The position numbers were made by a program, and so were the translations under genes. From positions 6,448,001 to 6,512,000 of the forward strand of contig OZ014416.1 in NCBI GenBank assembly GCA_963965975.1: a stretch of 64,000 nucleotides of DNA, given 5' to 3'. The notes under the pieces are model-generated. The model ran no database searches. It saw only the letters and a program-made list of their open reading frames with translations, and had not been told where the DNA came from. The DNA is from Xestospongia bergquistia (Eukaryota; Porifera; Demospongiae; Haplosclerida; Petrosiidae). Each line of letters opens with the position of its first letter. The first letter of the stretch is position 1. Shown here in pieces: positions 1-64,000 of the stretch.

Positions 1-700
1 TCATATTATGGTTCAGCAAATGTAGTAATAATAGATGAAAATATGATGGATATTAGGTAAGTCAATCCAAACCTATATGCAAAATAGTTTGAATAAAACC
101 TTCAATGATAAAAAGCTAGGTTTTGACATACTATAGTATTCTTTTCAAATGTTATTTTTCTTTACTCAAAGAAGACCAATTTTGATATCACTGTATAGCT
201 TAATTAAACCAGTCATATTAACAATAAGAAAATTCTATATCATATTAAAAGATGCAACAAAAAAATAAGAACTTTATTTGTCACACCTACAGGTATTTAT
301 TGTAATATTGGATCATGTGTAGAGTGTTAACTTAAAAATTCCTTGTCACATTGGAATTGATCTATATCTTGTCTTACTAGACAGGTAGTACTACATATAT
401 GTATACATGTAATAGAGACAACAAATAAAATACACAAACTATACACAAAAATAAAATCTACTACATTGTCTGTGATTTTGGTATATACAGACAAACACAC
501 AGTATTGTAATCTACACAATAGTATAATACTGATGATATCACTTCCACAATAATAAAAATATTTTGACATAAACAGTACACATACTAGTTGTAAAACCTC
601 CATGTATATGATGATGTTTTCAAGGATATGTACATTTTAACAAACCACACCTACTGATAACTCCACCTGTCTATGCTTTTAATCTTTTATTAACAAAAGA
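1..700. repeat. duplicated intron segments of the ankyrin gene
   Basis: Positions about 1-580 resemble 6330-6745 (shared 'actggacaggtaatactacatata'-like block and following text). Positions 580-690 resemble 5345-5430 and 2150-2240 ('tttcaaggatatgtac' and neighbours). The matching ankyrin exon itself is not present here. These are parts of tandem units in which an exon and its introns were copied together. No gene seen in 700-1590 apart from this. Confidence 0.45.
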
Positions 701-1591
701 TTTTAATACAAGTCAATATAGACATAAGAGATAATGCAATTGCCATTCCTGCAATTTTGTTTGCATTTTTGTATTGGACTGATATTACCCATCCCTATAT
801 TAATGTCATATTATAGAAAATAGTGTTATTTACTTTTTGGGTTATTTTAAAAAATGTATGTGGAAGTGATTTTGATAATCAATCACAAAAGCTATAACAT
901 GCTAGAAGATAATGAGTTTTACACCAAAATATTTGCATATATTGTCACTGGCTTTTTAGTCATGCAGTCATGATCGTGGATCTTCTTTAAGGTGAACATC
1001 AAAACAGAAAATAGTCAATAATAATTGCTAGTAGTGTGAGGCTAGGCTTCAGTTTAGCTATATATAATACAATGAAATAGAATTTTCGGTTCGCATTCAC
1101 TTCTTTCTTTAATGTTACTTATTCCAAAAAATGGCTTCTTAAGAGTAGTTTTTGATAGTAAACTGCTGAGACCACTATTTTTGTTGATTTCTAAAAGGCA
1201 AACTGTTGTAGTTGAGTATGCTACCACTGTGATTTTGGTGTCAAAACTGTTTATGGTTATTAAATTATCTTGTACTATAAAGCAGCAGAGGCAGAGGCAC
1301 AGACAGAAAGATGAAGGAATTCAACATTGACCAAATGTGTCAATGATCTGTGATTTTTTAGAAACTTTGTCTTAACCAATAACTGAGTCATAGTTAAGGG
1401 ATTTTTATAGAAAAGAGTATTGCATGATTTGAAATTGATCTGTTTTGAGTGATATATTCATTATTTTCTGCCAATAGATTTGAATGGATAATCCAGGCCA
1501 TTCCTACATAAGCACCGCTATCATGTATCTCATAAAATACTGATTTAAATTGTGCAGCATGTAGTTGTCACTACACATATTATACACTGAC

Positions 1592-4500
1592 CTTATCACA
1601 AATATTGGGATCTGCATTGGAGTTTAACAGTAGCTGTACAATATCATAGTGACCCCTTTCCGAAGCTAGATGTAGAGCTGTTTGCTGAAACTAAAAGTAT
1701 ACAAATACTTTTCACTAATCATAATAGAATTAAATATTAATTTACTTAAATCTAAAATATATAGCAATGATAAAATAGACCAAATATTAAATTTTAAACA
1801 AGATTAACATAGTAAAAATTGTGATAAGATAATTTTGATTGTGTTGACATTGTAATTGTTTCTCTACCATAGAAAATTGGAGATTTTAATTAGTTATGAT
1901 AAAATGATATAGAAGTCTTAATGTTAAGTGTTGAAGAAGCTACAAATGTAAGCTCTTTAGCTTGAACAGCTTAACCTGAGCCTTCAGTAGTCACACTATC
2001 TTTAACCACACTTCTAATTAACACCTGATAACTTAATAATAATACATGGGGTACCATCTAACTGTCTTTAAAATGAAAATTGTTTTGTGTGGTCTTATAG
2101 TAACAGTATAAAAGTATAGTGTAATGCTGACAATACTACTCATATATCAGAATGTGCTAACATAAAAATGACTTGACATACTAGTGTTAATACCAAAATT
2201 CTTCCAAGAATGCCTACAATTATAACAAGCCATACCTACTGATATCCTCACAATGGCATCATACTTAAAACTTTTTAAGAAATGATTGAAAGAACAAGGT
2301 TATGTAGAAACCTCTAAAAGCTACACATATAAGATTCTGTAACTATTAAATATTTGATCTATATCTAGTAACATGTAGTAATCTCTACGCATAATATACA
2401 CTGACCTTGTCACAAATATTTTGATCTGCATTGGAGTTTAATAGTATCTGTACAATATCACAGTATCCTTTTTCTGAGGCTAGATGCAGAGGTGTTTTCT
2501 GAACCTGGAGGAAGTACACAAGTATTTATTGTTGATTATAATAGGTTTAAAATTGAAAGAATATATTTATTTATATCCATAATAAAGTGAATAAAATCAT
2601 GAAATCAAGCAATATTTATATATTAAAAATTGTCCTAAGATACCTTTGCTTGTTTTGGTATTGTAATTTTTTCCCTATTTTTAAAAACTTGAGATTTGAA
2701 GTAGTTATGATAAAAGGTCGTATTATTAAGGATTGAAGATACTACATATGTCACCTCTCTAGCTTAATTTGCTTAACATATGCTTGGCTTTTGAATAGTG
2801 ATGCTCAGGCTGATGTGCTGGTTGGAATAGTAGATTAAATTGATTGATTACTAATTGGATCAGAGGTCATTGTATGTAGTAAATTTTATTCAATGCTTTT
2901 AATCCTCATATATATATATATTTAAAATAAAGTACAAAGTGTATATTGACATTGTATAAAGACAAATTTCAAAATAATGTTAATTTTCTAGCATGTAAAT
3001 TGTGCTAGTAAAAAAAAACTACATCCATCATAGATGTATTAATTAATTAATTAATTAATTTAGTTTAAAAGAAGTGATAACTAATACTTTATATTTGAAT
3101 CATAACTACCAGTATTATTAATAGTACATCATATTTATATACCAGATATACTAATTAATTTGTAAAAGTGATAGGAAAGAACTGGACTACAGTACTGTAT
3201 AGTGAGTATTTTGGTGAGACCAATTATTGGCAAATTTGGCAAATTGTGTTCCATTCTTAATATCATCAAATATTTGATTTAGTGGTGTGGTAGTAGGCAG
3301 AAGTTATTTGGCAAATTTAATTTTGCCAAAGTCTATTATTAATTGATTTGACAAAATGTGTGACCGGATATCCAAAAAGGGACCACTCGAGTCATTTCTG
3401 TCATTTTCACATTTTCATACCATTTTAAAGTATAGATAATGCTGAATTGTTTGATACCTTGAATAAATGCATACGTTACTAAAGAAACAAGATATAAAAA
3501 GAAATACAGTGGGTACTACCAAAAATTAATTTTGAGAAAAGTGGAATTTAAAGTTCCACCCCCGCATACTGTACGCTAATATATGAGACCTTCTACGTGC
3601 TAAAGAACATTGGCTTTATAGACGCTCCAAAATGACTGTCAGGTACTATTCTCTTTTTTTGGTTTAACTCAAATTCCCCAAAATATTGAAATCATAACTT
3701 TTTCTGTCCATACTCGATTTTTTTTGACAGAAGTGGTCCCTTTTCGCAAATCAGGTCACATATCTCTCTCCAAATTACTGGTTATATGGCATTACAGTAA
3801 TAGATTAGTGCAAGTGTACAAATATAATCATGGCATTTTGGTAAACTTGAATTTGGGAAAAGATTGTATTAATTGTGCAATGTCAGAAGAATATTGCCAA
3901 ATATCAAATAGGAACATTAATTTTGTTTGTTCAAAGAACTCCTTGTTTGTTAAATATGTGTATGATAACATCAACATAATAAAATGATAGAGTAGTCTTA
4001 TGAAAATAGGAAAAGATAGATTAAACTGTTTTCTAGACGAAACAATGTCTATAAGTGTGTGGGGCTAAATATCTTGAATTCCTGTGATTGATCTCCTTTG
4101 TTATAGAATATAATACTTTTAAAAGTAATATTAACAAACAACAGTAATTTATTATTTTTAAATCAGTTTCTAACCTTATTAAGATAATGGAAATTGACAT
4201 TAGCACCAGATGTAAGTGCTCGAGTTACATTTTCTATATTACCATTTTCAGCTGAAGTCAAAAGTAAGTCATCCTGTTAAAATAAATAATATATTATAAC
4301 TGTGACATGTACCCACATATAATTAGGTCATGTTTTTAATGTATCAAGATGTATAAGATCAGTATGTCCATACATATTAATTATATATATAATATATTAC
4401 TTACATATCTAAGTTGGTCCATATCTCTTGCTCCAAAAGAACATAAAAGATTAATAATGTCATGTTTACCCTTCAAGTATGCTAGATAAAGTGGACTATG

Positions 4501-7500
4501 TCCCCACTACAAAATGAAATAAATTGTTTAATAACAACAATAAATTAAAACTGTTAAAGTGGACACATCCATGGTCCAAACACTCTTAGTACTGATTAGG
4601 TTTATTTCATGTGGAACATATTAATGTTTTCAATGTCAAACTTTTCAAGAGGTGACAAATCTTGTATAAAAACACATATCATAAATTTTTGATCCACAAA
4701 ATCAATATAGCGGAAATATGAAATTTTAAGCCATTACAATAAAGCATGGAGCTCCAACATTTTACATGCAATATAGTCACATGTATCATAAATTAGACTG
4801 CTGTTATTCATGTCCAAGAGTCGATTACACATTAGATTAAGGATAAATGATAACATATGGCTTCCTTTACTACAGCTGAATATAACAGACATAGGCTAGA
4901 CTGCTGAAGCTCAAAATATATAATATAGAAGAGAAAGAGATAATTCAATGTTACCTCATTTCCTGTAATAAGAAAATATGGTAAGCAAACAGAGATACAT
5001 GAATTAGTAAATATTTAGTGATAGGAAAAACAGGGACTATACAGCATTGTATTAGTACAGTTATTACTGTAATATATTAGTGTAACACTTGCTCTAAAAC
5101 AAAAGATGAATAATACTTTATATTTCAAAAATGACTAGTAGTAGGAATACCAATAGACACACTATCTTTTTAACTACATATCTTGGCAACACACAGAAAA
5201 CTTCATGCACTTCTAGTGTATGGTACACCCTTGCAATTGCCTCAAAATGAAAATGGGAGTGTGTCACTATTTGGTTTTTGGGATGGGAGTTAGCAACAGT
5301 TAAAAGTATAGTGTAAAGCTGATGATAGCATTTATATAATCATTAGAACATAGTGGTACCTCTGTGAATATGAAGATCTTTTCAAGGATATGTACTATTA
5401 TAACAGGCTACACATACTTATAGCTACCACTGGCTATACTTAATATAGCCAGTGGTAGCTATACTTAATACTCTAATAACAAATGAGTAGTCATTAATGG
5501 CTCTAATATGATACCAATAACATTTTGTATCTATAAATACTGATTTAAATCTAGTAACATGTAGTAATCTCTATACACAACATACACTGGCCATGTCACA
5601 TATAGTGGAACCTTTGTTAGATTATAACAGTAGCTATATAGTATCACAATATTACAATACATATCTGTGATAAAATTGACCACATATTAAATTATAAAAA
5701 GGTTAAAATTGTGAAATTTGTCTTAAGATACTTTTGTCTTAAGATACTTTTGGTTGTACTGGTATCAGGAGTTTGAAGATGCTACATATCGAAATCAGGA
5801 GTTTGAAGATGCTACATATGTAAATTGAAATTACCAACACCTTGCCTTTGTTACCTCATTCCCTCTAATAATAAATGTGGCAAGTAGTAAAACCAAACAA
5901 GAAGCAGTAATCAAACCACTGGTACAATTAATGAATAATACTTGTTATGTCCTTTAAGTTATAACAAATATTATACTTTTTATTAAGATACTCAGATGAT
6001 AACAATACTCAACAATACTACAAAAATCAGAAAAGTCAAAACTATTTATACAGTACTGTAATTAGATTCATATTTACAAAATAATCAATAAGGTGATAAT
6101 AGTCCAATTAGTTGAACATAACAATACTGTCTTGATTTACATCAGTGAAAATGAAGAAATTATCATCATCATTTCATAAAACAATATGGTGTTCTCCATA
6201 AAGACAACTACCAAACTATTAATTATTCTTAAAAGTGGTACAGTCAAAACGATTTTAACACTATATAAACCAAGGTAGTATACTTGTCTTGATAATGATT
6301 ACACCCAACATTTCCTGTTACAAATTTTTTCATGTATTCTCATATATTATTAAGAGAAAAACATGATAGATATTTCGTAAGACAATTGAAAGATTTATGC
6401 AAATAAGTTTGGAAAACTGTTTCAACATTGAAAAGTGTTGATATGACCATCAAACTATATTTAAATGTTAGCATTGCTTAAATAAGAATAGTTATGGTAT
6501 CAATGGGTAGCTTAAAGTTTGCTTTTCAGGTCATATTAAATATTAGTCACATATGATGAGAAATTAAAATATGCACCTTTGTCTCATACATTTAGATTTC
6601 ATTAAAAATTGTATAAAGTGAAAAGGATGCACATGTTACATAATATTAATCTATATCCAGTCCTACTGGACAGGTAATACTACATATATTGTCATGTAGT
6701 AGAGACAACAAAAAATATACAAAGTATATTCAATGCACACTGACCTTGTTGTAAATGTTAGGATCTGCATTTGATTTTAAGAGTAAGTCGACTGTCTCAG
6801 TATAGCCCCAAAATGAAGCATACTGCAAAGCTGTATTCAGATCCTGATTATAATATAACAACAAAGAATGGAAATAAATATATGACTACTACTATTTTAA
6901 AACAGTGATGAAACTATACATTACATTGTGGATTCACATGCACTGTGTCTTTGAGTAGCACATTCTGATTTTCAATTACTCGCATCTACACACAAACTAT
7001 TTCAATGCCATAGTGTTTTCCTGCTTTAAAATGTCATGAAATATAAAATATATCTCCTTAGCTTTTGAGTATTTTATGACAATCAAGAAATTTTACTGTC
7101 AAAAGCTCTAAGTCTTATATATCTATCTGTCTTCTCATGAAAATATTATATTGTTTATAAATATAGTTATAATTGTGAAATTAATGAGCAATCCTTTGCT
7201 ACAAAAGAATCATTTACTATAATGAGGTATAGCTTACATCTGTTTGTTTTGCATTGATATTAGCATTCTTGTGTATAGCTTCTTCCACTTTATCTACTTG
7301 TCCATTTAAGGCAGCTATGAACATAATTTCATTCTAATAAATCATAACAGATAAATAGAGATAATACACATCATAATAACTACAACAGTATATACAAGTG
7401 TTGAGTTTAAATATTAATCTACATCTACATTAAATGACGAAGCTACAGTTTCTCCATCTAAATCAATATCTTACTGTTATATAAGCAGCTCCTAGTATTG

Positions 7501-9139
7501 ACATGGCTCAATTTAGTCTTCTAACCAAATATAAGATAACAAAGCATGCTTACCAGTTACTCCAGTATAACATTAAGGCTAGTAGCATTACTGGTTATAA
7601 TTCTAACACTTTTAAAAAAATAAATTAGGCATGACTGGTGTGTAATACAATAGTGTAGTCAAACAGTTGACATTGCTTTGCAAATAAATATGAAGTCAAT
7701 TGTTAACACTGTAATACCTTAGTGTTATATGACATGCTTTAATCTAACACTTTAATGATAGTTACAACCTATAGAAACCAATGTTTAAAGAAACTTAACG
7801 TCGAGAAAAATAGAATATAGGAATGCAACAATTATATTAGTAAATGTCATAATATTTATCCATTATATGTATAAGTGTTGAAATAGGACACTTTTTAATA
7901 TAAGTATGTACATGTATATAACACCAATGTAACAATCAAATAATTAAGAGCTATTCTAAACATTCACCTCAACTACATACATCTTGTGTACTTACATAAT
8001 CTGGAGTAGCACCTGTATTTTCTAAGAGTTGTACTATTGTGTTATGATCAATGACATAAGCTGCAGTATGAAGGTTCTTTTGTACTTGAAAATAATTCTA
8101 TTTAATGAACAAAGACATTTTAATATATGAAATAAAGTCCAATTACATATCTATATATACACAATAGAAGCTATTACTTTATATTGACATGTATATATCA
8201 TTAATTAAGACATTATTATCACACAATATAATGGATTTCATTCAATTAAATTATAAGGCAATATTAAAAATACTACATGTAAAGATATTTTATGTTATTA
8301 ATTGTGGATACTAGCTCAGTAACTTAAACAAATAGAATAATAATTAATAAATTGTGTAACTGTTGAATTTTCAATCAATGTTTAGTGTGGAAAAAACAAA
8401 TTAATACTCATTAGATCTATACATAATTATTTTGAATCAATTGTTAGGTTAGTAAATGCAAATAATAACACTAGGTTAATGGCAAGTTAATAGGATCTTA
8501 CCACATAATGACATTGTTTGAAGTTTGCTCCTTTCTGAAAGATATGCTTTGCTTTCTGTAAATATCCCAATTTAGTAGAGTCACAAAGCTCTCTGTCCTA
8601 TATAATAGAAAACTAAATCATTACACTTTAAAACAGGAAATCATACACAATTACATGTTTTTTATGAGACTATATATCACTTGGTGAAGAATGTGAGTTA
8701 TGAAAAAGCTGTGTAGCTTGTTCCCATGTACTCTTTCCTATCATAATAGAACCATTACAATCACTCCACACAATATTGTGCCAGTATGTAAAAAGAACAA
8801 GAGGATGAACTATTCAACTTTTTAGCTAGTTTCCAGTTCTCCATTATATTAATACTTTATAACATTCTTGAAGAACTTACTAGCTATAAAATTATCAATA
8901 ATGGTAAGTAGCTGCTGAAATAAACCTAAGACGGAACTTTAACAGTTATTTGACAATGTAGTGTAATAGATTGAATGTGACAGACATTTTCCTGTGTCTA
9001 TCTCTACATATTGAGTGCTACCATACATAATAATATATGTAATATTTTCATATTTACTATAACACATGTAGTATACTGTAATATTTATTAATAAACTTAC
9101 AATTCTCTTTTGCTTTCTCTCTGAAAGTTTAACTGCCAT
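1592..9139 (-). CDS. ankyrin-repeat protein, N-terminal part, multi-exon
   Basis: Nine exons can be joined on the minus strand: 9101-9139 (start, MAVKLSERKQKRI), 8502-8597, 7996-8097, 7238-7333, 6745-6843, 4405-4506, 4175-4273, 2406-2504 and 1592-1690. Every junction is GT/AG and every exon is a multiple of three (39, 96, 102, 96, 99, 102, 99, 99, 99 nt), so all introns are phase 0. Each exon after the first encodes one 32-34 residue ankyrin repeat; the last two are clearest (TALHLASERGHYDIVQLLL and TPLHLASEKGYCDIVQILL). Ankyrin stacks bind other proteins and give no specific ligand here. No stop ends the chain, so the gene must continue left of the window. By analogy with the gene at 52256, which opens with the end of an ankyrin repeat in phase 0, it may lead into a Roc-COR-DEATH-CARD part (inference). 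Start chosen because the 13-codon exon is duplicated with its ATG at 48002. Confidence 0.82.
3030..3062. repeat. (ATTA)n microsatellite
   Basis: Simple tandem ATTA units inside an ankyrin-gene intron. Confidence 0.8.
3359..3760. mobile_element. foldback MITE, about 400 bp
   Basis: Both ends carry an inverted repeat of about 28 bp: TGTGACC..GAT..AAAAAGGGACCAC on the left, and on the right GTGGTCCCTTTTCGCAAATC followed by AGGTCACA. The interior has no coding sequence. The same end motif (GTGGTCCC..TTTCACAAATCAGGTCACA) recurs at 36530-36560, 36957-36990, 43713-43740 and 58135-58170, so this is a dispersed family. It sits in an intron of the ankyrin gene. Target duplication not resolved. Confidence 0.6.
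5419..5463. repeat. perfect short hairpin
   Basis: A 20-bp arm (tatagctaccactggctata) is followed by the 5-nt loop cttaa and its exact reverse complement. It lies in the long intron between ankyrin exons 6745 and 4506. Confidence 0.85.
5570..5660 (-). pseudogene. decayed ankyrin exon copy
   Basis: This stretch aligns by eye with the ankyrin exons at 1592-1690 and 2406-2504 and with their shared downstream intron (the block around 'catgtagtaatctctatacac'). The reading frame and splice sites are lost. It looks like a dead member of the exon-duplication series of the surrounding ankyrin gene. Confidence 0.5.
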
Positions 9140-9199
9140 TGCCTGGAGAAGTTTGGTACTAATAATTTAATATCTAATAAGACATTAGATATAAATGAG

Positions 9200-9640
9200 C
9201 ATATATGAGTTTTGTACTATAGAACAAAATGTCTTATATACATTTCCTAATTATATTTTTTGACATGCGTGCCATTTCTAGGCTTTTTTTGTTACTTAAT
9301 AAAACGCAGAGCGCGAGCTGTCTCTTAGAATCGGTCGTCAGCGAGCTGTTTCTTGTTAGGTTGGGTCCCTTACTTTGTATATTGCAGTTCTTATTTAGGG
9401 AAATCGAGAACGGGCATTCAAACTCCGTATAACCCCGTTTAATTGAAATTGGAAATAGGAATTGGAATGTCCGTCTGAGGCTTCCGTAGGAATGTATGTG
9501 TTGCTAATTTTCAAATATTTGTAATTCTTGTCTGTATTTCCTTGTGAAGTTATTTTTTTTTGACAAAAATAATGATTTGTAGGTAATCCATACCAGCTAC
9601 AGACTTTATTGACTTAGGTAGTTAGAAGGTTGAAGTAAGG
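9200..9640. promoter_or_regulatory. upstream region of the ankyrin gene with a repeat end
   Basis: The stretch immediately upstream of the ankyrin first exon is locally richer in G+C ('gcagagcgcgagctgtctc'). It also holds a block around 9450-9490 (ggaatgtccgtctgaggctt, then ccgtagg) related to the ends of the foldback element at 49107-49659. It probably includes the promoter, but no TATA or initiator can be assigned with certainty. Confidence 0.3.
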
Positions 9641-9823
9641 TTGACATCATGAACCCTTTGTAGGTTAAAATATATCAATGCTTTATGTCTGATATTAGCA
9701 AACAATGAGGGATCTCATTGAATCAGCTGTGAATTGAGATAACCAGTACAACCATTCTAGAAAATTACTACTCACATATGGATCCTCAACCTTTTAAAAT
9801 AGCAAGCAAAAGACTATCTTTAA

Positions 9824-11066
9824 GGTAAAAATATCTGAAATTTTTTTTCAGCTTTTTTTGATGGAATCATGTAAAGATACTTGTTCTAATAATTGATCAT
9901 GCTTTAAAAAATTTATTAAACCCTAGTACTTTGCAGAAATGTAGTTTGATTCCTTAATATCTGCAATGTTTGGAGACGTCAAATAATAATATTAAAGAAC
10001 CTAGAGAGCTGAAACTTTTGAAAATTAAAGTTGAAGTCAATTACTACAATTTTACGGATGGATTTATTTCTATAATAATATTTGACATTTTTACAAAGCT
10101 ATAAACCTTCCCTACTTTAATCACTATTATTATTACATGTTATACAAATCGTACAAAGAAATGCATCCGTAAAAGTACTAAAAATTGATCATTTTCGTTC
10201 TTGAACTTGTCAGCAGGTTGTTACATTATCCATAAAATCAAAAATCACAACAACAGTATCTAACAGTGCAAAAGTCGCCATCTTGATAATGAATAATCGA
10301 TTTTTATTAATTAAAGCCAATGAATACACTTAGTGTCAGGTTATTGATAAGTGACTTTCGCGGGGTTAAAATAGTTAAATAAAATGTATTAATTATTATT
10401 ACTATTATTATTATTATTATTATTGTTCGTAGTCTTATGTGCCTTCATCTCAAAGCAGACCATGCTTTAATAACAGTAATAACAACAATAATAAAAATAG
10501 TAATAATATATTTAACTATTTTAACCCCGCGAAAGTCACTTATCAATAACCTGACACTAAGTGTATTCATTGGCTTTAATTAATAAAAATCGATTATTCA
10601 TTATCAAGATGGCGACTTTTGCACTGTTAGATACTGTTGTTGTGATTTTTGATTCTATGGATAATGTAACAACCTGCCGACAAGTTCAAGAACGAAAATG
10701 ATCAATTTTTAGTACTTTTACGGATGCATTTCTTTGTACGATTTGTATAACATGTAATAATAATAGTGATTAAAGTAGGGAAGGTTTATAGGTTTGTAAA
10801 AATGTCAAATATCATTGTAGAAATAAATCCATCCGTATAATTGTAGTAATTGACTTCAACTTTAATTTTCAAAAGTTTCAGCTCTCTAGGTTCTTTAATA
10901 TTATTATTTGACGTCTCCAAACATTGCAGATATTAAGGAATCAAACTACATTTCTGCAAAGTACTAGGGTTTAAAAAGTTTTTTAAAGCATGATCAATTA
11001 TTAGAACAAGTATCTTTACATGATTCCATCAAAAAAAGCTGAAAAAAATTTTCAGATATTTTTACC
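9824..11066. mobile_element. 1.24-kb foldback element with TTAA flanks
   Basis: Two arms of about 560 bp (9824-10381 and 10509-11066) are reverse complements with only about ten differences noticed by eye. They are separated by about 130 bp of (ATT)n/(AAT)n sequence that can itself pair. The ends are GGTAAAAATATCTGAAA and its complement, flanked by TTAA at 9820-9823 and 11067-11070. TTAA target duplication is the hallmark of piggyBac-type insertion, although the ends do not begin with the usual CCC. No transposase is present. Each arm carries AAGATGGCGAC-type sequence, which resembles a YY1 core. Transcripts would form a very long hairpin. Confidence 0.85.
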
Positions 11067-11089
11067 TTAAGAAACAATCTGTGATGAAA

Positions 11090-11960
11090 TTAATCCCGAG
11101 AAAGAAGTTTGAAAAGACAGGAGAGAATCACGAACAATGTTTGTGACTGAACTATCTGCATTGATCGCTACTTCACTTATGCATGCTGTGGAAGTTGAAA
11201 ACGTTTAAAAAGAGAAAGAAGATTCCACTTGGCTTATCTCTCTACCAATTACTGAATGTAGCTTTGTGCCACACAGAGGAGCCTTTAAGGATGTTCTCTG
11301 CTTGTTATATGGATGGAAATCTGATCTTCTTAACAAATTTATCTACAATAAACAATTTGCCGTCAATCATGCATTGAGTTTCTCTTTTTTTGGAGAAGCC
11401 ATTCTATCTGGCACAATGAGGTCAGGAACATCGCGACCAACCAACTAAGTGACATATATCACTACATTCGAATTGAGCCTCAGCTACAATCAATGGTGAA
11501 TCCTTGGCCTTGAAGGATTGCAGAGAAGTGGAGCCTCGATGAGACATAAAAGCTCAAAGATTTCTGTGAATAATAGACAAATTGCATTTTTTGATATAAG
11601 AATATTTATTCATTTCACACAAACCTATCAAAGACTTCCCACTGAAACCAATAACAGAAGAAATGAATAGGACAATCGGAGAGCCAATAATCTTAGAGTA
11701 GGAAATAGAACATGATTGTTTCATGTCACTTGCTTTCACATATCCAGGTGGTATAGGACAGTCAGTAAAGGTTATGTACAAACTACTGGCTATATATGAT
11801 TGTTCTTAAAGATGACAATCAAGACATGCAGTCAAACTATAGACTGGCTAAGATGTTGTATAAGTTTTTTCTCTGCTCTAATCAAACATGAAGTGCCTCC
11901 ATGAATTACAATCTACCTTCAGATGTCCAGCACATCCAGAGAACAGAAAAGTCTCAAGTG
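11090..11960 (+). pseudogene. decayed retroelement ORF, C-terminal region
   Basis: Translated pieces in shifting frames resemble the 3' end of invertebrate reverse-transcriptase ORFs. At 11266-11448 'FKDVLCLLYGWKSDLL' is followed by 'FAVNHALSFSFFGEA', where intact copies normally have a C-x-x-C...H...C cluster; here the cysteines are lost. Then come 'LSDIYHYIRIEPQLQS' (about 11450), 'FFDIRIF..F' (about 11590), and near 11850 'TIDWLRCCISF'. Several stops and frameshifts separate the blocks, so it is not functional. Family assignment is from remembered protein patterns. It abuts the foldback element at 9824-11066. Confidence 0.6.
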
Positions 11961-13127
11961 CCCTTTGTGAGGGCAGAATGGGCACTCATTGATAATCATC
12001 ACTTGTAAACACTTTTTTCAGATTATGTATCACAAATTATCGCTTATCATGTGTGTCCTATCATCATTGGTCATGCTATGAATCATATTGTAAATTTATT
12101 ATGAATATGATCTTGTGGGCGCGAATGCGTCGGTAAGCTTATGAATCTTAAAATAAGGTAAACAAAGGGTTAAACACTACACGCCCACACATTTTATTTG
12201 ACATAAATACTAATATCGAAAAAAATTAGAGTAATTCTGGGTGGCATGATGAAGAACTTGCTGTGATTGGTGAGAGCTATTGTCGTCTGCTTTTTTTTTT
12301 ACTTTTTACATTATATTTTCAATTATTCAACGACGTTAGCCATACACTAAAGGTACGTTCAGATGTAGAGTTTAGGGAAGAGTTTCTATTGTTTTCTTTG
12401 TTAATTTACCATCTACCTAAGGCGAAAGAAAGTTGCCCATGTCGGCTACGTAGACGTAACTATTTGTAATTTAAATTAAATTATCAAACTTATTTTATTA
12501 TATATTAACATACGCTTCAATTTACTGCAGAAACGTCAGATGACACAAGACTATGTATAGCTCGTATAGTCGTACTGCAGGTTAGTGAGACAGTCAAAAT
12601 TATGGTGAGCCGTTAGTAACCCATCTTGTTTGGTATAATATAGATCTATAAGCAGATCTCCAGAAACGCCAGGCGACACGATTGCCCGTTGTACGGAAGA
12701 TTATAACGACAGTTAAGCTGTATTGCGTGCCATAACATAGAGCTGACAGAAGGATGGAAGCTCAACACCTTAGGTACGTATTATAAAGCTAGAATGTCAC
12801 AGTTTGATTTGTTAATGTGATAGTTTGCATACGGCGGGCATGGACTAGACAGCATATAAAGTTTCATAACCCCACCCCTAAATATTTCTAAAATGTAGGT
12901 TAATTACACACTCGTAGAATGATGTCACTAACGAAGCATAGTACACTTTAATATTGATCTCTAATTCACTAACTAGAATAAAACAAAAGCTCTCGAAAAG
13001 CAAACAAATTTATGGCCCGCTCAAACAATTTAGAGTTTACAGTTTTATAGTTTAGGAGATTATAAGGATACAAATTATCATGGCAAGTGTAATTTACTTA
13101 CAGAAGCTGCAACTATATAGCATCCAA
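11961..13127. other. no gene recognised
   Basis: No convincing exon chain is seen. A possible first exon, ATGGAAGCTCAACACCTTAG followed by GTACGT near 12753-12775, has no partner exon that I could identify. Confidence 0.4.
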
Positions 13128-13570
13128 TGCTAGGGCTAGTCTAGCGAGGCCAGACCCTTTGCTTAGAGAGGAAAGGTCTGGTCTACCAAGCATAGTACAG
13201 TTGTCAAAAAGGAATTTTATTAACTGTGTAATATTATATAACCGTGATTTGTAATTATTACGTGTTAATTAACCCCACAAAGATGACAATTTCGATCATC
13301 ATAGTAGCAAACTACTCACTGCCTTAAGAGATTAATAATTTAACACTGAATATGATAGTGATAAGTTATGAAAAGATCTAAGAACAAAGAACGGGAAGTT
13401 TCAGGTCTAGAAGAAAGTATTCGTTTAACACGTAACGTTATTTGCTCAGCTACCTGTTGACCAAACAGTGGTTTCCCCAGGAATGCTGGTAAAGGAGACA
13501 ACTGCACTATGCGAGGTAGAGCAGACTCTTCCTCTCTAAGCAAAGGACCTCGCTAGACTGTGCTATGACT
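13128..13570. mobile_element. foldback MITE, about 430 bp
   Basis: The left end (ctagcgaggccagacccttt, then gcttagagaggaaaggtctg, then ctaccaagcatagtacagtt) is inverted at 13480-13560 with a few changes, giving terminal inverted repeats of about 75-90 bp. The interior is AT-rich and without coding potential, so it is a non-autonomous DNA element. A 67-codon open frame on the minus strand lies inside the repeat and is not taken as a gene. Confidence 0.7.
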
Positions 13571-15240
13571 AGGTTAGATCAAGTCAGTAAACTAGAGACT
13601 GCCTTCTCTGCGTACCCAATAAATACTCAACCTTTAGGATTAAAGCTTGCAGCCTGAGGTTCAGGCTGTCTCACTGCATGGTAAATCCCATTGATAATGA
13701 GTGTCCATATTGTTGTGCATTGTAGACAACTTAAAAGCATAGCCCATTTCTCCTACTGAAAAGAAAATGTTAATATTCTTTGTATATTAGCTAAAGCTAA
13801 TAAGCAGTTTTGATGCAAAAAGAATCAGAACAGCATATTCAAAGCAGTAAATGAAATCAAGCAAGATAGTTAAATATCTACATACGTATAGGTAGATATG
13901 TACAAGAGATCAAAATATGCTAATCTCAAATTATTCCACTGAGCTAGTGTAGCAATTATGCACCTCTATTCTGCAGCCATCAGAGTAAAAATCATATATT
14001 AACTCAAACTTGGAGTAAACCTATGAATAAAAAGCTGTAGCATGAATAAAATAGTTTTAGTCATTGTTACAAAAATTTTTGGTTGAATCAGCAACTTTGA
14101 AAATGTTAGGCTGATGTATTTGCCATTGATTGCCTACCAATGTATTTCTCTAAAGAGGAACTATATACTGACTAAACAATCCATGAATTTACCAATGGGA
14201 GGATTTGAAAGGGTGACTACATAAGAAGTACCTGCATGCTGCACATACATGTATATAAGTATAACATAATATATAATTTATATTTTTGTCTAACAACACA
14301 GTTAACAATAACAAACAGCACTTACATACTCTTAACCACAGACAATGATTGATTCGGAACCTTTCTTGCCTTTGTCTTTGCAAAAGTATTCAGTATATGT
14401 TATATTATTCATCACATGATAGTATGATATATATAAATGAGTGTGACTTAAATGATCTAAAAATATAGTGGGTCTTCCTCATTTATTACATAACAATAGA
14501 AGTGAATATATTCATGACATTTGTAAATGGGCTGTCATTATCCTCCCTACAGAGGTGTCACAAATGCATGTGTCACACTTTAAACCTTCTTAATAGTAAT
14601 ACAGTTACCTAAGACAATATCAAGACTACTGTAGAATTAATGTCTTTGAGCACATGTCAGACTTTATTTTTGCTTAATAATGTCTATGATTAGAATATAA
14701 AATTACATAAAAATAAAATATAAGATTTATTTTAATCATTTGGCAAAAATGCATTACAGAACATACTAATTCAAAAAGAAGTGCTATTTGATACATCAAT
14801 AGAGAATATTCATAGCATCCATCCGTTGTATTTACTGTGAACTCAAAAAGTCATTCAGCAAAGAAAAATGAAAAGATGTGATTACTGAAGTCACATTACT
14901 GATTACTGATCACAGCTTCATTATTTGCGTATTCTTGTCCTGTATATTATTACTATATTACTAGAGAGACAAGACAATATAAGAAAATAAATAAAATAAG
15001 AGAGAGATTTATTATGTATGGTCTTCATACTTTTAACATCATGATCACACACAACAACCAAATGTACTAAAGATATTTTCTAGTAAAAAAAGTACCACAA
15101 AGTTCTAAATTAATAACAATACAAGTTAAAATATGTCACCTTCTAATGTACATTCCAACTAAAATACATACTACACTTCATAATTATATTTACTGCTTTA
15201 CTATAAGATTATAGTAATACCTCTTTAGATCTATACCACT
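13571..15240. other. no gene recognised
   Basis: AT-rich sequence. Short open frames exist, but none has splice-site support or a recognisable domain. Confidence 0.4.
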
Positions 15241-15268
15241 GAGCAACATCTTAGAGAGAGAGAGAGAG

Positions 15269-15308
<40 letters not shown>

Positions 15309-18300
15309 CAGAGATAGAGAGAAAGACAAAAAGGTAATAATTGAGTTAGCTGTTGTTATATTTATAAATCTATGCATGATCATTCACACATGACACACAT
15401 GTCATCCTAGTAATTGTCAGTACATCATAATGTGATGTAAAGGTTTATAAAAATCAATGCTATACCTCAGTACTCATTCACACTACAGCTATGAGTGTGG
15501 TCGTGCATGGTTGAATTCAAATCCCACCTGCACCTATGTGACTTTAATTTTGTTACTATGAATTTACAAAGAACTCATCTAAATTAAAATCCTGTTTGGT
15601 GTCAGGTCAGATCTAGCACCAACTTGGCAATATAAAAATAAGTTATATTAAATTCATAGTAATAAAATTTTTTCACTTTGGGTGCTAAAGACCACACAGC
15701 AGAAGATATACTGGATATACCATAGATTTTTATTAAGATGGTTCTGTTTGCTAATATGTAAATATGGTCTATAAGATTTGTAACTAGTTAGTCTTTTTCT
15801 TCTTGACACTCATTTAATTATTTCCTATAAGTCATGTTCATGTGAGTTTGTACAATCCTCACAATCAACTCTCAATGGGTAAAGGCTATAGTGTTTGCTC
15901 TATCAGTCTGTTTGCCTGTTCATAAAAAAGTTTTGTTCTGAAGTTATAGTACTTTTCATTTCTTACCTGTCCTGAAAGGTCCTTGTATCCACACATATTT
16001 GACAGATATTAACATATCATGTGATTATTTCCTTGTTCTTCATAATTTGACTGTGAACTTCAAGTGAATTTACTATACAAATATCCTTAAGGAAATGTTA
16101 GAAACAAGTTGTAGATAACCTATATTGCCAATTGTCATACTTGTTGTATAGTTGTCATCATTACTTGCATATTTTTATTTTCATAGATGTTATCACATTC
16201 AGTTTGAAATAACCTTTGTTGCTTATTTTATTCAGCATATTTTCCTATAGTTGAAAGAATAGGAAAAATAATGACAGCTCTTTTTCTAAATTAAACTTGT
16301 TACTTTTAGTTCCAGTAATAAATACAGCAATAAAATATATACTAAAGCAATATATTCAGTATGTACCATATTGGAATCAACAAGTTTTTCTTCTTTCTGT
16401 TTAAATCTCTATTTTCTCTACATCTAGAGTATTGATAAATGATAGAAGTTCCTAAACAAAAAGATATACTTCATCATCTTCATCATACAAGTAAGTATTA
16501 AACAATCGTAATTATGATGTGTTATCAGCTGATCACTGAATCACTACAGTTGTTACAATGAAAATATTATGACTGACAACTAATAAATTTCTATAATGTA
16601 CTATTTTCTAATGAACTGAAAGCAAGTACACCAGATGAAGATAACAAACTTAAGTAAAAAAGTAATTAATGATGTGACAGCATCCTCCTCTCCTACATTG
16701 ATTAACGATTTCATAGTTGCAATCATTACTAATCAACAGCACTTCAAATGTGACAAGATTACACAAATGGAATAGATTATGATAACTGAAATATAAATAT
16801 GTTTCAGAATACATCTAGGTTTTCATATACATTGTAATGTTGAAGTCTACCTTTTTATGGAGCACTTGTTTCTATATGCAAGTGATCTAAATATTAGAAG
16901 GGATCTTTGCTGATACATGATCAATAGCTAAATCTGTCACTAACACTTACAACTATGAATAGAAAGGTTATTACTTCAGTGCACTGTCTAAAGTGTATCC
17001 TTAGTCTTTTGTTGCTTAGCAGCAGATATTAAAAACCTGACTTCCATTCTTGTTAAAATGTTTCTTAAAGGATGGTTTTGTCTGCACTAATAACTTTTGT
17101 TTTCGTTAAATGTCTGTCACATTTAATCATCACTGTATAAAGAGAAATCCTCTTCTGTGTAGCCTATATGTACAACAGAGCAGTATGACTCAATATCAAC
17201 ATTGTAGCACTGATATGTTTAATAAGTGAATTGATTAATGTTATACTTGGTATCTAAGAAGTTTACAAAATGTTTTAATTAGTTCTTACTATTTAAAAGA
17301 CAATATATAAAAGAGAGAAAAGAGCGATACATAGTTCATAATAAAACAGTACTACAAAAAATATCTAAATTTATAACAGTACATGTTATTGGTTATATAT
17401 AGTTTGTTATAGCCATCAAATAGAGAGAGAAAGAGAAGATAAACATCTGGTTAGCTGATAAGCTAATGTTTATTATTATAGATCTATGTATGATTACTTA
17501 GACACATGACACATAGGCACTCATCATCCTAGCATTTGCCAATATATTGTGATGTGATGCTACGTTTCATAAAACAAAATCAATGGTATGTCTCAGTGTA
17601 AATGAATCATCACATCCTATAGCTTTATGTTGTGATCCTGGTGGAATTTAGAACCCATTTTGGTACCATATAAATGACTATAATTTCATTACTATGAATT
17701 AAAAGTAATAACTAGCCCAAACTTTAATAGCTAAAATAAAAAAAAAATCAGTTGGATGCGAAGTACCCAATTGGTACAAAACAATGTGTTCTTTTTAAAT
17801 TCATAGTGATAAAATTAAAATTTTTCACTTGGGTGCTAAAGACCGCACAACATGAAGATGCACTGGACATGTCACTGATTTATAATGAGATAACTCTATT
17901 GACTATAATGTGGTCTATAAATTATACAATTATTTGTAGTTTTTTTTTCAATTTGATACTCATAACATTGTTTCTTACAAGTCATGTTCATGTCAATTTG
18001 TACATGTGTTTAAATGTGTTCCATTAACAATAACAATTATTAATAGTTACAAGTTACTAAATCTTTGTATTCACATGTATTTCACAAATAATAACAACTC
18101 TCATAATTATTTCCTTACTCTTTGTCATTTGATTGTGAACTATTTTCTGTTGCAACTTTTTAAGTGACTTAATTTAACAAATAGCCTAAAAGAACTGTTA
18201 CTTCTAGGATAAATGTTCATGTCACATCCATAGTGTGTTAATAATTGTCATAACTGTAGTTTAGCTATCACTATAACTTGCATACTTTAATAGATGTCAT

Positions 18301-18680
18301 TATATTACATCAGTTTCAAACAACTTATGTGCTTATTTTATTCAGCACATTTTCATTCTTTGATTACTAACTAAGTAGCAAAATTTGCACTTGACATAGT
18401 TGTTAGAAACTACTGCTTTGTATTAAAATGAAAGATGAACTTAAGTAAACAAGTAATTAATAATGTGACAGCATCCACCTTTCCTACATTGATTAATAGT
18501 ATTCATAGTTGCAATATTACAATAAAGATACATTGTTATTATCACACATAACAAAATTACACAAATGAGATAGATAGGGTTGAAGTCTGCCTTTTTATGG
18601 AGCACTTGTTTCTATATGTAAGAGATCTAAACTAGAAGGGATTTTGCTGATTCATTTAAATCTGTTCTAAATCAGTATCT
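15240..18680. repeat. tandem segmental duplication of about 2 kb, diverged
   Basis: Segment 15240-16960 and segment 17400-18680 share a series of collinear blocks. Examples are the text before 'gggtgctaaagacc' (15680 and 17830), 'cctacattgattaa' (16690 and 18480) and 'tttttatggagcacttgttt' (16850 and 18590). The offset shrinks from about 2.1 to 1.8 kb through indels. A third partial copy lies at 22245-22450, and a trace at 43205-43280. No protein-coding signal is seen inside. Confidence 0.65.
15253..15330. repeat. (GA)n microsatellite
   Basis: Nearly uninterrupted GA dinucleotides with a few GACA and GATA interruptions. A weaker GA tract lies in the paralogous position near 17420. Confidence 0.9.
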
Positions 18681-18689
18681 AAGAGGCTC

Positions 18690-19860
18690 TAACTCCTTAG
18701 CTAAACACATAGTAGTCAACATTAACTATAAAATAGTATTCTTAGTAACTATCTGTGTGTTCTTGTATATTATATAAATCCATTTCAACATAACATGTGA
18801 CTCTTAATTCAAATTGATCTTTACGTTTTTCCTCAAGATGAGAGTGAATGACAACATGGTCTTTGACTTATATGTCAAACCAATCTAACAGATTTTCAAC
18901 TATGGATTTATTAAAACAATCAGCCTTTGTTATAGTTTATCCTCTAATCAATTAAGTCTAAAAGAAGTCGGTAAGTATTTATATCTGATCATCATCTATA
19001 TAATGTACATTGAATACATACACATGTAACGGATAAATACATGAATGCTTTAAATTTTAAGTCAGTTGAATTGATTTCACTAGTTGCCATGGAGACTAAA
19101 TGCATAAATGCAGTTGAGATAAGCTGCATATTTGTAATGAAATTTTAAAATGAGTTCCATCTGTATTTTAAAATAGACAATTGTTAAATCATCCTTTAAA
19201 GGAAAGATGAATATTCAAGACTTTCTATAAAAAAATTTACAGAGATAGAGTTCAATTCATCAGGTCATATTATCACTATTGTTAATTAAACCATCTAAAA
19301 GTTTCTCTCATTTTCATGAGACCTCCATAGGATGGTATTGAATATAAGAGACAATGTCTATATTCACTTTAGACATCATATTTTTCAATGTATGACAAAA
19401 ACGACAGGACATTTAACAGTTACATATGTTTATTTACAGCAGATCACTCATTTGGCTTTTACTATGCATGCAAAAGGAGTCTACCACTAGTCTAGAATGC
19501 ACATGGCTGTTCTATTCTATTCTATTCCGTGGAATGTAATGAGAACACTAATCTCTATTATGTCAGATACAATTTGAAATGAAGCTTTACAGTAAACATT
19601 TACCTCAATATCATGTATAGTTTAGTGACCAAAACAACTATATAAATTATAATAGTGTAATTGTATACTTGAATGTTAATAGGTTAGTTGAATATATGTA
19701 ACTTAAAAAGTATAAATGATATTTAAAGCAAATACAAATGATCTTACTAGTGTTAATAACAAAATAACTATTAATATCCTAAAAGTTATGGTTGATTTTG
19801 ATATGTACAAGCATGTATATTAGTATAGTTCTTTACTTTGTGTCATCGTGTGTTGTTAAT
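18690..19860. other. no gene recognised
   Basis: AT-rich sequence with no exon chain that I can support. An imperfect X-box-like palindrome, GTTGCCATGGAGAC, lies at 19083-19096. Confidence 0.35.
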
Positions 19861-19862
19861 AG

Positions 19863-20142
19863 ATGTTACAAGATATACCCTTTGATCCTGGCAGCTTCAG
19901 AGATTGCATCCCCCACTTAATTAATGATGACTTATTCGTTAGACCAAGTGGGAAAGCATGTATGTTACTAAACAAATACTTTTGATAATGTGACTATCTT
20001 TACTTTAATTTTATATATTATAGGCAATATTACAATACAAGGGATTAAACTAGGTAATTTAACAACAGCAGTTAGTAACTTTACTCACTTTAATTTCATG
20101 TAGATATCACTCATCTTGACAATGTCACTGAGAGACTATCTG
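19863..20142 (+). CDS. unassigned short exon chain
   Basis: Three small exons fit together: 19863-19959 (97 nt, opening with ATG after an AG), 20024-20053 (30 nt) and 20104-20142 (39 nt). All three junctions are GT/AG and all are phase 1, giving a continuous frame. It begins MLQDIPFDPGSFRDCIPHL and continues through 'CNITIQGIKLDITHLDNV' to a donor at 20143. The family is not recognised and no further exon was found. A diverged duplicate of the first exon and its flank lies at 21700-21780. It could be the edge of a larger gene, or a relic. Confidence 0.4.
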
Positions 20143-20849
20143 GTAAGTTTGAATTTGACAGGTGGAGTTCATAAAGATAATTAAAATATTCTTTTAGCGG
20201 GCGTGATAGCACACGTTAAAATGCTGTGACCATAGATAGTATAGACGTATTGAAAACAGATCACGTGATCCCATAGAACTGAATAAACTTTCGCAAACGC
20301 ACTCCGTGTCCAAAGAAATCAATTAATTTTTATTACCTGGCATTTTAAACTGGACACAGTCTTACCTGTAAAGACATTAGTGTCATTTTTATTAATCAAC
20401 ATATTATCTATATATTTTTCTTTAGATTTATTATATTATTAAAAATAGTTAATAATACAAACATTCACTTTTAAATTACTTATTTTACAATGAAAATAGC
20501 ACTAAAAATACTTATTTAGCTATTTCTTCTTACAGCAAGTTTACCACTAAAAGATTTAGGATGAATTATTTAGAACAAATAAGAAGACATTGGTTTAGAC
20601 TGTTTATGTTAATAAAGTTGTGCTATTCTTACGGAAAAACACTAAAACAACGTAAGATATAGATCCACTTTAGGACTATAGCCATTGTTTTAAGTCATTT
20701 GGAGATAAATGACAAATTGTTATCTAAAGATTAAAAATTGCTGTGTTGGTTTAGCTTGTTATTATTTGCTTTGGCCATCTCCTATCACAAATATGGAAGA
20801 TACAAAATATGCGCACATATTCAATAGAAAATTAAAGGGTAACTGAAAT

Positions 20850-21290
20850 GCGTATTTTGAAATTTTTGAAACCTGTTTATTCGTTAAATAATAATATGAT
20901 AACATGTAAACCTTACTATACATTGATGACATATGGTTGAATTCATTTGATAAAATGATAGCGAGTTTGTCTGTGTGGGGAAATGAGTAAAGGATGGTAC
21001 TTTGGAAGTGATTGTGTTGTTAAAGTTTGAGTCGTATGTTATTGTACTTTGGACAGAACAGGACAAAATGAGGTACATCTTCCACTGAATTTGTGTTACA
21101 AAGGGTACATGGTCTATCCTTTAGAGGAACATGAAAACACCCCCTCTCAACTGCTAGGGGCAGACAACCCCCACGTATGGCTGCCATAGTCCAACGTCTC
21201 TTCGCAGTCATGTTGGCAAGCACATAACTATACTCTGTCCGAGTTGAGAAAAGCCACCCAGACGTGTGAATAACTTCAATAATTTGTAAT
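20850..21290 (-). pseudogene. LINE 3' end, reverse-transcriptase C-terminus
   Basis: An open frame at 21020-21223 and its extension toward 21280 reads 'MTAKRRWTMAAIRGGCLPL' and then 'CTLCNTNSVEDVPHFVLFCP', a C-x2-C...H...C cluster typical of the C-terminal tail of many non-LTR retrotransposons. The frame breaks at about 21020, and the next block continues in another frame (20884-21010, 'FPHTDKLA' and similar). No upstream reverse-transcriptase core is visible nearby, so this is a truncated, decayed insertion, as is usual for 5'-truncated LINEs. Confidence 0.7.
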
Positions 21291-21689
21291 AATTAACTTC
21301 CTTTCAGATGGGTATATAAGAGAAAAGTAAGACTGTACTACAGAAAGCACAGATCAATTCCCAAGGTTTTTAATTGTATCTCTTCCAAAGTTAATTTATT
21401 ACGTTCATGCTCCTTTCCATTCCTTGTCTGCTTTGTCTTGTTTGTCATTCCTTGTGTTACTGTGACTGTGACCCCTAACATTATCAGTAAAATTAATTGT
21501 CAGATAAATAATAATTACTTCAAATAAATATTCATTATAAAGTAACACTTATTTAAAGTAAAAATTCAAAAATACTACATGCTCGTTTCAGAAGAAACAG
21601 GACCACTGCAAGTTATAAAGGTTATGCTTGTCAGGTGAGATGGACAAGGAGTGTAGCGGAAGTACATGGGCGTTTCCAATCCCGGTTAC

Positions 21690-22230
21690 GTAGTCTATCG
21701 TGTGTTGTTAATAGATATTACGAGATATATCATATACCCTTTGATCCTGGCATATAGAAAGATCAGCTTCAAAGATAGTCTCGTCGGTAACAAGACCTAC
21801 TCACAAGCGAAAGTACGTCTGGTCACACGAGTTGACTTTTGTGTCCCAAGTAGCGCGGATGTTGTTATGCAATTAGATGATGTTGGTATTCAATAAAATC
21901 GATGAAGTTGCTAAAGAATTTGGATTTACTCTCAAAGAGAAATAAAAAATTACAAATGAGTTTCTCTATTTTTTTGGTGAAGCTTCTCTGGTTGCATTTC
22001 AAGTTTCTCATTGCTTAGCACATCTACAACTATGGAATATAGACAGGAATATTCATCGTTCTTATTTCTTATAATTACATGATCTTTGGGTTTACTGCAT
22101 AGGTTAGAGCAGCAGGAGTAGGAAATTTCTTGAAGAGTAGCCATGCATACTCTTTCACACCTACTTAAATTTAATGATTTCATATTTCACACCACTTCTA
22201 ATTGCATACCAACACTCACGCCACATTCCT
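21690..22230. repeat. dispersed repeat, related to 31490-31625
   Basis: The block 'gacctactc(a/g)caagcgaaa' followed by '..tgcaattaga' occurs at 21800-21880 and 31510-31595. 'gagtgttggtatgcaattag' occurs at 31567 and inverted at about 22203-22222. No coding frame is conserved. Possibly a SINE or a non-autonomous element. Confidence 0.45.
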
Positions 22231-22499
22231 TACTGGGAACATCAACTCATCTTCAAGTGAATTAACTTAACAAATAGCCTTAAAGAACTGTTACTAGCAA
22301 GAAAAAAACTGTTTATGTCGTATCCATTATAGTTAAACTACATCATCAATTGTCACACCTGAGGTACCGGTATAGCTGCTATAATAACTTGTATCTTTAT
22401 AGATGCTATGATATTTCATCAGTTTGAAACAACCTCTATTGTTCTGTTGGCTTCCTTTTCAAATGTGTATATAAATCCTTGATCTGTCTTTGTATTTAA

Positions 22500-24310
22500 A
22501 TTAATAAACCCTTCACTATAGTTGTATAAGGCAACAATGAGATGTTACATTAGAAAACATGCATTAAAGAGTAACATTTGGTACAGACTAACATTGAGAT
22601 GGTACATAGTAAACCATTAAATTGGAATGTTACATTAGAACACAGTATAGGATATCATTAGTTACATTAAGACACATTAGAGTGTACAGTATAATTATGC
22701 AATAACACAGTATCAGTTAGTAGGGTAAAATTGGGATGTGTACTTTAGGAAACAGTACAAGGCAATTGTGATTTTACTGACATTAGGACACAGCAGGTTA
22801 ACATATCACATTATGATAGGGCACAATATAGGGTAACAATGGTAACAGTAAAGGGTAACATTAGGATACTACATTAAGATACAATACAGGATAACGTTTG
22901 TATGTTACAAGCGACAATAAGATGTAATAGGATAACATTAATTGGGAAATTTTGTAACATTGGGATATTAAATTAGGACACAATAGAGTAACATTGGAAC
23001 ATTACATTAGGACACAGTATAGGGTAACATTGGTTATAATAGGACACAGTATAGGGTAACATTGGTTATATTAGGACACAGTATAGGGTAACATTGGTTA
23101 TATTAGGACACAGTATAGGGTAACATTGGTTATATTAGGACACAGTATAGAGTAACATTGGAACATTACATTAGGACACAGTATAGGGTAACATTGGTTA
23201 CATTAGGACACAGTATAGGGTAACATTGGTTATATTAGGACACAGTATAGGGTAACATTGGTTATATTAGGACACAAAATAGGAACAGTAAATAGAGAGC
23301 ACAATAATAATAAAAGGTAACATTAATGTATTAGGACATAATGATCAGGAGACTCAACATTACAAAGAAATATTGAATGGGAGGATTACTTATACATTGG
23401 AATAAAGTTGCGAGGAAGATTATATAGGATGACATGGTTAGGGAAGACTCCACAGTGCTATTAATACAGGAGAAAACAGACATTATTGGATTTTAGGACA
23501 ACATAAAAAGGAGGGTTACGTGACATTATGACACAGTAAACTAATAGATGAGGGCTATATCTGGATGAAGTGGACATTATCACGCAATGAAAAAGAGGAT
23601 TTCGCTCATTAAAGGACAGTGATAATACATTAGAACATAATGACAACTGGTATATTGAGAGTGAATAGATAGGAAAAGTACATTAACAAGTATAGTAAAA
23701 TACATTGGGTAACATTATGACACAGGTAATGTGAGGATTGTATTAGAGGAATAGGGGTACACAAAGACAGAATAGAAAGGAGGACTATATTGTGGTATTG
23801 ACAATTGTAACCAACATGTTATCAATAGTGAATTAATATGGCATGATAATAGATTGCACCTTGGAGTAAGAGGAATATAACAGCAGTGTTATATTTTGGG
23901 ACAATCAACATGAAAATTGTATTGGAGGAACACAGTGAACAATAGGATTACACTAACACACACAACATCACAGTGAGCATGCAGGAGGGCATACTAGGCA
24001 ATATAATGTATATGTGTGGTTATATATATACATGAGGTTACATTATAGAGAGAAGGACTAGTACGTAACAATAGAGTGGTTGTGTTGATTTTGCAATGAA
24101 GAGTCAAGAAAGGCTGATGTTAAGGGACAGTATATGGGAATTAGAAGTGAACATACATGAGGATATTATGTTAATATACAATGAGAAGAAGGGTTGCATT
24201 AGGACAAAGAGGAAAGAAAAGTTACATATAGAATAGTGTTAGGAAGACAATACACTGTACATAAGGGAACACAGTGAACAGAAGGTTAACTAAACTGTAG
24301 AATATTCATG
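22500..24310. repeat. decayed satellite with a 32-bp tandem core
   Basis: At 22980-23280 a 32-bp unit (ggacacagtatagggtaaca, then ttggttatatta) repeats about nine times with few changes. Degenerate forms of the same words (taggacac, gggtaacatt) spread over the whole 1.8 kb, suggesting an old satellite with a recently re-amplified core. Not a CRISPR array: no unique spacers, and the host is eukaryotic. Confidence 0.8.
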
Positions 24311-24839
24311 TGAACACCAACTCAAAACTAGAAATCTCCTTAAAAGTTAAAAATAAGGTTTGTTGGTTAATGTATGCATACATAATTGTGATTAAAGTTA
24401 CTCTGACCAAATTAGTAACTGTTCATTTTGTAGACATAGCTTTGTTTACATCTTTGTGACAAAAAACATCCTATGAGATGTTCAGTAATAAATAAGACTT
24501 TATTACAGTAATAGAATAACAGCATTATTATAGAGATAGTTAAAAAAATGTTAATCATTCACAACAGTTATCAGAGAACGTCATTATTTCTCATCATATC
24601 ATAGATTATTATTAATAACATCCACTATTATTAAATGTCATATATTACTTACAAGATGTTAGTGAGTCTGAAAGAGCCTTGACAACAAACATTCCTCTAT
24701 ATATAGAAAGGAAAAGGCAAACACATTATTGACACATTCTTATACAATAGTCACTATTCAATTTTTCAATTTTATGTGTATATTTAATAACATTATGTCT
24801 TCTGTTCTTATGTTTTTCTTTTTGGTTATATTTGATTCA

Positions 24840-25090
24840 TTAGAAGAACTCCACAAAAAGTGACCTAAATGTTAGGGATTTGTAGTTGGGGGCATGCTAT
24901 TGGTATTGATATTAGAGAACTAGATTCTTTAGATTTTTCCATTAAGTGTGATGTTGACAGATTTTCCAAAGTACTACAACTTTGGATGGAAAGAAAGACT
25001 AAACCTGTTACTTGGAATACCATTTTAGAAGTTATAGGAAGTCCACCTATACAAAATTTGTGATGGAGATAGAGAAATTTTAGAATGTAA
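24840..25090 (+). pseudogene. DEATH-domain exon fragment
   Basis: After an AG at about 24843 the homologous exon start contains two in-frame stops. The frame then shifts into a good DEATH-domain segment, 'WGHAIGIDIRELDSLDF' followed by 'KVLQLWMERKTKPVTWNTI' (24893-25035). Just after 'IGSPPIQN' the frame shifts again before the donor near 25087. The DEATH fold is a six-helix homotypic interaction module of apoptosis and immune adaptors. It corresponds to the intact exon 54850-55140 and to the broken minus-strand copy at 49075-49897. Those breaks make a functional protein unlikely. Confidence 0.7.
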
Positions 25091-25292
25091 GTACTTATAT
25101 AATATTCCAAGTAATGGAAGATAATTGAAATTTTGTTAAATTGTATATTTTTGGCTTCACCTAACAAGTGCATTGCAAAACATAACTTTTTGTGGTAGCT
25201 AATAAGAGATTTTAAAATTTTTTAGCAGTGATAATTTACTCATTGGCTTTGTAAGCTATTAAAATATCATTTTTTTATACTGTTATTTATGT

Positions 25293-25824
25293 AGCTAAGA
25301 CAAAGGGAATCAGTAATATTTTTGATAAAGACATCTTGAAACTGTTGACCACTACTGATGTGGATGAAAGAGTTAGTGAGACTGTCACTGAGAGCAGTAA
25401 TTAATAATGTTAGTGGTTAGTTCATCATGACTATAATTAGTGGATAGATGATGTACATTATTATTATTAAAATTTTAGAGATTATTATAATAGTTACTGA
25501 ATTACTAGTTACTTCACATCCTTCACTTATAATAGTTGCCTTAGAATATGAGATTATTGAAACTATTATTGACAATAGTAAGACTATTACTGGTAAGTTA
25601 ATGTTATAATATTTGGCTAAACAGATAATATATACATTAGAGAAATTAGATCATATTATTTACTTTAAAGCAAACATACTTACTGCATTTATGCTCTTCA
25701 CAATATAGAAGTCAATAAAAGTGTGAGTGAGTCTATTACAGATGACAATAACATTGTTAATGTTAAGTTTGTTATCATAATAAATAGTGGAACAGTGATA
25801 GATAATTTTATCTACAATTCTTGT
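25293..25824 (+). pseudogene. possible linker exons downstream of the DEATH fragment
   Basis: Three open stretches follow with plausible junctions: after AG at 25292 (AKTKGISNIFDKDILKLL..., ending in a stop), about 25496-25584 ending at GTAAGT, and 25709-25826 ending at GTAAGT. They are hydrophilic and Ser/Thr/acid-rich, like the linker exons between DEATH and CARD in the gene at 52256. No CARD follows. Weak evidence. Confidence 0.25.
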
Positions 25825-25929
25825 AAGTAATTGACAAATCATATTGCTTAAAATGAGGTGAATAAATAATTTATAAAATATATTTGTCAGATTTATTATT
25901 AAACTCCATTTTAAAGGCAGACATTCAAG

Positions 25930-28900
25930 CACTATACTGAAATTAATGTATTAACTATTATAATAATAACAAAGATATTATTCTTTGCTATATTAACACA
26001 TAATAAAAGCAACACCTCCAATGTCTGTTTGATAAAATTATGAGTAATTATTGTTGCTGTATGTGTACTTGACCATTCAATAAGTTTTTTAAACTGTGTC
26101 AGATCTCTTGAGCAAATAAATTTATTTCATTTCTATATCTATAGAGTCAAATAATGGAGGAAGTAATGCAACCTATAAAAACATACACAGTATATCTCAT
26201 GCTAACATTTATGGTCATGGAAAAACATGACCCTAATCATCAAAGTTTGTTTTATAACCTGATAACGTAATGTCATTCTTTTCGATACAGTTAAAAATTG
26301 TTATGTTATGGGTTAGTATGTAGTGTCAGTAATTCTAGCAGTTTTTGCTATAATAATATGTTATAAAGATGATTGTTACAGTGCTTCATATACAGTAATA
26401 CTTTGTGTGTGCAATAACAATGTACATGATTCCTGTAACTAACTGTTACACTCTTTTGATATACAATAGATATTATTTGTATATTATAAACTGTAGTTTG
26501 ATGCCTTAGTCATCAGCATAATGACTCAATTAATCTATTATCATTGTTCATGAGTAATTCACTTAGAAAATGTCGGTGTCCATTACTCATTTTCTGTTAT
26601 ACACACAATGCAAGACTATTAACAATCTTAATAATGTTCTTTGGATGTAGTCCTTGTTTTCCATTCTTTTAGATTTGCTGCCATACTTAGAAAATTGTAT
26701 ACTGTAAAGGTATCTGTATTATTCACTGCATTCTTGTTGCTTATATAATATTAAGAAACATTTAAAGTTCTCAAAGAGTACATGTCATTTAAATATATGA
26801 CCAGATACAGTCAATAGAAACAAATTAGAAGTAATCATTTCATAATCACTGATTAAGGAGAAAGGCAATGTAGATGAATTATAGAAATAAACAAATATAA
26901 TTTAGTTATTGTTAATATTTTAATTGTGCTTAATAATTTATTTACTTGTAGAACAGAAATTTATGGTGTTAAAATGGGATTGGTCACTACTGGCTATGCA
27001 TCATATACCCATGTACTTAGATTTTAGGATTTAAAATGTGAGATATAGTAACAATACAGAGGCATAGTATAACACTGATGACACAACTTGCACACAAATG
27101 GCACACCATCTAAATTTATAAGCTGTCAATATGGCCTTCCATACACTATTAAGTGGTAGTACTTCATAATACAGTATAAATGTTACATTACATTCATGTA
27201 CATGTACTTTAGGGAACCTACCACATTGTCTTACAGCAGTCAGTACCTGATGATGTAGGACATCATTTTTCAAGAACATGTATAAGATACAACAACAGTA
27301 GAGATATCTTGATGCTGTCATAGTTTAATGAGAACAAAGTTTAAAGAGCAAAACTAGTAAAGTAAACTTCAATCAACATCCAGGCAGACAATATGAAATT
27401 GGAAATTCTCACAATATAGATAAAGTACCGTGAGTACCACTTGAGTATATCAGGACTAGTATTAACTTTAATAGAACTATTAATAAAATCACTAGTTTCA
27501 TTAGTTATTTGATACCAGTATAATAACAGAATATCACAGACAGACAGATAAATAGATCAACCAAAATGTTACAAAAAATTTCGAAAAATAATGCTTAAAA
27601 AGAAAGAATTAAGAGAAAAAAAATGCATAAAATAAACAGAGCAAGTACAAGCACATTTATTAACCAAGTCAAAAAGGCAAGAAGAAAGTAATGTATATCA
27701 CAAGAGAGAATTATAGTACTATCTATTATACAAAGACAAACAATTTATGACCAAAGAGTGTCCATCCTAAATAGAACTTCTTTTATAATTAACAAACATC
27801 TAAAAAATAACAAATACCACATCAACAATAATAAGTTCTACTATATCACTATTACGTAAATGTCAGATTTATTTGAGGTTTGTATTTCTCTAGGTAGATA
27901 ATTTGTATATGTATTAGAACACATCTGTGTTCATTTCATTTGTAATGAATACCACACTGTCCATTGAACTTTTCCATGTCTGATATATCTAGTTCCACAA
28001 CATTTTCAAACTATTAGAGGAAGTTATAGCAAGCTACAACATAATAAGTAAGATAAATGTATTGCCCAAAAAAGATAAGATAGGCTACTTAGTAAAGCTA
28101 TATAGTCCAATTATCTTATGATTATTTTATAGTTGAAAGCAAATATTATAGTACTTAAGTAGATACTGACAATGTACAGATTGGAGCACTTCACTTTTCA
28201 TTCAAATATGATTATTTCTATCTGTTTATTGGAACTGTCTACAATTACATCAACTCTATTAATACTGCTGGAATCACAGAGGTGTGTGTTGAAGTGGGTT
28301 GAGATCAATATCACAAAGCAAATAGCCATGATAACAATATAGTGTCATTTCTCCATAATAATACATATTGACAGAAACAATCTGAGATTACTTCCATAGT
28401 ATTAAATATTGTATGATACAAATTATTATAGATTATAATTATGGTAAACTACTTGATTTTTGCTCAAAGTTGATAAAATAGTTTTCTATTATCAATGACG
28501 GAAAAGTTTACAATGTATGTGATTGTGAAGTCATTATAGCATTATCATGAACAGTAACATTGTCATATTTTCGACACTTGATTGTGAGAAATTAATGAAT
28601 ACAAACATATTGACTGTTAGTTGCTTACATAGTTAGTTTTTTCCTAGAATAATACTTGTAGTTAGTTATAGTTAGTTTTGCTCCCAGAATAGATTTTTTT
28701 TCGTTATTGCATGTGTTTTAATTAATGTAGACAATGTCAATCTTCTGTCACTTTATCATAGATTTTAGTTGTACCGTCTGCTCTTCTTTGTATCTAAACT
28801 AATTGGTAATTATGATAGGTCATAGAAACAACATTGTGTTCTAGGTCATACATATAATGTGATGTATATGTAGAAAAGAGTGACATCATTGTTTAACACT

Positions 28901-29075
28901 ACATTGTTTCATTAATATTATTTAATAAAGGCAGATGATATTGTTTTGATTATGGAAGACCTATATTATACATAATGACTTAATTATAATGTGTGTTTTG
29001 TGATAATTATCACCATGTATGGTTTTTGGTTTTGTTAATAATCAGTAGTTCTAGGATAATCAGCCTTACATCCAT
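25930..29075. other. no gene recognised
   Basis: About 3 kb of AT-rich sequence without recognisable exons on either strand. Short frames such as 27031-27321 have no domain or splice support. Confidence 0.4.
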
Positions 29076-29079
29076 TCAA

Positions 29080-31111
29080 AAAGAACAAAGTTTAGATTTT
29101 TTTAAATAGAAGAGCCTCACTCTTCCATGTGTAGCACATCAAAAACCCCTTTCATCATTTGGTATTTTAAACACAGGGTTACTTGGATAATGAAGTTGAC
29201 CAATAGTCATGTTTGTTTTGGTGAAACCACCTTGAATTCCTTTATATGCCAGAAACGATAACGACATAGTAGCATTATCTTAGTTGAAACTTCTACATTG
29301 ATGTTGTCAAAAGCTTGGTAATAAAGCCCTGGTAAAAGTGAGGAGAATTTCAATCCACGAATTATATTAATTGGTAATGTTATAATGACTCGATCTCCTT
29401 CAAAAACACATTTTTTCATTGTTGTCTTATTATGGCAGACGACCTTAACATGGCCATGTGAGTACTCAATAGTGTGAGCAGAAACACCAAAGATAATATT
29501 CTGTGAAAGCTCCTCTTTTGTATTCCAACCATGTTTCCTTTTTTTGATAAAAGCTTCTGGAAGCATACTTAAACCATCTTCAAAAGAGTGCATAGGATCT
29601 TTCACCACTGACCAAGGTCAACCATCAAGAATTCAATGAGGATAACTTTAAGAGGAATGGCATATGTGTAAGTACTGTATGCAATAACAGCTTCGATTGG
29701 CGATGGCAAAAGGTCAGCAAGTACAGCAAGATCATCGTCATCTGTGTTAGCAAAGTGCTGACTTTGTTGAAGTGTAAGCTTCACTTGTGCAAACATACTA
29801 CATAGAAGTCTAACTACTGAGAATTGTGCCCAATTATTAAGCCACTTTTTCCATGCTGTTTTTGGATTTTCAGCCCACAATTTATGAAGTTGTTTCATAA
29901 CAGGAGCCATAGTTGCATCAAAATATGTGACTATAAAGGAAACATTATAACAGTCAATATAATACTTCAATTATTATTTTGTTTGCTGGTACATGTATTT
30001 GTTATTTCAACAAATTAATTTTATTGAGATATGGGCTGTGTTTATGACTAGGAAAGGCATATACTAACCACAGAATTTACAATTTAAAATATAATTATGC
30101 AGTTGTGTAAGCAACATGTGCATGCATGGGCATGATTAATAATCAGAGATTTAACAAAATGTTACTGTAGTACTAACATTGACAATAATTGTAAGTGACA
30201 TTTTGGTAGCATGCAATATAAAAATGACCACATATAAGTTGGTTAAATGAATTGAACAAATAAACTAAGTTAACAATTTACCTATTTCTTTAATTTATAA
30301 AGACTCTTTGAAACCAGGTTTTATTAGTTCTACTTCCTTCAACTGTTTATCCCAGCCTGGCCAAAATTGGTCACAGTATTTCCCAGGGTCTTTTGCCCAT
30401 TCTAACAAAAATACATTAAATTGTTTCTTTAAGTAACAACATACCTGACATTTGAATAGCTGGTTGATCATAGAACTTGTAATATCCAGTTTGGCCACTG
30501 TTAACAAAAGGAATGATTGGAATTTTAAAATGCTGAGCATAGAAGTCTGAAATGAAGTGACTAGGTCCATCCCAGTCTGGTTCTCCAGTACCTGGTAGAC
30601 GCATTGCTCCAGCTATGAGAGAGAGAAAAAGAGAGTAAGAGAGTTATAATGGTCTTTTTGCATTACATTTACTTGCAATCACTCCATAGTCCACTTCCTT
30701 TAAAGAGTCACTAATCATTTTTATTCATCCACTTACACGATGCTGCATCTCTAATATAGTAACATTATGTCCAACTTGAGCAAGCTCATAAGCAGTAACT
30801 AATCCAGACATACCGGCTCCAATAATAATGACATTAATAGGGTGTGTTGTTTTAGTATGCTTGTACTTTTCTGGATTTTCTTCCTGCTTTCCATAATATT
30901 TATGGTAGGCATAATTGAGACCCCGATTACTAATATCCAACAAGAATGGTTTTATCAGGTCACTTTGCTGAAGTGGACTATCTTATTCCTTAGAGTGAGT
31001 CTGTGCTAAAGATGTGACTTCATCATCCAATACTTTATTGAAAGATGACAATTCGTCATAGAGACAGCCATGCTCCTAATCAGGTTCTTTTAAGCTACTA
31101 GCCTGTGCCAT
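29080..31111 (-). pseudogene. FAD-dependent amine / L-amino-acid oxidase-like pseudogene
   Basis: The first exon (30737-31111) begins with an ATG and contains the dinucleotide-binding motif VIIIGAGMSGLVTAYELAQV, i.e. GxGxxG for FAD. Exon 30445-30612 has 'GAMRLPG', typical of flavin amine oxidases, and is followed by 30282-30401 and by 29930 leftwards, with GT/AG junctions mostly in phase. The family oxidises amines or L-amino acids to imine plus hydrogen peroxide. Breaks: two stops in the first exon (after SSLKEPD and THSKE), a stop in the 30282-30401 exon, and frameshifts near 29605, 29225 and 29145 ('GGFTKTN' and 'MCYTWKSEALLF' lie in other frames). The 'GGR' segment expected after the FAD motif is missing, and the C-terminal FAD-binding end was not found. 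Assignment to amine oxidase is firm, to subfamily is not. Confidence 0.8.
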
Positions 31112-31249
31112 TTTTTTGTCTACACTCGGTCAGGTCATTTCCGCCAATTCCAACTTCTTTTAATTAGTTTCCTTATTAGCTGGCTACGTAGTTGAATTTA
31201 GCCTCACGATCCTATGAAACCACATCATAGACATGCCAAACGCCTACTC

Positions 31250-31490
31250 AATTGAATCATTTATATAAATCTGACTATTTGAGGGTGGAGAAGATGTTAA
31301 CTGGGCACATGCATGTACAATTGAACAATATTCATTGTATTTATGAATGTCACTGTAAAGTAATATATCACGTTAGTTCTCTCTTTTATATAATTACAGG
31401 CAAACGAGTGATTAAATGCTGGACTATAGCAATCATAATTTTGTCATTCGGGGAGCATGTTTACAGATACAAAGCCTTGAAGATTTTAAT
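31250..31490. other. no gene recognised
   Basis: Short spacer between the oxidase pseudogene and the repeats that follow. The open frame at 31252-31557 has no recognisable domain. Confidence 0.3.
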
Positions 31491-31625
31491 ATTACATAAT
31501 AGTCTCGTCCCCAGACCTACTCGCAAGCGAAAAGCAATTCGTTTGCGTCCTCAGTAACGGAAAAGGCACGAGTGTTGGTATGCAATTAGAGGTAGTGTGA
31601 AATATGAATATTATTAAATTGAAGG
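31490..31625 (+). repeat. dispersed repeat, second copy
   Basis: Contains 'agtctcgtccccagacctac' and 'gagtgttggtatgcaattag', shared with 21780-21890 and inverted near 22203. See the entry at 21690. Confidence 0.45.
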
Positions 31626-31649
31626 TCCATAAAGCTGGATATTTGGAGC

Positions 31650-32060
31650 TAAGCATGGACCAAGTACATTGGTACTTGTATTTGTACTTAAATACCATAA
31701 GTACATCTATGAAAGTATTTTATACTTAAATTTAAGTCCTTCCTTCATTTCTACACAGTACATGTACTTGTACTCAAATACTGAGGTATGTACTTGCAAG
31801 TACTTAAATACTTGTAAGTACTTTGAAGAACCTTTCAGTCCTTTAAGTCCCCTTATTCTCATTCAACAAAGTTAACCCTACTCAAGTTAATGTTTATGAT
31901 AGTTTGGAACCTCATTCAAAGAAGAGCAAAACCTTATTTAGTTTCATGCCTAAACCTGAGACTGAAACCACACCTTTCCAAAGCCATTCAAACACAGATG
32001 ATTACTTAGCATCTCCTCATGACACAAATTCAGTTTGTTATATATATTTACTTTTTCCCC
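31650..32060 (+). mobile_element. possible hAT-type relic with AGTACTTG repeats
   Basis: Dense AGTACTTG/ACTTGTAC words fill 31655-31830, as in the subterminal repeats of some hAT transposons. A following open stretch (about 31870-32060) reads 'KKSKTLFSFMPKPET', a hydrophilic segment reminiscent of the N-terminal linker of hAT transposases. No DDE core or BED finger is visible, so the call is tentative. Confidence 0.3.
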
Positions 32061-32063
32061 TAG

Positions 32064-33945
32064 AATGGCAATAGTCTACTGCATTCTGCCTGCTTGTGTG
32101 GTGGATTTTCTTTACCATGATGTTGTACATCCCCAACTGGTAGTAAGGAATACAATACCTGCTAAATGATTTCAAGTTAAATCCACTGACTCTTAACAAC
32201 TGTCAGGAATACCATTAGAACTTATTCCACCGAATCTCAAAGACCAATTCTAGTTACTAAAATTGTATTTCTTCAATATGATATAGAGTATCCAGTAGAC
32301 TAAAATATTTATCTGTGGAAAACAAATGCTGGTAAAAGGTCTTTAGTTGCCGTTATATCATATTGTGCTGACAATTAGTATTGTGACATTGATCCAGAAA
32401 AATGTGCTGAAGGTGTTGAATTACAAAACATTGAAATTGACTACCACAGCATTCAAAGTAGGGAAATAGGAAATATTGCAGGTCAAGATGAATATTACAG
32501 TAGTGATGCTGCTGTGTTGGAAACATGCACTTCTATTAAATTTATCAGGTGTCTTTTTTGCTGTCAATTAATCCTGATGATGACAAGGAGACCATTGAGA
32601 AGGGTCTCTATTTTTGGTTTAACTTTGTGGAAAGTGTTTGCACAAACTTAAATACTTCAAATCAACTCATCATTGTTGGAAGCCATATCGATCTTATACC
32701 TGATGTAAAGTCCATTGTTGATGGAATTAGAACTGACGGGTTTCGTTTCAGAAATATAAGGGCTACCTGGCAATGGAATCAGAAGGTAATTAAGAAAGAG
32801 CTGTGAAGCTGCTGTGGACAGGAATGATAAGATGAGCTATGCTTTTCTACAAAATCTTCAGGTTGTCGCCATTAGCTTAGATGATTTCTGTTCATTATTA
32901 AAGGAAAGAAACGAACCCTACCTTTTGTCTGATAGATCTTGTTTGAAGGAGTTCTTAACTATCCTTGGAGACAAAGGTCTTATTTTGTACCTAGGTGAGT
33001 GGTTAATTGTTGACAAGAAAGCCCTGTTGACTGTAGTAAATTGCTCTATTCAATGAGAGTATCAATCATATTCAAAAACCTGTTGCCAGTATATAATACT
33101 GAGATAATGCCTGTATATACCCTAGCTACACATTCTCCAACTACTTTTGATATGTTAGTCCATTTTTAACTAGTTGACAGTTCTGTCACTAAATGGACAT
33201 GCATGCTGTCAATACTATCATTAACAATGTAGCACCTGAAGAATTATCTATAGAGATTATTTATTTTTCCTGCTCTTATAGATGAGAAGAGGACTCCTTC
33301 AGTGCTTAGTATGAAGCATGGATTGGGTTGGTGCTTGTGGTGTCCCATCTTCATCAATTTCTATCTCCAAGATTTTTACACATTCTTCTCTTTCATATAG
33401 CTTACAAATATTGTCTTCTTCATAATAAAGCTGGCTATGTAAACACCTGTCCAGCAATTCAAGAGTTACAATGTGACTGTACTATGTGGAAAATGGGATA
33501 CTATGGAAAGATGAGAACAATACCGAGGTGATGGTGGAAGTCTCTGAAGACAACAGACATGTTACATACTTGTGTCTGACAATGATTCAATACAAACTTG
33601 TCAAGTGCATACATCTTTTGTTAAAGGTGTCCTTAATCTTGAGAATGAATTATGTCCATGCAAAGCTAAGCAGTTTGTTATTTCTCGTGGAAATATTAAG
33701 AATGTGATTGATAAGAAATTAGATATTGCATTCTTTATGCTCTGGGAGAAATAGCACGAGGTGTTATACTTAAGTGTCATGTTTGTGATAACAATAGACT
33801 CTTCTTACCTGAAGCTCTTGATGTAAGACTATCGTTAGTAAAAATAAGCCATTCGTATGCATTGACCACCCAGGTGACCATTGCTCTTTTTGATGGCAAT
33901 AACAGAGGAAATTTTAAGCTCTTTGTATACGAAATTATTTATTGT
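32064..33945 (+). pseudogene. pseudogene of the Roc-COR exon
   Basis: This aligns with exon 52256 of the intact gene from its first bases (AATGGCAATAGTCTACTGCA after CTAG) to about its last 150 bases. It carries many stops and frameshifts. The P-loop region 'ggaaaacaaatgctggtaaa' (around 32315) is out of frame, with the GKS lysine-serine pair destroyed. Recognisable fragments are 'LYFWFNFVESVCTNLNTS' with 'IIVGSHIDLIPD' (32549-32806), 'LQVVAISLDDFCSLLKERN' with 'LTILGDKGLILYLGEWLIV' (32814-33056), and the C-terminal part at 33328-33754. No DEATH or CARD exons follow. Several aligned stretches stay very similar to the intact copy, so the duplication may be fairly recent or gene conversion may be active. 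Confidence 0.85.
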
Positions 33946-34367
33946 GGGCGTGTCCGTTAATACTAAATTAAAAACTGCCTGAGGAAACTTCATAAAATAT
34001 TGCGTCTTGTTGTCTTAGAGAGTGTTCTGTTGCTATGCTAAGCTTTATATTCATCCTATGAGATCATTTAGGCGTTTGTAATACAATGGATATTTGAACA
34101 ACCTTTTCTAGCTGACTACGTTCACGAGCGCTCGAGGTAAGTAGAAGTCAGCCTTTATGCTTATGTGTATTATCGCATAACAAATTCTGACCATTAACTA
34201 AGTTAACAAATAATCTTATAGCACTTATACAACCCTTTACATGTTGCTAGAACGTACTAAAATGAGAACAAGAATGCATAATTGTCATAGTGAAGTCAGG
34301 GAAGTGGTATCATCAAATTACTGTCTGCAGTGGCAAAGAGAGCTTAAATGAGGTACAAATTACTAGT

Positions 34368-34432
34368 TTTACTCGTTTATTAAAGGCTATTAACACAGCA
34401 GCTGTGTTAATAGACTTTAATAAACGAGTAAA
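34368..34432. repeat. 65-bp near-perfect hairpin
   Basis: Arms of 32 nt around a single central base (tttactcgtttattaaaggc, then tattaacacagc, and the reverse complement) with one mismatch. No transposon features beyond the symmetry. Confidence 0.85.
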
Positions 34433-34454
34433 TGTATTTCATGCTTTATCATAT

Positions 34455-34988
34455 TCCACTTAACTACTCTCTACTGTATGAAGCTCAAAAGTTACTGTTA
34501 GATGGAGGTATGACAGAGGAAGTAGTTTTTATCAAACAAAGAATGAAATCAGAAAATAGTATGTTAAAATTTGTATATTTATTATTTTAATTTTTATTTA
34601 TTATAAAGTTTTGATACTTAAACCAGTTACTTGCTCCAGTTCTTATTGCTGCTCATCATGTTAATGGGCATTTGCCATCATTGGACATCTTCAGTGATGA
34701 AAATGACTTTTTATAATCTCACTAATAAGTTAACTGAGAAAGGAGACTATATCCTTTATATGGGCCCTTCACCAGATACTAACAGATATATACTTTACAG
34801 CAAAATTTAATATACTAATAATTGTCATGATTATGTAGGCTATTTTGCCTATCTATTGAAAGATGAACAGAATCCAGCAGTCATTGGATCCTTTAAAGAT
34901 ATGACTAAAGTTGAAAGGTTACTGAATAAGAAATCATTGGTAGAAGTAGCTACAAATGAGTGTGAAGATATAAACACAGCTGTTAAAG
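34455..34988 (+). pseudogene. unassigned exon-like open stretches
   Basis: Open pieces with plausible junctions are: about 34470-34558 ('YEAQKLLLDGGMTEEVVFI', donor GTATGT), 34626-34718 after AG ('LLAPVLIAAHHVNGHLPSL'), a shifted frame at about 34700-34805 ('TEKGDYILYMGPSP'), and 34839-34988 ('GYFAYLLKDEQNPAVIGSF', donor GTAAAT). A frameshift between the second and third argues for decay. The family is not recognised. Confidence 0.3.
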
Positions 34989-35089
34989 TAAATCTTTTCA
35001 CATTAATGTATAACTAAGTATCAAGATGATATGTTTAGATTAGTTACCATTAGATATTGTTTACATTGAACAATACAGTGTGCTGTTTT

Positions 35090-35310
35090 GAAATTTCAAG
35101 AAATTTAGACATTGAAATTTCAAGATTCTTTCATTATTCTACCTTTACACTTAATAGTATGCTAGCAATCTTGCAATTTTAAGATAATTTAGGCATGTTC
35201 GTCACATTTTAATTTTGTAGATTGATATCTTGAAATTTCAAGATGATTTTCATTATTCTACCATTATACTTTATAGTGTGCTAGCAATCTTGAAATTTCA
35301 AGATGCTGTA
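35090..35310. repeat. imperfect tandem repeat with a TTGAAATTTCAA palindrome
   Basis: The words 'tcttgaaatttcaagatg', 'cattattctacc' and 'tgctagcaatctt' recur three times in 220 bp. The core TTGAAATTTCAA is self-complementary. No coding signal. Confidence 0.6.
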
Positions 35311-35639
35311 TCTATTTTGTTGTTAATATGTCTTTATCACAGATGTCTTCTATCTAACGATCTGGAGCAAGAAACCCAAGAGACAACTTTTTGACAGTGA
35401 TTATATATATATTTTAAATTTATTCTCCTCATTTTAATCAATATAAGATGATGGATGATTTAGCTAACAATTTGTTATCTACAAAATGTTATTACTAGAT
35501 GATAAAATTGACAGAAAAAATGTCATTTCTACAATTTTTTCAAAAATTTAAACCAATTTTGCGAAAATAAATTGTAATTGGAAATTCTCCAATGAAAGTG
35601 GAAAAGGTTTTGATATTTTTTATATCTTTCCTCCAAAGC

Positions 35640-35780
35640 AGAATAAATTTCCTATGTAAAATGACTATTACAGACAATTTCAAACCTTACCTTACCAGTA
35701 ATAATTCTTTCTCCAACATTTTTAAAATTTTCGGTAAAGAAACAACACTCACTTTTACAGTTGTCACGACAACACTGCAT
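35640..35780. repeat. isolated monomer of the 137-bp satellite
   Basis: The text from 'atgactattacagacaattt' (35660) through 'gttgtcacgacaac' (35760-35773) matches the monomer of the array at 61640-64000, about 26 kb away. One copy only. Confidence 0.75.
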
Positions 35781-35879
35781 TAGTAACACTTGATTAGTAA
35801 TGATTCAGAGAATTTGTAGAACTTGAAAGATATAACTGAGGACCTTGCATGACACGGAGCATACATGTAATGATGTACA

Positions 35880-36650
35880 GATACAATGTGAGGAGATCAA
35901 AAGAGATTACTAGAGATACACACATACAATCACAGAGCAGTTTATGATGAGAGGAGGCAGAAAAGATATATTTTTTCTTGAGACAAGTATATATTTAGTT
36001 TTCTTGGCAGTTGATTCTCAGAAGTTGAGTGGAAATTCATTTATTAATAATGTTTATATCAGATTGAATGATAGTGAAGTTAGCAGTTGATTAAAATGAG
36101 GATGATAGAAGAATCATTACAGCATTAGACAATTAAATTTATTAAGGGAGAAAGAAGGAGTTTAATGATATCAAATATATATAGAATAAAAAGAAGTGGG
36201 CCCAGAATTTAATCTTGGGGAATAACCAATATATAAAGGAAGCACAAACTAACATTATCTATATGAAGACTGTTCAGAGATGTGTAATTATCTATTTCTC
36301 TCTTATTATATGCATGCCTTTTATATGCCACAACAGTAGGCATCAGCAATATACAGGCATAATAATGATACTAACCTTATAAAGTGAACAAGACATTGAA
36401 AATGAGAGCCACATTCAAATGACAACTTTGACCTGTACATTCTATTAATACAATACTCAACAAAAACATGATTAATTGAAACCTGATTTGAAATAAGGAA
36501 CCACTTCCTGTAGAAAATTTGTGACTTGATTTGTGAAATGGGACCACAAATAAACACCTCAAAGAAAAACCCCGACACATACAGTTGCTATATATGTACA
36601 AATACTGATCCCTTTTCATAAATAAATCACATAATTATATATTTAAAAAA
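35880..36650 (-). mobile_element. decayed LINE reverse-transcriptase fragment plus foldback repeat
   Basis: On the minus strand at 36165-36225 the translation reads IPQD*ILGPLLFILYIFDI, clearly the 'PQGS-LGPLLF-Y-ND' block of non-LTR reverse transcriptases with stops. About 100 nt further on is a degenerate remnant of the Y-A-D-D catalytic box. The adjoining part 36360-36640 matches 43640-43880 (inverted) and 57990-58320, and includes the GTGGTCCC / GGTCACA foldback end. The whole composite recurs at 57535-58320. Confidence 0.65.
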
Positions 36651-37030
36651 GATTCCTATTATTCTGTACCAACTAAATCATCACATTTCATCCTGCTTTA
36701 GTTTTCTGACTTTTAAGCAAGGGCCTTTAGAATTAAAAAGTGTACTCTTAGGTGTTCTACACTGCTTCATGACACTATTCACAAAGCTTGTTATCATTAA
36801 TTCTGGCAGAACATTAGTGACCTGATTTGTGAAAAAGTAACTAGTTTAAACTCTCAAAAAACAGTACTAGTTTGTATACATAGTAACAGTTGCTATATAT
36901 CCACATCAATTCATTGTAACTGTATGCATATAACTGTTTTTGAGTTGTTTTAACAGAGGTCCCTTTTCACAAATCAGGTCACATTTTATAGGTATTTGTT
37001 TGATGTCCTCTTCAACTCTAATTTATTTGT

Positions 37031-37035
<5 letters not shown>

Positions 37036-37064
<29 letters not shown>
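37036..37064. repeat. (TA)n microsatellite
   Basis: Uninterrupted TA repeats upstream of the transporter gene. Confidence 0.9.
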
Positions 37065-37067
<3 letters not shown>

Positions 37068-37348
37068 TAAATATTGTACTGCCTGACCAAAAATAATGTA
37101 TTTGTGTAAACATTTCATTTATAGATAGATTCAGTTTCTTAGGTTTTTATTATATGAAATAACGTTGTTATGCAACACTCACAAACTGAAAAGTAAACAA
37201 ATTATTTGCATGCACAGGTGACATAATTGAAACATTATCAATACATATTGTATTTAGATGTCTATATAGTTTATATAGATGTGTAATTAGTAAATCAGAA
37301 CGGGTGAGAAGTCACATTGAGCTATTGTCACTTGTCACTAGTACTACA

Positions 37349-39009
37349 ATGGATGAGCGACAACCTCTGCTTTCGTCTAGATCTCGACGCTGGAAACGTA
37401 AATATCGATTTCAATGCATTCGTTCAAAAAGTGGAATTTTTGTTTTGTTATGGCGAATAGTCATATCGTTGTATCTAAAATTTCTTATGTTTTTTTTCAA
37501 CAAGGGATCAAAACTAGTAATAAAAAAAATCACATTAATTCAAAGATTTATATCGTTGAATGTTTTTGCACAATATTATTGTATCCACTAATGGGTATTG
37601 TTGCTGATGTCTGGACTGGAAGGTATCGTATGTTAGTGGTATGTACCTATCTCTTTGTTGTCGTCTGGCTCATAGGTATATTAGGTTTCATAGTAATTTA
37701 TTTTAATTATTTTTCATATGCTTTGGCTATTTTTTTATTATTACATACTGTTAATGGATTACTTGGTATTGGTATAAGGGCAAATATTCTGCCCTTTAAC
37801 ATTGATCAACTCGTTGGTGCTTCAGGAGAAGAATTAAGTACCATTGCTCATTGGCATCCTCTTGGACATTTCTTAGCTAAATTGGTCTTATCAATTACTG
37901 TGACAATTGAAAACATTTACCAAAAATCAAATTTAATTTCAACCTTTATTATTTCATTCAGATGTAGTGGTGTGTTTATTATGATTTCTATTGTTAGCCA
38001 TTGTTATTTTAAAAGATGGTTGGACACCACTTTCACAGCAAATAATCCAATTAAAATAATCTTCAAAGTTTTTAATTATGCCAGAAAGAATAAATTCCCT
38101 AGAAGTCGAAGTGCATTTACATTCCATGAAAACGACTATCCTTCACGTCTTGATTTAGGGAAAGAAAAATATGGTGGACCATTTTCAGAGGAACAGGTAG
38201 AAGATGTCAAGACTATTGTTAGATTAGTAATACTCCTATTCATTTGCCTCATTGGCAATGCTTTTGTTTGGGACTCAATTCAATTCCTTCATTTCTTTTC
38301 AGGTTTGAAGTCCCTTGAATCTTACAACTTTATTATTCAGCAAGTATCATCTGTAAACACTAACTACACAGTAGCATTGGTTCTCATTCTTCTTTACCAA
38401 TTCCTGCTTTATCCGTGTTTTCATAAGTACATTCCAAGCATGCTGAGAAGAATTGGTATTGGACTTTTCTTTGTCTTTATTACTAACATTACTTACATGA
38501 TAATAGTTTTTATTGGTCATCAAGAAAACCATTCAGCAGGCTGTATTGTGTTGACTAATTTCAATTACACTAAAAGCGTGTTAATGCCTATAAACTACAA
38601 ATGGCTGTTACTACCTCAGATTCTTGGAGGAATAGCTCTGTATTTAATACAGGTTACATCTCTTGAGTTTGCAATAGCGCAATCACCTGGATCAATGAGA
38701 GGGTTGTTAATAAGCTTGTGGTATTCATTTCGAGAGGTAGGCTATTTACTGAGTGGACATTTGTATTTGCTATTTACCTTCCCTCAGCATGCATTTCCAA
38801 GTTGTGGATTCTATTATTTTTTTACTAAAAGTGTCATCGGTATTTTAATTTTGACACTCTTTGCATTTTTGGCCAGACGTTTTAAACTGCGAGTACGAAA
38901 TAATATTGTCAATATCTACCAAATAACAGAAGAACATTATGAGAAATATTTCGATCAATCTGAAGAGTTCTGGAAAAATGTCGCTAATAATTTCCATGAA
39001 CGTCCATAA
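37349..39009 (+). CDS. SLC15/POT-family transporter-like protein, frameshifted N-terminus
   Basis: A 531-codon intronless frame (37414-39009) has about 10-12 hydrophobic segments and the signature G-x-x-A-D-x-x-x-G-R at residues 61-70 (GIVADVWTGR), as in proton-coupled oligopeptide transporters of the major facilitator superfamily. The block FNIDQLVGASGEELS fits the usual 'GADQ' region. Such carriers import di- and tripeptides, nitrate or histidine with protons. A better N-terminus lies in the frame one base away: ATG at 37349 gives MDERQPLLSSRSRRWKRKY, with an acidic dileucine (E-R-Q-P-L-L) like the endolysosomal sorting signal of SLC15A4. That frame should join the main one near 37450-37500, so one base is gained or lost: a pseudogene, an allele, or a sequence error. 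A possible poly(A) signal, AATAAA, is at 39132. If the dileucine is used, the protein would sit in endolysosomes (inference). Confidence 0.75.
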
Positions 39010-39288
39010 GTTCTGATGATCTCAAATCACAATTTGACCAATAGAGTATACATTAGTTTATTAATAATTTTGACAATAAGCATTTGTATTAATTTGTTAA
39101 GAATTTTTCCCTGTTAGTTGTAGAACTGTACAATAAAAAAAGTGGTGATTTAATTTTATAATTCTAAAAAAAAGATTAATGTTCTTATAAATCACTCTTA
39201 TAATACTGTTTACAATCAATTAAATATAATTTTATATAATTATGTGTACACTAGCATGCATAATATTTATGCATGAATCCATAAGTGT

Positions 39289-39476
<188 letters not shown>

Positions 39477-39479
39477 TAT

Positions 39480-40930
39480 ATATGTACATAATTATATTTT
39501 CTACATGTATATACAAATGTGAATGTCACTTCACACATGCATATATCACTTTAATTAGCTACTAAATATCTTAACCAGAAATCCTATATCATCATATCAA
39601 TAACAGGATATACAGTGTAGGATAGACCTTTGAAGATGTAAAATATCTGAATAAAGCATTATGTTAGTACGGTATGTTTAGAATGAATAACTCTAGTTAC
39701 CGTTACTATTTACTAAGCTCATTAAATGACATACACACCCTCAAGCAATGTTTCACTATGTAACATTTCTTATCTAATATCTAATATTGCCACTGATTGC
39801 AACTGTTAATATATATATATATATATAGATAGATAGATAGATCACAAAAATCATCATTATATCAACTTTAGTACATATCAACTAAGAACATAATAATCAC
39901 TGTAATATGATTTCAAAACTAACAATGTTTTCTAATTAAAAACATTACTCATCATTACCATTATCTTTGTGTTGAGTTTAATTTTCAATGAAAATGTCTT
40001 TAAAACCAAAAATAGACATTTCTACACAAAACTAGCAAAAAATAACAGTCAAAATATTAATGTAATTAAAAATATCATTCCTTGATTAATAGTAGCAGCA
40101 TTTTTATTTACTAATAGTAAGATACTTATCAGCTTGATAAGCAAGATCATTTATTTTATCAAGCCTGCCTGGCTTAGTATTAGGAGTAACAGTAACACAG
40201 AAACATTACTCTGTATATTTTTAAGTAGGCAGCATCATACCAATACCTATTTGGCTGTTATATATCGATTTCTTTTCTACAGTAAATAGCTTTCAATACT
40301 AGAAACAGTTTTATCTAAAGTTACCAAAACGTATTGATATATACACTAAATTATCATTTAAAGAATGTATACCATACAGAATAATCCAATTGATGCTTTT
40401 TGAACAGTAGTTTTTATGTGGAATAGATGCTTAATAAATACTGTGATGTGCAATTTACGAATTTCATAAATACTGAGTGTATTATATAAAGTGATAAATT
40501 GCATGTAACAATAGTAGATAACAAATAATTTCCTTAGAGGTATACTTCTAAGGAGATTATTGTATAATTATTATATTATTGTTATTTTATTGTTATTGTT
40601 ATGCTGTTTGTTACTGCCAAAATTAAGTAGGATATAATAACAATAACAGTAGTGTTATAAAATATAGAGTCCAAATGTTTAAGGTGTTAATTTGTTATAG
40701 AATACATATAATTAATCGTTTTAAGAGATAGTTTTGTTTGCTAACAAGTGTTTATTGTTATAAGTAAAATAAATATTCCCTTGTCAAAGTTATGTTTTCA
40801 AATAGACAACAATGTATCATATAACATCACAAATCTATTTCTATAGAAGTGACTGTGATGAATAAATATGGTTAAATCAATAACATTATTTATAGTTAGT
40901 GTATATAATATATATATATTAATTTGCTCC
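39480..40930. other. no gene recognised
   Basis: AT-rich DNA. A short TA/GATA microsatellite lies at 39810-39841. Confidence 0.4.
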
Positions 40931-40939
40931 GAGCAAAGA

Positions 40940-41270
40940 GACCTGGTTATCTTATGCAGAGTGGCTTGAGCAATATTTCATGGCAAACGATGTACAAGCT
41001 CAGGAAAAGAAAAGAGCTATCCTCTTATCCTCTTAAGTGTTTGTGGTGCATCGACGTACCAACTGATTCGTAATTTAGTATCTCCACAGAAACAGTCAGA
41101 GAAGACCTTCAATGAGCTGGTGAAGTTAGTACCATCAGCCGACGCCGTCTCTTATAGTTCAACGATTCCCGCAAGCGTAAGGAGGGAGAATCTATCGCCA
41201 ACTTCGTTGCCCATCCTCAAGAACTATCTGAACATTGTCAGTTTGGTGACACACTCAACGAACATATTTT
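40940..41270 (+). pseudogene. Gypsy-type LTR retrotransposon gag relic
   Basis: Across shifting frames the translation reads 'AEWLEQYFMANDVQAQEKK', 'CGASTYQLIRNLVSPQKQS', 'KTFNELVKLV', 'RKRKEGESIANFVAHLQEL' and 'SEHCQFGDTLNE', the order found in invertebrate Gypsy gag proteins. There are at least two frameshifts and no LTR, protease or polymerase next to it. G+C is higher than in the flanks. Confidence 0.7.
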
Positions 41271-41530
41271 GTGTTCAAACTCCTGCAAGTGTCCCTTTTA
41301 TATTGATCACAGTGTCTGCATATGATGGACCTAAGACAGTTGCTAGATTAAATCATCATGTACCATTGAGAGGTATCAAACCTGACCAGGAGATATATAT
41401 TATATGATCTCTTGGTAATGATAGAAACAGTAAGTAATCCATTATATTTCATATAGTCATGTTGTTTTTTAAGTAGGTATACAAACTACAACATCAGCCA
41501 ATGTCAGTACTTCTACTTCACAAGATATAA
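41271..41530 (+). pseudogene. unassigned exon-like open stretch
   Basis: Directly after the gag relic an open stretch reads 'VSAYDGPKTVARLNHHVPL' and then 'RGIKPDQEIYII', and stops. A possible next exon at about 41478-41529 reads 'TTTSANVSTSTSQDI'. Family unknown; probably a broken host gene piece. Confidence 0.25.
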
Positions 41531-42134
41531 GTATGTTATAATGTAGTGTTTTTTATTAATATATAGTAAGTGTAATGAGTATATTATTTCATTTGACAGC
41601 TGGTCACTCCAACCAGAAGTGTTTAGAACATACTATGCTGTGTTATCAATTCTTGTCTCTGATTCCAATAACAGATTATCTCTAGCAAAATGAATTGTCT
41701 AATGCTTAACTTACTACATTTCAGTGTTATGATACTGCTATAGATAATGCTGCAAAGATTGATATGGAAATGGTCTCCTACTAATGAAAGATTTAATGAG
41801 TAGTCCTTGCCAAAATTAATAAATGTTCTAAAGGTATTTAGAGGTATTTAGATCTTTATCTGAGAATATGGAACGTGACATTTTGTAAATAAGTAACATT
41901 GTTATCATTTAATTATTTATAATTATTTTCAATACTTTATATGTCCATTTATGTTTCCTGAAGTACATAGAACAATTGTACATGTACATTTGACTTAATA
42001 TGAGGTCTGTATTACCTTTGATATTATGATATCTTTTAGTTAATTTGAGTTATAAATAATTGACATGTTTGTTTACTGTGTGTAGATAAACAACATTACT
42101 TGTACATTTATCAAGAATAATTGTTTAATAATAA

Positions 42135-42265
42135 ATTGTTAAAAGTGAACATTATCAAATGTAAGATTGTTGGTCTACCTAGTGTTGGTAAACCACACTT
42201 AAAGAACAACTACTTGCCAATTATAAGACGAATTTGGACCAGAAGTTGAAAAGGTGTTAATCAAG
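42135..42265 (+). pseudogene. broken P-loop NTPase fragment
   Basis: The frame 'KCKIVGLPSVGKPHLK' (around 42155-42205) is a Walker A-like motif G-x4-G-K in which the expected Thr or Ser after the lysine is Pro. One base later the frame shifts to 'LLANYKTNLDQKLKR', which looks like the normal continuation. A lesioned piece of a P-loop protein. Whether it belongs to the Roc family or to another NTPase cannot be told. Confidence 0.45.
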
Positions 42266-43344
42266 AATGATATCTTTTATATTTATGGATTTTTTGGTAT
42301 ACTACTAGTACTCTCCTGAATGTTAACATCTAGTGCTCTCGTTTATACATATTGTAAGTGCATTTTAATTCAATTTGCATGATGTAATGAATAATAAAGT
42401 TCCATCAACATTCTGTTAGAGGTTAAATTTATGAGTTACTAGTGGTCATGGACCCTCAAATACCTTGGTGACTTGCAAGGTATTCAAATTAAGGATACAA
42501 ATTCTGAGTTGTTGATGTTACACCTTTGCTTAATGCTAATTTTTAGAATTTCCTATTTTAAATGAGAGGAATTACATTATTATATATAAGTACACTGATA
42601 TCAATAAATTGATTGTACTTAATTCTTAAACTTTTAGATTCCTAGTACACCAAGTGGGTATGCCATCATTACATTCAAATCTCAAATTTATTGAAATACA
42701 TTATTCTGATATGTCTTATCTTACAGTATTGTCTATAGTAGCAGTATCAGTTTATAATAAAGATATGGGATGTCTGACATTCTTGTCCCTGATGCTGTGA
42801 CTTTGTTTGAACTACTGATGAGTAATTAATTATTTTGAGTGGTAATCCTTTCATTATACTTCTAAATGATATACTATAAGTTAGTCAACTTCATAGACTC
42901 AACATGAGGTGATCTAGTTAATTGACTACTGCACATTCTGCAAATATGACTGTAAAATAAGATATCAGAGATGTATAAATCACTGACATTGATTTATAAC
43001 TTTTCAATAATTTTATTTAAGTCAATATTAATCAGTATTATTGTTATATTGATGTAGTTTTATGCTTATACTGTTTATATTGTTTTATGAACAAATATTT
43101 AAACTATTATCATTTATCATTGGAGAGGGTATTTAACAAGTGATCTGGTCTGCTGACGTATATGCCTCAATCAGTTCAAAGGCTAGGCAGTAACTCCACC
43201 CATTTTTTTCATTGATGTTATGATATTACATCAATTTGAAGCTTATGTTACCTATATTATTCAGTAGATTTTCACTTATAGTAGCAGTGATCACTGCTGA
43301 ATAAAATATGAGGTTAATTAATATTATTGTATCATACTATGGCT

Positions 43345-43535
43345 GTATTACCTACAATACCTGTATTACCATAATACTCATATTACCTATAATACCAGTA
43401 TTACCTATATTACCAGTATTACCTACAATACCAGTATTACCTATATTACCAGTATTACCTACAATACCAGTATTACCTACAATACCAGTATTACCCACAA
43501 TACCAGTATTACCCACATTACCAATATCACACTAC
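43345..43535. repeat. 18-bp minisatellite
   Basis: Tandem units of accagtattacctacaat with variants. The 78-codon Pro/Ile/Val/Leu-rich open frame across it is a repeat product. Confidence 0.9.
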
Positions 43536-43639
43536 TATTATTAACCCTATGATGTCATAATGATATCATCATGATGTCATCATAGGCAAGTTACAACAAG
43601 AAGGAACCACTAAATACCTTAAAAAACAGTTTTGAATAC

Positions 43640-43885
43640 ATACAGTTACAATAAGTAGTTGTACATATATAGCAACTGTATGTATCAGAGTTGTTTTGGA
43701 TGTGTTTTAACAGTGGTCCCATTTCACAAATCAGGTCACAAATGCTTTGCGAGAAGTGGTTTCTTATTGCAAATCAGGTTAAAATTAATCACATTATTAT
43801 TGAGTATTGTATTGATAGAATGTACAGGTCATTGTTGTCATGTGAATGTGGCTCTCATTTTCAATATCTTGTTCACTTAAAGGCC
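43640..43885 (+). mobile_element. inverted partial copy of the composite repeat
   Basis: Reverse complement of the 36360-36640 and 57990-58320 segment, including GTGGTCCCATTTCACAAATC and AGGTCACA. The reverse-transcriptase part is absent. Confidence 0.7.
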
Positions 43886-44340
43886 ACACCCATCAGTTTC
43901 CATGGTGAAGATTTATTAAAGATAATTGAACATCAATATCAAGAGTCATCAGGATTACAGCCAACTAATGGAAAAAATCATTCCCAAAACCACATACTAA
44001 TGTACCAGGCAGAGGTTTTATATTGATAACATATGTATCTGAAGTACAATTTGAATTTTGAGATTTCTCAAAAAACGTGTTTGCTTGATGGGAAGTAAAT
44101 AGTACACAAACTTGAACATAAGAAAAATCAAGGACTATTAAAATAAAAGGCCTACAATCATTAACTCATTATATATCTCCATTCTCAGTCTATGGTACTG
44201 GTATGATTCCTTATGAGTCTGATCCTCTCTGTCTCATACCTATACTAGATTTGGCAACCAATGATTTTATGTCAATACTACATCATTATGTAGGATATAA
44301 TGAAGAAGATGTCAAAGATAAGACATTATGTAATATAAAG
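43886..44340 (+). pseudogene. unassigned open stretches
   Basis: Two open stretches are seen: 43880-44026 ('ATPISFHGEDLLKIIEHQY') and about 44190-44340 ('YGTGMIPYESDPLCLIPIL', then 'LHHYVGYNEEDVKDK'). They read like protein rather than noise, but I know no family for them. They may belong with the P-loop fragment at 42155. Confidence 0.25.
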
Positions 44341-45084
44341 TGTAACGACTCATTTATCCATCCATCCATCAATTGATCTATAAATGTATGCATCTTTTGA
44401 CTTAAAACATTTTATTGATCAATCTACTTATATCTAAAGACACTACATTAGATAACTACCCACTGCTGTTAGTAATATTATTTAGATAATTACTAATTGT
44501 TGTTTGATATAAAATTAATTTTTGATTATGAAAGTTGTTTCTATCGATTGTATGTGGTCATACATTTAAAGTACATGCACTTTTTTTAAAAATTTTCTTA
44601 ATATATATAAACAGCAAGAGGTATTAATAGTCTTGCATTGTACAAAAGATAAGGAGTTTGATATATAATGGACATCATCAGTATTCAAACTGGATTGATT
44701 ACTCATGAAGTAAATGTACCTATGAGAAATGAAAACAGATTAATGAACTCATTATTTTGTTGAAACTACAGTTTATAATACAGAAATAATATGTATTGTA
44801 TATCAAGAGAATGCAATATGCCAAATTATTGTCACTTGAAAAGTTAGTGCTATATATTTCTCTTAGATGGGCTACAATAGCACAAATTGTGCTATGTAAT
44901 TTTTTAAGTGAATTCCTTGACTTTTAAATTTTTGATATAATTAATAATTTATTTTTATATACTTTAGTAAAAATATTAATAAAAAAGCAGCAGCCGTATA
45001 CATAACATTAAAAACAAATGATAGTAATTCTTCTAGACTATCTAAGTTTAAGTAGATTTACTAAAATCTTAAGTTGTACAATAA

Positions 45085-45592
45085 TTAGAACCTCTTACTT
45101 TCTAGTTGATGTTTTATTTCCATACCAATGTCTTTTAACTGATTCTGCTTTAGAAAAAAATCACAGATGGATTTTAAAGACTCAATTCCCTTGTCAATAA
45201 CCTGTTGTTCTAGTTCATCAACTACTTTGTCTGCTTTGTTATAATCATTAATATGTTGTAAATCTATCTTAAAATCGAGTGATATAAAGTTAGCAGAATA
45301 GAGCCGGTTAATAATGGGAAGGGGTTCAACTTCAATGGCTTCACAAATATCAGCATAATATTTTCGAAAAATTTGGGATGGCTCAAAATTACCTATACAA
45401 TATAACAAGAAAAGGAAATGTAACTGAGTTTAAGAGTAGTAAAAAAATGTCAAAGACAAGTAATGAATTAATGTATCTTAACATCACATGGTATCAGTAA
45501 TCAAATACAACTACTTATGTCAACATTTTACCTTGCTGTGTAGTATCACCAGTGTGAGTATCTACTTTTGATCGTTTATCAGTATAATGTTC
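45085..45592 (-). CDS. CARD-like exon and linker exon, C-terminal end of a Roc/DEATH family gene
   Basis: Linker exon 45532-45592 (EHYTDKRSKVDTHTGDTTQQ) joins in phase 1 to exon 45085-45392, which encodes a 102-residue death-fold domain: 'FRKYYADICEAIEVEPLPI', 'NRLYSANFISLDFKIDLQH', ending at a TAA. The CARD-like pattern, linker position and junction phases match the plus-strand gene's exons 56060-56129 and 56356 onward. Both exons are intact. CARDs mediate homotypic assembly in inflammasome- and apoptosome-like complexes. Near the stop the exon also holds GAAAGTAAGAG, a possible donor for an alternative end, as in the paralogue. Upstream exons of the same copy are uncertain: the DEATH exon at 49075-49897 is broken and the Roc/COR tail lies at 50072-50400. 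Confidence 0.65.
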
Positions 45593-45599
45593 CTAGGAC

Positions 45600-47690
45600 A
45601 AGTGACGATATATGAGGTGTAAAGTATTTTAGGTCGACAATTGTAAGTATTGTTGATGTAACAATTGTTTATGTTATTGCTAAGACTAGAGTTGAGGAAT
45701 TATATATAATTGTGATTTGCAATCATTGTCACAAAGTGAAACTATCAATCTATCATTTTTAATTGAGGAATGCTTCTCAGAACTAACTCAAAGAATGCTT
45801 CATTAATGTGGCTACACATATATAATGATTTGATTGCTCAGTTAAGTTAGTAACAGGCACCACTTGCTTAAGGCAAGAAACTACTTTTTGTACTAATGGA
45901 GCAAATGACTGAGATATCTTTTCTTGTCTGTGACTACACCAAATGCTCTTTTAACATTAAGCTAGTAAGCATCTGGACAAGAGACTACATTTGATGTAAA
46001 GCAAATAGTGAGGATAGCTCCTGATTACTGAAAGAAATTATATTAATATTCTGCACTGACATAATGAGTTATTGAGTAATTATTGAATAACTGCTATTGA
46101 TCCTAATATATTATTAAATACTGGCTCTATAATTATTCATAAGTTTTCAAGATATACTTGATTATCAATCTATAGCAAGGTACAGAAATAATTATATTTT
46201 TATCACCTTTGGATTATTAATATACTTAAAAGTTGCCTACAAGTAGTAGATTTTCTTCTTGTTGAATAATATGAAATAAACAGTGTAGCACTAATACAAG
46301 GAAATACAATAGTTTTGTTTTAATAAAAACTGTGCCTATATAGTCTGGCAGATAATGTAATACTTCAATGTAAAATTAATACTATATCCTACACTCTAAC
46401 CATAAATCTTGGAACAAAACTGTATTAATTTTGCATTAAAGTATGGCATTTTTCCTCCAGGACTCTAGCATTAAATTAAACATCAACAAGACAATTAAGG
46501 ATACCATTATAAGTAACAATAACAGTCACTTGTAATTCAAAACCTAGTATCATAAGAAGTAGTTGGAGTATCATCAAATATATAATCATAATAAATTGTA
46601 ACACAAGTATGATAAAAGTCATTTTAAAAATTAAAAAGAAATATAAGAGTTGTAGTATCAAAAAAATTACTTAAACAATGCAAAGATGTAGTAATTCTAC
46701 ATAACTAGTTCACTGATAAAATGATCATGATACTTTAACATATGAATTTGTCATGTCAGTTTCATACACTCTGTAAGGTTGTTCAATATGTTTACTGAGT
46801 TTTAGAAAACATGGATTTACTAAAGATATGTATGTACAGACTTGTGATACACTGAAAGTACCTGTATATATAAGTACTCACTAGGAAACACCATTAAATT
46901 AAATCCTTATATACTTAATGTATTAGCACACATTACATATCTAATATATAGCCATATTATGGATAGAATTTAATTTAATTGGAATCGATGATGATTTGTA
47001 TAGTTCAAATCGGAGTCATTAGTCTTGACAACTAATGAACAAATATGAGGATACTATTATGTGTGCATGTACATTATAGATATGTTTAGGTATCTTATTC
47101 ATTATTACATAAGTAATGAATGGCATGAAATAACAAATTGATATGTTAAAACAACACTACACTACATGCAGTGTAATCTTACTCATTTTTAATATAAACT
47201 AATGATAATCTAACTTTGTCACTCTATTCATGTAGGGATTGCTATATTCCTACATTGTTTCAATAATTTTTGGCATTGCCATTCATACATATTCTTAAAA
47301 TGATTTTTATCAAACTTGTTTCCATTTTTCTGTTGCTACTGTTTATTTCACTTGTTATATGACAAATAGTAGTATTAACTGGTCACTATTCAAGTATTAA
47401 TGTGAGTACTAGGAACATATAGAGACAGGTCCGTACAATGATAGTAGATATGACCATTGTTTACATTTCAAATAGTATTTACCATGTGGTAATGAGCATG
47501 GTCAGTTATAAATTAATAAATATTAATAGTGTGAATAAACATTAGAGATAATCGTATAAAATATCACTCAACTAAAAAGCTACAGTTTGTAAGAAAGTCT
47601 AACTTCATGAACAATTTGAGTTATATATGAAGAAGTTGTGTATATGTTAGTATAGGAGAAAAGAAAAGGAACAATTTTGTTGATTAGCTA
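45600..47690. other. no supported gene; one unexplained open stretch
   Basis: Mostly AT-rich and empty. On the minus strand about 45778-45935 stays open for over 40 codons ('FAPLVQKVVSCLKQVVP', then 'NHYICVATLMKHSLS') after a TAG. No family recognised. It could be a lost exon between DEATH and CARD, or chance. Confidence 0.25.
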
Positions 47691-47963
47691 GTTCTCATTT
47701 CTCCATTTAGAGACTGACTTACTAGATATATAAAGATCCAATAGATTGTAAAAACAAATAATGGCAAGTAGGTGCTGAAAAAACATATGAGTGAACTTTA
47801 ACAGTTTTTTGAATGTAACATGTTGTAATAGATTGAATGTGGCAGTCATTTTTTCTGTCCACATTTTGACATATTAAGTGTTACTATGCTTAATAATAAT
47901 ATGTAATATATTGATTGTACACTAACTTGTATAATATACTGTATTATTTAGCAATAAACTTAC

Positions 47964-48002
47964 AATTTCATTGTGCTCTCTCTTTGAAAATTGAGCTCCC
48001 AT
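47964..48002 (-). CDS. duplicated first exon of the ankyrin gene
   Basis: A 39-nt exon beginning with ATG at 48002 reads MGAQFSKREHNEI and ends at a GTAAG donor. It matches MAVKLSERKQKRI at 9101-9139, and the flanks 47690-48060 align with 8820-9190, including intron text. No ankyrin exon follows within 2.3 kb to the left; the next supported exons on this strand are the linker and CARD at 45592-45085. It may start a short ankyrin-less transcript, or be an orphan. Confidence 0.5.
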
Positions 48003-48059
48003 TGCCAGGATAGGGTTGGTACTACTAATTTGATCTCTAAACATTAAATATAAATATAG

Positions 48060-49074
48060 TTATACTATAATGTACATATATCAGTTATACTATAATGTCT
48101 TGTATGTATAACGTCATATAATACTAGGAATATGTGGATGCACAAGGTTTGCCTTGTACAGTGATAGTTTAGATTTAATGAAAAATGTGACTTTTATCTC
48201 TTTCTTTAGTCTGTCCAGGATAAAGTGTTTTTGTAAGCATTTGTAGAACCGTGGGTATGCAAAACCGCATGATCAGCTATGTTCACAGTAAAGATGTTTT
48301 TTAGATGTTTAGCAATGAAATAAACTTGAAAAAAGGAAAAAACAGACATATTAAAAACAACTAATTAAAAGATGTCTATAAGACGTCTAGAGCAGTGTGA
48401 AGATCAAATAAGATCAAAGACTAAGTTAGAAACAAGGTAAACAAAAATTATGCCAGTAAAACAATTATCACATTTCTAAGTGTGACCGAACCATGTGTTG
48501 AAACTAATGTGCTAGATTAGTTCCCTCGTGCTAAGAATAAACTACATGTTCTTTATTGTTGTTGTAAAACCATATACAACATGATCATGACAACATCATG
48601 TGAAGCAAAATAATTTAAAATGAAACAAATAAATGGACTATCATTTTAAAAAATAACAGTTAACAATGCAAATTTCACACCTTGAAAACAAATGGATATA
48701 GTATGATCCTTAACTCTACAAGATTTGTAACTGTTGTAAACATTGTATTGCTGCCAAAATTAGCTAAAAATATGCTAAGTTATACAGAGATGTACTTCCT
48801 CTCCAGCGTATCCACTCAGACGTTTACAGAAATAAAACATCGATCTCGTGTATGTAGTCAAAAAGTAAACACCGTAATACTGCAAGCATTAATATAATAT
48901 AGGACTCATATTATCCACACACAGTACTACTGATTAACTTCTACTTTATATTACTTACCAAGGCGATGTCACTGGTACACCGAGTCTCTTTCTTGCTGGG
49001 AGAGAACAACTACACGACCAAAAATATTTCACACTTTGAAACCTTCAATAACGTAATACGGATCAAAACGTCCC
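48060..49074. other. no gene recognised; possible upstream region of the duplicated first exon
   Basis: No exon chain seen on either strand. Probably holds any promoter of the exon at 48002. Confidence 0.3.
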
Positions 49075-49897
49075 TGTAAATTAACTATGGAATTCGCAAC
49101 ATTAAGTACGGAAGCCGAAGGCGGACATCCAGTAATTTCATATTCTACTTTGGAGGTTTCGATTTCTAATTGGAAATTTCCCAAAAATATTCTAATTTTA
49201 CGCACAAAGCCTAATTTCAGATTATTTGGACTAATGAGGTACTATAGTTGGTTTGCTGTAGCTATCCAGCCGTCATTGGAAGCATTTGTTATCATCAGTG
49301 TCTAGGGATCTGTTGTTGAGGAATCGAGTCTGCAGTACCTACGGAAGCCACAAACGAACATTGCAATTTCTATTTCTTATTTCTTTTGCGAATGTTGAAT
49401 ATTCCATTGAAGGATAGAAAATAGAATTGGAATTGGAATATATTTTGAAAACTTCAACGCAAAATTTGAAATTACGAAGTAGAATTGGATGTTTGCATTT
49501 GTCTTCTGTAATAATGTTCATACCCCTCCTGTGTAAAATTTGAAAATCCTTTTGAAAATTTCCATTTTTAAATAGAAAGTACAAATAAAAATCAAGAACT
49601 ACATAGTATAATATGAAATTACGAAGCAGTACTGGATGTCCACCTTTTCGGCTTCCGTAGCTTTTTGGATAGGTGGACTTCCTATTACTTCTAAAATGGT
49701 ATTCCAAGTAACAGGTTTAGTCATTCTCTCCTTCCAAAGTTATAGTATTTTGGAAAGTTTGACATCATCATGCTGGTCGGAACTATTCAAAGAGTCAAAG
49801 TCTCAACTTTAGATTCCAAGGCGAACATCAATAGCGTACCACCTGTTATGAATCCTAGACATTAGCTTTAGGAGGTCACTATTCTCGGTAGCTTTTT
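49075..49897 (-). pseudogene. DEATH-domain exon broken by a foldback element
   Basis: After an AG at about 49898 the frame runs 'EKATENSDLLKLMSRIHNRW' and 'YAIDVRLGI', then two stops, then 'KIL*LWKERMTKPVTWNTI' and 'GSPPIQKA' up to 49660. In the relatives KVLQLW has CAA where this copy has TAA. The element 49107-49659 begins exactly there, and the end of the domain ('NVANSIVNLQ') resumes on the other side at about 49075-49105 in another frame. So the exon is lost both by point changes and by insertion. It belongs with the Roc/COR-tail exon at 50072 and possibly the CARD exons at 45085-45592. Confidence 0.7.
49107..49659. mobile_element. foldback MITE with CGGAAGCC ends and TA flanks
   Basis: The left end is TACGGAAGCCGAAGGCGGAC, then ATCCAGTAATTTCATATT. 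The right end is its inverted match with a few changes (GGCTTCCGTA at 49650-49659). TA at both borders may be the target duplication. An internal third copy of the end word lies at 49340, and a related one at 9450-9490. No transposase. Confidence 0.65.
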
Positions 49898-50071
49898 CTA
49901 ATGAATTAAAAATGATCAAAAAGAAAAGCATAAGAACATAACAGAGTCTATATGAATGCATATAGTCTATCATAAGTTTCAATTAAATTGATTATCTGTC
50001 CTCACATATAAAGATGTATAGGCTCATATAATAAAGATGTGTATTAGGTTTAATATAGTACTGTAACATAC

Positions 50072-50403
50072 CAAAGGATTTTGCCCAGTAAAAAAGCTTC
50101 AGTCATTGAGATAACTGGAGATATCAGCTCAGAATAGGTACTAACTTTGGATGTATTATAAGGTGACATTATACTGCTGGGAGCAAGTTCTTGAATGTGT
50201 TTAAGAAATCTTTTTGGAATGACAACGTTGGCTTTACTATTGGAGAATAAGACATGGATGACTAATAGTGCAAGGGAGACGTATGGCTCATGTAAACAAA
50301 TGTGTTTGACATTGCCTTGAACTCCATTATGGTCAAGGATTTCTTCATTACCTATTATTCCTTGAGCCACAGCACTTAATGGATAGAGTTTATGGACAAA
50401 CTG
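50072..50403 (-). CDS. Roc/COR C-terminal-like exon
   Basis: An open stretch from an AG near 50400 (after a pyrimidine-rich tract) to a GTATGT donor below 50072 reads 'FVHKLYPLSAVAQGIIGNEE', 'HEPYVSLALLVIHVLF' and 'IPKRFLKHIQELAPS'. It matches the end of the COR-like region of the 52256 exon ('IALGVITK...', 'NEPYLCIAPIVIDALF', 'LPHHYIQHIEEA') at the level of a distant paralogue. It has no internal stop. The upstream GTPase part is not visible within the next 2 kb, so the gene is truncated or rearranged here. Confidence 0.5.
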
Positions 50404-50599
50404 CTTTTGAAAAGAAAAAAAAACAGTTTAATAACAGAGGAAAATATTTTTTGACTTTCAAACCATTGGCATTCGAAACAAATACAGTGACACAGTGGCA
50501 TCCCTGTTAAAGTTCACAATATTAGAGCCATTCTTGTATTAAATATAATTTAGCCTATTGTAGAAGCTGCTGCTACAAAGAAGAGGATTGAAACATAAT

Positions 50600-50700
50600 T
50601 GGAATGCTTTTCTGAAATGCCAAGATACACTTTTGCTACACATTTGTAGTTGGCAGGTGCTTCTTACAAGCAATGCAAACTTGAACCATTTTTACATATG
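50600..50700 (+). pseudogene. possible decayed ankyrin exon
   Basis: The frame 'QDTLLLHICSWQVLLTSNA' (about 50619-50680) looks like an ankyrin repeat with its middle deleted (T-x-L-H-I-C, V-L-L). No splice sites are certain. It lies upstream of the plus-strand Roc gene and could be what is left of its ankyrin exons. Confidence 0.25.
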
Positions 50701-52255
50701 AAAACTTCTTCATGTACTTAGTTTCAAGGTATTGTTCAATGTGAATTTAAGTGATATTATGCTTTACATCTTTGCTATCACCAAATGTAAAAATACCTGT
50801 ATGGTGTCAACATCAGCCATGACGATTCTAATGTTAACAAACTCTCTGTAACCACTCATATGTAAACTGGTGGATAGGTCCTTAGACTCTCTCTTACTAT
50901 GTCTTCCCTAAATTTGGGCTTTCCTTCCTTTATGCTTACCACTTTTCAAAATAAATTTTACTTTGTTGTGTGAGACTTTGTATCTACTTATGCTAAGGCA
51001 TGAAACAGTGCTCCACAAGATCAAAGAGTATATTTGTGGTAACAAGTTTAAATCATTATCAATACCTTATAGATACACTGAGGTGTAGTTGACTTTGTTA
51101 ATACGATTCATAGTCTTAAATCCACAGATACTATGAGTGATCTTTTATACAAATTTTGTATCTATACATCAACGTTATTATTGAACTTATACCTGTGGTA
51201 ATTTTTATTCAGTTAACTGACACCTATTAATATATTTGTCAGTTCATGTCAATTACCTCATGTTTGTGGCAATTTAAATGCCTTTCAAAACGTAATGACT
51301 AGCCATTGATGTCTTACATTAATGATACTTACATCCTGCACAATTTTTTTGTCTTAATGCTTGACTCTTACTATGCAGCTTGCTTTGCAAGTTATGATAT
51401 TCAGTATTTTTTCATATTTTGGCCACCTAGTTTATGATAAATATTAATTTATATCACATCCATTGAACTTTTCCATGCCTGCTAGTGCCACAACATTTTT
51501 ATAACATTAGAGGAAGTTATAGCAAACTCCAGCAAAAATCATTAATTAAGTATAAGAATTGTCGTTATTAAATGTTCTATAGAGACTATTTCCAAGATTT
51601 TTAAAAGTGCCACTTTTACTGTCAAAGTACTCAAAGTTAAAATAGATATTGCTGATGTAAAAGTATAATCATATTGGTATAAAATTAATCGTTATAAATG
51701 TTGTAGTTTTATACTTATCATAGTTCAAAAAAAATTAATTATAAAAAAAAAGCACATTGTGTCATATCTAAATAGACAATGCTGTTCACTACATGATTGT
51801 TGTTCTCAAAAACACAAAAGCAATTATGTAAAATTGACATTCATGTTAATTGACATATGACCCTAAACAATCCTAGGACCATCTGTTCATATGTAGTATG
51901 TCAGGTAATTAAAACAAACTAGTCATGAAAACAAGATACTTCCTCATATTAAAACAAATGACAACACTAGCAGTCAATAGAAGTATGACTAATTAAAACA
52001 ACATTATCTTTCAGTTATTATACTTTGTTTGTAACTGTTATATTATTGTCAGTGATAAAGAAATAGATAGAGCTAATTTGTGTTATTGATATTTTCAGTT
52101 TTAATATCTTAATATCTTTCTCATCATTTTGCCAATAATCTTGTATTCATGAGATATTAATAATAATATAATTATAAAATACAATATTATAACAAATTAT
52201 TTTGTTCCATGTTCTCATCTAGACCTATGTGTTATGTGTCTACCTCTTTCTCTAG
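50701..52255. other. no supported exon upstream of the Roc gene
   Basis: The Roc exon opens with an acceptor and the end of an ankyrin repeat, so ankyrin exons are expected here, but none is visible on the plus strand in this 1.5 kb. Confidence 0.4.
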
Positions 52256-55200
52256 ATTGGCAATACTCTATTGCATTCTGCTTGTTTATTTGGTAGTAAG
52301 GACACAATGCAATACCTGCTAAACGATGTAAAGTTAAATCCACTGGCTGTAAACAATGATCAACAAATACCATTAGAACTTATTCCACCATATCTCAAAG
52401 ACAGATTCCAATTACTAAAATTGTTTCAGCCATTTCTTCAACATAATATAGAGTATCCAGTAGATTCATATGCCAAACTATTCCTTTGTGGAAAAACAAA
52501 TGCTGGTAAAAGCTCTTTAGCTGCTGTTATATCTTATCGTGCTGTCCTGGGACGATACTGTGACTATAATCCAGAAGAATGTGTTAAAGGTGTTGTATTA
52601 CAAACCACTGGAATTGACTACCACAGCATTCGTAGTTGGGAAATAGGAAACGTTGTAATTTTTGATTTTGCAGGACATGCAGAATATTACAGTAGCCATG
52701 CTGCAGTATTGGAAACTCTTTTGTTGAGGTCACCAGCTGTCTTTGTAATTGTAACTAATCTTACTGATGAGAAAGAGATAATAAGGAGGGACCTGTACTT
52801 CTGGTTTAATTTTATTGAGAATGTTAGCACTAATTTAAGTAACCCCAGTCAAGTTATCATTGTTGGAAGCCATATTGATCTTTTGCCACATGAAAATGAT
52901 TACCATTCTTTTATTAATGAAATTGCAAGTAGTGCCATTCGTGATCAAAATTATACTGGTTTCCTGGCAATGGACTGTCATAGACCAGGAGGTAAAGGTG
53001 TTGAAGAATTTATGACTAAACTAAAGAAGAGTTGTGAAGCTGTTATTGACAGAGAAGATAAAATAAGCTACCATTGTCATTGTCTACATGCTTTCCTTCA
53101 ACAGCTTCAACTTGTTGCTATTAGTTTAGATGACCTCTGCTCAAGAATTAAGAATATGAATGAGCCATGTCTTTTGTCAGACCGATCAACTGTGTTAAAA
53201 TTTTTGACCATTCTTGGAGAAAAGGGTCTTGTCTTAGTTTTAGGAGATTGGTTAATTGTCGACCAAAAAGCTCTGTTAACTGATGTAAATGGTATTCTTT
53301 TTAATGAAAGCATTGATCGTGTATGTAAACTAGTTACCAGTAACACTGGTATCATGCCAGTGTCCACACTAGCTAAATTGTTTCCAAACCACAATACAAA
53401 AATGCTAATTCGCTTTCTGATAAGTCTACAATTCTGTCACCAAATCAATTCTCGTTCTGTTAATAACATTGCCAACAATATACGATCTAAAGAACCTCCT
53501 GTAACTGAAGATACCAAATACTTGTTTTTTCCTGCACTTATTAAAGACGAGAGGCCCTCATCAGTCTTCAATACTACAGATGGATTTGGTTGGTGTTTAT
53601 GGTGTCCAGATTCTCAACAATTTCTACCTATACGATTCCTTCATACATTACTTCATCATTTGGCCTACACTCGTTGCCTTCCTCCTGACAACACTGGTAT
53701 TACCGAAACCGACATTGAAGTCAAGGAACTCTATCGTGATTGTACTATGTGGAAAAATGGCATTTATTGGAAAGATGAGAATGATATTGAAGTGATGGTT
53801 GAGGTTACTGAACACAATAGATGTGTTACAATTCTAGTTTCATACAGTAGTTCCTTGAAAAATTATGAAATCCGTACATCTCTCATTAAAGAGGTACTTA
53901 GTCTTAAGGACAAGATATGTTCATGTGAAATGCAGCAGTTTGTTATTCCTCCTGGTAATGTAAATGATGTTGTTGTCAAGGAGCAGAGACATCGCATACT
54001 CTACTCCCTCAGAAAAATAGCCCTTGGAGTTATTACTAAATGTCCTGTTGGTGATGCAAACAATAAAACTGCTATAAGCATTGATGTCAGATCTGTTGTA
54101 GGTGAAAATGAACCTTATCTCTGCATTGCCCCCATTGTCATTGACGCTCTCTTTACTGACAGCAATAAGCATGTACCCTTGCCACATCACTACATCCAAC
54201 ATATAGAGGAAGCATGTAGGCTTAGGATACCAGTATCATCTGATCATTTTTATCTCTCAGTGAGGGAACGTCTTGATCGATTTAGCATTTTTTCTGGCCG
54301 TAATCCTCTGGTAAGTCAATGATTTTAACAAAGTTTAATTGTTTGAATTTTGTACATAGACTATATCATCTCGATATATTAGAGAGGAAGAGATACAATA
54401 TCTATCTGAAGATGCTTTTTTTATTACAACAAATGGTAAATCCTCATACTGTCCTGGTAAACATTTATTTGTTTCTGTTTGTAGAATCTGGTACCACTAA
54501 TCCTGATAAACAGATACAATCATCAAGTACATATGATATATCAGGTATGTTTGGTATTCATGTTTGTTATATTCATTATGTTGGTAACTAATGATCCAGT
54601 GTAATATTCAAGACATGTAATATGTTTACTTTGGACACTACCTGATTCAAGCTTAGAAGAAAGAACGATTACACTGGAATGTATTAAATTAACATATGTT
54701 ATCACTCATCCTGATTAAAAATTACTTAATTTCTGTTACAGCTAATCAGGAGTCAAAGGAATGTACATCCACTGATGATTTTAGTCCTTTTCCTAAATTA
54801 TGTGAGTTAATATTCACTTCTTTTCAATTGTTAATTAATTTTCATGTAGTTGTCAAACCTACTTTACACAAAGTTTTAAATCAACTAGCCTGTATTGATG
54901 CTTCATGGCGTAAAATTGGATATGGCCTTGGAGTGAGTTATAATAAACTTCAAGGTTTGGCTCAAACCACTCATGATGATCTAATAAAACTTAGTGATGT
55001 CATTCAAAAATGGATAGAGATGGATGGTAAAGATGATGGTGCTCCTGTCACATGGATCACAATTTTAGATGTTCTAAAGGGACCACTTGTTAAGAACAAA
55101 AACTTAGCTATGAAGATGTACCAGTCATTGAAAGAAGAAGGTACGAATGAACAGATAGGTCATAGTAAATATACAATAGACTCATGGTGTTGGTACATAA

Positions 55201-56817
55201 ATTTTTTTAGTCTTGATGCAGTTAATAGTTGTGATAGTCATGTATTAAAACTATAGCATTAAGCTGCTCTGTAGGTTCTATCTGACTTATATTAGGATGA
55301 TATTAATTATGCCTAAGTTTGTTTGTGAAGAACAAAACAGCTAATCTTTTTTAGCAATTTTAAATGATTTTTAGCAATAAGGATTGAGTGTCTTATATAT
55401 TTACAATCACTCACATACATACATGTTTTAATGTATGTATTAATTATAGTTAAAGGTTATGCAATTATTACCATATAATACTTGTGTTATCACTTTGAAG
55501 ATTTGAGTATAACATAACACCTCCATGACGTTTACTTGTCATCCTATAGAACATACTAAGGAATCAAATGCTGCTAATACTGAAGGAAATAATACTGACA
55601 ACTTGTCCATGGAGCATCAGGTATGATTTATTGTCTTATGTTGTAGATCATGTTAGTTATGGTCATTCACAAATTCAGTTCCTTAATGATATATTATACA
55701 ATGGTTACATCATCAATCTTTCCTATTATAAACATAAAACATTACACTGTAAAAATTGATTAGTTGATTTAACCATTACTCGGTTATATAGGTTGCAATT
55801 ACAAACTTATTTTGTCGAAAAAATAAGCATAATATTGTTTTTATTACTAATGTACTATTACTTATATAGCTACATTGCCATTAATTTCATAATACATTAG
55901 TAATCAAAATAATATTAAGTTTACTTTTTGCATATGCAACCTGAATAACCATGTATTGGTTAAATCAGGAGCGCATGAGCGACGCTCATGCACTCCTGGT
56001 TAAATCAACTAATCAATTTTTACAGTGTATTTATCATATACGTATCTTCTACTCAACAGCAACAATTCTCACTGGACTTTTCAAACGAGCCCAAAGAAGA
56101 GACTATAGCTAGTAATAGTACACAACAAGGTAATATAAGACATCTAAATAATAGCCATTACATATAATGTATGTGATGATATCAACTAATCAGTTGTCTG
56201 TGTTGTTACAATTGTCCTAGTGATATTAAGCAATTTATTTATGTTTAAAATGTTTGTTGTATTGCTTGCTGAAATGAAAAGTCATTAACTCTCTTTTGTG
56301 TTCACTAAGTAACCTTTAACTCAGTTACTATTCCTTTTCTTGATATATTGTGTAGGCACTTCTGATCCATCAGAAATATTTCTGGATTATTTTGCTGATA
56401 TTTGTGAAGCTATTGAAGTTAAACCCTTTTTCATTGTTAATCGCCTCCTTACTGCTAAATTGATATCACCAACTTTCAAAGAAGACATACAAAGTATGAG
56501 TGGTGATAATTATGAGAAAGCAGACAAAATAGTTAATGAGCTACAACAACAGGTTAAGGAAAAAGGAATCGATTTTTTAAAGGCTATCTGTGATTTCCTT
56601 TTGAATCAGAACCATACATTAAAAGACATTGGCATAAAAATGAAACGTCAATTAGAAAGTAAGAGATTATATTATAAAACTCTAGCATGACTGACTGTTA
56701 TTTTACAGTATTACATTTATTATGTAATGTAATTGCTTGTTTTAAATGATATTATACTCAACCAACCTACTGTTTTTTTTTCCTTTTACTGCAGGCTTAA
56801 CTCCACCTACTAATTAG
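52256..56817 (+). CDS. ankyrin-Roc GTPase-COR-DEATH-CARD protein
   Basis: The large exon starts at 52256 (after TCTCTAG, in phase 0) with the end of an ankyrin repeat (NTLLHSACLFG). Counting from Met at 52271: P-loop GKTNAGKS at 74-81, G3 DFAGH at 132-136, G4-like VGSHID at 198-203 (Roc-type GTPase), then a COR-like region with a winged-helix part ('LTILGEKGLVLVLGDWLIV') and 'YLFFPALIKDE', to about residue 680. Exons follow at 54485-54544, 54742-54801 (linkers), 54850-55140 (DEATH: 'WRKIGYGLGVSYNKLQGLA', 'PVTWITILDVLKGPL'), 55550-55620, 56060-56129 (linkers) and 56356-56658 (CARD), with an end exon at 56795-56817. Phases agree if the first exon ends at 54299 (GTAATC); the stronger GTAAGT at 54311 puts the next exon in a wrong frame. 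Without the last splice the stop is at 56690. Ankyrin-Roc-COR-DEATH is the order of DAPK1 minus the kinase; the CARD is extra. Likely a GTP-controlled cell-death or immune scaffold (inference). No stop or frameshift is seen. Start of the protein unknown. Confidence 0.85.
55745..56027. mobile_element. mariner-like MITE, 283 bp, in an intron
   Basis: Ends CACTGTAAAAATTGATTAGT, then TGATTTAACCA, and the inverted copy, flanked by TA on both sides (55743-55744 and 56028-56029), as expected for Tc1/mariner insertion. Inside is a second hairpin (aggagcgcatgagc ... gctcatgcactcct, 55969-55999). It lies in the intron between the last two linker exons of the Roc-DEATH-CARD gene and does not touch its splice sites. 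Confidence 0.8.
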
Positions 56818-57020
56818 TGTGTAGTCCCTCCCACCCTTTATTTTCACATTTGTTGCTTTATATATTTCTTTATTATAGTTAATTAATTTATGTACACTTT
56901 AATTGTCTAAGATGATTTTTTGGTTTTATTATTGCTGCTTTTTTTGAAGTATAATTGATAATCTAGAATGTTATTTTTAATCTGTTGAATGATTTTAGCC
57001 CTTGAGGTAACAATGCTAAA

Positions 57021-57026
57021 AATAAA
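57021..57026 (+). terminator. possible poly(A) signal of the Roc-DEATH-CARD gene
   Basis: AATAAA about 200 bases after the end exon at 56817 and 330 after the alternative stop at 56690. Not proven. Confidence 0.3.
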
Positions 57027-57534
57027 AACACTTATTTGTTAAGAACTTTAGAAATTGATTTACTATCTCGAAAAGCTGACCCTGCTGTGCTACATTTACA
57101 GATCTTTGTTAGTCATATAATTATAAATCTTAACTAAAATACCTGATCCAAAGCTTTTGCCATACCAGTAGTCAATGAAAGTTAGCTACCTTGGGAATAT
57201 TTTGATAGAACAGATGTCATTTAAGATTTGTGAAATTAATTATACATTGCAAAAGAGAGAAAGGACATATTAAAATTGATAACGTTGACAGAAAAGTATA
57301 CTTAAAATATAAAATCTGTTTCAAAATACTGTAGAGGATTACTAATATAAATAAGAGACAACAATGTAAATATTATAATACTATACATCTTTATGTGAGT
57401 AACTAGAGATAAATATTGTAAAATTAAACTTGTAAGACATTTGCTAATAACTGTAATACATAAATAAACACTCAAAAGTATAAGCTAATATAATGCCACA
57501 TGTCTGATTATTAGAGATGATAACACTTGATATG

Positions 57535-58325
57535 AATAAACACACTCAATGACAGAGCAGTTTAGGATGAGAAGAGGTAGAAAAAATAGCAGAGATTTAT
57601 TTTTTTTTTATTTTGAGACAGTTAGGTATTTAGTTTTTTGAGAGATAATTTTAGAAGTTGAGCAGAAATTCATTTCTTAATAATACTAATATCAGATTAA
57701 ATGATAGTAAAGTCAGCAGATGATGAATGATGACAGAAGAATGCTATCAGTGTAGACAATTAAAATTCATTAAGAGAGAAAGAGGGACTTTAGTGATGTC
57801 ATTTAAATACAGAATAAAAAGAAATGGGTCTAGAATTTAATCCTGGGAAATAACATATATATAAAAGAAGCACAAACTAACATTATCTATGAAGATTGTT
57901 TAGAGATACATAATTTTATATTTCTCTCATTATATATTCTTATTTTTATATGGTACAATAGTAACCATCAGCAATAATTTATACATAATAATAATACCAA
58001 ACCTTATAAAGTGATTAAGACATTGAAAATGAGAGCCACATTCAAATGACAACAATGACCTGTATATTCTATTAATACAATACTCAATAATAATGTGATT
58101 ACTTGTAACCTAATTTGCAATAAGAGCCCACTTTTCGTAAAACATTTGTGACCTGATTTGTCAAACAGGACCATTGTTAAAACACATCAAAAAACAGCTT
58201 TGACACATACAGTTGCTATATATATGCACAACTACTCATTTTAACTATATATATATATTCAATTGTTTTTGAGGTGCTTAGTGGTCTCTTTTCACTAATA
58301 GGTTGCAAATATTTAAATCAGGTCC
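57535..58325 (-). mobile_element. second full copy of the composite LINE/foldback repeat
   Basis: Collinear with 35880-36650. On the minus strand at 57785-57855 it reads ISQD*ILDPFLFILYLNDI, the same reverse-transcriptase block with an independent pattern of decay. It ends with the GTGGTCTC..TAGGTTGCA version of the foldback end. It lies between the Roc-DEATH-CARD gene and PPCS. Confidence 0.65.
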
Positions 58326-58546
58326 CAATTATTATGTAGCAATCATATTTCATCCTACTTTGTAAATCCTAATATTATCTTCATTCATATTGCCAGTAGA
58401 GGTTGATAATAACAACTTATAGGTATAACAAATCCATATAATAAAAATTAATAAAAGTAAAAAATTTCAGGGTATAAATAACAATATCAAGTATGACAAT
58501 TCATAATAAAACATTAAATATATGTAACATGTACATGTACATCAGT

Positions 58547-61449
58547 TCAATGTTGCTTATGTACATGACACAAATAGGATATCAATTTTTCTTCAATGAC
58601 CACACCCTTCTCTTTCTCCTCTACAGAGAGACAAAATACTTCTTCATTAAGTTTATCTCTTTCAACAACAGTCACTTTCTCTTTCCTTTGTACTAGTGTA
58701 TTAGCAACTACAACCTATAGAGGAGTATAGTGGTCATATGTCAATGTAGATATTATATAAAGACACATATAGTTAATTATAAATCATCACTGTATCATTC
58801 ATACAATGATAATGGAACATAAATATGTCCATAAGTACATAATGAGATAAGATGAAAGGAGATAGGTACATAAAACTTCCAAGCTATTAATTAAAATGTC
58901 AAGTAGAGGTCTTGGAAGTCATGTTGGTAAATTATATTAATTAATTATAAATATTAATGTTGTGATTTTAAATTAAATGTCATCTAGGTAATCTAGCTTC
59001 AACAACACTCATCTTTATGTGTGTTCATGACTAAAAGATCTGTTCTGCCTTAAGACAACTACAATTATAGTCTATAACAGGAGCTATTTATGACTATTTG
59101 TGATGCATTATACTGGTAAGTCACATGACTACTTTATTGTTGTCTAGTCTAAATATATTAATTCCTAAAATCTTAACCTGGCATTTTAATGAATGACATC
59201 TTTCCTCATGGTTCACTCTTAATATGTCTTAGGCAGTGAAAACAATCATATTGAAAACTCTCACTGACATTGACTGTTAAAAGGTGACGTTGTACATGTA
59301 CATATACTAGGTCATATTGTACGTGTTAACTGTATGCTTTGGTGACAACTTTACTAGAAGGTAAATAACATACATTCTTCTACTTTACTGACTTACTTGA
59401 TGTCCATATTTTGTCAGAGCTTTTCTAGCTCTACTAACTACAATACTCTCATCAGTTTCTAACTAATAACAAACTAATATCATATAATATCAACAGAATA
59501 GACATACTTTAAAGGAGACAATGAAAGCATTAGGTGACCAACGTTGAGTTAATACTGCTATTAACTTTGGTACTTGTTGTAAGTGAAGACTCAATGATGT
59601 TGATGATGATATCTTATGTTCAACCTAACGAGAATGTAGGAGGGATTATGTTTGTATACACAACAATGAACATCAAGTTCCTCTTCTGATGTTAGTATTA
59701 TATCTATAGTATACTTATTAAAGTGGTTTAATATTACATGTATACTAATTATGGAACCTATTTAAAATTATTTCCATTGCATAAACAACTACATTTATTA
59801 CATTTATTAGATACAAGTAATAGTAAGTACAAAGTACAGGTACAACTCGACTTGTTCTCATATTATAACATACAACACAAGTATCTTTTATTAACACATA
59901 GTCTAGTTAAGTAGCTCTTCCCTTTGAAATGGGTCTAGAGCTAAAAAGAATTCCAATAAGATCTAATCTTTATAATGCCTTTGCTATATTATTACAAACA
60001 CTACATACCATGTCATCAGGATGTATAAAGAAGTCAGACACAGCTGCTGCCAGATATATCATATGTTGAGAGGTGTTCATTAATGGACTAATAACATTGA
60101 GATAATGTACATAGTCAAATATAGTAGTGAAGGGGACACAATATAACAAGTTAGTTGACTTGATCTAGAGTAGGAAAAATAACAATGTCAGAGAATGATG
60201 ATAAAATTGTTTGTTAATGTAATAAGTCACTTCACTCATTTCAAGCCAAAACAGAAAATAGTTTACAAGTCAAGTGTCAATTCCAAATTACTTTCAGCAC
60301 AACATGATAATAGCTCTTCATAAACCAAATGTGGAAGTAAATGAAAACCAAACTCGAGAAATACTTCTCGAACAAGTCACTAACATGGGCAAGTAAAATG
60401 ATCACATGACACATAAAATGATCACATGATACATAAAATGATCACATGATACATAAAATGATCACATGATACATAAAATGATCACATGATACATATAGAT
60501 GTACATGTGCTTGTTGTTTATGAGTTTCATTAGTTATTTGTGGAATTTAAAATATGATGATGTATCATTAACATGTTATGGGTGTGGTCTTAAACAGCAT
60601 AAACAGCAAGCACATGTATATCTATATGTATATGATACATATAGATATACATGTGCTTGTAATTTATGAGTTTCATTAGTGGTTTGTGGAATGTAAAATA
60701 TGCTGACAAAACTAACTGTATTATCTCAGTAAGTAGAGAGAGAGTTCTAAAGATAGAATAATAGATATACATGTGTATACCCATGCTTTGACACATGTAC
60801 TACATTCTTCTGTTATAGGGTACACCATTCATGGCTAATATTGCAATATGTCTACAATATTTTTATACATGATAGAATGAACAGTATCGCAGCATGGAAG
60901 GGTATCATTAACACAATATGGGTGTGGTCTTATAGATTAGACATGATATTTAGGACCCAAATTGAACTTTTTCAGTTCTAGTCTTGTTTTAGTTGTCAAT
61001 ATAATTATTATACTTACTTCTTTATATTTCTCTAATATATGTTTTATTTTATCACTGACAATAATGTCTCCAGTACTACTGATATCCATTAAGTCAAGAA
61101 GTGAAGATACAGTAAATGGACAATGGAAAGGTCTAAAAGAAGACTGTCTATATAAAAAGATGACTGCATAGTCTTGAGAGAGAAACTGTCTGACAAAAGT
61201 ATATAATAGTTAAGGGAATAGAATGATTAATTTAACATGATTAATGTGTATAACTACCTTTAACAGTGTCTATATACCATACTCCATCAAGTATAGCATA
61301 TAGTATATGTACATATGATCTATTAAACATGACTTGTGTAATGATAGTGTGTTAGGATACTCTGCTGATAGAGAACCTCTAGTTCCTGTACTGAAGTTGT
61401 CAAGATATCGAACTGTTTGTTTTTCTAGAGGTACTGTTGTGCCACCTGA
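58547..61449 (-). CDS. PPCS: phosphopantothenate-cysteine ligase
   Basis: Six exons in perfect phase: 61361-61449, 61018-61189, 60009-60164, 59508-59624, 59397-59462 and 58547-58714 (stop), all GT/AG. The translation carries [20 protein letters not shown], a nucleotide-binding loop, then '[15 protein letters not shown]', '[16 protein letters not shown]', '[20 protein letters not shown]', '[20 protein letters not shown]' and 'VVVANTL'. These match animal phosphopantothenoylcysteine synthetase block by block. The enzyme joins cysteine to 4'-phosphopantothenate using a nucleotide triphosphate, in coenzyme A synthesis in the cytosol. About 255 residues are visible against about 311 in human; the roughly 45 N-terminal residues must lie right of 61449 and were not found before the satellite, so the first exon is probably beyond the window. 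No lesion seen. A housekeeping gene, in contrast to its decayed neighbours. Confidence 0.92.
60399..60500. repeat. 20-bp tandem repeat in a PPCS intron
   Basis: Five copies of acataaaatgatcacatgat. The following stretch, 60490-60600, is locally duplicated at 60640-60720. Not a CRISPR array. Confidence 0.9.
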
Positions 61450-61463
61450 CTGTATGTGTGTGG

Positions 61464-61500
61464 AGAGAGAGAGAGAGAGGGAGAGGGAGAGAGAAACAAT
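61464..61500. repeat. GA-rich microsatellite
   Basis: Short (GA)n with GAGG interruptions just upstream of the PPCS exon at 61449, in its intron. Confidence 0.8.
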
Positions 61501-61639
61501 TAAAGGTCTATTTTGGTAATATTATGCAACAATTTTACTCTCTTTGTGATATCAGCGATTGCTTTAATTTTATAGACTCTTTCATTTTATGATTGCTACT
61601 ATTTTCTGAAGTAAATTGCTAAATAGTGCTATTTATTCC

Positions 61640-64000
61640 TAATATTCAGTGTAAAGTCACTATACCCAACTTTACAGTTGCCACGACAAGACATCTATGT
61701 ATAGAATAGCTATAAAAATGACTATTAAAGACAACTTTAAACCTTAACTTACCAGCAATAACTCTTTCTTCCTGGTAAAGACACCACACCCAATTTTATA
61801 GTTGCCATGACAACACTCCTATCCATAGAATAGTTATAAAAATGACTTTTACAGACAATTTCAAACCTTAACTTACCAGCAATAACTTTCTTTCTAATAT
61901 TCAGAGTAAAGACACCACACCCAATTTTATGGTTGCCACGACAACACTCCTAACAGTTATAAAATAACTATTACAGACAACTTTAAACCTTAAGTCACCA
62001 GCAATATGCATAGGATAGTTATAAAAATGACTATTATAGACAATTTCATACCTTAAGTTACCAGCAATAACTCTTTCTTCCTAATATTCAGGGTAAAGAT
62101 ACAACAATCAATTTTACAGTTACCACGACAACTCTCCTATTCATAGAATAGTTATAAAAATGACTATTACAGACAATTTCAAACCTTAAGTTGCCAGCAA
62201 TAACTCTCTCTTTCTTCCTAATATTCAGGTTAAAGACACCACACCCAATTTTACAGTTACCACGACAACACTCCTATGGATAGAATAGATATAAAATTGA
62301 CTATTACAGACAATTTCAAACCTTAAGTTACCAGCAATAACTCTTTCTTCCTTCCTAATATTAAGGGTAAAGACACAATACCCAATTTTACGGTTGTCAT
62401 GACAACACTCCTTTGCATAAAATAGTTATAAAAATGACTATTACAGACAATTTAAAACATTAAGTTACCAGCAATAACTCTCTCTTTCTTCCTAATATTC
62501 AGTATAAAGACACAACACTTAATTTTATGGTTGCCACGACAACACTTTTATGCATAGAATAGTTATAAAAATGACTATTACAGACAATTTCAAACATTAA
62601 GTTGCCAGCAATAATTCTCTTTTTCTTCCTAATATTCAGGTTAAAGACACCACACCCAATTTTACAGTTACCACGACAACACTCCTATGGATAGAATAGA
62701 TATAAAATTGACTATTACAGACAATTTCAAACCTTAAGTTACCAACAATAACTCTCTCTTTCTTCCTAATATTCAGGATAAAGACACCACACCCAATTTT
62801 ACAGTTACCACGACAACACTTCTATGGATAGAATAGATATAAAAATGACTACTACAGACAATTTCAAACCTTAAGTTACCAGCATTAACTCTTTCTTTCT
62901 TCCTAATATTAAGGGTAAAGACACAATACCCAATTTTACGGTTGTCATGACAACACTCCTATGCATAAAATAGTTATAAAAATGACTATTACAGACAATT
63001 TAAAACATTAAGTTACCAGCAATAACTCTCTCTTTCTTCCTAATATTCAGGGTAAAGATACAACAATCAATTTTACAGTTGTCACGACAACACTCCTACG
63101 CATAGAATAGTTATAAAAATGACTATTACAGACAATTTCAAACCTTAAGTTACCAGCAATAACTCTCTCTTTCTTCCTAATATTCAGGATAAAGACACAA
63201 CACTTAATTTTATGGTTGCCACGACAACACTTTTATGCATAGAATAGTTATAAAAATGACTATTACAGACAATTTCAAACCTTAAGTTACCAGCAATAAC
63301 TCTCTCTTTCTTCCTAATATTCAGGTTAAAGACACCACACCCAATTTTACAGTTACCACGACAACACTCCTATGGATAGAATAGATATAAAATTGACTAT
63401 TACAGACAATTTCAAACCTTAAGTTACCAGCAATAACTCTCTCTTTCTTCCTAATATTCAGGGTAAAGACACAATACGCAATTTTACTGTTGTCACGACA
63501 ACACTCCTACGCATAGAATAGTTATAAAAATGACTATTACAGAAAATTTCAAACCTTAAGTTACCAGCAATAACTCTCTCTTTCTTCCTAATATTCAGGT
63601 TAAAGACACAACACTTAATTTTATGGTTGCCACGACAACACTCCTATGCATAGAATAGTTATAAAAATGACTATTACAGAAAATTTCAAACCTTAAGTTA
63701 CCAGCAATAACTCTTTCTTCCTAATATTCAGGGTAAAGATACAACAATCAATTTTACAGTTACCACAACAACACTCCTACACACAGAATAGTTATAAAAA
63801 TGACTATTACAGACAATTTCAAACCTTAAGTTACCAGCAATAACTCTCTCTTTCTTCCTAATACTCAGGATAAAGACACAACACTTAATTTTATGGTTGC
63901 CACGACGACACTCCTATGCATAGAATAGTTATACAAATGACTATTACAGACAATTTAAAACCTTAAGTTACCAACAATAACTCTCTCTTTCTTCCTAATA
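61640..64000. repeat. 137-bp satellite array, continuing past the window
   Basis: Successive anchors (the word ttta(c/t)(a/g)gtt) lie at 61672, 61796, 61927, then 62251, 62388, 62525, 62662, 62799, 62936, 63073, 63210, 63347, 63484, 63621, 63754 and 63891: a 137-bp period with a few shorter units at the left. Monomers come in variants (ttacagttacc, ttacggttgtc, ttatggttgcc) that recur in a mixed order, a sign of local unequal exchange. Each holds a palindrome of the form GTTR(C/T)CAYGACAAC. One isolated monomer lies at 35640-35780. Confidence 0.95.

Follow-up and report, generated by a model that had tools for sequence, protein, structure and literature searches.

Does the forward strand between positions 52256 and 56817 of this window (the whole stretch of 64,000 nucleotides analysed here, from Xestospongia bergquistia) encode one protein that joins a Roc GTPase switch to both a DEATH and a CARD domain, and what might such a protein do? 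In the window copy, nine exons with AG/GT borders join into a single frame of 1002 codons that ends with a TAG at 56815-56817. A main exon of 685 codons (52256-54310), recognised by its open frame and Pfam matches, is followed by a 76-base linker exon (54360-54435) that sets the phase for the exons after it, two further linkers (54485-54544 and 54742-54801) and the DEATH exon (54850-55140). Two more linkers (55550-55620 and 56060-56129) lead to the CARD exon (56356-56658) and to a last coding exon with an acceptor and the stop codon (56795-56817). The linkers are placed by frame joining and by sister copies, the last exon by frame joining. The resulting order of domains is a partial ankyrin repeat, Roc, a COR-like region, DEATH and a CARD-type tail. 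The earlier note had the coordinates and motifs of this gene right, and the DEATH and CARD exons that it took to be in phase indeed share one frame through all linkers.

The main exon carries all three Roc motifs that had been reported for it, together with the COR-like region: a G1 or P-loop motif GKTNAGKS (52490-52513), a G3 motif DFAGH (52664-52678) and a G4-type motif VGSHID (52862-52879), each read from the translation. Residues G79, K80, A83, G84, K85 and S86 of G1, D137, A139, G140 and H141 of G3, and G204, S205, H206 and D208 of G4 are invariant among 13 aligned copies of this exon. The proposed profile search for Roc finds the domain at about residues 74-235 with an E-value of 2.1e-5, slightly under the Pfam cut-off, and Roc is matched at E ≤ 0.01 in all 13 aligned copies. 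A profile comparison with three other Roc-COR genes of the same genome gives an hhalign probability of 96.7 (E = 4.5e-10). The COR-like region (about residues 265-590) comes from a fold search that ranks Roco/LRRK2 first for the main exon, with a low-confidence model too poor for reading domain arrangement; against PDB profiles, LRRK2 is a weak match at E = 0.014. NACHT is absent from the main, DEATH and CARD exons in Pfam scans at E ≤ 1, and the core is Roc. The Roc GTPase domain with its G motifs fits membership of the predicted protein in the Roco (Roc-COR) family.

The DEATH exon matches Pfam Death at E = 2.3e-4 in the window copy, just under the cut-off, and the domain is found at E ≤ 0.01 in 11 of 19 aligned homologues of the exon (best 1.3e-6); RIPK1 is a weak match among PDB profiles (E = 0.082). 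We therefore assign the predicted exon product to the death domains, PF00531-like. The tail behaves differently. The CARD profile PF00619 has no Pfam match in the window CARD exon, and it matches only 2 of 32 homologues of that exon at E ≤ 1 (best 0.0017). None of the 13 Pfam CARD matches in the genome coincides with the best 150 of 217 candidate CARD-exon homologues. A profile of the 32 tail homologues nevertheless aligns over 76 columns with 11 of the 13 CARDs called by Pfam in this genome, at an hhalign probability of 95.1 (E = 3.4e-8), and a DEATH control reaches 0.6 against the tail profile. The structure prediction suggested earlier yields a helical bundle with a pLDDT of 96.1, and the best fold matches of this AlphaFold model are CARDs such as those of SP100, Apaf-1 and caspase-9; the Apaf-1 and caspase-9 CARDs share about 12-16% sequence identity with the window CARD and sit in a different host protein. 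Among PDB profiles, caspase-9 (E = 0.93) comes after designed and unrelated proteins. Taken together, the profile match and the predicted fold indicate that the tail is very probably a CARD, as first proposed. A winged-helix or DUF identity of the tail (Pfam E = 0.04-0.05) was discarded on the profile and fold tests. TRADD_N gave no match, and its controls equally gave none, so this search is uninformative on absence. The alignments behind these comparisons are selections: 32 CARD exons, 13 of 65 main exons, 11 of 13 Pfam CARD exons, 19 DEATH exons and 12 of 146 COR-A matches.

The gene is not a lone scaffold. Its main exon occurs at least 65 times in the 146 Mb genome (21 contigs; the best 65 of 246 candidates scored); 60 of these 65 contain no stop, and 15, the window copy included, are 86-100% identical. 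Among the 47 copies with at least 56% identity, again including that of the window, 36 are followed within 7 kb on the same strand by both DEATH and CARD, nine by CARD alone, one by DEATH alone and one by neither. The 18 more distant copies have neither partner in 17 cases and CARD in one. These counts draw on 119 of 150 CARD homologues and on DEATH homologues down to E = 1.3e-15, from searches that scored the best 150 of 217 CARD candidates and the best 150 of 817 DEATH candidates, and distant partners are undercounted. Because Roc-COR, DEATH and CARD follow one another in the same order and on the same strand in 36 of the 47 closest copies, the predicted arrangement is not due to chance.

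Ten sister copies (L007, L002, L003, L010, L008, L005, L009, L006, L012 and L013) were set against the window model. In the first seven, which bear DEATH, the lifted exons have the same lengths modulo 3 as in the window, the last exon excepted; for L010, L005 and L009 this covers the exons other than the main one. The last exon stops one codon earlier in six of these seven, L005 being the exception, and borders are AG/GT apart from one donor each in L002 (AT) and L008 (GA). DEATH is interrupted by a stop in L005; L006 has one in the main exon and shows neither DEATH nor the exon preceding it. The DEATH-bearing stretch is missing from L012 and L013, where the 76-base exon runs in phase into the CARD exon (read by eye), giving a Roc-COR-CARD arrangement; DEATH therefore behaves as a removable cassette. 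Order, strand and phase in the sister copies are the best evidence that the window exons form one gene, as originally proposed, and this comparative evidence supports the predicted model.

The family appears to be under purifying selection. Median dN/dS values against the window copy are well under 1 for all three coding parts: the main exon has 0.31 (18 copies), CARD 0.27 (24 loci, of which four are identical) and DEATH 0.58 (13 copies). Divergence of the window copy from two sisters is 4-7% in the upstream stretch and over the first two thirds of the main exon, rises to 10-14% in the remaining third, and amounts to 21% in DEATH and 10-14% in CARD. Introns differ by 15-25%, with the exception of one that has an insertion in the window and differs by 9-13% over 140-151 alignable bases. 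The 5' half seems to have been homogenised recently; CARD is, by these figures, under more constraint than most introns, whose pace DEATH roughly shares with those adjoining it. In a tree of main exons, L008 groups with L009, L004, L003 and L010 (support 100/100). In the DEATH tree it groups with L015 (99/97) and next with the window copy and L005 (99/96). The simplest reading of these conflicting trees is exon exchange or conversion between copies, which suggests that DEATH exons have been exchanged within the family.

The 5' end is less regular. A stretch common to sister copies precedes the main exon on the forward strand (50490-52255) and is 87-99% alike, in blocks, between copies. The similarity of the window copy to its sisters ends abruptly at 50490, and two sisters still match each other farther upstream. 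The ankyrin part claimed for the protein is seen as one partial repeat (main-exon residues 2-33; Pfam Ank E = 0.0036, under the cut-off), but consensus and family queries found no further ankyrin exon on the forward strand between 40000 and 52256. Elsewhere, L016 (66% identity) has five ankyrin-type pieces within 6 kb upstream, three clear and two weak, and the closer sisters L006 and L008 have one piece each. A scan of six frames of the window, L021, L022, L117 and L118 for an HRDxKxxN-type kinase motif, a crude test, found none. With the 5' end broken in the window copy and not located, the description of the protein as kinase-less holds only as the absence of such a motif from the stretches read. 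Since the similarity breaks at 50490 and ankyrin exons were not found upstream, the window copy may be truncated; it has either a remote or rearranged 5' end or a recent truncation.

The second of these options leads to the strongest alternative, which we regard as possible though rather doubtful: the window copy would be a 5'-truncated relic whose promoter and ankyrin exons were taken by a rearrangement around 50.4-50.5 kb, its open frame reflecting only young decay. The abrupt end of sister similarity and the absence of an ankyrin exon upstream fit this account, as does a second, 5'-truncated family copy whose 3' part lies on the reverse strand (45100-50406). tblastn places its COR C-terminal piece at 50406-50188, DEATH at 49874-49641 and CARD at 45384-45100, so that it breaks off at 50406, close to the same point. 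There is also a decayed copy (32067-33906). Yet the window copy keeps 1002 open codons with every splice site intact, and the dN/dS values well under 1 point the same way. Moreover L021, which is not cut at the 50490 point, likewise shows no recognisable ankyrin exon over 6.2 kb, which makes a remote or different 5' end possible.

Clues to function come from the NACHT genes of the same genome. At least 95 NACHT matches were found (the best 103 of 156 candidates scored). Of the 95 matches listed, 15 are preceded on the same strand, at about 0.7-2.1 kb, by a homologue of the DEATH exon, and 4 by a homologue of the CARD exon at that distance and orientation; among the 102 of 150 DEATH and 40 of 150 CARD homologues used, the remainder lying mainly near main exons, the controls gave none downstream of NACHT and none on the other strand. 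Sponge NLRs are described as NLRC and NLRD types, with a nucleotide-switch core and CARD or DEATH (PMC12909245). The window gene likewise combines a nucleotide-switch core with CARD and DEATH, and homologues of the very same exons stand upstream of NACHT in its genome; it differs in having Roc-COR rather than NACHT, both DEATH and CARD at the C-terminus, and ankyrin rather than leucine-rich repeats.

We consider it somewhat probable that the window gene belongs to a large, lineage-specific ankyrin-Roc-COR-DEATH-CARD family acting as an NLR- or Apaf-1-like platform, a proposal built on the exon chain, the domain identities, the expansion and the homologues beside NACHT. N-terminal ankyrin repeats, present upstream of some sisters, would receive a signal, upon which the Roc-COR core would shift its nucleotide and oligomeric state; in a published model, Roc-COR proteins alternate between monomer and dimer, coupled to nucleotide state (PMC6337361). 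The shift would expose or cluster the C-terminal DEATH and CARD domains, which could seed complexes with partner proteins carrying DEATH or CARD and thereby trigger caspase-type cell death or inflammatory signalling. The logic would be that of an NLR or of Apaf-1, with Roc-COR replacing NACHT or NB-ARC and the adaptor domains at the opposite end. Such NLR logic on Roc-COR, already put forward in the earlier note, is well supported by the anatomy and is strengthened by the DEATH and CARD homologues that adjoin NACHT; nucleotide control and the recruitment of partners are the parts that we infer. The family may constitute a second, parallel kind of intracellular immune receptor.

Two other functions seem unlikely, to a similar degree. 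One is a non-immune scaffold that simply makes use of DEATH and CARD, for instance in DAPK-like control of the cytoskeleton, of autophagy or of tissue remodelling. DAPK1 offers a precedent, with its ankyrin repeats and non-immune roles. It is also counted as a Roco protein, in a third group with a death domain (PMC6337361). The window gene resembles DAPK1 in its ankyrin repeat, Roc-COR and C-terminal death domain, the trait of the DAPK group, and in the leucine-rich repeats not being seen; it departs from it in the CARD that follows the death domain, in the lack of a kinase motif in the stretches read and in its many copies. As the missing 5' end makes the kinase scan weak, we do not file the gene as a DAPK. 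At least 65 copies, trees suggesting exchange of DEATH exons and homologous modules beside NACHT resemble an immune repertoire rather than a housekeeping scaffold. The other improbable function is that of an adaptor or decoy, in which copies devoid of N-terminal sensing parts would bind and buffer the DEATH/CARD partners of full-length members or of NLRs. The window copy and L021 are without upstream ankyrin exons in the stretches read and CARD is still constrained, but the Roc motif residues invariant in 13 aligned copies are ones that a pure decoy would not need. Least credible by far is that the DEATH or CARD exons form separate neighbouring genes. Their joining is predicted from genomic sequence, and 72 of the 119 CARD homologues checked have none of the main exons listed (at least 65) in the 7 kb before them. 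We reject this reading all the same on the single frame through all linkers, on the order, strand, phase and, for the most part, splice sites that the sister copies conserve, and on the DEATH-less variants that keep phase.

How does the platform reading sit among known systems? The earlier note knew of no vertebrate protein that combines a Roc switch with two different death folds; outside the vertebrates, Trichoplax adhaerens is reported to have ROCO proteins with CARD and death domains, in at least 17 genes (PMC4104024). Those proteins resemble the window gene in combining Roc-COR with CARD and with death domains, which may sit in different proteins, in an early-branching animal and, as reported, differ in their TPR, LRR or AAA parts and in a far smaller family. 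Aplysia is credited with ROCO-TIR combinations (PMC9334734), and because of these two reports the kind of protein is already known. Brown algae are described as having an expanded LRR-ROCO family of 9-47 genes per species with exon-coded repeats, proposed as immune receptors (PMC11378527). The expansion of Roc-COR and the exon-coded repeats are common to both, whereas the algal proteins have LRRs instead of ankyrin and are not described with death-fold domains. Trichoplax aside, we recognised no report of a Roc-COR-DEATH-CARD expansion or of a caspase-Roc-COR fusion among titles and abstract starts of the open-access literature; in the literature searched, the domain combination, its scale and the shared pool of DEATH/CARD modules appear to be new in print.

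If the platform reading is true, animals have built large families of death-fold platforms on more than the NACHT/NB-ARC ATPase as nucleotide switch. Whether two unrelated switches use one partner code could then be asked directly with the related DEATH and CARD exons. Roc-COR with a CARD output in place of a kinase would also show cleanly the effect of nucleotide state, an open question for LRRK2.

We speculate, more tentatively than for the window gene and finding it a plausible though less than probable extension, that the sponge carries a second intracellular receptor repertoire on Roc-COR, parallel to its NLRs. It would comprise more than 200 loci in which ankyrin sensors and a caspase-like protease are interchangeable at the N-terminus, with DEATH and CARD drawn from the NLR pool and one assembly code serving both receptor classes, and some cousins would be single-chain caspase-Roc-COR proteins with a CARD at one end. 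The genome contains at least 146 COR-A matches (the best 150 of 171 candidates scored), part of them under the Pfam curated cut-off. None of the 146 overlaps the 65 main exons of the window family, and there are therefore at least 211 Roc/COR-type loci, decayed ones included. In a hand-picked subset of CARD homologues, used for the COR-A and caspase-like comparisons alike, 10 COR-A matches out of 146 are followed within 5 kb by a CARD-tail homologue, against none for the other strand, but seven are also preceded by one at up to 5 kb. On C11, seven caspase-like/COR-A pairs have a CARD tail downstream and five caspase-like domains also have one within 3 kb upstream; with CARDs on both sides in this tandem array, each could belong to either neighbour. 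Genome-wide, 99 caspase-like matches were found (103 of 103 candidates scored), and 26 of them precede a COR-A match on their own strand by 1606-1954 bases, against none in both controls.

The window gene, whose main exon (52256-54310, + strand) carries a partial ankyrin repeat, Roc and a COR-like region, shares with its sister copies, the other members of its Roc-COR-DEATH-CARD family in this genome, an upstream stretch at 50490-52255 (+). The non-exon DNA of this stretch differs by only ~4% between the window copy and the sister copies, less than the synonymous sites of the adjoining exon (dS about 0.15-0.23 between the window copy and close copies). Because the non-exon DNA is the more alike of the two, the sequences suggest segmental gene conversion between family copies across 50490-52255. 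An intron of the gene carries a MITE-like insertion of 285 bases with inverted 20-base ends (55744-56028), and in comparisons with two sister copies most of this intron's length does not align.

Homologues of the window's DEATH exon (54850-55140, +) and CARD exon (56356-56658, +) also lie immediately upstream of NACHT loci on contigs C10, C4 and C1 of the same assembly. At least 15 DEATH-exon homologues (among 102 of 150 DEATH matches) and at least four CARD-exon homologues (among 40 of 150 CARD matches) occupy this position.

Tandem arrays on C11 (6.37-6.47 Mb) and C12 (5.39-5.54 Mb) consist of units in which a caspase-like (Peptidase_C14) domain precedes a COR-A match on the same strand. Genome-wide, 26 of the 99 caspase-like matches have a COR-A match 1.6-1.95 kb downstream on the same strand, among the COR-A matches listed. 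In a hand-picked subset of CARD matches, homologues of the window's CARD tail sit between the caspase-like/COR-A units of the C11 array, downstream of seven units and upstream of five.

Elsewhere, the window holds a decayed main-exon copy (32067-33906, +; larger pieces 36-41% identical, with frame breaks) and, from a sequence search, ankyrin-type exons of a separate gene (1592-7333, -). An amine-oxidase-like exon (29207-29617, -; Pfam E 1.5e-9) and a 535-codon open frame for a POT-family transporter (37402-39006, +; Pfam E 1.5e-18) are also present.
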